In this document: positions 1 to 41,925 of the stretch, in pieces
Position numbering within the stretch: the first letter of the stretch is position 1
How the letters are laid out: the number at the start of each line of letters is the position of its first letter
NCBI GenBank assembly: GCA_016869975.1
Contig: VGCZ01000046.1
Location: forward strand, 1-41,925
Direction: 5' to 3'
DNA: 41,925 bases
From: Alphaproteobacteria bacterium
GTDB lineage: Bacteria > Pseudomonadota > Alphaproteobacteria > Reyranellales > Reyranellaceae
The notes under the pieces: model-generated
Databases searched by the model: none
Seen by the model: only the letters and a program-made list of their open reading frames with translations
Told to the model about the DNA's origin: nothing
Program-made: the position numbers and the translations under genes

Positions 1-1
1 C

Positions 2-616
2 GCCGACAGCTCGAACTCCTGCGGCATCGCCAGCATCCTGATGATCAACTTCAAGATGAAGAAGCATCTGATGCTGGCCGGCATGTCGGCCGGCGCCTCC
101 ATCGCCTCGTCGGGCGTGCCGCTGGGCGGCTTTATCGGCGCCGGCCTGGCGCGTAGCGCGTTCAACCAGGCGGTCAAGGAAGAGCCGGAGATCTACAAGA
201 TCTACAGTGCTGTCACCGGGTCGGTCTACGATGGCTCGACTTACAGCAACATGAGGATCTATCCAGAAGTGCTGCGCCGGATCGGCCTCAACGACTGGGA
301 GTTCGCGGTCCTGACGCCCAGCCAGGTGTTCGACGCGGTCAAGGCGTCGACCGACGCTGGCAATCCCGTGATCGCCGCCGTCAGCTGGAACGGCGGTGGC
401 GGCCACGGCGTCGTCATCGATCAGGTCCATAGCGGCGGGTACGTCTGCGTGTGCGACCCATGGGACGGCGAGTTGCGCCTGATCAGGGGTTCGTCCGGCA
501 ACGTCATCAACTACGATTCGACGGGCTCCGTTTGGTCCTTCTCCCTTGGCGGCAATCGGCATACCGGCGGCAATACCGGCTCGTTCAACGGCTGGCTCGT
601 GCGCAAGAAGCCCTGA
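2..616 (+). CDS. papain/C39-like cysteine protease, 5' end outside window
   Basis: The frame is open from base 2 and ends at a TGA at 614-616, so the gene begins before the window. The first Met (base 41) is not the start, because the residues just upstream read NSCGIASILMINF. That is the Cys-Gly-x-Ala helix start typical of papain-fold and C39-like peptidases, with the Cys at bases 20-22 as the likely nucleophile. A later GGHGVVID segment would supply the catalytic His, and CDPWDGE follows with an acidic residue. A Gly/Ala-rich segment (ASIASSGVPLGGFIGAGLA) lies between them. The Cys-to-His spacing and order match the fold; the exact family and substrate cannot be told from this fragment. 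It could be a secreted or toxin-type protease or a C39-like domain at the end of a larger protein. The MFS gene follows 67 bases downstream on the same strand. Confidence 0.6.
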   Translation, partial: ADSSNSCGIASILMINFKMKKHLMLAGMSAGASIASSGVPLGGFIGAGLARSAFNQAVKEEPEIYKIYSAVTGSVYDGSTYSNMRIYPEVLRRIGLNDWEFAVLTPSQVFDAVKASTDAGNPVIAAVSWNGGGGHGVVIDQVHSGGYVCVCDPWDGELRLIRGSSGNVINYDSTGSVWSFSLGGNRHTGGNTGSFNGWLVRKKP

Positions 617-683
617 GCGCTGGACTTTCGACAGCGCGTATCCGCAAGCTGGCGCCGGCCCATCGAGGGCAAGCGAGGGTGAC

Positions 684-2168
684 ATGACAGGCGGACATAC
701 GCCGGCGGGCAGCGATGGCACGGCGACGCCCGCCTCGCGGCTGGGCCAGGTGTCGTGGGCATTGTTCGATTGGGCCAACCAGCCGTTCTTCACGCTGGTC
801 ACCACCTTCATCTTCGGCCCCTACTTCGCCGGCGAGCTGGTCGCGGGGCTGCAGAAGGCGCAGTTGCTGCAGGCTCTTGGCCGCCCGCCCGACGCGGCCG
901 ATCTCGCGCGGATCAACGAAGCTTCGGGCGCCGCCGGCCAGGCGGCGCTCGCCTTCACGCAATCGGCCTCCGGCGTGCTGCTGGCGCTGCTCAGCCCCTT
1001 CCTCGGCTCGATGGCCGACATCACCGGGCGGCGCAAACCCTACATTCTGGTCTTTCAGATCCTGACCGCGATCGGCTGCGCCATCCTGTGGTTCGCCACG
1101 CCGGGCAGCGCCGCGATCGTGCCGGCGATCTCCTTCGCGCTGATCCTCGCCACCATCGGCGCAGAGTTCTCGATCGTCTTCAACAACGCCCAGCTGCCGA
1201 GCATCGTCGAGCCCAGCCGCATGGGCTGGCTGTCCGGGCTGGGCTGGGGCCTGGGCTATACCGGCGGCCTGCTGTCGCTGTTCATCGTGCTCGCCGTGCG
1301 CGATCCCTCGATGGTCGGCCTCGCGCCATCGGGCAGCCCGCCGCTCTTCGGCCTCGACGCCAAGACCTTCGAGGTCGAGCGCCTGATCGGCCCGGCCTCG
1401 GCGCTATGGCTGGCGATCTTCGTGATCCCGATGTTCCTGTTCACGCCCGACGGCAAGGCGAGCGGCATCTCACCGATCGACGCCGCGCGCGACGGCGCGC
1501 GCAAGCTGTGGGCGACGATCAAGAAGGTCGCGCACTACCGCAACCCGTTCCTCTTCCTGATCGCCTACATGATCTACAACGACGGCCTCGCCGCGATCAT
1601 CGCCTTCGGCGGCGTCTACGCCAAAGGCGTGTTCGGCTGGAGCACGGTGACCCTGGGCGTCTTCGGCATCATCATCACCCTGGCGGCGATCCCCGGCTGC
1701 CTGCTCGGCGGCCGGCTCGACGATCGCATCGGCTCGCGCCGTCTGGTGCTGATCACGACGGCGGGCGTGACCATCGCGGCGCTCGGCATCCTCTCGGTCT
1801 CGGCCAACAAGATCCTGTTCTTCGTCTCGGCCACGCCGCTTGACCCGGCGCGCGGCCTGTTCGGCTCGGCGCAGGAGCTGACCTTCATGGCCTTCGCGCT
1901 GCTGCTGGGCGCCTGCATGGGCCCGATGCAGGCCGGCAGCCGCACCATGATGGGCCGCCTGGCCCCGCCGGGTATGGCTGGCGAGTTCTACGGACTCTAT
2001 GCGCTGTCGGGCCGCGCCACGGCCTGGATGGCGCCGACCGCCATCGCCATCGTCACGACAGCGACCGAGACCCAGCGCTGGGGCGTCGCCGTCGTCATCC
2101 CGTTCCTGGTGATCGGCTTCGCGCTGTTGTGGTTCGTGCGCGAGGAGCGCGCCTCAGCGGCGCACTGA
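684..2168 (+). CDS. MFS transporter, UMF1 family
   Basis: This is a 494-residue integral membrane protein with about 12 hydrophobic segments. The N-terminal motif FDWANQPFFTLVTTFIFGPYF (near residues 28-48) is the signature of the UMF1/Atg22-like branch of the major facilitator superfamily. The DITGRRKP loop after an early transmembrane pair is the typical MFS A-like motif. Members are inner-membrane permeases of mostly unknown substrate; yeast Atg22 exports amino acids from the vacuole. I chose ATG 684, preceded by GAGGG, because the frame upstream of it overlaps the protease gene and carries no family sequence. The 3' end overlaps the end of the convergent oxygenase gene by 15 bases, so the two transcripts collide. 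Confidence 0.85.
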   Translation: MTGGHTPAGSDGTATPASRLGQVSWALFDWANQPFFTLVTTFIFGPYFAGELVAGLQKAQLLQALGRPPDAADLARINEASGAAGQAALAFTQSASGVLLALLSPFLGSMADITGRRKPYILVFQILTAIGCAILWFATPGSAAIVPAISFALILATIGAEFSIVFNNAQLPSIVEPSRMGWLSGLGWGLGYTGGLLSLFIVLAVRDPSMVGLAPSGSPPLFGLDAKTFEVERLIGPASALWLAIFVIPMFLFTPDGKASGISPIDAARDGARKLWATIKKVAHYRNPFLFLIAYMIYNDGLAAIIAFGGVYAKGVFGWSTVTLGVFGIIITLAAIPGCLLGGRLDDRIGSRRLVLITTAGVTIAALGILSVSANKILFFVSATPLDPARGLFGSAQELTFMAFALLLGACMGPMQAGSRTMMGRLAPPGMAGEFYGLYALSGRATAWMAPTAIAIVTTATETQRWGVAVVIPFLVIGFALLWFVREERASAAH

Positions 2169-3266
2169 CGGCGGCCGCTGCTGCTGGGCCTGCGGCTGCT
2201 GCTGCTTCTTGCGGTCGCGGAAGAAGGTGGTGAGCACGTAGCGGCGGCCTTCGGTCACCGGCAGCGCCTCGTGCAGCAGCGAGCAGGAGAACACCGCCGC
2301 CATGCCCGCCTTGGGCTTGTAGCGCGTCGGTCCGTATTCCGGGAACACCAGCTCGCCGCCCTCGTAGTCCTGGTTGAGGTTCAGCGACACGGCGAAGGTC
2401 CGGTCGGCCGTCTGCGGCGTACCGTTGTCGCGATGGGCGCGGAAGAAATGCTGGTGCCCCGCGGCGTAGGGCAGGATCACGGGCGCGTCGAAGCTGAACT
2501 CCGCCTCCCAGGCGAAAACGCGCATCAGCTCCGGCCCGACGCGATAGGCCAGGCGATCGGAGATCTCCTTCACTACGGCCGGGTCGCGCACGATGTGGTC
2601 CTCGGTGCGCTTGCGGCCGGCCGCCGCGACGTTGCCGTAGCGGCTCGATACGCCGCCGTCGCTGCGCTCGCCGGTCGACCAGAGCTCGATCAGCTTGGTG
2701 CAGAAGGCCGGCTCGAAGACGCGCGGCAGCATCATGACGGGCGCCGCCGCGCCGAACAGCACCGATTCAGGTGGCCGGTCGGCGCGCGCCACCGCGATCG
2801 CCGCCAGCGCCGATTCGCGCAGGACGTCGATGTTGGGGCCGGCGAACTCGCCGACCAGCCGCTGGTTGGCGTCGAGCACGATCAGCCGCAGATCGTGTTG
2901 CGCCGAGGCCTGCGCGCCATGCGCGGCATCGGGCGACAGCAGCGTTCTGAGCACGCGGCGCTCGGGATCGCACAGCACCAGCGGCACGCCGCCGGTGCCG
3001 GGCATCTCGAAGCCCGTCAGCGCCGCCTGCGCCGTGGCGACGTTGACGCCGACGATCACCACCGCCGACGCGCCGACCTCGGCGAGCGAGACGATCAGCC
3101 CGACCATCGCACCGGAGGTCAGTCGCCGCGCGTCGCCCAGCGCCACCACCACCATCGGCTCGCCCAGCACGCTCCAGCTCAGCTTGTGACCCAGGCCGTC
3201 GACGCCGGGCAGCGCCACTTCGGGGAAGCGATCGCCCGGCCGAAAGGGAAAGAACGCGCCGCTCAT
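2154..3266 (-). CDS. prolyl 4-hydroxylase-type 2OG-Fe(II) oxygenase with N-terminal peroxiredoxin-like domain
   Basis: The product has 370 residues. Residues about 10-165 look like an AhpC/TSA-type thioredoxin-fold domain (GDRFPEVALPGVDG start, LVLCDPERRVLRTLL, LRLIVLDANQRLVG). I see no peroxidatic Cys in the usual early position, so this part is probably not an active peroxidase. Residues about 175-350 are a P4Hc-type dioxygenase domain: the iron ligands are H278 and D280 (HRD) plus H332 (LLHEALPV), and an Arg at 341/342 would bind 2-oxoglutarate. The C-terminal 20 residues are Gln-rich and low complexity. The expected reaction is hydroxylation of a protein or small-molecule substrate using O2 and 2-oxoglutarate. 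It lies downstream of another 2OG oxygenase and tsaD on the same strand, separated from them by a repeat element. Confidence 0.8.
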   Translation of the reverse strand: MSGAFFPFRPGDRFPEVALPGVDGLGHKLSWSVLGEPMVVVALGDARRLTSGAMVGLIVSLAEVGASAVVIVGVNVATAQAALTGFEMPGTGGVPLVLCDPERRVLRTLLSPDAAHGAQASAQHDLRLIVLDANQRLVGEFAGPNIDVLRESALAAIAVARADRPPESVLFGAAAPVMMLPRVFEPAFCTKLIELWSTGERSDGGVSSRYGNVAAAGRKRTEDHIVRDPAVVKEISDRLAYRVGPELMRVFAWEAEFSFDAPVILPYAAGHQHFFRAHRDNGTPQTADRTFAVSLNLNQDYEGGELVFPEYGPTRYKPKAGMAAVFSCSLLHEALPVTEGRRYVLTTFFRDRKKQQQPQAQQQRPPSVRR

Positions 3267-3278
3267 TGCCAGCCCACT

Positions 3279-3378
3279 GTCATTCCGAGCGCAGCGAGGA
3301 CTCTCCCGCCAACGAAGACTCGGTAAGGAGGAGATCCGTCGCTTCGCTTCAGGGGCCGCGGATGGCCCCGAGGATGAC
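3279..3378. repeat. composite palindromic repeat, GTCATTCCGAGCGCAGCG family
   Basis: The element begins CATTCCGAGCGCAGCGAGG and ends GAGGATGAC, the two ends being inverted relative to each other. Its right half contains AGGGGCCGCGGATGGCCCC, nearly identical to the core at 9803-9820. Other members lie at 23857-23923, 31255-31319 and 36229-36269. It fills the gap between the two oxygenase genes. It may act as a transcript-stabilising or terminating hairpin. Confidence 0.7.
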
Positions 3379-3387
3379 GGTTGATCA

Positions 3388-4032
3388 TCAGACGCTCAGA
3401 TTGAAGGCGATGGAGATGCGCTCCGCAGTGCCGCGATAGGGGCGCACGCCGTGCAGCAGCCAGGCCGGGAACATCACCAGCCGACCGGCGCGCGGCGGGA
3501 TCGATTCGCAGGCGCCGCCCGAGAGGCCGCCGGGTGTGGCGAAAGCGAGTTGCGGCGCGTACATCGCCGGCGCCACGCCGCGCGGATCCATGAACTCCAG
3601 TTCGCCGCCCAGCGACGGATCGGCGGCGATACCGCCATCGTCGACATAGTAGACGGCCGACCAGAACGAGCCCGGATGGGTGTGGAACTCGTTGCCGTGG
3701 CCGGCGCGGTTGATGTTGGCCCACATATTGGCCTTCCACTGCACGCGCACCGGCTTGCCGGCGCGATCCGTGGTCAGCCGGTTGGCGGCGTCGCGGCCGG
3801 CGTCGAGCAGGCGCAGCGCCGGGGCGCCGCCCCACTGATTCATGTCCCAGCTCGACTGGTAGCCGCCGAGATTGCTGTGCTGCGTGCCCGGCACCGCTTT
3901 CTCGCGCTCGATGATGACGCGGCGCAGATCGGCGTTCAGCCGCGCCGCGTCGGGCAGCTCGATCAGCACGACCGGCGTGGCGAAAAGCGGCGTCACCTCG
4001 ATGCGGGCGCCATTGGGGAGGGTGGTGTTCAT
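3388..4032 (-). CDS. 2OG-Fe(II) oxygenase, TIGR02466-like
   Basis: The product has 214 residues and matches the short putative 2OG-Fe(II) oxygenase family (TIGR02466 type) in layout. It begins with a short TPLFATPVV strand and has WKANMWANINRAGHGNEFHTHPG in the middle. H117 and H119 are candidate iron ligands in HTHPG. There is a late LLHGV (H194), and R205 in ERISIAFN would hold 2-oxoglutarate. Its substrate is unknown. Its start ATG is 10 bases after the stop of tsaD on the same strand, so the two are almost certainly co-transcribed. No membrane segment or signal peptide is visible, so it should be cytoplasmic. It differs in sequence from the P4H-like neighbour at 2154-3266, so the pair is not a recent duplication. 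Confidence 0.78.
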   Translation of the reverse strand: MNTTLPNGARIEVTPLFATPVVLIELPDAARLNADLRRVIIEREKAVPGTQHSNLGGYQSSWDMNQWGGAPALRLLDAGRDAANRLTTDRAGKPVRVQWKANMWANINRAGHGNEFHTHPGSFWSAVYYVDDGGIAADPSLGGELEFMDPRGVAPAMYAPQLAFATPGGLSGGACESIPPRAGRLVMFPAWLLHGVRPYRGTAERISIAFNLSV

Positions 4033-4042
4033 CGCCTGGAGC

Positions 4043-5134
4043 CTACACCTTCACGCCGGCGCCGACACCGGATCGGCCGATCACGGCGTGAGCGGATTCG
4101 TCGAGCGGCCAGCGCGGGCGGGGCGCGAAGTCCAAGCCGTCGCGCTGGCCGAGCAGCAGCCGCTCCAGCCCGGCCCAGGCGACCATCGCGCCGTTGTCGG
4201 TGCACAAGGCCGGTGGCGGCGCGACAAGGACCGCGTCGCGCGTGGCGGCCAGTTCGCTCAGGCGCGCGCGCAGATAGGCGTTGGCCGCCACGCCGCCGGC
4301 GACGACCAGGGGCACCGGCCGCGGGGCGTCGGCGCCCAGCCGGTCGCGGAACATCACCAGCGCGTTGGCGCAGCGATCGGCCAGCACTTCGCCCACGGTG
4401 CGCTGAAAGCAGGCCGCGAGGTCGGCGATGCCCTGCGCGTCGCTCGGCGTCAGCGACTGCGCCACCACGCGCACGGCCGTCTTCAGCCCGGAGAACGAGA
4501 AATCGCAGCCCGGCTTGCGCCACATCGGCCGCGGCAGATCGAAGCGGCGGGGATCGCCGGTTCTCGCTGCTCGCTCGACCGCGGGCCCGCCGGGGAAGCC
4601 CAGCCCGAGCAGCTTGGCGGTCTTGTCGAACGACTCGCCGACGGCGTCGTCGATGGTCGTGCCCAGGCGCGTGTAACGGCCGACGCCTTCGACCGCGAGC
4701 AGCTGGCAGTGGCCGCCGGAGACCAGCAGCAACAGGAACGGAAACGCCACCGGCTCGACCAAGCGCGCGGTCAGCGCGTGCGCCTCCAGATGGTTGACGG
4801 CGAGGAACGGCTTGCCCGTGGCCAGCGCGATCGCCTTGGCCGTGGTGACACCCACGATCACGCCACCGATCAGCCCCGGCCCGCCGGTGGCGGCCACGCC
4901 GTCGAGCTGATCGAAATCGAGGCCCGCCTCGTCCATGGCGCGTCGCACGACAGCGTCGATCACCTCGACATGGGCGCGCGCGGCGAGCTCCGGCACCACG
5001 CCGCCGAAGCGCGCATGTTCCGCCAGTTGCGCGCGTACGACGTTGGCGCGCAGCCGCCCGACCGGCGCCGAGTCGGCCTCGACCACGGCGGCGGCCGTCT
5101 CGTCGCAGCTGGTTTCGATGCCCAGGACGATCAT
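4043..5134 (-). CDS. tsaD: tRNA N6-threonylcarbamoyladenosine (t6A) transferase TsaD
   Basis: This 363-residue ASKHA-fold protein transfers the threonylcarbamoyl group to A37 of ANN-decoding tRNAs, together with TsaB and TsaE. Diagnostic motifs are all present: [10 protein letters not shown] at the N terminus, NHLEAHAL with metal ligands H115 and H119, [41 protein letters not shown] and [12 protein letters not shown]. The start at 5134 gives the canonical [11 protein letters not shown] terminus; a longer frame exists upstream but would run into the hemC region. It diverges from hemC across 73 bases, an arrangement common in alphaproteobacteria. It leads a minus-strand unit with the oxygenase at 3388-4032. 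Confidence 0.96.
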
Positions 5135-5207
5135 GGCCGCCTTGTAGCCCATCCATGCGGCACGATGGGGCTTTTCCGCCGTCGCCCGGCCCGCTACAGG
5201 GGTGGCC

Positions 5208-6125
5208 ATGAGCAAGCCCGTCCTGCGCCTGGGCACGCGCGGCAGCCCGCTGGCCCTGGTCCAGGCCCATCAAGTGCGCGACGCGCTGATCGCCGCGCAT
5301 GCGGGGCTTGCGGTCGAGATTGTCGTCATCCGTACTACCGGCGACAAGGTGCAGGACCGCCCGCTGTCGGAGATTGGCGGCAAGGGCCTGTTCACCCGCG
5401 AGATCGAGGACGGGCTGCTGGGCGGCGCGCTCGACATCGCCGTGCACAGCGCCAAGGACATGCTGCCGGTGCTGCCCGACGGGCTGATGCTGGCGGCCTT
5501 CCTGGAGCGCGAGGATCCGCGCGACGCGCTGGTCTCGCCCGGTTCCATCGCGCGTCTCGCCGACCTGCCCAAAGGCGCGACCGTCGCCACTGTGGCGCTG
5601 CGGCGCAAGGCGTTGCTGCTGCACGCGCGGCCCGACATCAAGACCGTGCCGATCCGCGGCAATGTCGACACCCGCCTGCGCAAGCTCGACGAGGGCGTGG
5701 CCCAGGCGCTCTTGCTGGCGCGCGCCGGGCTGAACCGGCTGGGCCGCGGCGCGGTCGGCATGCCGGTGCCGGTCGAGGACATGCTGCCCGCCGCCGGGCA
5801 GGGCGCGGTCTGCGTCGAATGCCGCGACGACGACGGTGCGACGCGCGAGCTGCTGTCGGCGATCAACCACGCGCCGACCGAGACCTGCGTGCGCGCCGAA
5901 TTCGCGATGCAGGCGGTGCTCGAAGGCTCCTGCCGCACGCCGATCGCCGGTTACGCGGTGCTCGGCGATGGCGGTCTGTGGCTGCGCGCGAAGATCGCGC
6001 GGCCCGACGGCTCGGCGGTGATCGACGCCGAGCGCCGTGGTGCGGCCAGCGACGCCCTGGCTTTGGGCCAGGACGCCGGCCGCGAGCTGCGCGGTCGCGC
6101 CGGCCCGGGCTTCTTCGAGGACTGA
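5208..6125 (+). CDS. hemC: porphobilinogen deaminase (hydroxymethylbilane synthase)
   Basis: The enzyme joins four porphobilinogens into hydroxymethylbilane in the cytoplasm. The 305-residue length and motifs fit: [14 protein letters not shown] at the N terminus, [50 protein letters not shown] and [13 protein letters not shown]242 in the last motif should carry the dipyrromethane cofactor. An oddity is that the usual GTSSLRR loop reads ATVALRR (residues 127-133), keeping the Thr and both Arg but losing both Ser. The ATG at 5208 gives the canonical N terminus; an in-frame GTG at 5202 is possible. hemD starts 5 bases after the stop, so the genes form an operon. Confidence 0.95.
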
Positions 6126-6130
6126 GCGCC

Positions 6131-8407
6131 ATGCGCGTGCTGGTCACCCGCCCCGAACCCGAGGCCAGTCGATTCGCCGGGGCGCTACGCGAGAAGGGCC
6201 ACGAGCCGTTGCTGGCGCCGCTGCTCAGACATCGCGCTCTGACACCACCCACCGATCTCGACGACCGACTCGAGACGGCGCAGGCGGTGCTGCTGACCAG
6301 CGTCAACGGCGCGCGCGTCCTGGCCGAAGCCACCACCAAGCGCGACCTGCGCTTGCTTGTCGTCGGCGACGCGACCGCCGAAGCGGCCGAGCGCCTGGGC
6401 TTCCATGACACGCTGTCGGCCTCCGGCGACGTCACGGCGTTGGCCGTGCTGGTGCGCAAGCAGCTTCGACCCGACGCCGGCCCGCTACTACACGCCGGCG
6501 GCGCGGTGACGGCGGGCGATCTTGTCGGGCAATTGGCTGCGGCCGGCTATGCCATTGCCCATGTCGCGCTCTACGAGACGCACCTGGCCGAGACGCTGCC
6601 GTTCGACATCGAGCGCGCGCTGGGTGAGGGATCCGTCGATGTCGTGACGCTTTTTTCGCCACGGACCGCCGAGGCGTTTGTTAAGCTCACGGCCCGGCCG
6701 GAGATCGCGCGCGGCCTCGCCAGGACGGCCGCCGTGGTGATGAGCCCGGCGGGCGCCGAGCGGGTCGCGAGCCTGCCCTGGCGGGTCGTGACGGTCGCCG
6801 AGCGGCCGACGCAAGAAGAGATGCTGCTGGCCATCGACCGCTTGACGCCTCCCCCGGCGGCAGCGGCGGACCAGGGAGAACCGGTCATGAGCGACGCGCC
6901 CCCGACAACGACGCCCCAGACACCGGCGCCCCCGACACCGGCGCAAGCGGCCGCCGAAGCGCCGCAACCCGCCGCCAAGCCAGCGAAGCCTGAGCCGACC
7001 CGCCAACCGCGGCGTGGTGGGGGCTTCGTCAGCGCCTTGGTCGTTGTCTTCGTCCCCGTCATCGCGCTGCTGATCGCCGTCGTCGTCACCTATTTCATCG
7101 ATCCCGAGGCCGTACGCAGCGCCGCCTACGCGCTGACCGGCCATTCGCCGTCGCCGCGCCCCGACGACCAGATCAAGCCATTGCAGGACCGCATCGCCGC
7201 GCTCGAGGCGCGGCCGTCCCCGGCCGATCCGTCGCCGGCGTTGCGCGAGGCGATCGACAAGCTGGAATCTCGCGTCGACGCGCAGGAGCGTCGTGCCGCG
7301 GCGATGCAGGAGTTGGCCACCAAGCTCGACGCGCTGGCACAGCGGGTTGAGACTCTAGCCAATAGGCCGGCGACACCAACGGGACCGGCGCCCGACGCCG
7401 CCCGCCTCGAAAGCGCGCTGGGTCAGGTGCGGGCGGAGCTTGCCGTTGTGAAGGCCGAGTTGCAGAGCGCACAGACCACGCTCAAGGCGCTGGCGGCGCG
7501 TCCGCCCGATGCCCCCGCCACGCCGAGCGCCGACCCCGGCGACGCGGCGCGCCAGATCGGCGCGCTGCTCGAGCGGCTCGACCGGCTGGAGAGGCGCGAC
7601 GCGCAAGCGGCCGGCGCGACCGCGAATCTCGCCGAGAAGGTCGAGGTCGTGCGCCAGCTCGCCGAGCTCGAGGCGCGGCTGCGCGCCGAGATTGCGCGCG
7701 CCACCGACAGCGGCGCGCGCGACGCCGCGGCCCAGGCGCGTGCGCGCGCCGACGCGATCGAGAAAGAGATCGCCGCGCGGCTCGACGCCGTCGCCAAGGA
7801 GACAGCGGTCAAGATCGAAGGCCTCACGCGCGACGTCGCCGCGCGCACCGACGGCGATCAGCGCGCGCTGACCAGCAGCCGCGGCGCCGCCGTGATCGGC
7901 GTCGCCGCGCGTTTGCGGCAGGCGCTGGAAGCCGGCGGGCCGTTCACCTCGAGCCTGGAGATGCTGGCGCCCTTGGCGGCGGCCGACCCGCAGATCGCTG
8001 CGATGCGCGACGAGCTCGCCAAGGTCGCGCCGACGGGCGTCGTGCCCCTCCGCGCGCTGGCCGGCGAGTTCCCTGGCGTGGCGCGCGCGGTGATCGCAGC
8101 CGACCACGCCGACGACTCGTTCTGGCAGCGCGTGCTGGGCAAGCTCAAGAGCATCGTCTCGATCCGCCGCGTCGGCGAGAACACCAAGGGCATGGAGCCC
8201 GACGCCATCTTGGCGCGCGCCGAGGCGGCGGTGAACGCCGGCGATCTCGGTCGCGCCGTGGGTGAGGTGAAGCAGCTGAGCGGCGCGGCCGCGGCGCCGG
8301 CCACTACCTGGCTGATCAACGCCGAGGCGCATCTGGCGGCGCAGCGCGTCGTCGATCGCCTGAGCCTGCACGGCGTCGGCCTGCTGTCGCGCGGCACCGC
8401 GAAATGA
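6131..8407 (+). CDS. hemD: uroporphyrinogen-III synthase fused in frame to a Mic60/mitofilin-like membrane protein
   Basis: One frame of 758 residues runs without a stop. Residues 1-240 are HemD-like (MRVLVTRPEPEASRFAGAL, VLLTSVNGARVL, YETHLAETLP, TLFSPRTAEAFVKL, AVVMSPAGAERV) and would cyclise hydroxymethylbilane to uroporphyrinogen III. Residues 253-758 form the alphaproteobacterial mitofilin/COG4223 type. They start with a Pro/Ala-rich stretch and one membrane helix (about residues 299-323). A long Ala/Glu/Arg coiled coil follows, and then a mitofilin-like end (FTSSLEMLAPLAAADP, FWQRVLGKLKSIVSIRR, GMEPDAILARAEAAVNAGDL). In most relatives these are two genes. Here an internal ATG at 6887 with a good Shine-Dalgarno could also yield a separate 506-residue mitofilin. 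The stop overlaps the hemY start (ATGA). Confidence 0.85.
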   Translation: MRVLVTRPEPEASRFAGALREKGHEPLLAPLLRHRALTPPTDLDDRLETAQAVLLTSVNGARVLAEATTKRDLRLLVVGDATAEAAERLGFHDTLSASGDVTALAVLVRKQLRPDAGPLLHAGGAVTAGDLVGQLAAAGYAIAHVALYETHLAETLPFDIERALGEGSVDVVTLFSPRTAEAFVKLTARPEIARGLARTAAVVMSPAGAERVASLPWRVVTVAERPTQEEMLLAIDRLTPPPAAAADQGEPVMSDAPPTTTPQTPAPPTPAQAAAEAPQPAAKPAKPEPTRQPRRGGGFVSALVVVFVPVIALLIAVVVTYFIDPEAVRSAAYALTGHSPSPRPDDQIKPLQDRIAALEARPSPADPSPALREAIDKLESRVDAQERRAAAMQELATKLDALAQRVETLANRPATPTGPAPDAARLESALGQVRAELAVVKAELQSAQTTLKALAARPPDAPATPSADPGDAARQIGALLERLDRLERRDAQAAGATANLAEKVEVVRQLAELEARLRAEIARATDSGARDAAAQARARADAIEKEIAARLDAVAKETAVKIEGLTRDVAARTDGDQRALTSSRGAAVIGVAARLRQALEAGGPFTSSLEMLAPLAAADPQIAAMRDELAKVAPTGVVPLRALAGEFPGVARAVIAADHADDSFWQRVLGKLKSIVSIRRVGENTKGMEPDAILARAEAAVNAGDLGRAVGEVKQLSGAAAAPATTWLINAEAHLAAQRVVDRLSLHGVGLLSRGTAK
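6873..6889 (+). promoter_or_regulatory. internal Shine-Dalgarno and ATG at the hemD/mitofilin junction
   Basis: AGGGAGAA lies 7 bases before the ATG at 6887, exactly where the mitofilin-like part begins (MSDAPP). No stop codon precedes it in the hemD frame, so ribosomes may either read through as a fusion or restart here. If used, it gives a protein covering 6887-8407. Confidence 0.55.
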
Positions 8408-9780
8408 CCACCCTTCGTACGCTGCTGTGGTTCGCGCTGATCGCCGCGGCGATGGTCGCCGCGGTGTGGCTGGCCGAGCGGCCGGGCGACGTCACCATCG
8501 AGTGGCATGGCTGGCGCATGGACACCAGCGTCGGCGTGCTGTTGCTCGCGGTGGCGATGATCGCCGCGCTCTGCACCACGCTCTACGGCGTGGCGCGCTG
8601 GCTGCGCCATGCGCCCGGCTCGCTGATCGGCAGCTGGGGCGAAGGCCGCCGGCGCAAGGGTTATCGGGCGCTGAGCCAGGGTATGGTCGCGGTCGCCGCC
8701 GGCGATTCCGGCGAGGCGCAGAAGCTGGCGCGGCAGGCCGAGAAGCTGCTCGACGAGCCGGCGCTGACCCTGCTGCTCTCGGCGCAGGCCGCCCAGCTCG
8801 CTGGCGACCGCGAGGCGGCGCGGCGCTACTTCAACGAGATGCTCGAGGACGAGGAGCTCGCCTTTCTCGGCCTGCGCGGCCTCCTGATGCAGGCGCTGCG
8901 CGATGGCGATCCGACCAAGGCGCTGGGCTACGCCGAGCGCGCCTTCGCGCTGCGCCCCGACACGCCGTGGGTGGTGCGCAGCCTGTTCGACATGCAGGCG
9001 CGCGCCGGCAAGTGGCTCGACGCGCAGAAAACCTTGCAGTCGGGATTGAAGAGCCGACTGGTCGACGCCGAGCGCGGCCGCACGCTCGACGCGCTCTTGC
9101 TGGTCGAGCGCAGCCGCGCCGCCGAACGCTCGGGCGGCGATATGGACGCGATGGAGAACGCCAAGGCGGCCTACGGCCTGGCGCCGGAGCGTGTGCCCGT
9201 CGCCTATCGCTACGCCGAGCTGCTACTCAAACGCGACGAGGCACGCAAGGCGACCAGGGCGATCGAGAAGGCCTGGGCGGTGGCGCCGCATCCCGACCTG
9301 GCGCAGCTCTATCTTTCGGCGCTGGGCGAGAAGGATCCGGTCAAGCGCGTGCAGGCGCTGACTCGGCTGACCGCGTCCAATCCCGACGAATTGGAAAGCC
9401 ATGTCGCGCTGGCGCGCGAGTGCCTGGAAGCCAAGCTCTGGGGCGAGGCGCGGCGCCACCTCACGGCGGCCGGCGGCAAGCGGCCCGTGGTGCGCGTCTG
9501 CCGACTGATGGCCGATCTGGAGGAAGCCGAGTTCGCCGACGGCGAGAAGGTACGTCACTGGCTGGCGAGGGCCGCCGATGCGCCGGGCGATCGGCAATGG
9601 CGCTGCACCGCGTGCGGCGCGGTGCACGAGCGCTGGCAGGCGGTGTGCGATTCCTGTGGCGCGTTCGGCACCTCGCAATGGCGCGCACCGGACCCGGTGG
9701 CGGGCGAGGTGACCCGCGACGAGCCGCCGGGCAAGGCGGTGATCGTTGCTCCCGCCGAGATCCTGCCGCCGGAAAGGTGA
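8404..9780 (+). CDS. hemY: HemY-like TPR membrane protein with C-terminal zinc ribbon
   Basis: The product has 458 residues. Two N-terminal membrane helices (about residues 5-24 and 41-65) flank a short periplasmic loop, followed by a HemY_N-type segment (LIGSWGEGRRRKGYRALSQGM) and tetratricopeptide-like helices to about residue 390. The C terminus has Cys401, Cys404, Cys415 and Cys418 in a CxxC-x10-CxxC arrangement, a rubredoxin-like zinc ribbon. HemY proteins are linked to late tetrapyrrole synthesis by gene position; their biochemical role is not settled. In alphaproteobacteria they sit beside the mitofilin gene, as here, with the ATG overlapping the preceding TGA (8404-8407). This HemY is not the oxygen-dependent protoporphyrinogen oxidase of Gram-positives that shares the name. 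Confidence 0.85.
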   Translation: MTTLRTLLWFALIAAAMVAAVWLAERPGDVTIEWHGWRMDTSVGVLLLAVAMIAALCTTLYGVARWLRHAPGSLIGSWGEGRRRKGYRALSQGMVAVAAGDSGEAQKLARQAEKLLDEPALTLLLSAQAAQLAGDREAARRYFNEMLEDEELAFLGLRGLLMQALRDGDPTKALGYAERAFALRPDTPWVVRSLFDMQARAGKWLDAQKTLQSGLKSRLVDAERGRTLDALLLVERSRAAERSGGDMDAMENAKAAYGLAPERVPVAYRYAELLLKRDEARKATRAIEKAWAVAPHPDLAQLYLSALGEKDPVKRVQALTRLTASNPDELESHVALARECLEAKLWGEARRHLTAAGGKRPVVRVCRLMADLEEAEFADGEKVRHWLARAADAPGDRQWRCTACGAVHERWQAVCDSCGAFGTSQWRAPDPVAGEVTRDEPPGKAVIVAPAEILPPER

Positions 9781-9782
9781 AT

Positions 9783-9831
9783 CCTTCTCCCCGCGAAGGT
9801 CAGGGGCCGCGGACGGCCCCGAGGGAGAAGG
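9783..9831. repeat. nested palindrome between hemY and the channel gene
   Basis: The outer arms CCTTCTCCC (9783-9791) and GGGAGAAGG (9823-9831) are perfect. Inside them GGGGCC (9803-9808) pairs with GGCCCC (9815-9820). The inner core recurs in the repeat at 3279-3378. It lies between the ends of two convergent genes and could terminate transcription from both sides, though there is no T-run. Confidence 0.6.
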
Positions 9832-9852
9832 CCGGAGGAGAAGGAAAGAACG

Positions 9853-12267
9853 TCAAGCGGGCGGCGCGGGCACCGCCGCCGGCGCGGTGACGGCGATGGC
9901 GATGCCGGCGGCGGCGAGGTTGTCGAGCACGGCGTGGTTGAGCTGGGTGCGCGCCACCGGCGTCGTGGCGATGTTGCGCAGGAAGCAGCGCAGCTCCCAT
10001 TCCAGGCCGTTGGGCGCGATCCTGGCGAACACCGTGAACGGCTTGGGCGTGGTCGACACCAGCGGGTTGTCGGTTGCCGCCTTCAAGAGCGCCGCCTCGA
10101 CCTTGGCGAGGTCGCTGCCGTGCACGACGGTGATCGCGATGTCGACGCGCGACATGTTGTCGGCGTAAGTCCAGTTGATCACCGCCGTCTGCAGGAACTC
10201 CGAGTTGGGCACGATCACCGAGGCGCGCGAAGACGTCTGCAGCTCCGTGGCGCGGATATTGATGCGCTTCACCGAGCCCTCGTGACGGCCCACCGTCACC
10301 CAGTCGCCGACCTTGATCGGCCGCTCGACCAGCAGGATGATTCCCGAGATCGTGTTGTTGGCGATGCCCTGCAGGCCGAGGCCGATACCGACGGAAAGCG
10401 CGCCGACGATGAGCGCGAGGTTGGAGAAGTCGACGCCCAGCGCCGTGATGCCGAGCAGCGCCGCGGCGATGATGCCGACATAGTTCAAGCCCGCGTCGAT
10501 GGTGTACTGGACCGTCTGGTTGATCTCCATCGACGGCAGCACGCGCTCGCGCAGGGCGCGGCGCAGCAACTGCAGCGCCGCCAGCGCCACCACGAAGACG
10601 ATGACGCCGATCAGGATGGCGACCAGCGAGATGGTGTGGCCGCCGACCTTCAGGCCGGTGAGCAGGCGCCACAGCCAGTCCATGATGTCGTCCGACGGCA
10701 CGCCCCAGATCGCCGGCAGCACGACCGAGAGCGCCGCGAGCAAGGTCAGGTCGAGCACCATCAGCAACAGCAGCCGGCCCCTCAGCGGCGCGTCGGGCGC
10801 CAGCCCCATCGCCTGGCGCATCCAGCGGCCGCTCGGCGTGTCCGGGGCCGAGGCGGTCTCGACCAGGTCGTGCACCGCCTGACGCACAACCATGGCAGCG
10901 GCGATGGCGATCAGGCTGAACAGCAGCGAGTCGTAGAGATGGCCGGCGAGGTTGCCATAGCCCAGCACCGCGGCGCCCAGCGCCAAGAGCGCGATCAGCG
11001 TGATCAGGTGCCGGCCGGCCGCCCAGACGCGGCCCCCCAGCGGACGGTGCGAGCCATCCTCATCGGCCTGGCCTCGGCTCCACGCCTCGGCGCGAAACAC
11101 CGGGATGGTGAGCGGCACGGCGATGGCGACTAAGAGCAGGATCAGCAGCGCCTCGAGTGCTGGGCGGTCGGGATAGGGCGGCGCCAGGAAGGCGTAGATC
11201 GAGATCAGGATCGCGTAGCCCCACGCCAGCCGCCGCACGCGGTGTGAGAGCATGCGCGCGGCGTTGTCGTCGAAGGGCGCGATGCGCCACACCGGCCTGA
11301 ACGGCGCCAGCGCCGATTCGCCGATGCCCGAGGCGAGCAACGCGATAGCCAGGCCGATTGCGCTCTTGGTGACGAACCAGGTCGTCGCCGCGCCGGGATT
11401 GCCGCTGCGGAACACCACCATCAGGAAGAGCAACGCCAGCACCGGGGCGGCGACCGAACCCACGCCGTCGAGTGCCGCGGCGACGACGCGCTGGCGATAG
11501 GTCGGCTCGGCGATGCCGCTGTCGCGGCCATAGCGTTGGCGCAAGCGGCGGATCGACCACCACAAGCCGACCGTGACGAAGGCGCCGATCAGGGCGACCG
11601 GCGCCGACGACAACGGACCGCCCAGCGAGTCGTTGGTGAACCACATCGTGGCCGCCGCGCGCTGCTGCACCAAGACGTCGCCGAGGTCGACCCAGGCCTG
11701 CTGCCACGTCGCCGGCGCGAAGGGCGAGGGCGTCTTGCGCAGCAGGGTGCGCATGAAGGTCTCGCCACGCAGGCGGCCGAGTTGCTGGATCAGGATTTCG
11801 GCGCGCGCGCCGGCCAGCTCGGCCTGCCGCACGCGGCCCTCGATCAGCGCCACCTGCGCGCGCAGCCGCTCGCGTTCCTGCCGTACGTCGTCGGGCTCGT
11901 CAGCGCGCGCCTCGCGCGGCTTGCGCTCGCCCGGCTTGGCGTCGGGCGGCGCCGCCGGCTCGAGCTTGCCCAGCAGGGTGCGCAGCGAGACCAGCTCCTC
12001 GCGCGCCGCCGCCGCCGCGCCGGCCGCCGAATCGCGCACCTCGATCGCCTCGAGCCGAAGCTGCTCGATCTCGGCCGGCACCAGGTTGGGCCGCGTCGCG
12101 ACGTCGGCGATGCGATCAAGCGTGCGCGTCCAGCCGGCCAGCATGACCGTGAACGGCCGCTCCAACGCGCCGGGCTGCGGCGCTTGCGCCGCGACGCCGC
12201 TCGCGACCGCACAGAGCGCCACGACCATCAGCAACAGGTGCCGCGCGGCGAGGGTCAAGGTGTCCAT
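9853..12267 (-). CDS. DUF3772-type mechanosensitive (MscS-family) channel
   Basis: This 804-residue inner-membrane protein starts with a signal peptide (about residues 1-27). A periplasmic Ala/Glu/Arg-rich coiled-coil region follows, with a DUF3772-like stretch around TPSFAPATWQQAWVDLGDVLVQQR. Many transmembrane helices follow. The C-terminal third is the MscS core: the pore-lining helix rich in Gly/Ala (LALIVGALSVGIGLGLQGIANN), then the beta domain (IKVGDWVTVGRHEGSVKRINIRATEL) and VIVPNSEFLQTAVINWT. Such channels open on membrane tension and release solutes during hypo-osmotic shock. The gene is downstream of the TMEM43-like gene on the same strand, with a hairpin between them. Confidence 0.88.
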   Translation of the reverse strand: MDTLTLAARHLLLMVVALCAVASGVAAQAPQPGALERPFTVMLAGWTRTLDRIADVATRPNLVPAEIEQLRLEAIEVRDSAAGAAAAAREELVSLRTLLGKLEPAAPPDAKPGERKPREARADEPDDVRQERERLRAQVALIEGRVRQAELAGARAEILIQQLGRLRGETFMRTLLRKTPSPFAPATWQQAWVDLGDVLVQQRAAATMWFTNDSLGGPLSSAPVALIGAFVTVGLWWSIRRLRQRYGRDSGIAEPTYRQRVVAAALDGVGSVAAPVLALLFLMVVFRSGNPGAATTWFVTKSAIGLAIALLASGIGESALAPFRPVWRIAPFDDNAARMLSHRVRRLAWGYAILISIYAFLAPPYPDRPALEALLILLLVAIAVPLTIPVFRAEAWSRGQADEDGSHRPLGGRVWAAGRHLITLIALLALGAAVLGYGNLAGHLYDSLLFSLIAIAAAMVVRQAVHDLVETASAPDTPSGRWMRQAMGLAPDAPLRGRLLLLMVLDLTLLAALSVVLPAIWGVPSDDIMDWLWRLLTGLKVGGHTISLVAILIGVIVFVVALAALQLLRRALRERVLPSMEINQTVQYTIDAGLNYVGIIAAALLGITALGVDFSNLALIVGALSVGIGLGLQGIANNTISGIILLVERPIKVGDWVTVGRHEGSVKRINIRATELQTSSRASVIVPNSEFLQTAVINWTYADNMSRVDIAITVVHGSDLAKVEAALLKAATDNPLVSTTPKPFTVFARIAPNGLEWELRCFLRNIATTPVARTQLNHAVLDNLAAAGIAIAVTAPAAVPAPPA

Positions 12268-12314
12268 GACCCCTCCGCTACTCCGTCACGTGGCCCGACG
12301 CAACGGCACATGCC

Positions 12315-12344
12315 TTACCTTCCCCCGCCAGCGAGGGAAGGTAA
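12315..12344. terminator. 10-bp stem hairpin after the TMEM43-like gene
   Basis: TTACCTTCCC (12315-12324) pairs perfectly with GGGAAGGTAA (12335-12344). It sits 5 bases past the stop of the minus-strand TMEM43-like gene and upstream of the channel gene. It shares the CCTTCCC stem with hairpins at 14906 and 33061. There is no long T-run. Confidence 0.5.
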
Positions 12345-12348
12345 TCGG

Positions 12349-13662
12349 TTACGACACCGGCCCCACAGGACGGGCGGCGGCGCGTGCCGGCACCGGTGCG
12401 CCGGCCATGCGCGCCGCGCGCCGCTTCTTGGCCAGCATGATCATGCCGATCGTGCCACCAACGCCGACCACCAGCACGGCGATGCCGACCAGCGGGCGGT
12501 GGTAGACCCAGGCGATGGCGATGGTGGTCGTCGCCAGCAAGAGCGTGAGCACGAAGGCGATCACGCCGGTGCCCATGCGGATGACGTCACCGAGGATCGG
12601 CAGCACGTCGCCCAGCACGCCCAGCGGCCGGAAGAACAGGCCGAAGCCGACGAACATCAGCACCGCGCCGACGCCGCGCAGAATCCAGGTCAGGGTCGAG
12701 TTGGCCGCCTGCGCCTGGCTGAAGAGCTGCGCCGCCGGCACCACGCCCTTGGCGACGATCAACAGCTGGTCGCCGGCCTTCGTCTGGTAACGGCCGAAAC
12801 CCGAGCCGGCCTGGCGCGCGATGACAGTGAGCTGCTCCGCCGTGACCTGCTCGAAACTGATGCGCAGGTCGCCGATGCGCGGCGAATCCGGGTCGACGCC
12901 GACATAGATCGTGCCGTCGCGCAGATGCACGTTGTTGCCCAAACGCTGGCGCAGCTGCTGCAGCCGCGCCTGGTCGACCGGCAGACGCTCGCCGCCGCTG
13001 ACCTGGCCCAGGGTCTCGGCGGTGAGCTGGAAGGCGCCCAAGCTTGCCGACGGCGCGACGTTGGCGCGGCTCTGGTAGCGCATTTCCGGATTGCCGTGAC
13101 CGCCGGGCTGCTTGAAGCGCGAGGAGTCGTTGCGCTTCTCGGACCACTCCCGGACATAGGTGTAGGTCGTCACCGTTTCCTGGCTGCCGCCGACATTGGT
13201 GCGCTTCTCCTGCCGGGACTCCTCCTTCCACTGGTACATCTCGACCTTGCGCACCAGCTTGATCACCGTCGCCGACACGCCGAACTCCGGGTCGGCGACC
13301 GGACCGGCGAGCTTAAGGTCGCCGGCGACATGCACAAGCTTGCCCTCGTGGGCGGGATCGACGCGGGCGGGCTGGGCGCTCACCACGGCAGCGGCGCCCT
13401 CGCTCAGCGAGCGCGATGTGGTGACGGCGCGACCCTCGTTCCAGAACAGCAGGCCGATCGATCCAGCGACCATCACGAGCCCGGCGACGACTCCGACGAT
13501 CGCCTGCTTCATGCGCTCGAACCACGAGGTGTGGCTGGTCTCGGTAAAGCTGTCGCTGACGCTCTCGCTGCCGTCGCCGAAGCCGGGATTGAAGCTCGAA
13601 CCGTCGTCGCTGCCCGAGTCGCTGCCGCTCGAGCTGCCGCTGCTTTGACTGTCGTCCGACAT
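12349..13662 (-). CDS. TMEM43-family membrane protein
   Basis: The product has 437 residues. The first 45 are Ser/Gly/Asp-rich and probably disordered. A membrane helix lies near residues 53-75 (AIVGVVAGLVMVAGSIGLLFW, followed by NEGRAV). The large central region contains motifs seen in the TMEM43/LUMA family: a GPVADPEFGV-like segment, KLVRKVEMYQWKEE and TTYTYVREWSE. At least three C-terminal helices follow (from WILRGVGAVLMFVGFGLFFRPL). The human homologue is a nuclear/ER membrane protein; the bacterial role is unknown. The start has a purine-rich GGGGGGA just upstream. A 65-residue secreted protein is divergently encoded 99 bases away, so promoters for both should lie in 13663-13761. Confidence 0.8.
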   Translation of the reverse strand: MSDDSQSSGSSSGSDSGSDDGSSFNPGFGDGSESVSDSFTETSHTSWFERMKQAIVGVVAGLVMVAGSIGLLFWNEGRAVTTSRSLSEGAAAVVSAQPARVDPAHEGKLVHVAGDLKLAGPVADPEFGVSATVIKLVRKVEMYQWKEESRQEKRTNVGGSQETVTTYTYVREWSEKRNDSSRFKQPGGHGNPEMRYQSRANVAPSASLGAFQLTAETLGQVSGGERLPVDQARLQQLRQRLGNNVHLRDGTIYVGVDPDSPRIGDLRISFEQVTAEQLTVIARQAGSGFGRYQTKAGDQLLIVAKGVVPAAQLFSQAQAANSTLTWILRGVGAVLMFVGFGLFFRPLGVLGDVLPILGDVIRMGTGVIAFVLTLLLATTTIAIAWVYHRPLVGIAVLVVGVGGTIGMIMLAKKRRAARMAGAPVPARAAARPVGPVS

Positions 13663-13761
13663 GATCCCCCCTCTTCCCGGCGTGGCGCCAGTGTACTTGC
13701 ATGGCGCGCGTCATGCACCTACGGTTCGCGTGGATATCGCCGCCCACGACGGAGGTCACGC

Positions 13762-13959
13762 ATGAAACGCTCGATCATCGCCATCGCCCTGCTCTCGCTG
13801 ATCGCGGGCTTTGGCGTCGCCAGCCTGCCGGCCGACGTCGCCGCGCAAGCGACCTGCCGTACCAAGTGCAACGACGAGGAACAGGCGTGCCTGCAACGCA
13901 CCGGCAACAAGGGCCAATGCGGCGATCGCGCCAAGCAATGCCTGGACAAGTGCAAGTAG
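13762..13959 (+). CDS. small secreted protein with twin CX3C motif
   Basis: This 65-residue product was not recognised as a named family. It opens with a clear signal peptide (MKRSIIAIALLSLIAGFGVA, cleavage probably after AAQA near residue 29). The mature part is short, charged and has six Cys: CRTKC, a Cys in QACLQ, one in GQCGD, and CLDKC. The two outer CX3C pairs suggest two antiparallel helices stapled by disulfides in the periplasm. A strong GGAGG lies 7 bases before the ATG. The MBL hydrolase gene starts 22 bases after its stop, so the two are likely co-transcribed. Confidence 0.75.
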   Translation: MKRSIIAIALLSLIAGFGVASLPADVAAQATCRTKCNDEEQACLQRTGNKGQCGDRAKQCLDKCK

Positions 13960-13981
13960 GCGTCGTCACGGGGCGCGCGTA

Positions 13982-14875
13982 ATGGATCGCCCGGCGCCCA
14001 CCCCGGTCTCGTTCCAGCTCGGCGAGATCGCCGTGTTCAGGATCAAGGAGACGCTGGGCAAGGCCTTCCCACCGTCCTTCCTGCTCCCCGACATGGATCG
14101 CGAGGTCCTGCGAGAGCACGCGGCCTGGCTGGTGCCGAGCCACTACGATCCCGCCGCCGACCGCTTCGTCATGGGCACGCATTCCTGGGTGCTCAGAACC
14201 AGCAGGCACACGATCCTGATCGATACCTGCATCGGTAACCAGAAGCACCGGCCCGGTCGGCCGGGCTTCAACATGCTCGACCTGCCCTATCTGCAGCGCC
14301 TGGCCGATGTCGGCTTGGCGGTCGAGGACATCGACATGGTGTTCTGCACCCACATGCATGTCGACCACGTGGGATGGAATACCCGCCTGCTCGACGGCCG
14401 CTGGGTGCCGACCTTCCCGCGCGCGAAGTATCTGTACTCACGACGCGAGTTCGAGTGGATGAAGGGCAACGCCGAACGCGCGCCCGACTCGGAGGACGCG
14501 GCGCTCTACAACGATTCGATCGGGCCGATCGCGGCCGCCGGGCAGGCGGTGATCGTCGACGACGGCCACGAGATCGAGCCGGGCATCACCTTGGAACTGG
14601 CGGCCGGCCACACGCCGGGCTCGATGGTGATGCGCGTACAGTCCGGCCAGGGCCGCGCGGCGCTGATCGGCGACATCTGCCATCACCCGCTGCAGGTGTT
14701 CTATCCCGACTGGAACAGCGGCTTCTGCGAGGACGCCCAGGGCGCGCGCGCCACCCGCAAGCGCGTGCTGGCGAGTGTGGCGTCCGACGGCGGCCTGCTG
14801 ATGCCGGCGCATTTCGGCGCGCCGCACGCCGTGCGTGTCAAAGCCAAAGGCGACCGCTTCGAGATTCCGTTCTGA
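13982..14875 (+). CDS. MBL-fold metallohydrolase
   Basis: The product has 297 residues. The zinc-binding signature H124-x-H126-x-D128-H129 (THMHVDHVGW) is intact. It is followed by AAGHTPGSM, LIGDICHHP and a late PAHFG, which supply the remaining ligands of a dinuclear site. No signal peptide is seen. The family includes lactonases, thioesterases and related hydrolases; the presence of RRXF-like YSRREFEWM after the signature resembles quorum-quenching-type lactonase relatives, but no substrate can be assigned. It follows the small Cys-rich secreted protein and faces a convergent Cys-rich secreted protein gene, with a perfect hairpin between. Confidence 0.85.
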   Translation: MDRPAPTPVSFQLGEIAVFRIKETLGKAFPPSFLLPDMDREVLREHAAWLVPSHYDPAADRFVMGTHSWVLRTSRHTILIDTCIGNQKHRPGRPGFNMLDLPYLQRLADVGLAVEDIDMVFCTHMHVDHVGWNTRLLDGRWVPTFPRAKYLYSRREFEWMKGNAERAPDSEDAALYNDSIGPIAAAGQAVIVDDGHEIEPGITLELAAGHTPGSMVMRVQSGQGRAALIGDICHHPLQVFYPDWNSGFCEDAQGARATRKRVLASVASDGGLLMPAHFGAPHAVRVKAKGDRFEIPF

Positions 14876-14905
14876 CGCCCGACGTCTTCCTTGACTTCCT
14901 ATTAC

Positions 14906-14924
14906 CTTCCCCCTCCGGGGGAAG
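14906..14924. terminator. bidirectional hairpin, 8-bp stem
   Basis: CTTCCCCC (14906-14913) pairs with GGGGGAAG (14917-14924) around a 3-base loop. It separates two convergent genes (stops at 14875 and 14948). Same stem family as the hairpin at 33061-33082. Confidence 0.55.
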
Positions 14925-14947
14925 ATTAAGACTCGAAGAGCGCCACC

Positions 14948-15274
14948 CTACTGGAAAGCCTGCTGGTTGCAGGCGGGTACCAGGTTGTTGAACTGCTGGA
15001 TCTTGGGATGGTCGCGGCCGGCGCGCGCCGCTTCGTCCATCTCCTCGAAATCCGCCGACGTGAACATCTTCTCGCCCTCGTTGGCGACGCAGTTGCAGAA
15101 AACGCCGCATTGCGGCTTCTTCGACGCGTGCACGTTGGGATTGGCCTCGCAGGCGGGGATGCAGTCGGCCAGGAACTTGCCGCGCTGGCTCATGCTCCAC
15201 TGCGCCTGGGTCGGCGCCAGGCTCAGCAGCGCCGTCGCCACGAGCGCGACGCCCGATATCAGAATCTGTCGCAT
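14948..15274 (-). CDS. small secreted Cys-rich protein
   Basis: The product has 108 residues and no family that I recognise. Residues 1-27 form a signal peptide (MRQILISGVALVATALLSLA, likely cut after TQA). The mature part has six Cys: CIPAC (a CX3C pair), CGVFCNC and a Cys near the C terminus in PACNQQ. It should fold in the periplasm with disulfides. The start ATG is 2 bases beyond the stop of the LLM oxidoreductase gene, so it is the second gene of that minus-strand operon. It does not align obviously with the 65-residue Cys-rich protein at 13762, though both have a CX3C pair after the signal. Confidence 0.75.
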   Translation of the reverse strand: MRQILISGVALVATALLSLAPTQAQWSMSQRGKFLADCIPACEANPNVHASKKPQCGVFCNCVANEGEKMFTSADFEEMDEAARAGRDHPKIQQFNNLVPACNQQAFQ

Positions 15275-15276
15275 GC

Positions 15277-16404
15277 TCACTCCGCCGCGCTCTTGAAACG
15301 GTGGTCGGGCAGGTCGACGGCGCGGTCGATCTCCTCCCCGACATCGATCTTGCGCACCTCGGGCATCACCTCGCGCGCGAACTGGGTCATGTTGCGCACG
15401 GCCTCCTGGTGCGGCATGCCGGCGTAGGAGAAGACGCCGACGAAGGCCTTGTTGGCGGTCTGCTGGTTGATCTTCACGATCTTGCCGTGGACCTGCTCGG
15501 GCGTGCCATAGACCTGCAGGTCGGCGAAGAACTCGATCGCCTTCTCGTCGCCGTAGGTGTGCAGCTTCTCGTTCATCTTGACGTAGTACTCGTAGCCCTT
15601 GGTCGTCCGGATGTGGTCGCCGGCGAACTGGTAGTGGTCGAGCACGGTGCGGTAGTAGCCGCCGATATACGTCATCGCCATCTCCCGCGCGCGATCGGCG
15701 CTGGAATCGACGAAGACCCAGCCGGCCGAGACCGGCTTGGGCGGCTCCACGCCGTTGATCTCGCGGAACAGCTTCTTGTACTCGGTAAGCTCCTTCTCGA
15801 CCTCGCGCCACGGCTTCTGCGGGATGATCAGCAGACCGACCCCCAGCCGCGCCATGATCATCGCGCTTTCGGGCGAGACGGCGGCAGCGTAGGTGCGGCC
15901 GCGGAAGCTCTTGAACGGCGCCGGCCGGATCGCGGCGGGTGGCTGCTTGTAGTGCCTGCCGTCATAGCGCATCACGCCGCTCTCGAGGCCCTCGAGCATC
16001 GCCTCGGCGTATTCCACGAAGCGCTCGCGGCTCTCGCCCATGTCGAGACGGAAGCCGTCGAACTCGACCTTCCCGGCGCCGCGGCCCAAACCCAGGATCA
16101 TGCGGCCGTCGGACAGGTTGTCGAGCATGGAGATCTGCTCGGCCGCGCGCATCGGATCGTGCCAGGGCAGCACGACGACCATCGAGCCCAGCTTCACCGT
16201 GCGCGTGCGGCCGGCCATGTAGGACAGGAACTGCACGACATCAGGGCACATCGTGTAGTCGGTGAAATGGTGCTCGACCGACCAGATCGACTCGAAGCCC
16301 AGCGGCTCGGCCATTTCGGCCAGGCTGAGCTCGTTGCGATAGACCTGCCGGTCGGTGACCTGCCGGCCGGTGTTCTGGAAGATCGCGGCCATCCCGACAT
16401 GCAT
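15277..16404 (-). CDS. LLM-class flavin-dependent oxidoreductase
   Basis: The product has 375 residues and a bacterial-luciferase TIM-barrel layout. Recognisable segments are GFESIWSVEHHFTDYTMCPD, TRTVKLGSMVVVLPWHDPMRAAEQISMLDNLSDGRMILGLGRGAGKVEFDGF, a FVEYAEAMLEGL helix and the C-terminal QVYGTPEQVHGKIVKI. These fit FMN- or F420-dependent monooxygenases of the LLM superfamily; substrates range from alkanes to alkanesulfonates and cannot be assigned here. The start at 16404 is preceded by AGGAG and gives the typical short beta-strand start; a longer frame upstream lacks family features. It leads a two-gene operon with the Cys-rich protein, and diverges from the DUF4846 gene over 116 bases. 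Confidence 0.88.
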   Translation of the reverse strand: MHVGMAAIFQNTGRQVTDRQVYRNELSLAEMAEPLGFESIWSVEHHFTDYTMCPDVVQFLSYMAGRTRTVKLGSMVVVLPWHDPMRAAEQISMLDNLSDGRMILGLGRGAGKVEFDGFRLDMGESRERFVEYAEAMLEGLESGVMRYDGRHYKQPPAAIRPAPFKSFRGRTYAAAVSPESAMIMARLGVGLLIIPQKPWREVEKELTEYKKLFREINGVEPPKPVSAGWVFVDSSADRAREMAMTYIGGYYRTVLDHYQFAGDHIRTTKGYEYYVKMNEKLHTYGDEKAIEFFADLQVYGTPEQVHGKIVKINQQTANKAFVGVFSYAGMPHQEAVRNMTQFAREVMPEVRKIDVGEEIDRAVDLPDHRFKSAAE

Positions 16405-16520
16405 GGCGAAGCTCCTGTGCGGTCGCGGCCGCATGCTAGACGCAGGTTCCGCGCGTTGACCAGCGGGGATTGACGCGCGTCCGCCGTACTTCCGCCGCAG
16501 GTCCATCGCAGCATCACGCG

Positions 16521-17345
16521 ATGCTTGCGCGTCGTCAGCTTCTCGTCACCGCGGCGGCGCTCGCCGCTGGCGCCCCGCCTGCGCGGGCGCACGAATGGCT
16601 CAGCCCCGCCCGGCGCGATGCGCTGGTCGATCGCTTCGCGCCGCCGCCGGGCCATCTCCGCATTGCCCCTCCCGACGGCGCGTTCGCGGCTTGGCTGCGC
16701 GCCCTGCCCCTGCGGCCCGTCGGCGCGCCGATCCTGCTGCACACCGGCCAGCCGCGCGGTTCGCAAGGCGGCGCGGCAGCGATCGTCGACATCGATGTGG
16801 GCCGCGCCGATCTCCAGCAATGCGCCGACGCCATTATCCGCCTGCGCGCCGAATATCTGCGCGCGTCGGGTCGACAGCACGCCCTGGCGTTTCGCTTCAC
16901 CAACGGCGAGCGCTACGCCTACGCCGACTATCTCCAGGGGCGCCGACCGGTACCGCGTGGCGCCGCGATCACCTGGATCTCCGCACGCGTCGCCGACGAC
17001 ACGCGCGCGGCGTTTCGCGCCTGGCTCGACATCGTCTTCACCTATGCCGGCACGATCTCGCTGGCGCGCGAGCTGGCGCGGGTGAGCGATCCGGCGGCGA
17101 TCGAGGCCGGCGACGTGCTGATTCAGCCTGGCTCGCCCGGTCACGCGATCATCGCCGTCGACGTCGCCGAGCGCGAGGGCCGGCGCGTGGCGCTGTTCGC
17201 GCAGAGCTTCATGCCGGCGCAGAGCGTCCACGTGCTGCGCGGGCCGGTCGCGGGCGCGTGGTATCCGATCGCGCGCGACGCGACATTCGACACGCCCGAC
17301 TGGCGCTTCACCACTACCGACCTCAAGCGCTTTCCGCCCGCGTGA
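16521..17345 (+). CDS. DUF4846-type secreted protein
   Basis: The product has 274 residues. An Arg-rich start and hydrophobic core (MLARRQLLVTAAALAAGAPP) followed by ARAHEW indicate export, with cleavage near residue 24. The mature part resembles DUF4846: GAFAAWLRALPLRPVGAPILLHTGQ, an AIVDIDVGRADLQQCADAIIRLRAEYL segment, FRFTNGERYAYADYLQGRRP, FTYAGTISLARELA and AGDVLIQPGSPGHAIIAVDVAE. The GHAIIAVD part resembles the His-containing strand of papain/NlpC-like folds, so an enzymatic role on the envelope is possible but unproven. No operon partner on the left; a hairpin lies 57 bases past the stop. Confidence 0.75.
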   Translation: MLARRQLLVTAAALAAGAPPARAHEWLSPARRDALVDRFAPPPGHLRIAPPDGAFAAWLRALPLRPVGAPILLHTGQPRGSQGGAAAIVDIDVGRADLQQCADAIIRLRAEYLRASGRQHALAFRFTNGERYAYADYLQGRRPVPRGAAITWISARVADDTRAAFRAWLDIVFTYAGTISLARELARVSDPAAIEAGDVLIQPGSPGHAIIAVDVAEREGRRVALFAQSFMPAQSVHVLRGPVAGAWYPIARDATFDTPDWRFTTTDLKRFPPA

Positions 17346-17620
17346 TGCGACGCCCAGCGCGTCTCGACCGGGCAACGGCTTTGAGTGTTCTCGGGCCGCA
17401 TCGTTCCAGCGACGCATTGTGAGCGCCGCTGGAACGGCGCAGCCCAAAGGCGGCCGAGGATCCATAGGCGATGGCGCCGCTCGCCGGAGGAGTCGGGCCA
17501 TTTTCGACGGGCTGGTCCCGCTCGACGAGGTCGACGAGGCCCTGTAGATCAGTCAGCGCTCGGTCTTCGACGCGCGGCGTCGCCGGATTCGCGATAGAGA
17601 CCGCGCCAGTTGGGGCCCTC
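17346..17620. other. 275-base gap without an assignable gene
   Basis: Short open frames exist on both strands but none has a family signature or good ribosome site. One plus-strand frame ends with AIFDGLVPLDEVDEAL and a stop, which reads like a real protein C terminus; I could not place it, and its upstream part is not convincing. The gap precedes the beta-CASP/ATPase pair and should hold that operon's promoter. Confidence 0.4.
17403..17435. terminator. hairpin after the DUF4846 gene
   Basis: GTTCCAGCG (17403-17411) pairs perfectly with CGCTGGAAC (17427-17435), with a 15-base loop. It lies downstream of the DUF4846 stop; no T-run follows. Confidence 0.4.
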
Positions 17621-18988
17621 ATGACGTCATTGACGCTTACCTTCCTGGGCGGCGCAGGCACGGTCACCGGCTCGCGCCATCTGCTTCAGCAGGGCGGGCA
17701 TAGCGTCTTGGTCGATTGTGGCCTCTTCCAGGGTCTCAAGGAATTGCGCCTGAAGAACTGGGCGCGCTTTCCCGTCGATCCGGACTCGATCGACGCGGTA
17801 GTCCTGACGCACGCGCATCTCGATCACAGCGGCTACCTGCCCAAGCTGGTCCGCGAGGGCTTTCGCAAGCGCGCGTTCTGCTCGATCGCCTCGGCCGACC
17901 TGTGCCGCCTCCTGCTGATCGACAGCGCCAAGATCCAGGAGAACGACGCCGCCTTCGCCAACAAGCACGGCTTCTCGAAGCACCACCCAGCTCTGCCGCT
18001 CTACGATCAGCGCGACGTGCTGCGCGCGCTCGATCTCTTGCGCCCGGTCGCCTTCGATACGCCCACGGATATCGGGCACGGCGCGCGGCTCACGCTGCGC
18101 CGCGCCGGCCACATCCTCGGCGCCGCGACCGCCGAGGTCGCCTGGGGCGGCAGGAGCGTCGTCTTCTCCGGCGATCTGGGCCGCTACGCCGATCCGCTGA
18201 TGCCCGACCCCGAACCCGTCGCGGCCTGCGACTACCTCGTCGTCGAATCGACCTATGGCGACCGTCTGCACCCAGCGACGGATCCGGCCGACGCGCTGCT
18301 CGAGGTCGTCGAGCGCACCGTCGCGCGCGGCGGCACGGTGCTGATCCCGGCTTTCGCCGTCGGGCGCGCGCAGGAATTGCTATATCTCTGCTGGACGCTC
18401 AAGACGGCGGGAAAGATGCCGCTGGTACCGATCTATCTCGACAGCCCGATGTCGATCGACGCCAGCGACATCCTCCAGCGCCATCCGCGCGATCATCGGC
18501 TGTCCGCCGAGGATTGCCGGCGCTCAATGGCCGTGGCGCACTACGTCCGGGAGGCCGAGGAGTCGCGGGCGCTCAGCCACAGCGCGGTGCCCAAGATCAT
18601 CATCTCGGCCAGCGGCATGGCGACCGGCGGCCGGGTGCTGCATCACCTCCGGGCGTTCGGACAGGATCCCCGCAACACCATCCTCCTCGCCGGCTTCCAG
18701 GCGGCCGGCACACGTGGCGACTCGCTGCTGAAGGGGGCGCGGGAGGTGAAGATGCACGGCGCCTGGATTCCGATCCGCGCCGAGATCGACGATTTGCCGA
18801 TGCTGTCGGCCCACGCCGACGCCAACGAGATCATGCGCTGGCTCGCCGGCTTCAAGCGTCCGCCGAAGCGGACCTTCGTCGTACATGGCGAAGGCAAGGC
18901 ATCGGCCGCTCTGCGAGAACGCATTGTCCGTGAACTGGCCTGGAACTGCGTTGTTCCCGCCGAAGGCGACAGGCACGTGTTGTCATGA
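17621..18988 (+). CDS. beta-CASP metallo-beta-lactamase nuclease (RNA-specificity type)
   Basis: The product has 455 residues. The MBL site is intact: H64-x-H66-x-D68-H69 (THAHLDHSGY), then RRAGHILGAA and FSGDLGRYADPLM. The beta-CASP region has VVESTYGDRLH, IPAFAVGRAQELLYLCW, ISASGMATGGRVLHHL and LAGFQAAGTRGDSLLKGA, and the C-terminal RMMBL-like part has SAHADANEIMRWL and VVHGE. This architecture is shared with CPSF73-like and bacterial RNA-processing nucleases, so cytoplasmic RNA cleavage is the likely activity. ATG 17621 gives the standard LTLTFLGGAGTVTGSRHLL start; an extension to 17471 is possible but has no family content. The stop overlaps the start of the ATPase gene (ATGA at 18985-18988), implying coupled translation. 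Confidence 0.88.
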   Translation: MTSLTLTFLGGAGTVTGSRHLLQQGGHSVLVDCGLFQGLKELRLKNWARFPVDPDSIDAVVLTHAHLDHSGYLPKLVREGFRKRAFCSIASADLCRLLLIDSAKIQENDAAFANKHGFSKHHPALPLYDQRDVLRALDLLRPVAFDTPTDIGHGARLTLRRAGHILGAATAEVAWGGRSVVFSGDLGRYADPLMPDPEPVAACDYLVVESTYGDRLHPATDPADALLEVVERTVARGGTVLIPAFAVGRAQELLYLCWTLKTAGKMPLVPIYLDSPMSIDASDILQRHPRDHRLSAEDCRRSMAVAHYVREAEESRALSHSAVPKIIISASGMATGGRVLHHLRAFGQDPRNTILLAGFQAAGTRGDSLLKGAREVKMHGAWIPIRAEIDDLPMLSAHADANEIMRWLAGFKRPPKRTFVVHGEGKASAALRERIVRELAWNCVVPAEGDRHVLS

Positions 18989-21549
18989 GCGGTCCGCCGC
19001 CGGGCACGCACGCGTCGTGGCTCGCGACAAGCGGCACCATGCGCGGCCTACGGCACGACGAGGCGGCGCGCCTGTTGTCGTCGATCGGCCCGAACGAGGT
19101 CGTCGCTCCCGGTGGACGCAGCATCCCGCGCATATTTCTGGAGACCATGCGGGAGCCGATGTTCCTGCTGCTGATCGGCGCCGCTTCCCTCTATCTGGCA
19201 TTGGGCGATCTGGGCGAGGGCCTGTTTCTCGTCGGCGGCGCCATCGCCGCGATCGGCCTCGTGATCGTCCAGGAGGCGCGCAGCGAACGCGCGCTTGCCG
19301 CCTTGCGCGAACTCGCCCAGCCCAACGCGCGCGTCATCCGCGACGGATCCGAGCGCGAGATTCCCGCCCGCAGGCTGGTACCCGGCGACATTCTGCTGAT
19401 CGGCGAGGGCGAGCGAGTTCCAGCCGATGGCGTTCTGGTGGCGGGCGGAGCGCTTAGGGTCGAGGAGTCGGCACTGACGGGAGAGTCGGCGCCGGTCTCG
19501 AAGGTCGCGGCCGATCCCGCAGCGGCGCGCGACGCGGGCGAGGTGACTCCGGGTGCGGAGAACGGCCCGTTCTTGTTCGCCGGCACGCTCGTCGTCAGCG
19601 GGCAGGGTGTCGCCGAGGTGACTCAAACTGGCGAGCGGTCGGCTCTGGGGCGCATCGGCAAGTCGCTGGCCGGGATCGCCCAAGAGCTCACACCGCTGTA
19701 GAAGACCGCCGGGCGGCTGGTCGGCCTCCTGGGCGTGGTCGCGATCGGCTTCTGCGCGCTGGTGGCGCTCGCCTACGGCTTGCTGCGCGACGACTGGGTC
19801 GGCGGCGCGCTGGCCGGACTCACGGTGGCGATCTCCCTCGTGCCGGAGGAGTTTCCTTTGGTGCTGGCGGTCTTCTTCGCCATCGGCGCCTGGCGGCTGG
19901 CGACACACAATGTGCTGACGCGGCGCAGCTCGGTGATCGAGACTCTGGGCGGCGCCACGGTGCTGTGCGTCGACAAGACCGGCACGCTGACCGAGAACCG
20001 GATGGCGATCGCGCGCCTGTGGACACGCGAGGGCGATGTCGCCGTCGCCGACGGGGCCGACCTCGCGCCATCGGCGCGCACGGCGCTGCGCATCGCGGCC
20101 CTGGCCTCGGCCGCCCGTCCCGTCGATCCGATGGACAAGGCGGTGCGCGCCATGTCGCTCGCGGTGTTGGTCGACGAGCCGCCGTTGTCGGGAGCGCCGG
20201 AACAGGTGTGGCCCCTGCGGCCGGAGTTGCTGGCGGTGGTCCAGGTATGGCGTACGGCCGGCGAAGAGCGCATCGCCGCCGCCAAAGGCGCGCCCGAGGC
20301 GATCTTCAGGCTGTGCCGGCTCGATTCGGCCGAGGCGGCGCGCCTGCACGACGTCATCGAGGGCTACGCGACGCAGGGGCTGCGCGTTCTGGGCGTCGCG
20401 TCGGCGCGGCACGACGGTCCGCTCGACGCCGAGCCGCGGACCGTCCCGTTCGAGTTCGTCGGTCTGGTGGGCTTCATCGACCCGCTGCGCGCCGATGTGC
20501 CCGATGCGCTGGAGGAGGCGCGGCGGGCCGGAATCGACGTGATCATGATCACCGGCGACCATCCCGCGACGGCGTTGGCGATCGCGCGCACGGCGGGCCT
20601 CGATGTATCAGCCGGCGCGCTGCTTGGCGCCGAGGTCGCGGCGATGCCGATCGAAGAGCTTCGCGCGCGGCTCAAGACCGTCCGGGTCTTCGCGCGTATC
20701 GTGCCCGAGCAGAAGCTGCGCATTGTCGAGGCGCTCAAGGCCGACGGCGAGATCGTCGCGATGACCGGCGATGGGGTCAACGACGCGCCGGCGTTGCAAG
20801 CCGCCCATATCGGCGTGGCGATGGGCAAGCGCGGAACAGACGTGGCGCGCGAGGCCGCCGATCTCGTGCTGCTTGACGACAGCTTTGCGTCCATCGTCGG
20901 CGGCGTGCGGTTGGGCCGTCGCATCTTCGCCAATCTGCGGCGCGCGCTGATCTACATCACCGCGATTCACGTTCCGATCGCCGGGTTGGCGCTGCTGCCG
21001 ATCCTGCTGGGCCTGCCGCCGATCCTGTTTCCCATGCACGTCGTGCTGCTCGAGCTGATCATCGATCCGACGTGTTCCCTCGTCTTCGAATCCGAACCGT
21101 CCGAGGCAGAGGCGATGCGGCAGCCGCCCCGGCCGGCGACCGAGCCACTCTTTGGCCCGGCCCATCTGGGCATCGCCGCGTCGCAGGGCATGGGCGTTCT
21201 GGTCGGTGTCCTCGGTCTCTACTGGTGGTCCCTGACCATGGGCGGGGTGCCCGAGCCGATGGCGCGCGGCGCCGCGCTCGTCGCCCTCATCGTCGCCAAT
21301 CTGGTGCTCGCCCTGGCCGACGCGGCGGTGCCCGGACGCCTGCTCACGGCTCGCCGGCCCACCTACTGGTTCATCGTCGGCGTGGTCGCCTTGGTGCTGG
21401 CGCTGGTGCTGGGCGTACCGGCCGTCGGTTCGATCTTCAAGATCGCGATGCCCGACGCGGGCCTGCTTGGCCTCGCCGTCGGGATCGGGGTTGTCGCCGG
21501 CGGCGTGTGGCGATCATGGACGGTCCTGCGGTCGGTGGCTGGTCGCTGA
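18985..21549 (+). pseudogene. P-type cation-transporting ATPase interrupted by one in-frame amber codon
   Basis: Read as one frame this is an 854-residue P2-type cation pump. A TAG at 19699-19701 (codon 239) splits it; the frame is the same on both sides (MSGPPPG...AQELTPL, then KTAGRLVGLL), so a single C-to-T change from CAG would explain it. The first part holds the N-terminal cation-ATPase domain, early helices and the actuator domain (LVPGDILLIGEGERVPADG, ALTGES). The second has the ion-site helix motif PEEFPL, the phosphorylation site D330 (DKTGTLTENRM), KGAPEAI, MITGDHPATA and TGDGVNDAPAL, then C-terminal helices with LLELIIDPTCSLVFESEP. All catalytic motifs survive, so the break may be very recent, a sequencing error, or suppressed. 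A GTG at 19735 could restart translation but would lack the actuator domain. Confidence 0.85.
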
Positions 21550-21588
21550 ATGAGCCAGTGGAACTTCCCGCCAGCCTGACGCCGTCTT

Positions 21589-21619
21589 TGGGACCGCCGG
21601 CGTCCCGCCGGCGGTCCCA
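21589..21619. terminator. bidirectional hairpin, 12-bp stem
   Basis: TGGGACCGCCGG (21589-21600) pairs perfectly with CCGGCGGTCCCA (21608-21619) around a 7-base loop. It sits between the stops of the convergent ATPase and LysR genes and touches the LysR stop codon. Confidence 0.65.
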
Positions 21620-22531
21620 TTAAGTGATCTTCAGGCGACGCGGGCTCTCGGCCTTGTCGCGCGTCAGCTCGTCGAGCAGCCAGGAGCGAAAGGCGACGAT
21701 CTTGGGCCGCTGCGCCATGGGCGCGGGGCAGACGAACCACCAGGCCTTGCCGCTGGCCACGACGTCGGGAAACGGCTGAACCAGCCGTCCCTCGCGCAGA
21801 TCCTCGACGAAGAGATCGGGCGGGCCGATGGCCACGCCGGCGCCTTCGAGCGCCGCCTCGACCGCGATCTTGGTCGAGTCGAAGGTGAGCACGCGGCGCG
21901 GCGTGAAATCGTCGAGCCCCATGGCGCGCAGCCAGATCGGCCATTCCGGCTCGAAATGCGTGTCGATCAGCGGCGCCTTGCGCAGATCGTCGGGCGTCTT
22001 GAGTTTCGCCGCGAGCTTCGGGCTGGTGAGCGGCGTGAGCACGTCGACGAACAACTTGGTGGCGTGCAAATCCGCCGCCGGCTGGCCGGCGAAGCGGATC
22101 GCGCAATCGACATTCTCGCGCTCGAAGTCGACGTTGCGCTGCGCCGTCGTCATGCGCACCTCGATGTCGGGATGCGCGGTCTGGAAGCGGTGCAGGCGCG
22201 GCACCAGCCAGGCGAGCGCAAAGGTCGTCACCAGGCTCACCGTCAGCACCTTGGTGCCGCCGCGGCGCTCGAGCTTGCGCAACGCCGCGGCCATGCGGTC
22301 GAAGGCGTCGCGCAGGTCGGGCAGCAACGCCTCGCCCTCCTCGGTCAGCGACAGCCCGCGCGGCAGGCGCACGAACAGGGCCACGCCCAGCCGCTCCTCC
22401 AGGCCCTTCACCTGATGGCTGACGGCCGCCGGCGTCACCGACAACTCCGCGGCGGCGGCGACGAAACTTTTGTGCCGGGCGGCGGCCTCGAAGGCGCGCA
22501 AGGCGTTCAGCGGGAGTGGGCCACGGGACAT
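21620..22531 (-). CDS. LysR-family transcriptional regulator, GcvA-like
   Basis: The product has 303 residues. The N-terminal winged helix-turn-helix (about residues 6-65) reads PLNALRAFEAAARHKSFVAAAAELSVTPAAVSHQVKGLEERLG, very close to GcvA/AmpR-type regulators. The rest is the periplasmic-binding-like effector domain (VLTVSLVTTFALAWLVPRLHRF, ENVDCAIRFA, GVAIGPPDLFVEDL). The start at 22531 gives the canonical N terminus; a longer frame up to 22648 adds residues without family content. It diverges from the DUF1127 gene, and LysR proteins commonly repress or activate their divergent neighbour, so that gene is the first candidate target. A palindrome suited to a LysR dimer lies in the shared region. 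Confidence 0.9.
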   Translation of the reverse strand: MSRGPLPLNALRAFEAAARHKSFVAAAAELSVTPAAVSHQVKGLEERLGVALFVRLPRGLSLTEEGEALLPDLRDAFDRMAAALRKLERRGGTKVLTVSLVTTFALAWLVPRLHRFQTAHPDIEVRMTTAQRNVDFERENVDCAIRFAGQPAADLHATKLFVDVLTPLTSPKLAAKLKTPDDLRKAPLIDTHFEPEWPIWLRAMGLDDFTPRRVLTFDSTKIAVEAALEGAGVAIGPPDLFVEDLREGRLVQPFPDVVASGKAWWFVCPAPMAQRPKIVAFRSWLLDELTRDKAESPRRLKIT

Positions 22532-22600
22532 ATCTAGGCTTATGCCAGCTAAGCCTGAGCGCGAGAAGACATCCGTTGAGAAAACCCTCGTATTCCCCAA

Positions 22601-22615
22601 TATCATTAATTGATA
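22601..22615. promoter_or_regulatory. 15-bp palindrome, candidate LysR operator
   Basis: TATCATTAATTGATA has perfect 5-base arms (TATCA/TGATA) around TTAAT, in the unusually A/T-rich region between the LysR gene and the DUF1127 gene. It is 70 bases upstream of the LysR start and 54 upstream of the DUF1127 start. Binding is inferred, not shown. Confidence 0.5.
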
Positions 22616-22668
22616 GCAATGAATTGACGGGCACTTGTATCGACACAATGCCCAAATGGAGTTGAGCC

Positions 22669-22893
22669 ATGTTGCTCATGATCGACGACTTCCTCGACGC
22701 ACGGGCGATCCGCGCGTCGAACGGCAGGCCGTTCACGTCGGCCGCCACCACGGCGTTCGACTGGCTGTTCCACCGCCTCGCGCTGGCGCGCTCGCGCGCC
22801 GACCTGCTGGAGATGGATGACCGGATGCTGGCCGATATCGGGCTGGACCGGGCGACCGCCAAGGAAGAGGGCCGGCGCGGCTTCTGGGGTTAG
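22669..22893 (+). CDS. DUF1127 small protein
   Basis: The product has 74 residues. The C-terminal half carries the DUF1127 pattern: an Arg-rich helix (LALARSRADLLEM) followed by DDRMLADIGLDRATAKEE. These Arg-rich small proteins are common in alpha- and gammaproteobacteria; some have been linked to RNA turnover or to phosphate and C1 metabolism, and this one has no assigned role. GGAG precedes the ATG by about 8 bases; TTGACG at 22624-22629 is a possible -35 element but no good -10 follows. The gene is convergent with the lipid kinase, their stops being only 12 bases apart. Confidence 0.8.
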   Translation: MLLMIDDFLDARAIRASNGRPFTSAATTAFDWLFHRLALARSRADLLEMDDRMLADIGLDRATAKEEGRRGFWG

Positions 22894-22905
22894 CGCCCGC
22901 TGGCG

Positions 22906-23838
22906 TCAGCGAAAATCCGGGACGCGGATCGCGTTGGGCAGCACCGTGACGGTCGCCGGCAGGCGGCCGACGGTCTCGCCATCGAGATCGACCAGCGTCT
23001 CGGCGTCACCGCTCTCCAGCCGGATCGATCGCATACCCTGCCGCAGACTGACCGAGGGGTGGGCCAGGTGCCCGCCGTCGTAGAGCTTCGGCATGAGCTT
23101 GAACAACGCCTCGAGGCGACCGATGCGGCCGAGCTCGACCATGTCGAGCAGGCCGTCGTCGGGCCGCGCCGGCGGCACCAGCTTCATCCCGCCGCCGCCA
23201 TTGGGCAGGCCGGCGATCATGCCGCCGAACAGGGCGCGTTCCTCCGCCGGCGCGCCGTCGATGGCGATGCGCGTTGCGCGCGCGGCGTAGGTCAGCACCA
23301 CCGGCGGCGTCGCGAGGTAGTAGGCGACGCTGCCCAGCCGCTTCATCCAGCGCGAGGCTGAAGCATTGCGGCTGATCGCGGCCGGCGCGCCGAAGCTCAC
23401 CAGGATCAGGCCGTGACGCGTGACAGGCGCGCCGTCGAGGCCGCTGAGCTCGACACGCATGACGTCCAGCGGGCGCGTGGGCCTGGTCGCGAGCGCATCG
23501 ATGGCGGCGGCGGGATCGAGCGGCACGCCGACGCCGCGACAGGTATCGTTGCCGGTGCCCGCCGGCATGGGCGACAAGGTCAGGCGCGAGGCGTCGACGC
23601 CCGACGACAGCATGCCGTTGAGCGTCTCGTTGACCGAGCCGTCGCCGCCCAGCACCACGAAGCGCTCGACGCCGGAGCGCACCGCCTCGCACGCCCAGCG
23701 CGTCGCATCGCCGGCGCGCTCGGTGAAGGACACATCGAGCGGCCCGAGCGCCGCCTCCAGCCGCGCGCGGTACCACGGCCAGCGCTTCGCCATCCGGCCT
23801 TTAGCCGCCATCGGGTTGACGATGACCTTGGTGCGCAT
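22906..23838 (-). CDS. diacylglycerol/lipid kinase family protein
   Basis: The product has 310 residues. It begins MRTKVIVNPMAAKGR, the usual start of the DAGK-catalytic family, and has the nucleotide-binding VLGGDGSVNETLNGML motif (GGDGSVNE at residues 64-71). PMPAGTGNDTCRG follows (the GTGND motif). The C-terminal half has the family's beta-rich domain, ending in LVDLDGETVGRLPATVTVLPNAIRV. These enzymes phosphorylate diacylglycerol, ceramide or undecaprenol-type lipids at the inner membrane; the exact lipid is not determined. The start at 23838 is clear: the frame upstream only translates the palindromic repeat at 23857-23923. Confidence 0.87.
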   Translation of the reverse strand: MRTKVIVNPMAAKGRMAKRWPWYRARLEAALGPLDVSFTERAGDATRWACEAVRSGVERFVVLGGDGSVNETLNGMLSSGVDASRLTLSPMPAGTGNDTCRGVGVPLDPAAAIDALATRPTRPLDVMRVELSGLDGAPVTRHGLILVSFGAPAAISRNASASRWMKRLGSVAYYLATPPVVLTYAARATRIAIDGAPAEERALFGGMIAGLPNGGGGMKLVPPARPDDGLLDMVELGRIGRLEALFKLMPKLYDGGHLAHPSVSLRQGMRSIRLESGDAETLVDLDGETVGRLPATVTVLPNAIRVPDFR

Positions 23839-23856
23839 GCCGCAGTCTATTCTCCT

Positions 23857-23923
23857 GTCATTCCGGGCGCAGCGAGGAATCCAGCGAGCGGCCTGGATTC
23901 CTCGCTGCGCTCGGAATGACAGG
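23857..23923. repeat. near-perfect long palindrome, GTCATTCCGAGCGCAGCG family
   Basis: The left arm (TGTCATTCCGGGCGCAGCGA, then GGAATCCA) pairs with the right arm (TGGATTCC, then TCGCTGCGCTCGGAATGACA) around a loop of about 10 bases. It lies between the divergent lipid kinase and M20 genes, so it is in a promoter region, not at a gene end. Best-preserved copy of this family in the window. Confidence 0.8.
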
Positions 23924-23960
23924 TGCTCTACACTGCCGCCACCTCGCATCTGGAGTTGTC

Positions 23961-25133
23961 ATGACCATCGATCCCGCGATCGCCGCTTTCGCCGCCGACC
24001 TCACCGCCTGGCGTCGCGACATCCACGCCCATCCCGAGCTCGGCTTCGAGGAGGAGCGCACCAGCGCCATCGTCGCTGCCAGGCTCAAGGAGTTCGGTTG
24101 CGAGGTGACCACCGGGATCGGCAAGACCGGCGTCGTCGGCACCATCCGTGTCGGCAACAATCCACGCGCCGTCGGCCTGCGCGCCGACATGGACGCGCTG
24201 CCGATGGACGAGACCAACACCTTCGCGCATGCGTCGAAGCACAAGGGCCGCATGCATGCCTGCGGCCATGACGGCCACACCATCATGCTGTTGGGCGCCG
24301 CGCGCTATCTCGCCAAGACGCGCAATTTCGACGGCACGGTGCACTTCATCTTCCAGCCCGCCGAGGAAGGCCGCGGCGGCGCCGAGGCGATGGTCAAGGA
24401 CGGCCTGTTCGAGAAATTCCCCTGCGAGGTCGTGTTCGGCATGCACAATCGGCCGAAGCTCGATGTCGGCCGCTTCCAGATCCGCTCCGGCCCGATGATG
24501 GCCGGCGGCGGGCTGTTCGACATCCACATCAAGGGCAAGGGCGCACACGGCGCGCGGCCGGAGAGCGGCATCGACCCCGTCGTCATCGGCGGCCATATCA
24601 TCACCGCGCTGCAGACGGTGATCTCGCGCACCCTGGCGCCGATCGACTCGGGCGTGATCAGCATCACCCAGATGCACGCCGGCGATGCCTACAACGTGAT
24701 CCCCGAGACCGCCGTGCTGCGCGGCACCGTGCGCGCCTTCCGCAAGGAGGTGATGGCGACGATCAAGGAGAAGATCGAGCGCATCGCCTCGGGTATCGCC
24801 CATAGCCTGGGCGGCGAGGCCAAGGCCGACGTGCGCATCGTCTTTCCACCGCTGGTCAACAACCCCGACGAGGCGAAGTGGATCGGCGACGTCGCCGCCT
24901 CGATCGTCGGCGAGCACAACGTCAACCGCGAGGGCGCGTATGTGATGGCCTCCGAGGATTTCTCCTACATGCTGGAGAAGGTGCCGGGCGCCTTCATCCT
25001 GATCGGCAATGGCGGCGGCGAAGGCGGCTGCGAGGTGCACAACCCCGGCTACGATTTCAACGACGAGGCGTTGCCGCTGGGGGCCACCTTGTGGTCCCGG
25101 GTCGTCGAGACGCGCCTGGCGAAGCGCGATTGA
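23961..25133 (+). CDS. M20D-type metal-dependent amidohydrolase
   Basis: The product has 390 residues, of the hippuricase / IAA-amino acid hydrolase / N-acetyl-diaminopimelate deacetylase group. Key motifs: HAHPELGFEEERTS, LRADMDALPM, HACGHDGHT (C101 and H103 are the metal ligands that mark M20D), FQPAEEGRGGAEAM with the catalytic Glu pair, and GAHGARPESGIDP in the dimerisation domain. It ends with YMLEKVPGAFILIGNGGGEGG and a metal-binding HNPGYDFND. The reaction is hydrolysis of an amide bond on an N-acyl amino acid. No signal peptide, so it is cytoplasmic. GGAG precedes ATG 23961. The LOG-family gene starts with a TTG overlapping its stop, so translation is coupled. Confidence 0.9.
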   Translation: MTIDPAIAAFAADLTAWRRDIHAHPELGFEEERTSAIVAARLKEFGCEVTTGIGKTGVVGTIRVGNNPRAVGLRADMDALPMDETNTFAHASKHKGRMHACGHDGHTIMLLGAARYLAKTRNFDGTVHFIFQPAEEGRGGAEAMVKDGLFEKFPCEVVFGMHNRPKLDVGRFQIRSGPMMAGGGLFDIHIKGKGAHGARPESGIDPVVIGGHIITALQTVISRTLAPIDSGVISITQMHAGDAYNVIPETAVLRGTVRAFRKEVMATIKEKIERIASGIAHSLGGEAKADVRIVFPPLVNNPDEAKWIGDVAASIVGEHNVNREGAYVMASEDFSYMLEKVPGAFILIGNGGGEGGCEVHNPGYDFNDEALPLGATLWSRVVETRLAKRD

Positions 25134-25957
25134 CCGGCAACGACAAGCCACCGCTCGGTCGCCCCGGTGTCCTCGCCGTAGACGACAGCGTGTTCCTCAA
25201 ACGCGACGAGCTGCGCGGCATCCGCTTCGCGCTGGAGTACGAGCGCGCCGAGCTCGCCCTGCGCGATTGGGGCGTGCACTCCACGGTCATCGTGTTCGGC
25301 AGCGCGCGCATTCCATCGCCCGAGCGCCTGCGCGAGCCCGGCGCCGACGCCGCGCTGCTCGATCGCCTGGCGCCGTTGGCGCGCTACTACGACATGGCGC
25401 GCGAGTTCGGCCGCATCGTCTCGCAGCGTGGCGGCGCGCTCGAGCGGACCCTGGATGGGCGACACAACGTCATCGCCACCGGCGGTGGACCCGGCATCAT
25501 GGAGGCGGCCAATCGCGGCGCGGCCGATGTCGGCGCGCCGTCGATCGGCTTCAACATCGCCCTGCCGCATGAGCAGGCGCCCAACCCGTACTCGACACCC
25601 GAGCTGACCTTCAGCTTCCACTACTTCGCCATGCGCAAGATGCACCTGGCGATGCGCGCCCGCGCGCTGGCGGTCTTCCCCGGCGGCTTCGGCACGCTCG
25701 ACGAGTTGTTCGAGATCCTCACCCTGCAGCAGACCGGCAAGGGCCACCGCGCGACCGTTGTTCTGGTCGGCGGCGAGTTCTGGCGCGGCACCATTGGCTT
25801 CGACGCGCTGGTCGAGCGTGGCCTGATCGACGCCGGCGATCAGGCGCTCTATCGCATCGTCGATAGCGCCGAGGAGGCATGGGCCTATCTGCTCGAACGC
25901 GGCTTGCTCGAGCAGGCCGCCTCCGACATCACGCCACTGCCGCTCGACGAGGGCTGA
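25130..25957 (+). CDS. LOG-family protein (cytokinin riboside 5'-monophosphate phosphoribohydrolase type)
   Basis: The product has 275 residues if it begins at TTG 25130, whose last bases overlap the TGA of the M20 gene (TTGA). No ATG lies near the expected N terminus, and the family's longer bacterial type II members have a comparable lead segment. Diagnostic motifs are VIVFGSARIPSP, ATGGGPGIMEAANRGA (GGGPGIMEAAN at 118-128), MRKMHLAMRA and FPGGFGTLDELFE (PGGFGTLDE at 184-192), i.e. the PGGxGTxxE signature. Such enzymes split nucleoside monophosphates into base and ribose 5-phosphate; plant and bacterial LOGs release active cytokinins, and other members act on purine or pyrimidine nucleotides. 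The substrate here is not determined. Confidence 0.87.
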   Translation: MTGNDKPPLGRPGVLAVDDSVFLKRDELRGIRFALEYERAELALRDWGVHSTVIVFGSARIPSPERLREPGADAALLDRLAPLARYYDMAREFGRIVSQRGGALERTLDGRHNVIATGGGPGIMEAANRGAADVGAPSIGFNIALPHEQAPNPYSTPELTFSFHYFAMRKMHLAMRARALAVFPGGFGTLDELFEILTLQQTGKGHRATVVLVGGEFWRGTIGFDALVERGLIDAGDQALYRIVDSAEEAWAYLLERGLLEQAASDITPLPLDEG

Positions 25958-25987
25958 ATATGTGTTAATTTCCTATTTGCAGTAATT

Positions 25988-25993
25988 TATAAT
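25988..25993 (+). promoter_or_regulatory. TATAAT, candidate -10 element
   Basis: An exact sigma-70 -10 hexamer lies in the A/T-rich leader of the hairpin-rich non-coding stretch. No convincing -35 was found 16-18 bases upstream (TTAATT-like only). It may drive a plus-strand transcript through the hairpins. Confidence 0.3.
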
Positions 25994-26372
25994 TATGCCT
26001 ACACTGAATCCGCCTCGTCAGCACGGCCGCGCCGTGCATATACCGGCCAAGCACACCACCACCGTGGCTCTGATCCAAGAGGGCGCACGGCCAGCGAGCC
26101 GGGGACCGCATCGCCCAGTGGCGCCGATGCGGGGCCGATGGAGCCGGACCAAGGTCCGAGAAGTCGCAGGATAGGCCGTCGCCGCCGTTCATCGTGGGCG
26201 GCGACGGTATGGGCGTTGAAGACCATGCCCAGGCCGTCCCCCATGAGGACGGTGCGCCGACAGCCCAACCCCGGTGCCGAGCCCACTCGCTGGCCACGAT
26301 GAAGCACGATCGCGATCGTATCGGCGGGCTTCGCGGCCCGCATTGCGTCGATCCCGTTTGTCCATTCGGGTC

Positions 26373-26411
26373 GAGGTCAAGCGCGTAGCTCCAGCGGAGC
26401 GTCTTGACCTC
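26373..26411. repeat. nested hairpin element
   Basis: GAGGTCAAG (26373-26381) pairs with CTTGACCTC (26403-26411). Inside, GCTCC (26388-26392) pairs with GGAGC (26396-26400). Both stems are perfect. Confidence 0.6.
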
Positions 26412-26463
26412 CCTTCCAACCCCCCACCTCCCGTTGGCGGGAGGTGGGGAGTTGAAAGGGAGG
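26408..26463. terminator. long imperfect hairpin before the DinB gene end
   Basis: The left arm runs CCTCCCTTCCAACCCCCCAC then CTCCCG; the right arm runs CGGGAGGTGGGGAGTTGAAA then GGGAGG. Of 26 pairs, about 23 match. It lies between convergent LOG and DinB genes. Confidence 0.5.
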
Positions 26464-26476
26464 CACCGGGGGGGTT

Positions 26477-26514
26477 GGAAGGGGGTCGGAAGGGGGTCGG
26501 AAGGGGGTCGGAAG
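26477..26514. repeat. 11-base tandem repeat, three copies plus a part
   Basis: GGAAGGGGGTC is repeated at 26477, 26488 and 26499, and a partial GGAAG follows at 26510. It ends just before the stop codon of the DinB-family gene. It is too short and has no spacers, so it is not CRISPR. Confidence 0.85.
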
Positions 26515-26515
26515 C

Positions 26516-27022
26516 CTAGGGGTCGGGCTTGAGCACGCGGTGCAGGTCGAGCACCGGCGTGCGGCGGCCCAGGCCGAGCCGCGAAAGGATGGCGTGCGCC
26601 TGGCCGCGGTGGTGGGTCTGGTGGTTGAAGAAGTGCGGCAGGATCAGCGAGGGCGGATCCTCGAACACACGGCCCTCATTGTTGATGTAGCGGAGCGGGC
26701 TGTCGAAGAAGCCCTCCGGCGGCGCGGCGAAGAACGCCTCGATCCGCGCGTCGAGCGCGACGCGGGCGGCGTAAAGATCGTCGAAGGCGTCGTGGACGAT
26801 GGCGTCGAGGCCGGTCGATGGCGCCTGCCCGCCCTCGAACCGCGCCATCCAGATGCCGTCGCCGATCATCAGGTGGTTCAGGGTGCCGTGCAGGCTGCCG
26901 AAGAAGGCGCCCATCTCGCGCTTGCGCTCCGCGTCGGGCAGGTCGGCGGCGGCGGCGTAGAGGCGCTGGTTGGCCAAGGTGTTGTAGCGGGCGTACTGGC
27001 GCCAGAGATCGTCATGTCGCAT
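26516..27022 (-). CDS. DinB-family protein
   Basis: The product has 168 residues and the four-helix layout of the DinB/YfiT superfamily. It begins RQYARYNTLANQRLYAAAADL, continues FGSLHGTLNHLMIGDGIWMARFEG, and has FFNHQTHHRGQAHAILSRLG near the end. His residues in NHLMIGD, FNHQTHH and the adjacent positions would form the three-His metal site. Family members are metal-dependent thiol transferases or stress-induced proteins of unknown function. The start at 27022 gives the typical N terminus; ATGs further upstream would extend into the divergent promoter. It diverges from a LysR gene, which is its likely regulator. Confidence 0.82.
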   Translation of the reverse strand: MRHDDLWRQYARYNTLANQRLYAAAADLPDAERKREMGAFFGSLHGTLNHLMIGDGIWMARFEGGQAPSTGLDAIVHDAFDDLYAARVALDARIEAFFAAPPEGFFDSPLRYINNEGRVFEDPPSLILPHFFNHQTHHRGQAHAILSRLGLGRRTPVLDLHRVLKPDP

Positions 27023-27078
27023 CGGCGAAGGGTAATTCTCGATTGATCTTGGCTGAAGATCGTCCAATGCTCGGTCCA

Positions 27079-27097
27079 TGATGAATTCAGTTCATCA
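27079..27097. promoter_or_regulatory. 19-bp palindrome with T-N11-A core, candidate LysR operator
   Basis: TGATGAATTCAGTTCATCA has perfect 7-base arms (TGATGAA/TTCATCA) with a 5-base spacer. The inner TGAA-N5-TTCA is the T-N11-A form typical of LysR sites. It lies between the divergent DinB and LysR genes, 18 bases before the LysR start, a position suited to autoregulation. Confidence 0.6.
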
Positions 27098-27115
27098 ATA
27101 ACAAACAGGGGCGGT

Positions 27116-28063
27116 TTGGATCGGATCGGCGACATGGCGGCGTTCGTCAAGGTGGTGGAGGCCAATGGCTTCTCGGCCGCCGCGCCGCAGCTCGGCCTGA
27201 CGCCCTCGGCGGTCAGCAAGCTGGTGACGCGGCTGGAGGAGCGGCTGGGCGTACGGCTGTTCAACCGCACCACGCGCAAGCTGGCGCTGACCGAGGCCGG
27301 CGAGAATTTCTACCGCGACGCCGCGCGCATCATCGGCGAGGTCGACGAGGTCGAGGCGGCGATCGGCCGGCGCGGGCATGAGGCGCGCGGCCTGGTCAAG
27401 GTCACGACGTCGCTGGCCTTCGGCGCGCATCAGATCCTGCCGCTGGTGCCGGAGTTCCTCGACAACCATCCCGGCATCGAGCTCGACCTCAGCTTCACCG
27501 ACCGCGTCGTCGATCTGGTGCAGGAGGGCTTCGATGTCGCCTTCCGCATCGGCCATCTCGCCGATTCCAGCTTCGTCGCGCGCAAGATCGGCGAGGATCG
27601 CCGCGTCGTCGTTGCAGCACCGTCCTATCTGAGGAAGCACGGCGAGCCGAAGCATCCCGACGAGCTGGTGCGCCACAACTGCCTGGGCTTCCGCGACCGC
27701 ACGTCGATGAATCGCTGGCCGTTCCTCGTCGACGGCGCCACGCGCGAGGTGATGGTGCGCGGCAATTGCCGCGGCGACGATGGCGACATGCTCTACCAGC
27801 TCGCGGTCGAGGGCGTCGGCATCGTGCGCCTGACGCGGCTGACCGTGGCGCGCGCGGTGCGCGCGGGCGGGCTGGTCGAGATCCTGCAGCCCTTCACGCC
27901 GCGCGACACGATCCCGATCCAGGCGGTCTATCCGCATCGCCGCCTGCTGCCGCCCAAGGTCACGGCCCTGGTCGATTTCCTCACCACCAAATTCGACCCG
28001 CCACCATGGGAAGACGAGTCCTCTCCCTCCCTCTCCCCGCAAGCGGGGAGAGGGTCGGGGTGA
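27116..28063 (+). CDS. LysR-family transcriptional regulator
   Basis: The product has 315 residues. The N terminus MDRIGDMAAFVKVVEANGFSAAAPQLGLTPSAVSKLVTRLEERLGVRLF is a textbook LysR winged helix. The effector-binding domain follows, with VKVTTSLAFGAHQILPLVPEFLDNHPGIEL, GFDVAFRIGHLADSSFVARKIGEDRRVVVAAPSYL and NCLGFRD. I chose TTG 27116 because AGGGG lies 5 bases before it and it yields the family-typical start; ATG 27134 is the alternative. The last 14 or so residues (SPSLSPQAGRGSG) are encoded by a palindromic repeat, so the gene has lost its own stop or been extended by the repeat. It diverges from the DinB gene. Confidence 0.9.
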   Translation: MDRIGDMAAFVKVVEANGFSAAAPQLGLTPSAVSKLVTRLEERLGVRLFNRTTRKLALTEAGENFYRDAARIIGEVDEVEAAIGRRGHEARGLVKVTTSLAFGAHQILPLVPEFLDNHPGIELDLSFTDRVVDLVQEGFDVAFRIGHLADSSFVARKIGEDRRVVVAAPSYLRKHGEPKHPDELVRHNCLGFRDRTSMNRWPFLVDGATREVMVRGNCRGDDGDMLYQLAVEGVGIVRLTRLTVARAVRAGGLVEILQPFTPRDTIPIQAVYPHRRLLPPKVTALVDFLTTKFDPPPWEDESSPSLSPQAGRGSG

Positions 28064-28149
28064 GGGGCGGCCGCGAGTGGCGCAGCGTCGCCCTGCTCAA
28101 CCTGAGACAACCCCTCACCCCAACCCTCTCCCCGCAGGCGGGTAGAGGG
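28029..28149. repeat. inverted pair of CTCTCCCCGC palindromes
   Basis: The first copy is a perfect 12-bp hairpin: CCCTCTCCCCGC (28029-28040), AA, GCGGGGAGAGGG (28043-28054). The second copy (28124-28149) is the same with one mismatch. The two copies are inverted relative to each other, 25 bases matching with one difference. The pair covers the end of the LysR gene and reaches the ribosome site of the next gene. Confidence 0.85.
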
Positions 28150-28160
28150 AGAGGATACGC

Positions 28161-30404
28161 ATGACCTCCAGCACGACGCCGCGCGCCGCGCTCGCCTTCC
28201 TGTTCGCGCTGTTCTTCCTGAGCGGCTTCAGCGCGCTGGTCTACCAGACCGCGTGGCATCGCCTGCTCGGCCTGTTCGGCGGCGCCGACAGCATCTCCGC
28301 CGCGATCGTCGTCGGCGCCTTCCTGCTCGGCCTGGGCATCGGCAGCCTGATCGCCGGCCTGCGCGCCGACCGCCTGTCGCGGCGCACCGCGCTCCTGCTC
28401 TTCGCGGCCTGCGAGCTGGGCATCGCGCTCTTCGCCGTGCTGAGCCCGTGGCTGTTCCATGAGGTGGTATTCGCCAAGCTGGCGCCGCTGTCGTCCTCGC
28501 GCCTGACGATGTTCCTGATCGTCTTCGCCTGCCTGCTGTGGCCGACCTTCCTGATGGGCTGCTCGCTGCCGCTGCTGTCGAAGGCGATCGTCCAGGACAT
28601 CGCCGCCTCGGCGCGCCAGATCGGCTGGCTATACGGATTGAACACCTTGGGCGCCGGCGTCGGCGCGATCGTCGCCGGCTGGGTGGTGATCGGCCATCTC
28701 GGTTATGACGGCGCGATCTACCTCGCCGCCGCGATCAATGTGGCGATCGCCGTGGGTGGCGTCTCGCTGGTGACCACGCGCGGCCTGCGCGGCGATAGCG
28801 TCGTCGAGGCGCCGACGGCCACGACCGCTATCGCCGACGCGCCGGTCGGCCGCTGGTGTTTCCTGGTCTTCGTCTCCGGCTTCACGATCGTGGCGCTGCA
28901 GATCGTCTGGTACCGGCTGATCGGCGTCACCCTGCAGTCCAACGCCTACGGCTTCTCGCTGGTGCTGGGCGTGTTCCTGATCGGCGACGCCATCGGGCTG
29001 CTGGCCGGCTCGAAGGTGATCGACCGCATCGCCAATCCGCGCGCCTTCTTTTTCCGCATGCAGGCGATCGCCGCCCTGCTGGGCATCGGCGGCGCGTTAC
29101 TGACCTACTGGCTGATCGGCTGGGGCGTGCTGCCCGACGACATGGTGGACCGCGATGTCTTCGCCACCGGCCGCATACGGCGATGGATTCTGATCCCGAC
29201 ATTTCTGGTGCTGGTCGTGCTGCCCGCCAGCTTCGTCATGGGCTTCTCCTTCCCCGTCGTGCAGAAGGCGGTGCAGCGCGACCTCGCCTCGGTGGGCCGC
29301 CGCGTCGGCTACGTGCAGCTCGCCAATATCGTGGGCAACAGCGCCGGCAGCCTGGTCGCCGGCCTGGCGCTGCTGCACTGGCTGGGCACGTCGGGCACCT
29401 TGAAGCTGATCGCCGTGATCGGCCTCGCCTTCGCGCTGATCGAGGTGCTGCGCGATCGCGGCCCCGCGCGCCTGCGCATCGCCGGCACGGCGGTGGCGCT
29501 GGGCGCCTGCGTCGCGCTCTTGCCGGCGACGCACGGTTTCTGGGCCACGTGGCACGGGCTGAAGCCCGGCGAACGCGCCATCGTCGCCGAGGACCGTACC
29601 GGCGTGGTGATGATCCGGCTGACCGCGGCCGAGCGCGGCCGCATGTACATCGCCGGCCACTCGCAGAGCTGCCTGCCGTTCTGCACCGTGCATGCCTTCC
29701 TGGGCGCCATCGGGCCGCTGACGCACCCCGACCCGAAGCGCGTGCTGGTGATCGGCAGCGGCAGCGGCGGCACGCCCTACAGTGCCGGCGTCAACCCCGC
29801 GACCCAGCGCGTGCGCGCCATCGAGATCGTCGAACCGGTGATCGACTCGCTCAAGAAATTCGTCGCGTCCGGCGGCCGCATCGGCATCGACCGATTGCTG
29901 AGCGACAAGCGCTTTGACTTCCACATTGGCGACGGCCGCCACGCGCTCGCCGTCGACACCACGCGCTACCACGTCATCGAGGCCGACGCGATCCTGCCCA
30001 AGAGCTCGCTCAGCGGCCTGCTCTACTCCGTCGAGTTCTTCGAGCAGGTGAAAGCGCGGCTCGAGCCCGGCGGGCTCTACGTGCAGTGGGCGCCGACTGA
30101 ACGCAGCGTCTCGACCTTCCGCAGCGTCTTTCCCTACGTGACGATGGTCCACCCGGCGCTGATCGGCAGCGACCGACCGATCGCCTACGACCCGGCGGCG
30201 ATCCAGCGCAAGCTCGACGACCCCGCGATCCGCGCGCATTTCGAAGCCGCCGGCGTCGACGTCGCCGAGCTTCGCCAATGGTTCGGCGAGAAGAAGCCCG
30301 ACGTTCTCAACGACGGCAAGGTCGAGCCGTTCGGCGACGCCAACACCGATCTGTTTCCACGCGACGAGTACTATCTCAATCGCCGGGACCCGGTGGGACA
30401 CTGA
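28161..30404 (+). CDS. fused MFS-like / spermidine synthase-like membrane protein
   Basis: The product has 747 residues. The N-terminal two thirds are about 13 or 14 hydrophobic segments, beginning LAFLFALFFLSGFSALVYQTAWHRLLGLFGGADSISAAIVV, the hallmark of fused MFS/spermidine synthase proteins. The cytoplasmic C-terminal domain has a Rossmann methyltransferase-like fold: VLVIGSGSGGTPYSAG (about 529-540), AIEIVEPVIDSLKKF, FHIGDGRHAL, and HVIEADAILPKSSLSGLLYSVEFFEQVKARLEPGGLYVQW. In true spermidine synthases the first loop reads GGGDGG and the catalytic loop DSSDP. Here the Asp in the first loop and the second Asp are missing, so polyamine transfer is doubtful. The repeat just upstream supplies GGGAGAGGA as Shine-Dalgarno. 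Confidence 0.85.
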   Translation: MTSSTTPRAALAFLFALFFLSGFSALVYQTAWHRLLGLFGGADSISAAIVVGAFLLGLGIGSLIAGLRADRLSRRTALLLFAACELGIALFAVLSPWLFHEVVFAKLAPLSSSRLTMFLIVFACLLWPTFLMGCSLPLLSKAIVQDIAASARQIGWLYGLNTLGAGVGAIVAGWVVIGHLGYDGAIYLAAAINVAIAVGGVSLVTTRGLRGDSVVEAPTATTAIADAPVGRWCFLVFVSGFTIVALQIVWYRLIGVTLQSNAYGFSLVLGVFLIGDAIGLLAGSKVIDRIANPRAFFFRMQAIAALLGIGGALLTYWLIGWGVLPDDMVDRDVFATGRIRRWILIPTFLVLVVLPASFVMGFSFPVVQKAVQRDLASVGRRVGYVQLANIVGNSAGSLVAGLALLHWLGTSGTLKLIAVIGLAFALIEVLRDRGPARLRIAGTAVALGACVALLPATHGFWATWHGLKPGERAIVAEDRTGVVMIRLTAAERGRMYIAGHSQSCLPFCTVHAFLGAIGPLTHPDPKRVLVIGSGSGGTPYSAGVNPATQRVRAIEIVEPVIDSLKKFVASGGRIGIDRLLSDKRFDFHIGDGRHALAVDTTRYHVIEADAILPKSSLSGLLYSVEFFEQVKARLEPGGLYVQWAPTERSVSTFRSVFPYVTMVHPALIGSDRPIAYDPAAIQRKLDDPAIRAHFEAAGVDVAELRQWFGEKKPDVLNDGKVEPFGDANTDLFPRDEYYLNRRDPVGH

Positions 30405-30452
30405 CCTCGATGGTCGCCTTGAGCGAGGCGTAGTCAGAGGAGGATCGCATCG

Positions 30453-31244
30453 ATGACTGAAGAACCAGTCCTGCTCACGGTTGACGCGCGCGGCGTCGCG
30501 ACCGTGACCTTCAATCGGCCCGAGGTGAACAACGCCTACAACGGCGCGCTGCTCGACGGCCTGCTGCGCGCCCTCGACGCGCTGGAGCGCCGGGCCGATC
30601 TGCGCGCCGTGGTGCTGCGCGGCAATGGCCGGCACTTCCAGGCCGGTGCCGATCTGGCCTGGGTCAGGGGCGTGCGCGACCAGGACGCGGCGGCCAACGA
30701 GCGGGCGTCGCTGGTGACCGCCGAAGCCGTGCGCCGGCTGAACGAGGCGCCCTGCCCGACCGTGGCGCTGATCCGTGGCGCCTGCATCGGCGGCGGCACC
30801 GGCATCGCCGCCGCCTGCGACGTCGTCGTGGCCGCCGAGGGCGCCTTCTTCGCCATCAGCGAGACGCGCTGGGGCCTGATGGCCGGCATCATCATCCCGC
30901 AGCTTGTCGACGCCATGGGCGTGCGGCAGGTACGCCGTTACGCCCTCACCGGCGAGCGCTTCGGCGCCCAGGAGGCGCGCCGCATCGGCCTGGTGCACGA
31001 GGTGGTGCCTGATGACCGGCTCGAGGCCGAAGGCGCGCGCATCGTCGACGCCATCTTGCTGAACGCGCCCGACGCGACCGCGCAGACCAAGCGGCGCAGC
31101 CTGCTGGTGGCGCGGTCGACTCTATCCGCAGACGCGCTCGACCCGCTGGTGCGCGAGCACGCCGCGAAGCGTCAATCCGACGAGGCCGCCGAGGGCCTCG
31201 CCAGCTTCGCCGAGAAGCGCAAGCCCGCTTGGTATCGCGGCTAG
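30453..31244 (+). CDS. enoyl-CoA hydratase/isomerase family protein
   Basis: The product has 263 residues and the crotonase fold. It begins LLTVDARGVATVTFNRPEVNNAYNGALLDGLLRAL, then has VLRGNGRHFQAGADLAWVRG (the first oxyanion-hole strand), IRGACIGGGTGIAAACDVVVAAEGAFFAISETRWGLMAGI, and an LTGERFGAQEARRIGLVHEVV end. The overall pattern resembles methylglutaconyl- or related enoyl-CoA hydratases of branched-chain catabolism. The first catalytic Glu usual in hydratases is Gly in GGGTG, while the second (in SETRWG) is kept. GAGGAGGA precedes the ATG. A palindromic repeat follows and separates it from the Ldh-family gene, which is on the same strand. Confidence 0.88.
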   Translation: MTEEPVLLTVDARGVATVTFNRPEVNNAYNGALLDGLLRALDALERRADLRAVVLRGNGRHFQAGADLAWVRGVRDQDAAANERASLVTAEAVRRLNEAPCPTVALIRGACIGGGTGIAAACDVVVAAEGAFFAISETRWGLMAGIIIPQLVDAMGVRQVRRYALTGERFGAQEARRIGLVHEVVPDDRLEAEGARIVDAILLNAPDATAQTKRRSLLVARSTLSADALDPLVREHAAKRQSDEAAEGLASFAEKRKPAWYRG

Positions 31245-31254
31245 AGGAGGTTCC

Positions 31255-31319
31255 GTCATTCCGAGCGCAGCGACGAATCTTTCCGCCGCGTAAAGATGCC
31301 TCGCTGCGCTCGGGATGAC
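31255..31319. repeat. palindrome, GTCATTCCGAGCGCAGCG family
   Basis: GTCATTCCGAGCGCAGCGA with GAATCTTT pairs with AAAGATGCC and TCGCTGCGCTCGGGATGAC. It fills the gap between the enoyl-CoA hydratase and Ldh-family genes and may attenuate or stabilise a shared transcript. Confidence 0.75.
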
Positions 31320-31389
31320 ACCGAGCGGCTTGCATTGGCGCCGCATCGTTGCGTAGCCTCGCGCGCGAGAACGAGGGAAGGAAACGGCG

Positions 31390-32496
31390 ATGGCGGCGAG
31401 CGCGGGCAAGGTCGGCGAGGTCAGGGTCAAGGCCGACCGGTTGACGGCGTATATCAAGGCGATCTGCGAAACGGACGGCAGCGAGGCCGGCGAGGCGAAG
31501 ATCGTCGCCGAGAACCTGGTGCTGGCCAATCTCTACGGCCACGACAGCCACGGCGTCGGCATGATCCCGCGCTACATCGAGAACACGCGCTCGGGCAACT
31601 GCAAGCGCAACTGGCACGCCAAGATCGTCGTCGACAACGGCGCGGTGATCACCGTCGATGGCGGCAAGGGCTACGGCCAGGTGGTCGCCGGTGAGGCGAT
31701 GGATTTCGGCATCGAGCGCGCGCGGCAGTTCGGTGTCTGCGTCGTGGGCCTGCGCAACTGCCACCATATCGGCCGCATCGGCGCCTGGGGCGAGCGCTGC
31801 GCCGATTCAGGCATGGTCTCGATGCACTACGTCAACGTGCATGGTCACAAGCCGCTGGTGGCGCCGTTCGGCGGCGCCGAGGCGCGCTTCTCGACCAACC
31901 CCTATTGCTGCACCGTGCCGGGCGAGAACGGCCAGCACATCGTGCTCGACTTCGCCACCAGCCAGGTCGCCATGGGCAAGGTGCGGGTGGCCTACAACAA
32001 GCGCGAGGAGATGGAGCCCGGCCTGCTGATCGACCACGAGGGCAACCACACCAGCGATCCCGGCGTGATGTGGGGCAACGGGCCGTTTGGGGCGATCCTG
32101 CCCTTCGGCCTGCATAAAGGTGGTGGTTTGGCGGTGATCTGCGACATCCTGTCGGGCGCGCTGACCGGCGGCATGACGGCGACGCCGGAGACGACAAAAG
32201 GCCCGCCGGGCGACATCGTCAACAACATGCTGTCGGTCATCATCGACCCATCAAAGCTGGGCGGCGAGAGCATCTGGCGCAAGGATTCGCAGGATTTCAT
32301 CGCCTGGGTGAAGTCGGCCAAGCCGCAACCCGGCACCGATCAGGTGATGACCCCGGGCGAGCCGGAACGCGCGCGGCGCGTCGACCGGCTGGCCAAGGGC
32401 GTGCCGGTCGACGACACCACTTGGGGGCAATTGCGCGACATCGCCCGCGTGGTCGGCCTGACCGACGGCGAAATCGCCCGGATCACCGGTCTCTGA
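31390..32496 (+). CDS. Ldh-family (malate/L-lactate/ureidoglycolate-type) dehydrogenase
   Basis: The product has 368 residues. It belongs to the NAD(P)-dependent family that includes MdH, YiaK, ComC and AllD, not the Rossmann-fold lactate dehydrogenases. Motifs: an N-terminal helical region with NLVLANLYGHDSHGVGMIPRYIEN (the GHDSHG signature), GGKGYGQVVAGEAMDFGIERA, VGLRNCHHIGRIGAWGE with the catalytic His, NPYCCTVPGENGQHIVLDFATSQVAMGKV, and LPFGLHKGGGLAVICDILSGALTGG. It oxidises a 2-hydroxy acid; the exact acid is not determined. AGGGAAGGAAA precedes the ATG. The neighbouring 2-hydroxyacid dehydrogenase and Bug protein hint at organic-acid use. Confidence 0.9.
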   Translation: MAASAGKVGEVRVKADRLTAYIKAICETDGSEAGEAKIVAENLVLANLYGHDSHGVGMIPRYIENTRSGNCKRNWHAKIVVDNGAVITVDGGKGYGQVVAGEAMDFGIERARQFGVCVVGLRNCHHIGRIGAWGERCADSGMVSMHYVNVHGHKPLVAPFGGAEARFSTNPYCCTVPGENGQHIVLDFATSQVAMGKVRVAYNKREEMEPGLLIDHEGNHTSDPGVMWGNGPFGAILPFGLHKGGGLAVICDILSGALTGGMTATPETTKGPPGDIVNNMLSVIIDPSKLGGESIWRKDSQDFIAWVKSAKPQPGTDQVMTPGEPERARRVDRLAKGVPVDDTTWGQLRDIARVVGLTDGEIARITGL

Positions 32497-32607
32497 TCAC
32501 GAGACGATGACGACGCGCGCGAAGCTGGGTATTATTGGGGCCTTGGGGTGATCCCCCCGTTGGGGGTCTGCCGCACCGGCAGGGCGACAGTCGAGAGGAG
32601 AGGATCG

Positions 32608-33030
32608 ATGCTTCGCAAACTGGCGATCGTCTGCGGCGCCATAGGCGCCATGGCGATTTCGGGGGGTGCCCAGGCTCAGGGCTTCAGGCTGTGTAATCTG
32701 TCCTCGGTCGACATCGAGGTGTCCAAGGCGCTGAACACGGGCAACAAGAACCCGCAGGGCGGTCACATCATCATTTCCGAGGGCTGGTACAAGTTCGCCA
32801 AGGGCCAGTGCGCGACCTTGTGGAGCGGCAAGCTCCAGTACCGCTACTACCTGCTTTACGGCCAGAACAAGGACGTGAACAAGCAGTGGAAGGGCGACAT
32901 TCCGATCTGCGTCAGCCGCCAGCCCTTCACCATCACGTCGGACCTTTGCCCGCCGGACAAGTACCGGCGCATGTTCTTCCAGGTCGACACCGGCGAGAAC
33001 GACAGCTGGACGCAGAACCTGCGCGACTAG
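32608..33030 (+). CDS. secreted DUF1036 protein
   Basis: The product has 140 residues. A signal peptide covers residues 1-25 (MLRKLAIVCGAIGAMAISGG, cut after AQA). The mature part has the DUF1036 pattern: FRLCNLSSVDIEVSKAL, ISEGWYKFAKGQCATLWSGKLQYRYYLLYGQ, a Cys in IPICV, and TSDLCPPDKYRRMFFQVDTG. Four Cys remain and probably form two disulfides. The function of the family is unknown; it is periplasmic or exported. The start at 32608 has AGGAGAGGA just upstream and exposes the signal peptide; an upstream ATC-to-ATG extension has no merit. It ends facing the convergent hydroxyacid dehydrogenase with a hairpin between. Confidence 0.88.
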   Translation: MLRKLAIVCGAIGAMAISGGAQAQGFRLCNLSSVDIEVSKALNTGNKNPQGGHIIISEGWYKFAKGQCATLWSGKLQYRYYLLYGQNKDVNKQWKGDIPICVSRQPFTITSDLCPPDKYRRMFFQVDTGENDSWTQNLRD

Positions 33031-33060
33031 CCACGGCTATCGCATTTTCGCACGAAGCTA

Positions 33061-33082
33061 CCTTCCCCCCTCCTGGGGAAGG
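33061..33082. terminator. bidirectional hairpin, 8-bp stem
   Basis: CCTTCCCC (33061-33068) pairs with GGGGAAGG (33075-33082) around a 6-base loop, between two convergent stops (33030 and 33090). Same family as 14906-14924. Confidence 0.55.
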
Positions 33083-33089
33083 TTAAGCT

Positions 33090-34067
33090 TCATTTGACCG
33101 TCTCGGGATTCATCACCCGGATCGGCTTGCCGTCGAGCCAGGCAAGCATGTCCTCGATCGCGTCGGCGTAGAACGCGCGGAACGCGGGTTCGACGACGTA
33201 GCCGAGGTGCGGCGCGAGCACGACGTTGTCGAGGCTGGTCAGGGGATGGCCCGGCCGCATCGGCTCGATGTCGTAGACATCCAGGCCGGCCGAGGCGATG
33301 TGGCCGCTCTTCAGCGCTGCGATCAGCGCCGCCTCCTCGACGATCGGCCCGCGCGAGGTGTTCACCAGCACCACACCTCTTCTCATCTTCGCGATCTCAG
33401 CCGCGCCGATCAGCCCGCGCGTGCGGCCGCTCAGGATCAGGTGGATGGTGATCACGTCGGAACTCGCCAGCAGCTCGTCCTTGGACACCAGCCTGGCGCC
33501 GTGCGCGGCCGCCTTCTCCGCCGTGAGGTTCTGGCTCCAGGCGACGACCTCCATGCCGAAGGCCTTGGCGTAGCCCGCGACGCGCGAGCCGAGCTTGCCC
33601 AGCCCCAGCACGCCCAGCCGCTTGCCCTCGAGCGCGAAGCCCATCGGCAGGCCCTTGTGCCAGCCGCCCTTCCGCACCAGCCGGTCGCCCGCCGTGACAT
33701 GGCGCACGGCGTCCATCAGCACCGCCCAGGTCAGCTCGGCGGTCGGCGCGCTGGAGCCGCCGGTGCCGGTGTTGCTGACCGGGATGCCGCGCGCCGTGAG
33801 TGCGGCGAGGTCCATGCTGGGCGCCCGCGCGCCGGTCAGCACGACGAATTTCAGATTGGGCAACCGGTCGATCAACGCCTTGGGAAACGGCTGGCGCTCG
33901 CGCATCAGCAGCACCATGTCGAATGGCGCCAACGCGGCGGCCGCCTCGTCGGCACCGCCGAGATGGCGGTCGAACGCCGTGATCTCGACGCCACGCGCGC
34001 GTAGTCGATCCCAATCGCCATAAGCCAGGGCGACCTCCTGATAGTCGTCGAGGATGGCGAGTTTCAT
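33090..34067 (-). CDS. D-2-hydroxyacid dehydrogenase family protein
   Basis: The product has 325 residues. It has the split two-domain layout: MKLAILDDYQEVAL at the start, the NAD-binding GVLGLGKLGSRVAGYAKAFGMEVVAWSQ in the middle, then VNTSRGPIVEEAALIAALKSGHIASAGLDVYDIEPM with the catalytic Arg and Glu, and LAPHLGYV with the catalytic His. It interconverts a D-2-hydroxy acid and a 2-oxo acid using NAD(H); the substrate is not determined. GGAAGGA precedes the ATG. It lies 92 bases after the Bug binding-protein gene on the same strand, so import of an organic acid and its oxidation may be joint. Confidence 0.9.
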   Translation of the reverse strand: MKLAILDDYQEVALAYGDWDRLRARGVEITAFDRHLGGADEAAAALAPFDMVLLMRERQPFPKALIDRLPNLKFVVLTGARAPSMDLAALTARGIPVSNTGTGGSSAPTAELTWAVLMDAVRHVTAGDRLVRKGGWHKGLPMGFALEGKRLGVLGLGKLGSRVAGYAKAFGMEVVAWSQNLTAEKAAAHGARLVSKDELLASSDVITIHLILSGRTRGLIGAAEIAKMRRGVVLVNTSRGPIVEEAALIAALKSGHIASAGLDVYDIEPMRPGHPLTSLDNVVLAPHLGYVVEPAFRAFYADAIEDMLAWLDGKPIRVMNPETVK

Positions 34068-34159
34068 CGGTGTGTCCTTCCCGCTCGGTGCGGGCGCATC
34101 ATGTCAAACGGCGCGCCGTCGGGGCAACGGCGCGCCGTTCACGGGACTCTATCCGAGGC

Positions 34160-35167
34160 TCATTCCGGCTTGAGGTTCTTCTCCTTGATGATCTTGCCCC
34201 AGATGGCCTGCTCCTTGCGCTGGAACTCGGCGAACTCCTCGGGCGTGGAGGTCAGCACTTCCATGTTGAACTGGTCGATGAACTTCTTGCTGACCTCGGC
34301 GCTAGTCGCCGCCTTCTTCAGCTCGGCGTTCATGCGATCGATGATCGGCCTGGGGGTGCCCGCCGGCGCGTAAACGCCCCACCAGGCGAACGAGGTCGGC
34401 GCCTTGATGCCTTGCTCGGCGAGCGTCGGCACGTCGGGCAGCGCGGGGATGCGCTTGTCGCTGGTGACCGCGATCGGTCGCAGCTTCTTGGACGCGAAGT
34501 GCGGCGAGATCGCGGCCACGCTGGAGATCGCCGTGTCGGTGTGGCCGGCCAAGGCGTCGGCCAGCAGCGGGCCGCCGCCCTTGTAGGGGATGACGTTGAT
34601 GTCGAAGCCGTTGTCGCCCAGCATGCCGTTCACCAGCACCAGCGCCTGGCTGGCGGCCAGCACGCTCATCGACAGCTTGCCTGGCCGCTTCTTCGCGTCG
34701 GCGATGAACTCGGCCATCGTCTTGTACGGCCGGTCGGGATGCGTGCCGATCGCCTGCGGCGTGCGGCCGATCAGCATGACGTTGGCGAGCTCGCTGTCCT
34801 TGTACGGCAGGTCCGCTGTGAACAGCGGGTTGAGGATGTGGTTGTCGAAGACGACCAGCCAGGTCTGGCCGTCGGGCGGCGCCTTGGCGGCGACGGTGGC
34901 GCCGACCACGCCGGTGCCGCCCGGCTTGTTGTCGATCATGATGTTCCAGCCCAGCGACGCCGTAAGCTGAGCCGCCAGGATGCGCGCCACCGGATCGGTC
35001 GAGCCGCCCGGCGGGAAGGGCACGACGAAGCGCAGCTGGCCTTTGGGCCAGTCGCCGGTCTGTGCCCGCAGCACCGCCGGCGCCGCCACGCCCAGCGCCG
35101 CGCCCATCGCCACACCCGTTCCCAGCAGCGTGCGCCGCCGCAGGGGTTGCTTGATGTCCTTGCTCAT
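34160..35167 (-). CDS. Bug-type tripartite tricarboxylate transporter substrate-binding protein
   Basis: The product has 335 residues. A twin-arginine-type leader is visible (LRRRTLLGTGVAMGAALGVA, then PAVLRAQ), so it is exported folded to the periplasm. The mature part follows the Bug/TctC pattern: LRFVVPFPPGGSTDPVARILA, IDNKPGGTGVVGATVAAKAPPDGQT, VIPYKGGGPLLADALAGHTD, IAVTSDKRIPALPDVPTLAEQG and a WWGVYAPAGTPRPIIDRMN segment. Such proteins bind carboxylates; many in these genomes lack adjacent TctA/TctB membrane genes, as here. GAGAGGA precedes the ATG. The 2-hydroxyacid dehydrogenase is downstream. Confidence 0.9.
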   Translation of the reverse strand: MSKDIKQPLRRRTLLGTGVAMGAALGVAAPAVLRAQTGDWPKGQLRFVVPFPPGGSTDPVARILAAQLTASLGWNIMIDNKPGGTGVVGATVAAKAPPDGQTWLVVFDNHILNPLFTADLPYKDSELANVMLIGRTPQAIGTHPDRPYKTMAEFIADAKKRPGKLSMSVLAASQALVLVNGMLGDNGFDINVIPYKGGGPLLADALAGHTDTAISSVAAISPHFASKKLRPIAVTSDKRIPALPDVPTLAEQGIKAPTSFAWWGVYAPAGTPRPIIDRMNAELKKAATSAEVSKKFIDQFNMEVLTSTPEEFAEFQRKEQAIWGKIIKEKNLKPE

Positions 35168-35221
35168 TGTTCCGTCCTCTCTACGCCCGTCTGCCCACGG
35201 GGCTCTTGCATGCAGGTTTTT

Positions 35222-35251
35222 CTCCCTCTCCCCGCTTGCGACGAGAGGGAG
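35222..35251. repeat. CTCCCTCTC palindrome, degenerate
   Basis: CTCCCTCTC (35222-35230) pairs with GAGAGGGAG (35243-35251). It is a degenerate copy of the repeat at 28029-28054, upstream of the Bug gene and of the divergent desaturase-like gene. Confidence 0.6.
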
Positions 35252-35392
35252 TCAAAAGCGATCGCCCTGCGTCTGCCCACGGGCGAATCTGGCCGGTTGG
35301 TCGGCCTTGATCACACTATACTTCACGACCTAGCCCGGCGGTCCAGCCACCGCCGGCGTCCATAGGACGCGACGGGCGGGGATGCAACGGTC

Positions 35393-36205
35393 GTGGATGC
35401 CGTACCATGGGATGCTATGGCTGGTTCCCTGGTCGGCATCGCCGTCGGTTTCGTCGTCCTCGCGCTGGTCTTCGGCGTGATCGAGCGGCTGTTCCCGGCG
35501 CTGCGCCAGCCGATCGTGCGGCCGGGCTGGTGGACCGACCTGGCCTACTGGATCTTCACCCCTTTGGTGACGCGCGCGGTCACGCGGGTGGCGCTGATCG
35601 CGGCGGTCTTGCCGGTGCTGCTGGTGGCCGGTCAGGGCCTCGATCCCGAGCGCATCGCCAAAGGCTTCGGGCCGCTGTCGCGCCAGCCGATCTGGCTGCA
35701 GGCGATCGAGATGATCGTGCTGGGCGATTTCCTCGGCTACTGGGTGCATCGCTGGTTCCACAGCGGCTGGCGCTGGCGCTTCCACGCCATCCACCACAGC
35801 TCGACGCATCTCGACTGGCTGGCGTCCGTCCGCCTGCACCCGGTCAACGACATCGCCAACAAGCTGGCAATCGCGCTGCCGCTGGTGGCGCTGGGTTTCT
35901 CGCCGGTGGCCACGGCGGCGGTCGTGCCGTTCCTGACGCTCTACGCCATCCTGCTGCACGCCAACGTGACCTGGACTTTCGGGCCACTGCGCAAGGTGAT
36001 CGCCAGCCCGGCCTTCCATCGCTGGCACCACACCTCGGCCGGGGAGGGCCGCGACCGCAATTTCGCCGGCCTGCTGCCGCTGTGGGACATCCTGTTCGGC
36101 ACCTTCTGGCTGCCCGACCGCCAGCCCACGGTGTTCGGCGTCGAGGACAAGGTGCCGACCCACCTGCCCGGGCAGCTGCTGTGGCCCTTCCGTCGCGAAC
36201 GCTAG
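35393..36205 (+). CDS. sterol desaturase / fatty acid hydroxylase family protein
   Basis: The product has 270 residues from GTG 35393 or 262 from ATG 35417; neither start has a strong ribosome site. About five hydrophobic segments are visible. The di-iron His boxes are clear: HRWFH (in GYWVHRWFHS), HAIHHSS, and HRWHHT near the end, plus LHPVND and LLHANV between. This is the fatty acid hydroxylase superfamily: O2-dependent hydroxylation or desaturation of a lipid at the inner membrane, with electrons from a separate reductase. No reductase is encoded nearby. A hairpin of the CATTCCGAGCG family follows it. Confidence 0.87.
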   Translation: MDAVPWDAMAGSLVGIAVGFVVLALVFGVIERLFPALRQPIVRPGWWTDLAYWIFTPLVTRAVTRVALIAAVLPVLLVAGQGLDPERIAKGFGPLSRQPIWLQAIEMIVLGDFLGYWVHRWFHSGWRWRFHAIHHSSTHLDWLASVRLHPVNDIANKLAIALPLVALGFSPVATAAVVPFLTLYAILLHANVTWTFGPLRKVIASPAFHRWHHTSAGEGRDRNFAGLLPLWDILFGTFWLPDRQPTVFGVEDKVPTHLPGQLLWPFRRER

Positions 36206-36228
36206 CGCTTCACAATCGGCCGACAGAG

Positions 36229-36269
36229 CATCTCCATCATCCCGAGCGCAGCGAGGGATGACGGAGATG
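36229..36269. terminator. hairpin with GAGCGCAGCGA loop
   Basis: CATCTCCATCATCCC (36229-36243) pairs with GGGATGACGGAGATG (36255-36269) with one G-T wobble. The loop carries the GAGCGCAGCGA motif of the dispersed palindromes. It follows the desaturase-like gene. Confidence 0.6.
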
Positions 36270-36327
36270 CATCGGGAATCGGCCGCCAAATTCTTTGAGC
36301 GGCCGGCAAGTTCGGGGAGACGCCGTC

Positions 36328-37941
36328 ATGGGCACGATCGCGCTCGCGTTCACGCCGCGCTACGTGGTGTTCACGCTGTCGATCGCGGCGACGATCGCCT
36401 TCCTGATCCTGTCCTTCATATACCCCGGCTTCCTGGTGTTGTTCCTGATCGCCGCCGCGCTGACCGGAGTCGGCGTGCACGACGTCGTGCAGAAGAAGAG
36501 CAGCATCCTGCGCAACTATCCGATCGCGGCCCATATCCGCTTCCTGCTCGAGGAGATCCGCCCCGAGATCCGCCAGTACTTCCTGGAGAGCGACACCGAC
36601 GGCGCGCCGTTCAACCGCGAGAAGCGCTCGATCGTCTACCAGCGCGCCAAGGGCCAGCTCGACAAGCGCCCCTTCGGCACGCAGCTCGACGTCTACGGCG
36701 ACTCCTTCGAATGGCTCAATCACTCGATCGTCGCGCGGAATCCCTCGACCGAGCCGTTCCGTATCTCGATCGGCGGGCCCGACTGCGCGCAGCCCTACTC
36801 GGCTTCGGTGTTCAACATCTCGGCGATGAGCTTCGGCTCGCTCAGCGCCAACGCGGTGCGCGCGCTCAACACCGGCGCCAAGAAGGGCGGCTTCTATCAC
36901 GACACCGGCGAAGGCGGCTTCAGCCCCTATCACAAGGAGAATGGCGGCGACATCGTCTGGGAGATCGGCAGCGGCTATTTCGGCTGCCGCAACCCCGACG
37001 GCACGTTCAGCGAGGAGCGCTTCCGCGAGACCGTGGCCACGCCGCAGATCAAGATGATCGAGATCAAGCTGTCGCAGGGCGCCAAGCCCGGCCATGGCGG
37101 CGTGCTGCCGGCGGCCAAGGTGTCGCCAGAGATTTCCGTCACGCGCGGCGTGCCGCAGGGCCAGGACTGCGTCTCGCCGCCCTGTCACTCCGCCTTCTCG
37201 ACGCCGCTGGAAATGATGGCTTTCATCAAGAAGCTGCGCGAGCTGAGCGGCGGCAGGCCGGTCGGCTTCAAGCTGTGCATCGGCCATCCCTGGGAGTTCC
37301 TGGCGATCTGCAAGGCGATGATCGAGACCAACATCTATCCCGACTTCATCGTCGTCGACGGTGCCGAGGGTGGCACGGGCGCGGCGCCGCTGGAGTTCCT
37401 CGACCACATCGGCACGCCCCTGCGCGAGGGCCTGCTGTTCGTGCACAACGCGCTGGTCGGCCTCGACATCCGCGACCGCATCCGCATCGGCGTCGCCGGC
37501 AAGATCACCTCGGCCTTCGACATCGCGCGCGCCATGGCGCTGGGCGCCGATTGGTGCAACGCCGCGCGCGGCTTCATGATGGCGGTGGGCTGCATTCAGT
37601 CGCAGAGCTGCCACACCGATCGTTGCCCGACCGGCGTGGCGACCCAGGACCCGATGCGCCAGCGCGCGCTCGACGTGCCCGACAAGGCCGAGCGCGTCTA
37701 TCGCTTCCACGCCTCGACCTTGAAGGCGCTGGCCGAGGTGGTCGCGTCCGCCGGCCTCGACCATCCCAGCCAGCTGGGGCCGCGCCACTTCTCGCAGCGC
37801 ATCGCGCCCAACAAGGTCAAGAGCTTCGACCGGCTGTATCGCTTCCTCGAGCCGGGCGAGATCCTGCGCGGCACCAACGACCCGCGCTACACCCAGCCCT
37901 GGCGCATGGCGCGCACCGACAGCTTCGCGCCGGCGCCGTGA
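36328..37941 (+). CDS. FMN-binding glutamate synthase family protein
   Basis: The product has 537 residues. Two N-terminal membrane helices (about residues 9-28 and 30-50) precede a TIM-barrel domain like the FMN/Fe-S part of glutamate synthase. Motifs include ISAMSFGSLSANAVRALNTGAKKGGFYHDTGEGG, KPGHGGVLPAAKVSPEIS, DFIVVDGAEGGTGAAPLEFLDHIG and IRIGVAGKITSAFDIARAMALGADWCNAARGFM. CIQSQSCHTDRCPTGVATQ carries the three Cys of a 3Fe-4S cluster (C-x5-C-x4-C). There is no amidotransferase domain, and the membrane-anchored family members have no confirmed reaction. GGGGAGA precedes ATG 36328. The alpha/beta hydrolase begins 15 bases downstream. Confidence 0.9.
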   Translation: MGTIALAFTPRYVVFTLSIAATIAFLILSFIYPGFLVLFLIAAALTGVGVHDVVQKKSSILRNYPIAAHIRFLLEEIRPEIRQYFLESDTDGAPFNREKRSIVYQRAKGQLDKRPFGTQLDVYGDSFEWLNHSIVARNPSTEPFRISIGGPDCAQPYSASVFNISAMSFGSLSANAVRALNTGAKKGGFYHDTGEGGFSPYHKENGGDIVWEIGSGYFGCRNPDGTFSEERFRETVATPQIKMIEIKLSQGAKPGHGGVLPAAKVSPEISVTRGVPQGQDCVSPPCHSAFSTPLEMMAFIKKLRELSGGRPVGFKLCIGHPWEFLAICKAMIETNIYPDFIVVDGAEGGTGAAPLEFLDHIGTPLREGLLFVHNALVGLDIRDRIRIGVAGKITSAFDIARAMALGADWCNAARGFMMAVGCIQSQSCHTDRCPTGVATQDPMRQRALDVPDKAERVYRFHASTLKALAEVVASAGLDHPSQLGPRHFSQRIAPNKVKSFDRLYRFLEPGEILRGTNDPRYTQPWRMARTDSFAPAP

Positions 37942-37955
37942 GACGCGTGGTCGTG

Positions 37956-38804
37956 ATGCGCCGGCGCGCCTTCACACGCACCGCGTGCGGCCTGCTGCTG
38001 GCCGGCGCCGCCCCGGCGATGGCGCAGCCGGCATGGACGACACTGCCGCCCACGCCGGCGCTGCCGCCGCCCGCGAGCGATGGACGGCTGAGGATCGGCG
38101 ATGTCGAGCTCTTTCATGCGGTGTTCGGCGATGGCGCGCCGGTGCTCCTTCTGCATGGCGGCATGGGCCATTCGAACTATTGGGGCCATCAGATCGCCGC
38201 GCTGGCCGGGCGCCATCGCGTGATCGCCCTCGACAGCCGCGGCCACGGCCGCAGCACGCTGTCGCCGCGGCGGATGTCGTACCCGCTGCTCGCCGACGAC
38301 GTCGTGGGCGTCCTCGATGCGCTGAAGATCCGGCGCGCGGCGATCGTCGGCTGGAGCGATGGCGGCATCGTCGGGCTGGAGCTGGCGATGCGCCGGCCCG
38401 ACCGCGTCGACCGGCTCTTGGCCTTCGGCGCCAACTTCAACCTGCAGGGGTTGCGGCCGCAGGGCGCGCAGAGCGCCACCTTCACGCAGTATGCCGAGCG
38501 CTGCCGCCTCGACCATGCCGCGATGTCGCCGACGCCGGCGAACTGGCAGCGCCTGCTCGACGACCTGCGCCGGATGTGGGGGTCGAGCCCGACCTGGACG
38601 CGCGCCGACCTCGCGCGTATCGGCGTGCCCACGACGATCGTCGGCGCGGAGCACGACGAAATCATCAGCCGCGAGCACACCGCGGAGCTGGCGGTCGCGA
38701 TCCCCGGCGCCCGGTTGAGCCAGCTGCCCGGCGTCAGCCATTTCGCGATGCTGCAGGATCCGGCGCGCTTCAACGCCGAGTTGGCGGCGTTCCTGCGGCC
38801 CTAG
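37956..38804 (+). CDS. exported alpha/beta hydrolase
   Basis: The product has 282 residues. The leader MRRRAFTRTACGLLLAGAAP and AMAQ suggests export, with an Arg-rich start that could be Tat or Sec. The hydrolase core has LLLHGGMGHSNYWGHQI (oxyanion HGG), VIALDSRGHGRST, the nucleophile elbow GWSDGG, an acid in AEHDEI, and catalytic His in GVSHFAM. No specific substrate is apparent. The start ATG is preceded by GTGGTCGTG, and in-frame GTG at 37947 is possible. It is close behind the FMN gene and probably co-transcribed. A minus-strand 32-residue gene ends 4 bases past its stop. Confidence 0.85.
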   Translation: MRRRAFTRTACGLLLAGAAPAMAQPAWTTLPPTPALPPPASDGRLRIGDVELFHAVFGDGAPVLLLHGGMGHSNYWGHQIAALAGRHRVIALDSRGHGRSTLSPRRMSYPLLADDVVGVLDALKIRRAAIVGWSDGGIVGLELAMRRPDRVDRLLAFGANFNLQGLRPQGAQSATFTQYAERCRLDHAAMSPTPANWQRLLDDLRRMWGSSPTWTRADLARIGVPTTIVGAEHDEIISREHTAELAVAIPGARLSQLPGVSHFAMLQDPARFNAELAAFLRP

Positions 38805-38807
38805 GCG

Positions 38808-38906
38808 TCAGCGGAACCAGTGGCGATAGCGCCGCCACGTGTAATAGGCGCCGCCGACGACCGGCGGCAGGATGAGGATCAGCCAAATCCACCAGGAACC
38901 CTGCAT
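38808..38906 (-). CDS. 32-residue single-membrane-helix protein
   Basis: The frame reads MQGSWWIWLILILPPVVGGA, then YYTWRRYRHWFR and a stop. A Trp-rich N terminus leads into one hydrophobic helix with a Pro-Pro kink, followed by an Arg/Tyr/Trp-rich C-terminal tail. That is the positive-inside pattern of a bitopic inner-membrane peptide with its C terminus in the cytoplasm. GGAGG lies 5 bases before the ATG, an excellent ribosome site. The function is unknown. It is convergent with the alpha/beta hydrolase and could be missed because of its size. Confidence 0.6.
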   Translation of the reverse strand: MQGSWWIWLILILPPVVGGAYYTWRRYRHWFR

Positions 38907-39019
38907 CCCTGCCTCCGCCGTGGCGACATCACGCGATCATGACATCGCCGCCGCGTGTGAGGAATACCGCACCGGACGGGGAGCGCCTGGCTTGACGCGA
39001 CGCCCTGTTTGACTCCCTA

Positions 39020-39037
39020 GGGTCAGAACCCAATAAA
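39020..39037 (+). repeat. IS left terminal inverted repeat
   Basis: GGGTCAGAACCCAATAAA matches the reverse complement of the right end at 13 of 18 positions. Confidence 0.75.
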
Positions 39038-39091
39038 TCTGTTGCGATGAGAATCGGTTGTTGATTCCCTGATGTCAAATGGGAGCAGCCG

Positions 39092-39852
39092 ATGCGCGCC
39101 AATCTGTTCTGGCTTGACGACGATCAATGGCAACAGATCGAACCGCACCTTCCGACCGATGTGCGCGGCAAGGACCGGGTGGACGACCGCCGCGTGATCA
39201 GCGGCATCCTGCATGTCCTCAGAAGCGGCTGTCGCTGGAAGGATTGCCCGCCGCAGTACGGGCCACACACGACAATCTACAATCGCTTCTCGCGGTGGGC
39301 TGAACGAGGTATCTGGGAGAAGCTGTTCCGCGCGCTGGCCCAGCGCGGCCGCTCGACCCAGACGCAGATGATCGACAGCACGCACATCAAGGCACACCGT
39401 TCGGCCGCGGGCGGAAAAGGGGGGCGCAGAGGCAGGCGATCGGCCACTCTCGCGGCGGGCGCAACACGAAGATCCACGCACTCGCAGATGCTAAGGGCCG
39501 TCTTCTCTCCATCCTCCTGACCGCCGGCCAGGCACATGACTGCCCGCCCGCCCAACGTCTGATCCGACGCACCACGGCAGCCTGCAAGCTGCTTGGCGAC
39601 AAGGCCTACGACAGTACGCCACTGCGCCAATGGTTGGCACAGCGCGGCACCAAGCCCGTCATTCCCAACAAGTCGAACCGCAAGCTGCCCTTCAGCTTCG
39701 ACAAGAAGTCCTACAGCTTGCGCCACCGCATCGAAAATGCCTTCTCCAGGCTCAAGGACTTCCGACGCATCGCCACACGCTACGACAAGCTCGCCCGAAA
39801 CTTCCTCGCCTCTGTCTGCCTCGTCGCTGCTATCGTCTGGTGGATTTTATGA
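39092..39852 (+). CDS. IS5-family transposase, needs a -1 frameshift
   Basis: The first frame (39092 to about 39424) encodes FWLDDDQWQQIEPHLPTDVRGKDRVDDRRVISGILHVLRSGCRWKDCP and MIDSTHIKAHRSAAGGKGG, which includes the first catalytic Asp. The second frame, one base back, resumes with QRQAIGHSRGGRNTKIHALAD and has LGDKAYDST (second Asp) and RHRIENAFSRLKDFRRIATRYDK (Glu). The change of frame happens at the AAAAGGGGGG tract, 39415-39424. IS427-group elements commonly use programmed -1 frameshifting at such tracts, so the full 253-residue product is probably still made. GGGAG precedes the ATG. The stop lies inside the right terminal repeat. Confidence 0.85.
39415..39424 (+). promoter_or_regulatory. 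A4G6 slippery tract in transposase
   Basis: AAAAGGGGGG is where the transposase reading frame changes by -1. In the zero frame the codons are GGA AAA GGG GGG. The tract could also simply be where a random indel happened. Confidence 0.55.
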
Positions 39853-39862
39853 GTCTCGACCC
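39845..39862 (-). repeat. IS right terminal inverted repeat
   Basis: Read on the minus strand it is GGGTCGAGACTCATAAAA, matching the left end at 13 of 18 positions. It includes the transposase stop codon. Confidence 0.75.
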
Positions 39863-39868
39863 TAATCT

Positions 39869-39896
39869 CCTTCTCCCCGCCTTCGCGGGGAGAAGG
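39869..39896. repeat. perfect 12-bp palindrome, CTCTCCCCGC family
   Basis: CCTTCTCCCCGC (39869-39880) and GCGGGGAGAAGG (39885-39896) are perfect arms around CTTC, followed by AAAA. It lies between the IS and the quinone oxidoreductase gene, in the leader of that gene. Confidence 0.85.
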
Positions 39897-39920
39897 AAAA
39901 GAGCGATGGAGGACTTCGCC

Positions 39921-40892
39921 ATGAAAGCAGCGGTGGTGGGCGCCAACGGCGTCGAGATCCAGGACGTGCCGAAGCCCGAGCCCAAGGCGGACGAGGTGCT
40001 GATCAAGGTGCTCGCCGCCAGTCTGAACCGTGCCGATCTCGGTATCGCGTCGGGCGCGCGCCACGGCTCGATCGGCGGCGTTGGTGCGCGGCTCGGGCTG
40101 GAGTGTGCTGGCGAAGTCGAGGCGGTGGGCGCCGCGGTCAAGGGCATCAAGGCGGGCGATCGCGTGATGGGCTCGGCCGCTGGCGGCTATGCCGAGTACG
40201 CCGTTACCGACGCCGGCCGCGTCAGCCGCATACCGGCCAACAACATGACCTTCGAACAGGCGGCCTGCTATCCGGTGGCGCTGCAGACCATGCACAACGC
40301 GGTGATCACCGCCGGCCGCATGAAGAAGGGCGAGAGCGTGCTGATCCAGGGCGCCAGCTCGGGCGTCGGCCTCATGGGCATGCAGATCGCCAAGCTGATG
40401 GGCGCGTCGATCGTCATGGGCACCTCGACGCACGCCGGCCGACGCGCGCGGCTGAAGGAATTCGGCTGCGACCTCGCCATCGACACGACCGACGCGCAAT
40501 GGCCGGAGAAGGTCAAGGCCGCGACCGGCGGCAAGGGCGTCGATCTGATCGTCGACCAGGTCTCGGGCGGCGTCGCCAACCAGAACATGGACGCCTGCGC
40601 CATCCTCGGCCGCATCGTCAATGTCGGCCGACTCGGCGGCAACACAGGCGCGTTCAACTTCGACCTGCACGCGCTCAAGCGTATCGACTATATCGGCGTG
40701 ACCTTCCGTACGCGCTCGCCCGAGGAGGTGCGGGAGATCGTCCGGCTGATGCGCGCCGATCTGTGGGACGCGGTCGAGGCCGGCAAGCTCACCCTGCCGA
40801 TCGACAAGACCTTCCCGCTGAACAAGGTCGTCGACGCGCTCGAGATGATGAAGGCCAACCAGCATTTCGGAAAAATCGTGCTGACGGTGTGA
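39921..40892 (+). CDS. zinc-independent quinone oxidoreductase (MDR family)
   Basis: The product has 323 residues. It has the medium-chain dehydrogenase layout of NADPH:quinone reductases: VLIKVLAASLNRADLGIASG, LGLECAGEVEAVGAAVKGIKAGDRVMG, then the nucleotide site VLIQGASSGVGLMGMQIAKLMGA, and GKGVDLIVDQVSGGVANQNMDACAILGRIVNVG. There is no Cys-rich zinc-binding segment. It reduces quinones or alpha,beta-unsaturated carbonyls with NADPH. ATG 39921 has GGAGG 7 bases upstream, and an ATG at 39906 is also in frame. An insertion sequence lies 58 bases upstream, so its original promoter may be displaced. The MBL hydrolase starts 4 bases after its stop. Confidence 0.9.
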   Translation: MKAAVVGANGVEIQDVPKPEPKADEVLIKVLAASLNRADLGIASGARHGSIGGVGARLGLECAGEVEAVGAAVKGIKAGDRVMGSAAGGYAEYAVTDAGRVSRIPANNMTFEQAACYPVALQTMHNAVITAGRMKKGESVLIQGASSGVGLMGMQIAKLMGASIVMGTSTHAGRRARLKEFGCDLAIDTTDAQWPEKVKAATGGKGVDLIVDQVSGGVANQNMDACAILGRIVNVGRLGGNTGAFNFDLHALKRIDYIGVTFRTRSPEEVREIVRLMRADLWDAVEAGKLTLPIDKTFPLNKVVDALEMMKANQHFGKIVLTV

Positions 40893-40896
40893 CGCC

Positions 40897-41664
40897 ATGA
40901 CCGTGAAGCTCTACGCGCTGACCTGCGGTTACCTCACCGGCAGCCTGGCGCATCTGATGGAAGGCGGCGAAGGCGACGTGCGCCTGCCGATTCCGAGCTA
41001 TCTCGTCGAGCACCCGAAGGGTGTCGCGCTCTACGACAGTGGTATGCACCCGCAGTGCCAGACCCAGCCGGCGGCGCGTGTCGGCGAACGCCTCGCCGGC
41101 ATGTTCAAGTTCGACTACGCGCCCGGCCAGGAGATCTCGGCCAGGCTCGAGGCGATGGATCGCGATCCGAGGCGGATCGACTACCTGATCAACTCGCATC
41201 TGCATTTCGACCACTCCGGCGGCAACGCGCTGATCCCCAACGCCAGCCTGGTGATCCAGCGCGCCGAGTTCGAGGTGGGGCGTGACGCCGAGCGCGCCCG
41301 GCGCTACGGCTTCAACCCTGAAGAGGTCAATTGCGGTCACCCGGTGATCGCGCCCGAGGGCGAGTACGACGTGTTCGGCGACGGCAGCGTGGTCTGTCTG
41401 CCGACGCCCGGCCATACGCCGGGCCACCAGTCGCTGCGCGTGCGGCTGGAGGGCGGCGACGTCGTGCTGACGGGCGACGCCTGTTATTTCTGCCGCACGC
41501 TCCGCGAACGGCGCCTGCCGCGCTTCGCCCACGACCGCGAGCAGATGTACGCTTCGCTCGACAAGCTGGCGGCGCTGGAGGCCGGCGGGGCGCGCATCTT
41601 CTTCGGCCACGATCCCGAGTTCTGGGCCACCGTGCCCCAGGGACCGACGCCCATCACGTTTTAG
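40897..41664 (+). CDS. AHL-lactonase-like MBL-fold hydrolase
   Basis: The product has 255 residues. The MBL ligands are H101-x-H103-x-D105-H106 (SHLHFDHSGG), LPTPGHTPGHQSLRV, TGDACYFC and FGHDPEFW. The overall layout, with LPIPSYLVEHPKGVALYDSGMHP at the front, fits the N-acyl homoserine lactonase family (AiiA/AttM relatives), which open the lactone of quorum-sensing signals. Homologues also hydrolyse gamma-butyrolactone-type or other lactones, so quorum quenching is only a possibility. No signal peptide is seen. It is coupled closely to the quinone oxidoreductase and probably shares its transcript. Confidence 0.85.
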   Translation: MTVKLYALTCGYLTGSLAHLMEGGEGDVRLPIPSYLVEHPKGVALYDSGMHPQCQTQPAARVGERLAGMFKFDYAPGQEISARLEAMDRDPRRIDYLINSHLHFDHSGGNALIPNASLVIQRAEFEVGRDAERARRYGFNPEEVNCGHPVIAPEGEYDVFGDGSVVCLPTPGHTPGHQSLRVRLEGGDVVLTGDACYFCRTLRERRLPRFAHDREQMYASLDKLAALEAGGARIFFGHDPEFWATVPQGPTPITF

Positions 41665-41925
41665 CCGACATCCACGTTGGCCTTCCTTCAACAGGCATAC
41701 CCTTGAGCGTACCGGCCTCGTCGCCAGTCCCGATCGGCTGCGCGCGGTAGCTTTTATGGGCTAAACGTCCGCCGGCCCGTAGGCATCCCCGTGGGTCGCC
41801 CCCCCCACCGCCGCCGGATACACCGCCGGCGGGTGCACCGGAGCCCGCGCCGCCGGCCTTGCCGGTACCCGTGCCCGTTCCCGTGCCGGCGGAGCCGCCC
41901 GTTCCGGTGCCCTTGTCCGACTTGG
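41665..41925. other. no gene assigned; low-complexity coding potential at the edge
   Basis: From about 41797 to the end both strands have an open frame of biased composition. On the minus strand it would read Gly/Thr/Ser-rich (KSDKGTGTGGSAGTGTG and further). On the plus strand it would read Pro/Val-rich (PPPPPPDTPPAGAPEPAP and further), but no start codon is found for it after an in-frame TAG near 41746. The minus-strand reading would be the C-terminal part of a gene whose start lies beyond the window. Neither is supported enough to call. Confidence 0.35.

Follow-up and report, generated by a model that had tools for sequence, protein, structure and literature searches.

A family-wide hemD::mic60 gene fusion with a probable nested start for free Mic60 in Reyranellaceae

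In the alphaproteobacterial family Reyranellaceae, hemD, which encodes uroporphyrinogen-III synthase, is joined to mic60 in one open frame, and the best explanation of the data, held with a probability of about 0.78, is a fixed fusion with a nested start, by which HemD would always be made as a membrane-tethered HemD-Mic60 protein and free Mic60 would be made in addition. The fused frame, its persistence throughout the family, the single HemD and the selection on the internal initiation site can all be read from the sequences themselves. The further steps of the mechanism are proposed as follows. Translation from position 6131 would yield a chain of HemD, linker, transmembrane helix, coiled coil and mitofilin domain, and uroporphyrinogen-III synthase would be tethered to the inner membrane at its cytoplasmic face; because HemD lacks a stop of its own and the searches gave no further HemD gene, this would apply to all HemD. 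Ribosomes entering at an embedded Shine-Dalgarno would start at the ATG at 6887 and produce free Mic60. Both proteins would then accumulate, and free Mic60 would oligomerise with HemD-Mic60, so that the ratio of starts would set the HemD load per Mic60 assembly. Since Mic60 has been reported to form homotetramers (PMC12631773), such a co-assembly of free and fused Mic60 could occur.

The fused gene and its products

The window is the whole stretch of DNA that was analysed, 41,925 nucleotides of a draft genome of 96 contigs. Its features that matter here are the following.

4043-5236, minus strand: tsaD, divergent, overlapping the 5′ end of hemC (PF00814)
5202-6125, plus strand: hemC, porphobilinogen deaminase (PF01379, PF03900); GTG start at 5202, ATG possible at 5208
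6131-8407, plus strand: hemD::mic60 single frame, 758 aa, about 78 kDa, stop included
6170-6826, plus strand: HemD domain, uroporphyrinogen-III synthase (PF02602, HEM4; residues 14-232, E 3.5e-40)
6842-6886, plus strand: HemD-Mic60 junction or linker upstream of the internal start; of variable length and always in frame in relatives
6873-6879, plus strand: embedded Shine-Dalgarno AGGGAGA, with a GGA codon at 6875-6877
6887-8407, plus strand: nested in-frame start ATG AGC GAC (MSD) and predicted free Mic60 product, 506 aa, about 52 kDa
7025-7099, plus strand: transmembrane helix, residues 299-323, from the model helix and the hydrophobic sequence; predicted N-in, C-out
7163-7900, plus strand: coiled-coil region; seen as long helices 344-601 of the model and in family-profile matches to coiled-coil chains
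7751-8362, plus strand: mitofilin domain of Mic60 (PF09731, residues 541-744)
8404-9780, plus strand: hemY (PF07219); its ATG overlaps the mic60 stop (ATGA)

An earlier note on this DNA had read hemD and mic60 as a single open frame, and the translation bears this out: the 758 codons from 6131 to 8407 run without interruption to one terminal TGA, no stop lies between 6840 and 6886, and both HEM4 and Mitofilin are found in the one frame, as they are family-wide. The match to PF02602 reaches 138 bits against a curated cut-off of 27.5, and that to PF09731 (E 1.9e-10) also exceeds its gathering score. Because the DNA is G+C-rich, the open frame alone is weak evidence; indeed, the hemD frame stays open for 1511 codons from position 3872, across hemC. 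A chance open frame is possible in one genome, and the weight therefore rests on the relatives described below, whose junctions reject that explanation for the family.

A single HEM4 gene and a single Mitofilin gene were found in the window's genome, and both are the fused gene, which is thus the only uroporphyrinogen-III synthase found there. The search of this genome and of the genomes of the order for HEM4 revealed no second, free HemD gene: each genome of the order with a HEM4 match above the cut-off carries exactly one, in a frame longer than 600 codons except for three short or broken frames. Since a ferrochelatase gene is also present in the window's genome, this sole HEM4 implies that the tethered HemD must work as an enzyme and is presumably active.

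An AlphaFold model built from 51 family sequences comprises a confident HemD domain (residues 1-240, pLDDT mostly above 90), a disordered stretch at about 245-298, the helix at 299-323, coiled-coil helices and a C-terminal mitofilin bundle. The first part has the HemD fold (TM by target 0.77-0.79 to Pseudomonas HemD 4es6/3re1, Foldseek), and the family profile retrieves the MIC60 structure 7pv1 (E 7.3e-6); the second part displays the alphaproteobacterial Mic60 layout of an N-terminal transmembrane helix, a coiled coil and a C-terminal mitofilin domain. Basic residues lie on the N side of the membrane helix, and R294, R295, G296 and G298 are conserved in the alignment. By the positive-inside rule, HemD would be cytoplasmic and the coiled coil and mitofilin part periplasmic. 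The topology proposed earlier, with HemD held at the inner membrane and the coiled coil in the periplasm, fits this model with its one membrane helix. In other alphaproteobacteria, a role of Mic60 in membrane bending and intracytoplasmic membranes has been shown, according to work cited in PMC12136173.

Persistence of the fusion in the family

The earlier note had asked whether relatives also lack the hemD stop, and it is absent at the junction in every one of the 64 non-redundant loci examined from the family (Reyranella, Enhydrobacter, Vineibacter and their relatives). The named relatives covered are Reyranella, Enhydrobacter aerosaccus ATCC 27094, Vineibacter terrae and strain SYSU D60007. 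The same fused frame occurs in a genus-mate that is 80% identical (G003) and in the family genera g2-g5; several of the genomes are single-contig assemblies or come from isolates, namely G005, G022, G023, Reyranella massiliensis 521, E. aerosaccus ATCC 27094, V. terrae, Reyranella soli and R. aquatilis. The closest relative beyond the family (G037, locus L111) keeps the genes separate: hemD ends in a TGA and the mic60 ATG follows 78 bases on, in the same frame.

The internal Met was scored in 62 of the 64 loci, L096 being cut by a contig end and L110 being the other, which does show MSD. The distance from the HemD start to this Met ranges from 245 to 262 residues in 13 length classes, all in frame, which points to many indels, every one of which kept the frame. 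At linker codons -15 to -7, counted from the internal ATG, third positions vary at roughly double the rate of first and second positions, as in coding sequence. In the last 12 linker codons, an average of 3.3 single changes per locus would create a stop, yet stops are seen in 0 of 62. By a rough neutral estimate, about 16 stops should have arisen over the tree, where none is seen (P 1e-7); the estimate uses a saturated third-position tree, and the expectation falls to 4.7 at a tree length of 12 (P 0.009) and loses significance at a length of 5 (P 0.14). These comparisons confirm that the gene fusion is real and family-wide and, judged from the linker, has apparently been maintained by selection.

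In two draft Reyranella-like genomes (L020, L021), a frameshift or a TAG lies inside the Mic60 part, as errors or in decaying copies. They were rejected as counter-examples to the fusion, the breaks being within Mic60 and not at the junction.

The internal start at position 6887

The ATG at 6887 is codon 253 of the fused frame and lies in frame, with a gap of 8 nt from GGAG to ATG. The corresponding Met is invariant in all 62 junctions (M253 in the 51 aligned proteins) and is always followed by Ser/Thr and Asp/Glu. GGA is the core of the Shine-Dalgarno. Where a Gly codon stands at -6 to -3, GGA is used 50 times out of 52, as against 113 of 2464 (4.6%) elsewhere in the same genes, whose background Gly usage is 76% GGC (P 1.6e-60, calculated ignoring kinship). 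Codons -6 to -1 are under little amino-acid constraint, and their pairwise synonymous divergence is 0.167, compared with 0.43-0.47 in HemD. Third-position G+C drops to 0.16-0.28 at codons -6 to -4 and to 0.42-0.47 at +3 to +6, against a background of 0.86; such a dip is absent at about 209 control internal Met codons, and the upstream dip is weaker yet present in eight loci outside the main genus (0.50 vs 0.82, P 0.0006).

The Shine-Dalgarno itself is less impressive. The earlier note had credited the internal ATG with a good one; the ATG proves invariant and the GGA conserved, but the window's own Shine-Dalgarno is only moderate, and a few members, such as L049, L066 and L074, display no clear one. 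An unbiased duplex-energy test, which takes the best start per linker, is not significant in the family (P 0.2), and the case for the internal start consequently rests on conservation and not on Shine-Dalgarno strength. A conserved start codon accompanied by a Shine-Dalgarno under nucleotide-level selection makes the ATG at 6887 a probable working start, hence two probable products. The dual products that had been suggested earlier thus gain support from codon-level conservation, in the form of the invariant Met, the GGA, the synonymous suppression and the G+C dip.

Alternative explanations

The ATG could be a hardly used remnant inherited from the old Mic60 start, with nearly all Mic60 carrying HemD. 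The duplex-energy result in the family agrees with this, as do the fused loci outside the family, about a fifth of which lack a convincing start, so that Mic60 probably works with HemD attached. A remnant, however, would not preserve the invariant Met, the near-constant GGA (50 of 52), the synonymous suppression and the G+C dip, and these features of the start site are retained among proteins down to about 36-42% identity, which renders this alternative unlikely. Slightly less probable still is that the fusion is translated and then cleaved into a separate soluble HemD and a membrane Mic60, the missing stop being neutral. A protease could free HemD at the linker, which is long, disordered and variable in length, as a cleavage site could be, but the alignment shows no conserved cleavage motif, and a neutral loss of the stop should have been reversed in some of the 62 lineages, given about three single changes per linker that would suffice, whereas it is reversed in none.

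It is also conceivable, the window's genome being a draft, that a sequencing or assembly error erased a stop or frame break that separated two ordinary genes. The chance of this is negligible, as the same frame recurs in G003 and in dozens of species sequenced independently, single-contig genomes and isolates included, and an assembly or stop-codon error was rejected on the strength of these relatives. The fixed fusion with a nested start remains the preferred reading.

Fusions elsewhere in Alphaproteobacteria

Fused frames also occur in many other alphaproteobacterial families. Among 100 loci taken from a search of the class, 35 are fused, 60 are separate and 5 are without a recognisable Mic60; the resulting share of 35 in 95 comes from a hand-picked sample and is not an unbiased frequency. 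The view that the fusion of the two genes is an oddity does not hold against these 35 of 95 sampled loci, nor against the HemD-HemX fusions that are a named NCBI family. A tree of HemD and mitofilin requires at least 19 changes between the fused and separate states, of which strongly supported branches alone demand at least 4, and the fusion appears to have been gained or lost several times, in a direction that cannot be read from the tree. In lineages with separate genes, hemD and mic60 show no same-frame bias (22 of 60).

Outside the family, an in-frame start followed by [STA][DE] lies within 35 codons of HemD in 24 of 43 fused loci. Control stretches contain one in 66 of 609 (P 1e-11). Such an excess would be expected if lineages often kept the old Mic60 start. 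The duplex-energy test is weak there (Fisher P 0.003), with 9 of 43 loci below 0.05. The roughly one fifth of these fused loci that have no convincing internal start (L121, L123, L124, L135, L165, L179, L188, L201) probably make the fusion only.

Some of the fused proteins contain a further segment. In L137, residues 339-390, between HemD and the membrane helix, match the carph-isopro helix-turn-helix segment (NF046037, E 1.2e-15), and a similar segment was judged by eye to be present in L204, L209, L155, L176-L178, L184 and L185. The L137-type architecture, HemD-HTH-TM-mitofilin, gives a haem enzyme fusion a DNA-binding-like domain held at the membrane.

Comparison with known systems

An alphaproteobacterial operon hemC-hemD-IMMP(mitofilin)-hemY that lies head to head with tsaD has been described (PMC7641849). 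Its gene order and divergent tsaD match the window and genera g2 and g4, but its genes are separate, while hemD and mic60 form one frame with a nested start here.

In other Proteobacteria, NCBIfam NF005411 (PRK06975) designates a fused uroporphyrinogen-III synthase HemD/membrane protein HemX. In both cases an N-terminal HemD is joined to a single-span membrane protein with a coiled coil, and the fusion partner derives from the gene that ordinarily comes next in the hem operon. NF005411 has HemX (PF04375) as this partner, the window a mitofilin-domain Mic60. NF005411 (cut-off 414 bits) is not among the matches of the window's fused protein at E up to 1, and HemX (PF04375) has no match in the window's genome. 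The hemD::mic60 gene with its nested start is a variant of a kind of fusion, HemD with a membrane protein, that already has a name in other Proteobacteria. Four HemD-HemX fusions were recovered, L250, which matches NF005411 above its cut-off, L251, and L252 and L254, which are more distant relatives; G389 was rejected as such a fusion, its genes not being fused. At the HemD-HemX junction of L250, an in-frame ATG (MTDAPQ) at residue 291 stands behind GAGGAAAAACAA, a GAGGA run, which suggests that the named HemD-HemX fusions may also carry nested starts.

An example of one gene with two such products is the phage endolysin LysIME-EF1, which gives rise to a full-length protein and, via an internal ribosome-binding site, to a C-terminal fragment, in a 1:3 complex (PMC7098653). 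The two cases would share an in-frame internal start within a linker and an extra C-terminal oligomerising part; they differ in that there is no homology between them, and in that the endolysin products and complex are proven while both products are inferred here.

According to PMC9133952, Dietz et al. (2021) found that Mic60 interacts with ferrochelatase in mitochondria and supports it. As far as that report goes, this lends independent support to a link between Mic60 and haem synthesis, through another enzyme: Mic60 is physically and functionally tied to haem synthesis in both systems, but the mitochondrial one concerns ferrochelatase, a non-covalent contact and eukaryotes.

Implications

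The fusion fixes a soluble enzyme of the haem pathway to the forerunner of a mitochondrial protein that supports ferrochelatase and forms crista junctions, in a family related to the ancestor of mitochondria. The recurrence of HemD-Mic60 fusions in Alphaproteobacteria and of HemD-HemX fusions in other Proteobacteria argues that HemD works close to these membrane proteins also in genomes that keep the genes apart, which turns the unexplained link between mic60 and the hem operon into a testable statement on where tetrapyrroles are made. The nested start, for its part, offers a clean case in which one bacterial gene has apparently been selected to yield both a fusion and its C-terminal part. A broader proposal is tentative and on balance doubtful: mixed oligomers of free Mic60 and HemD-Mic60, in a ratio set by the nested start, might hold the uroporphyrinogen-III step at inner-membrane Mic60 sites and couple haem synthesis directly to bacterial membrane organisation, and the MICOS-haem link would descend from this alphaproteobacterial coupling.

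Gene neighbourhood

hemY lies downstream of the fused gene in all 18 tested loci of at least 9 kb. Upstream, hemC is retained in genera g2 and g4, while both hemC and tsaD are absent within 4 kb in the tested Reyranella-type loci (e.g., L063, L068, L075), where hemY stays; the HemD-Mic60 fusion thus persists where hemC has left the cluster. The C-terminal end of HemY in the window (residues about 397-424) contains a CxxC...CxxC zinc-ribbon-like segment (WRCTACGAVHERWQAVCDSCGAFGTSQW) with a weak RadA/Sms match (E 0.028). Two 2OG-Fe(II) oxygenase genes (PF13640, PF13759; 2154-3266 and 3388-4032, minus strand) lie beside tsaD, and a large mechanosensitive channel gene (PF00924, DUF3772; 9853-12267, minus strand) converges on hemY.
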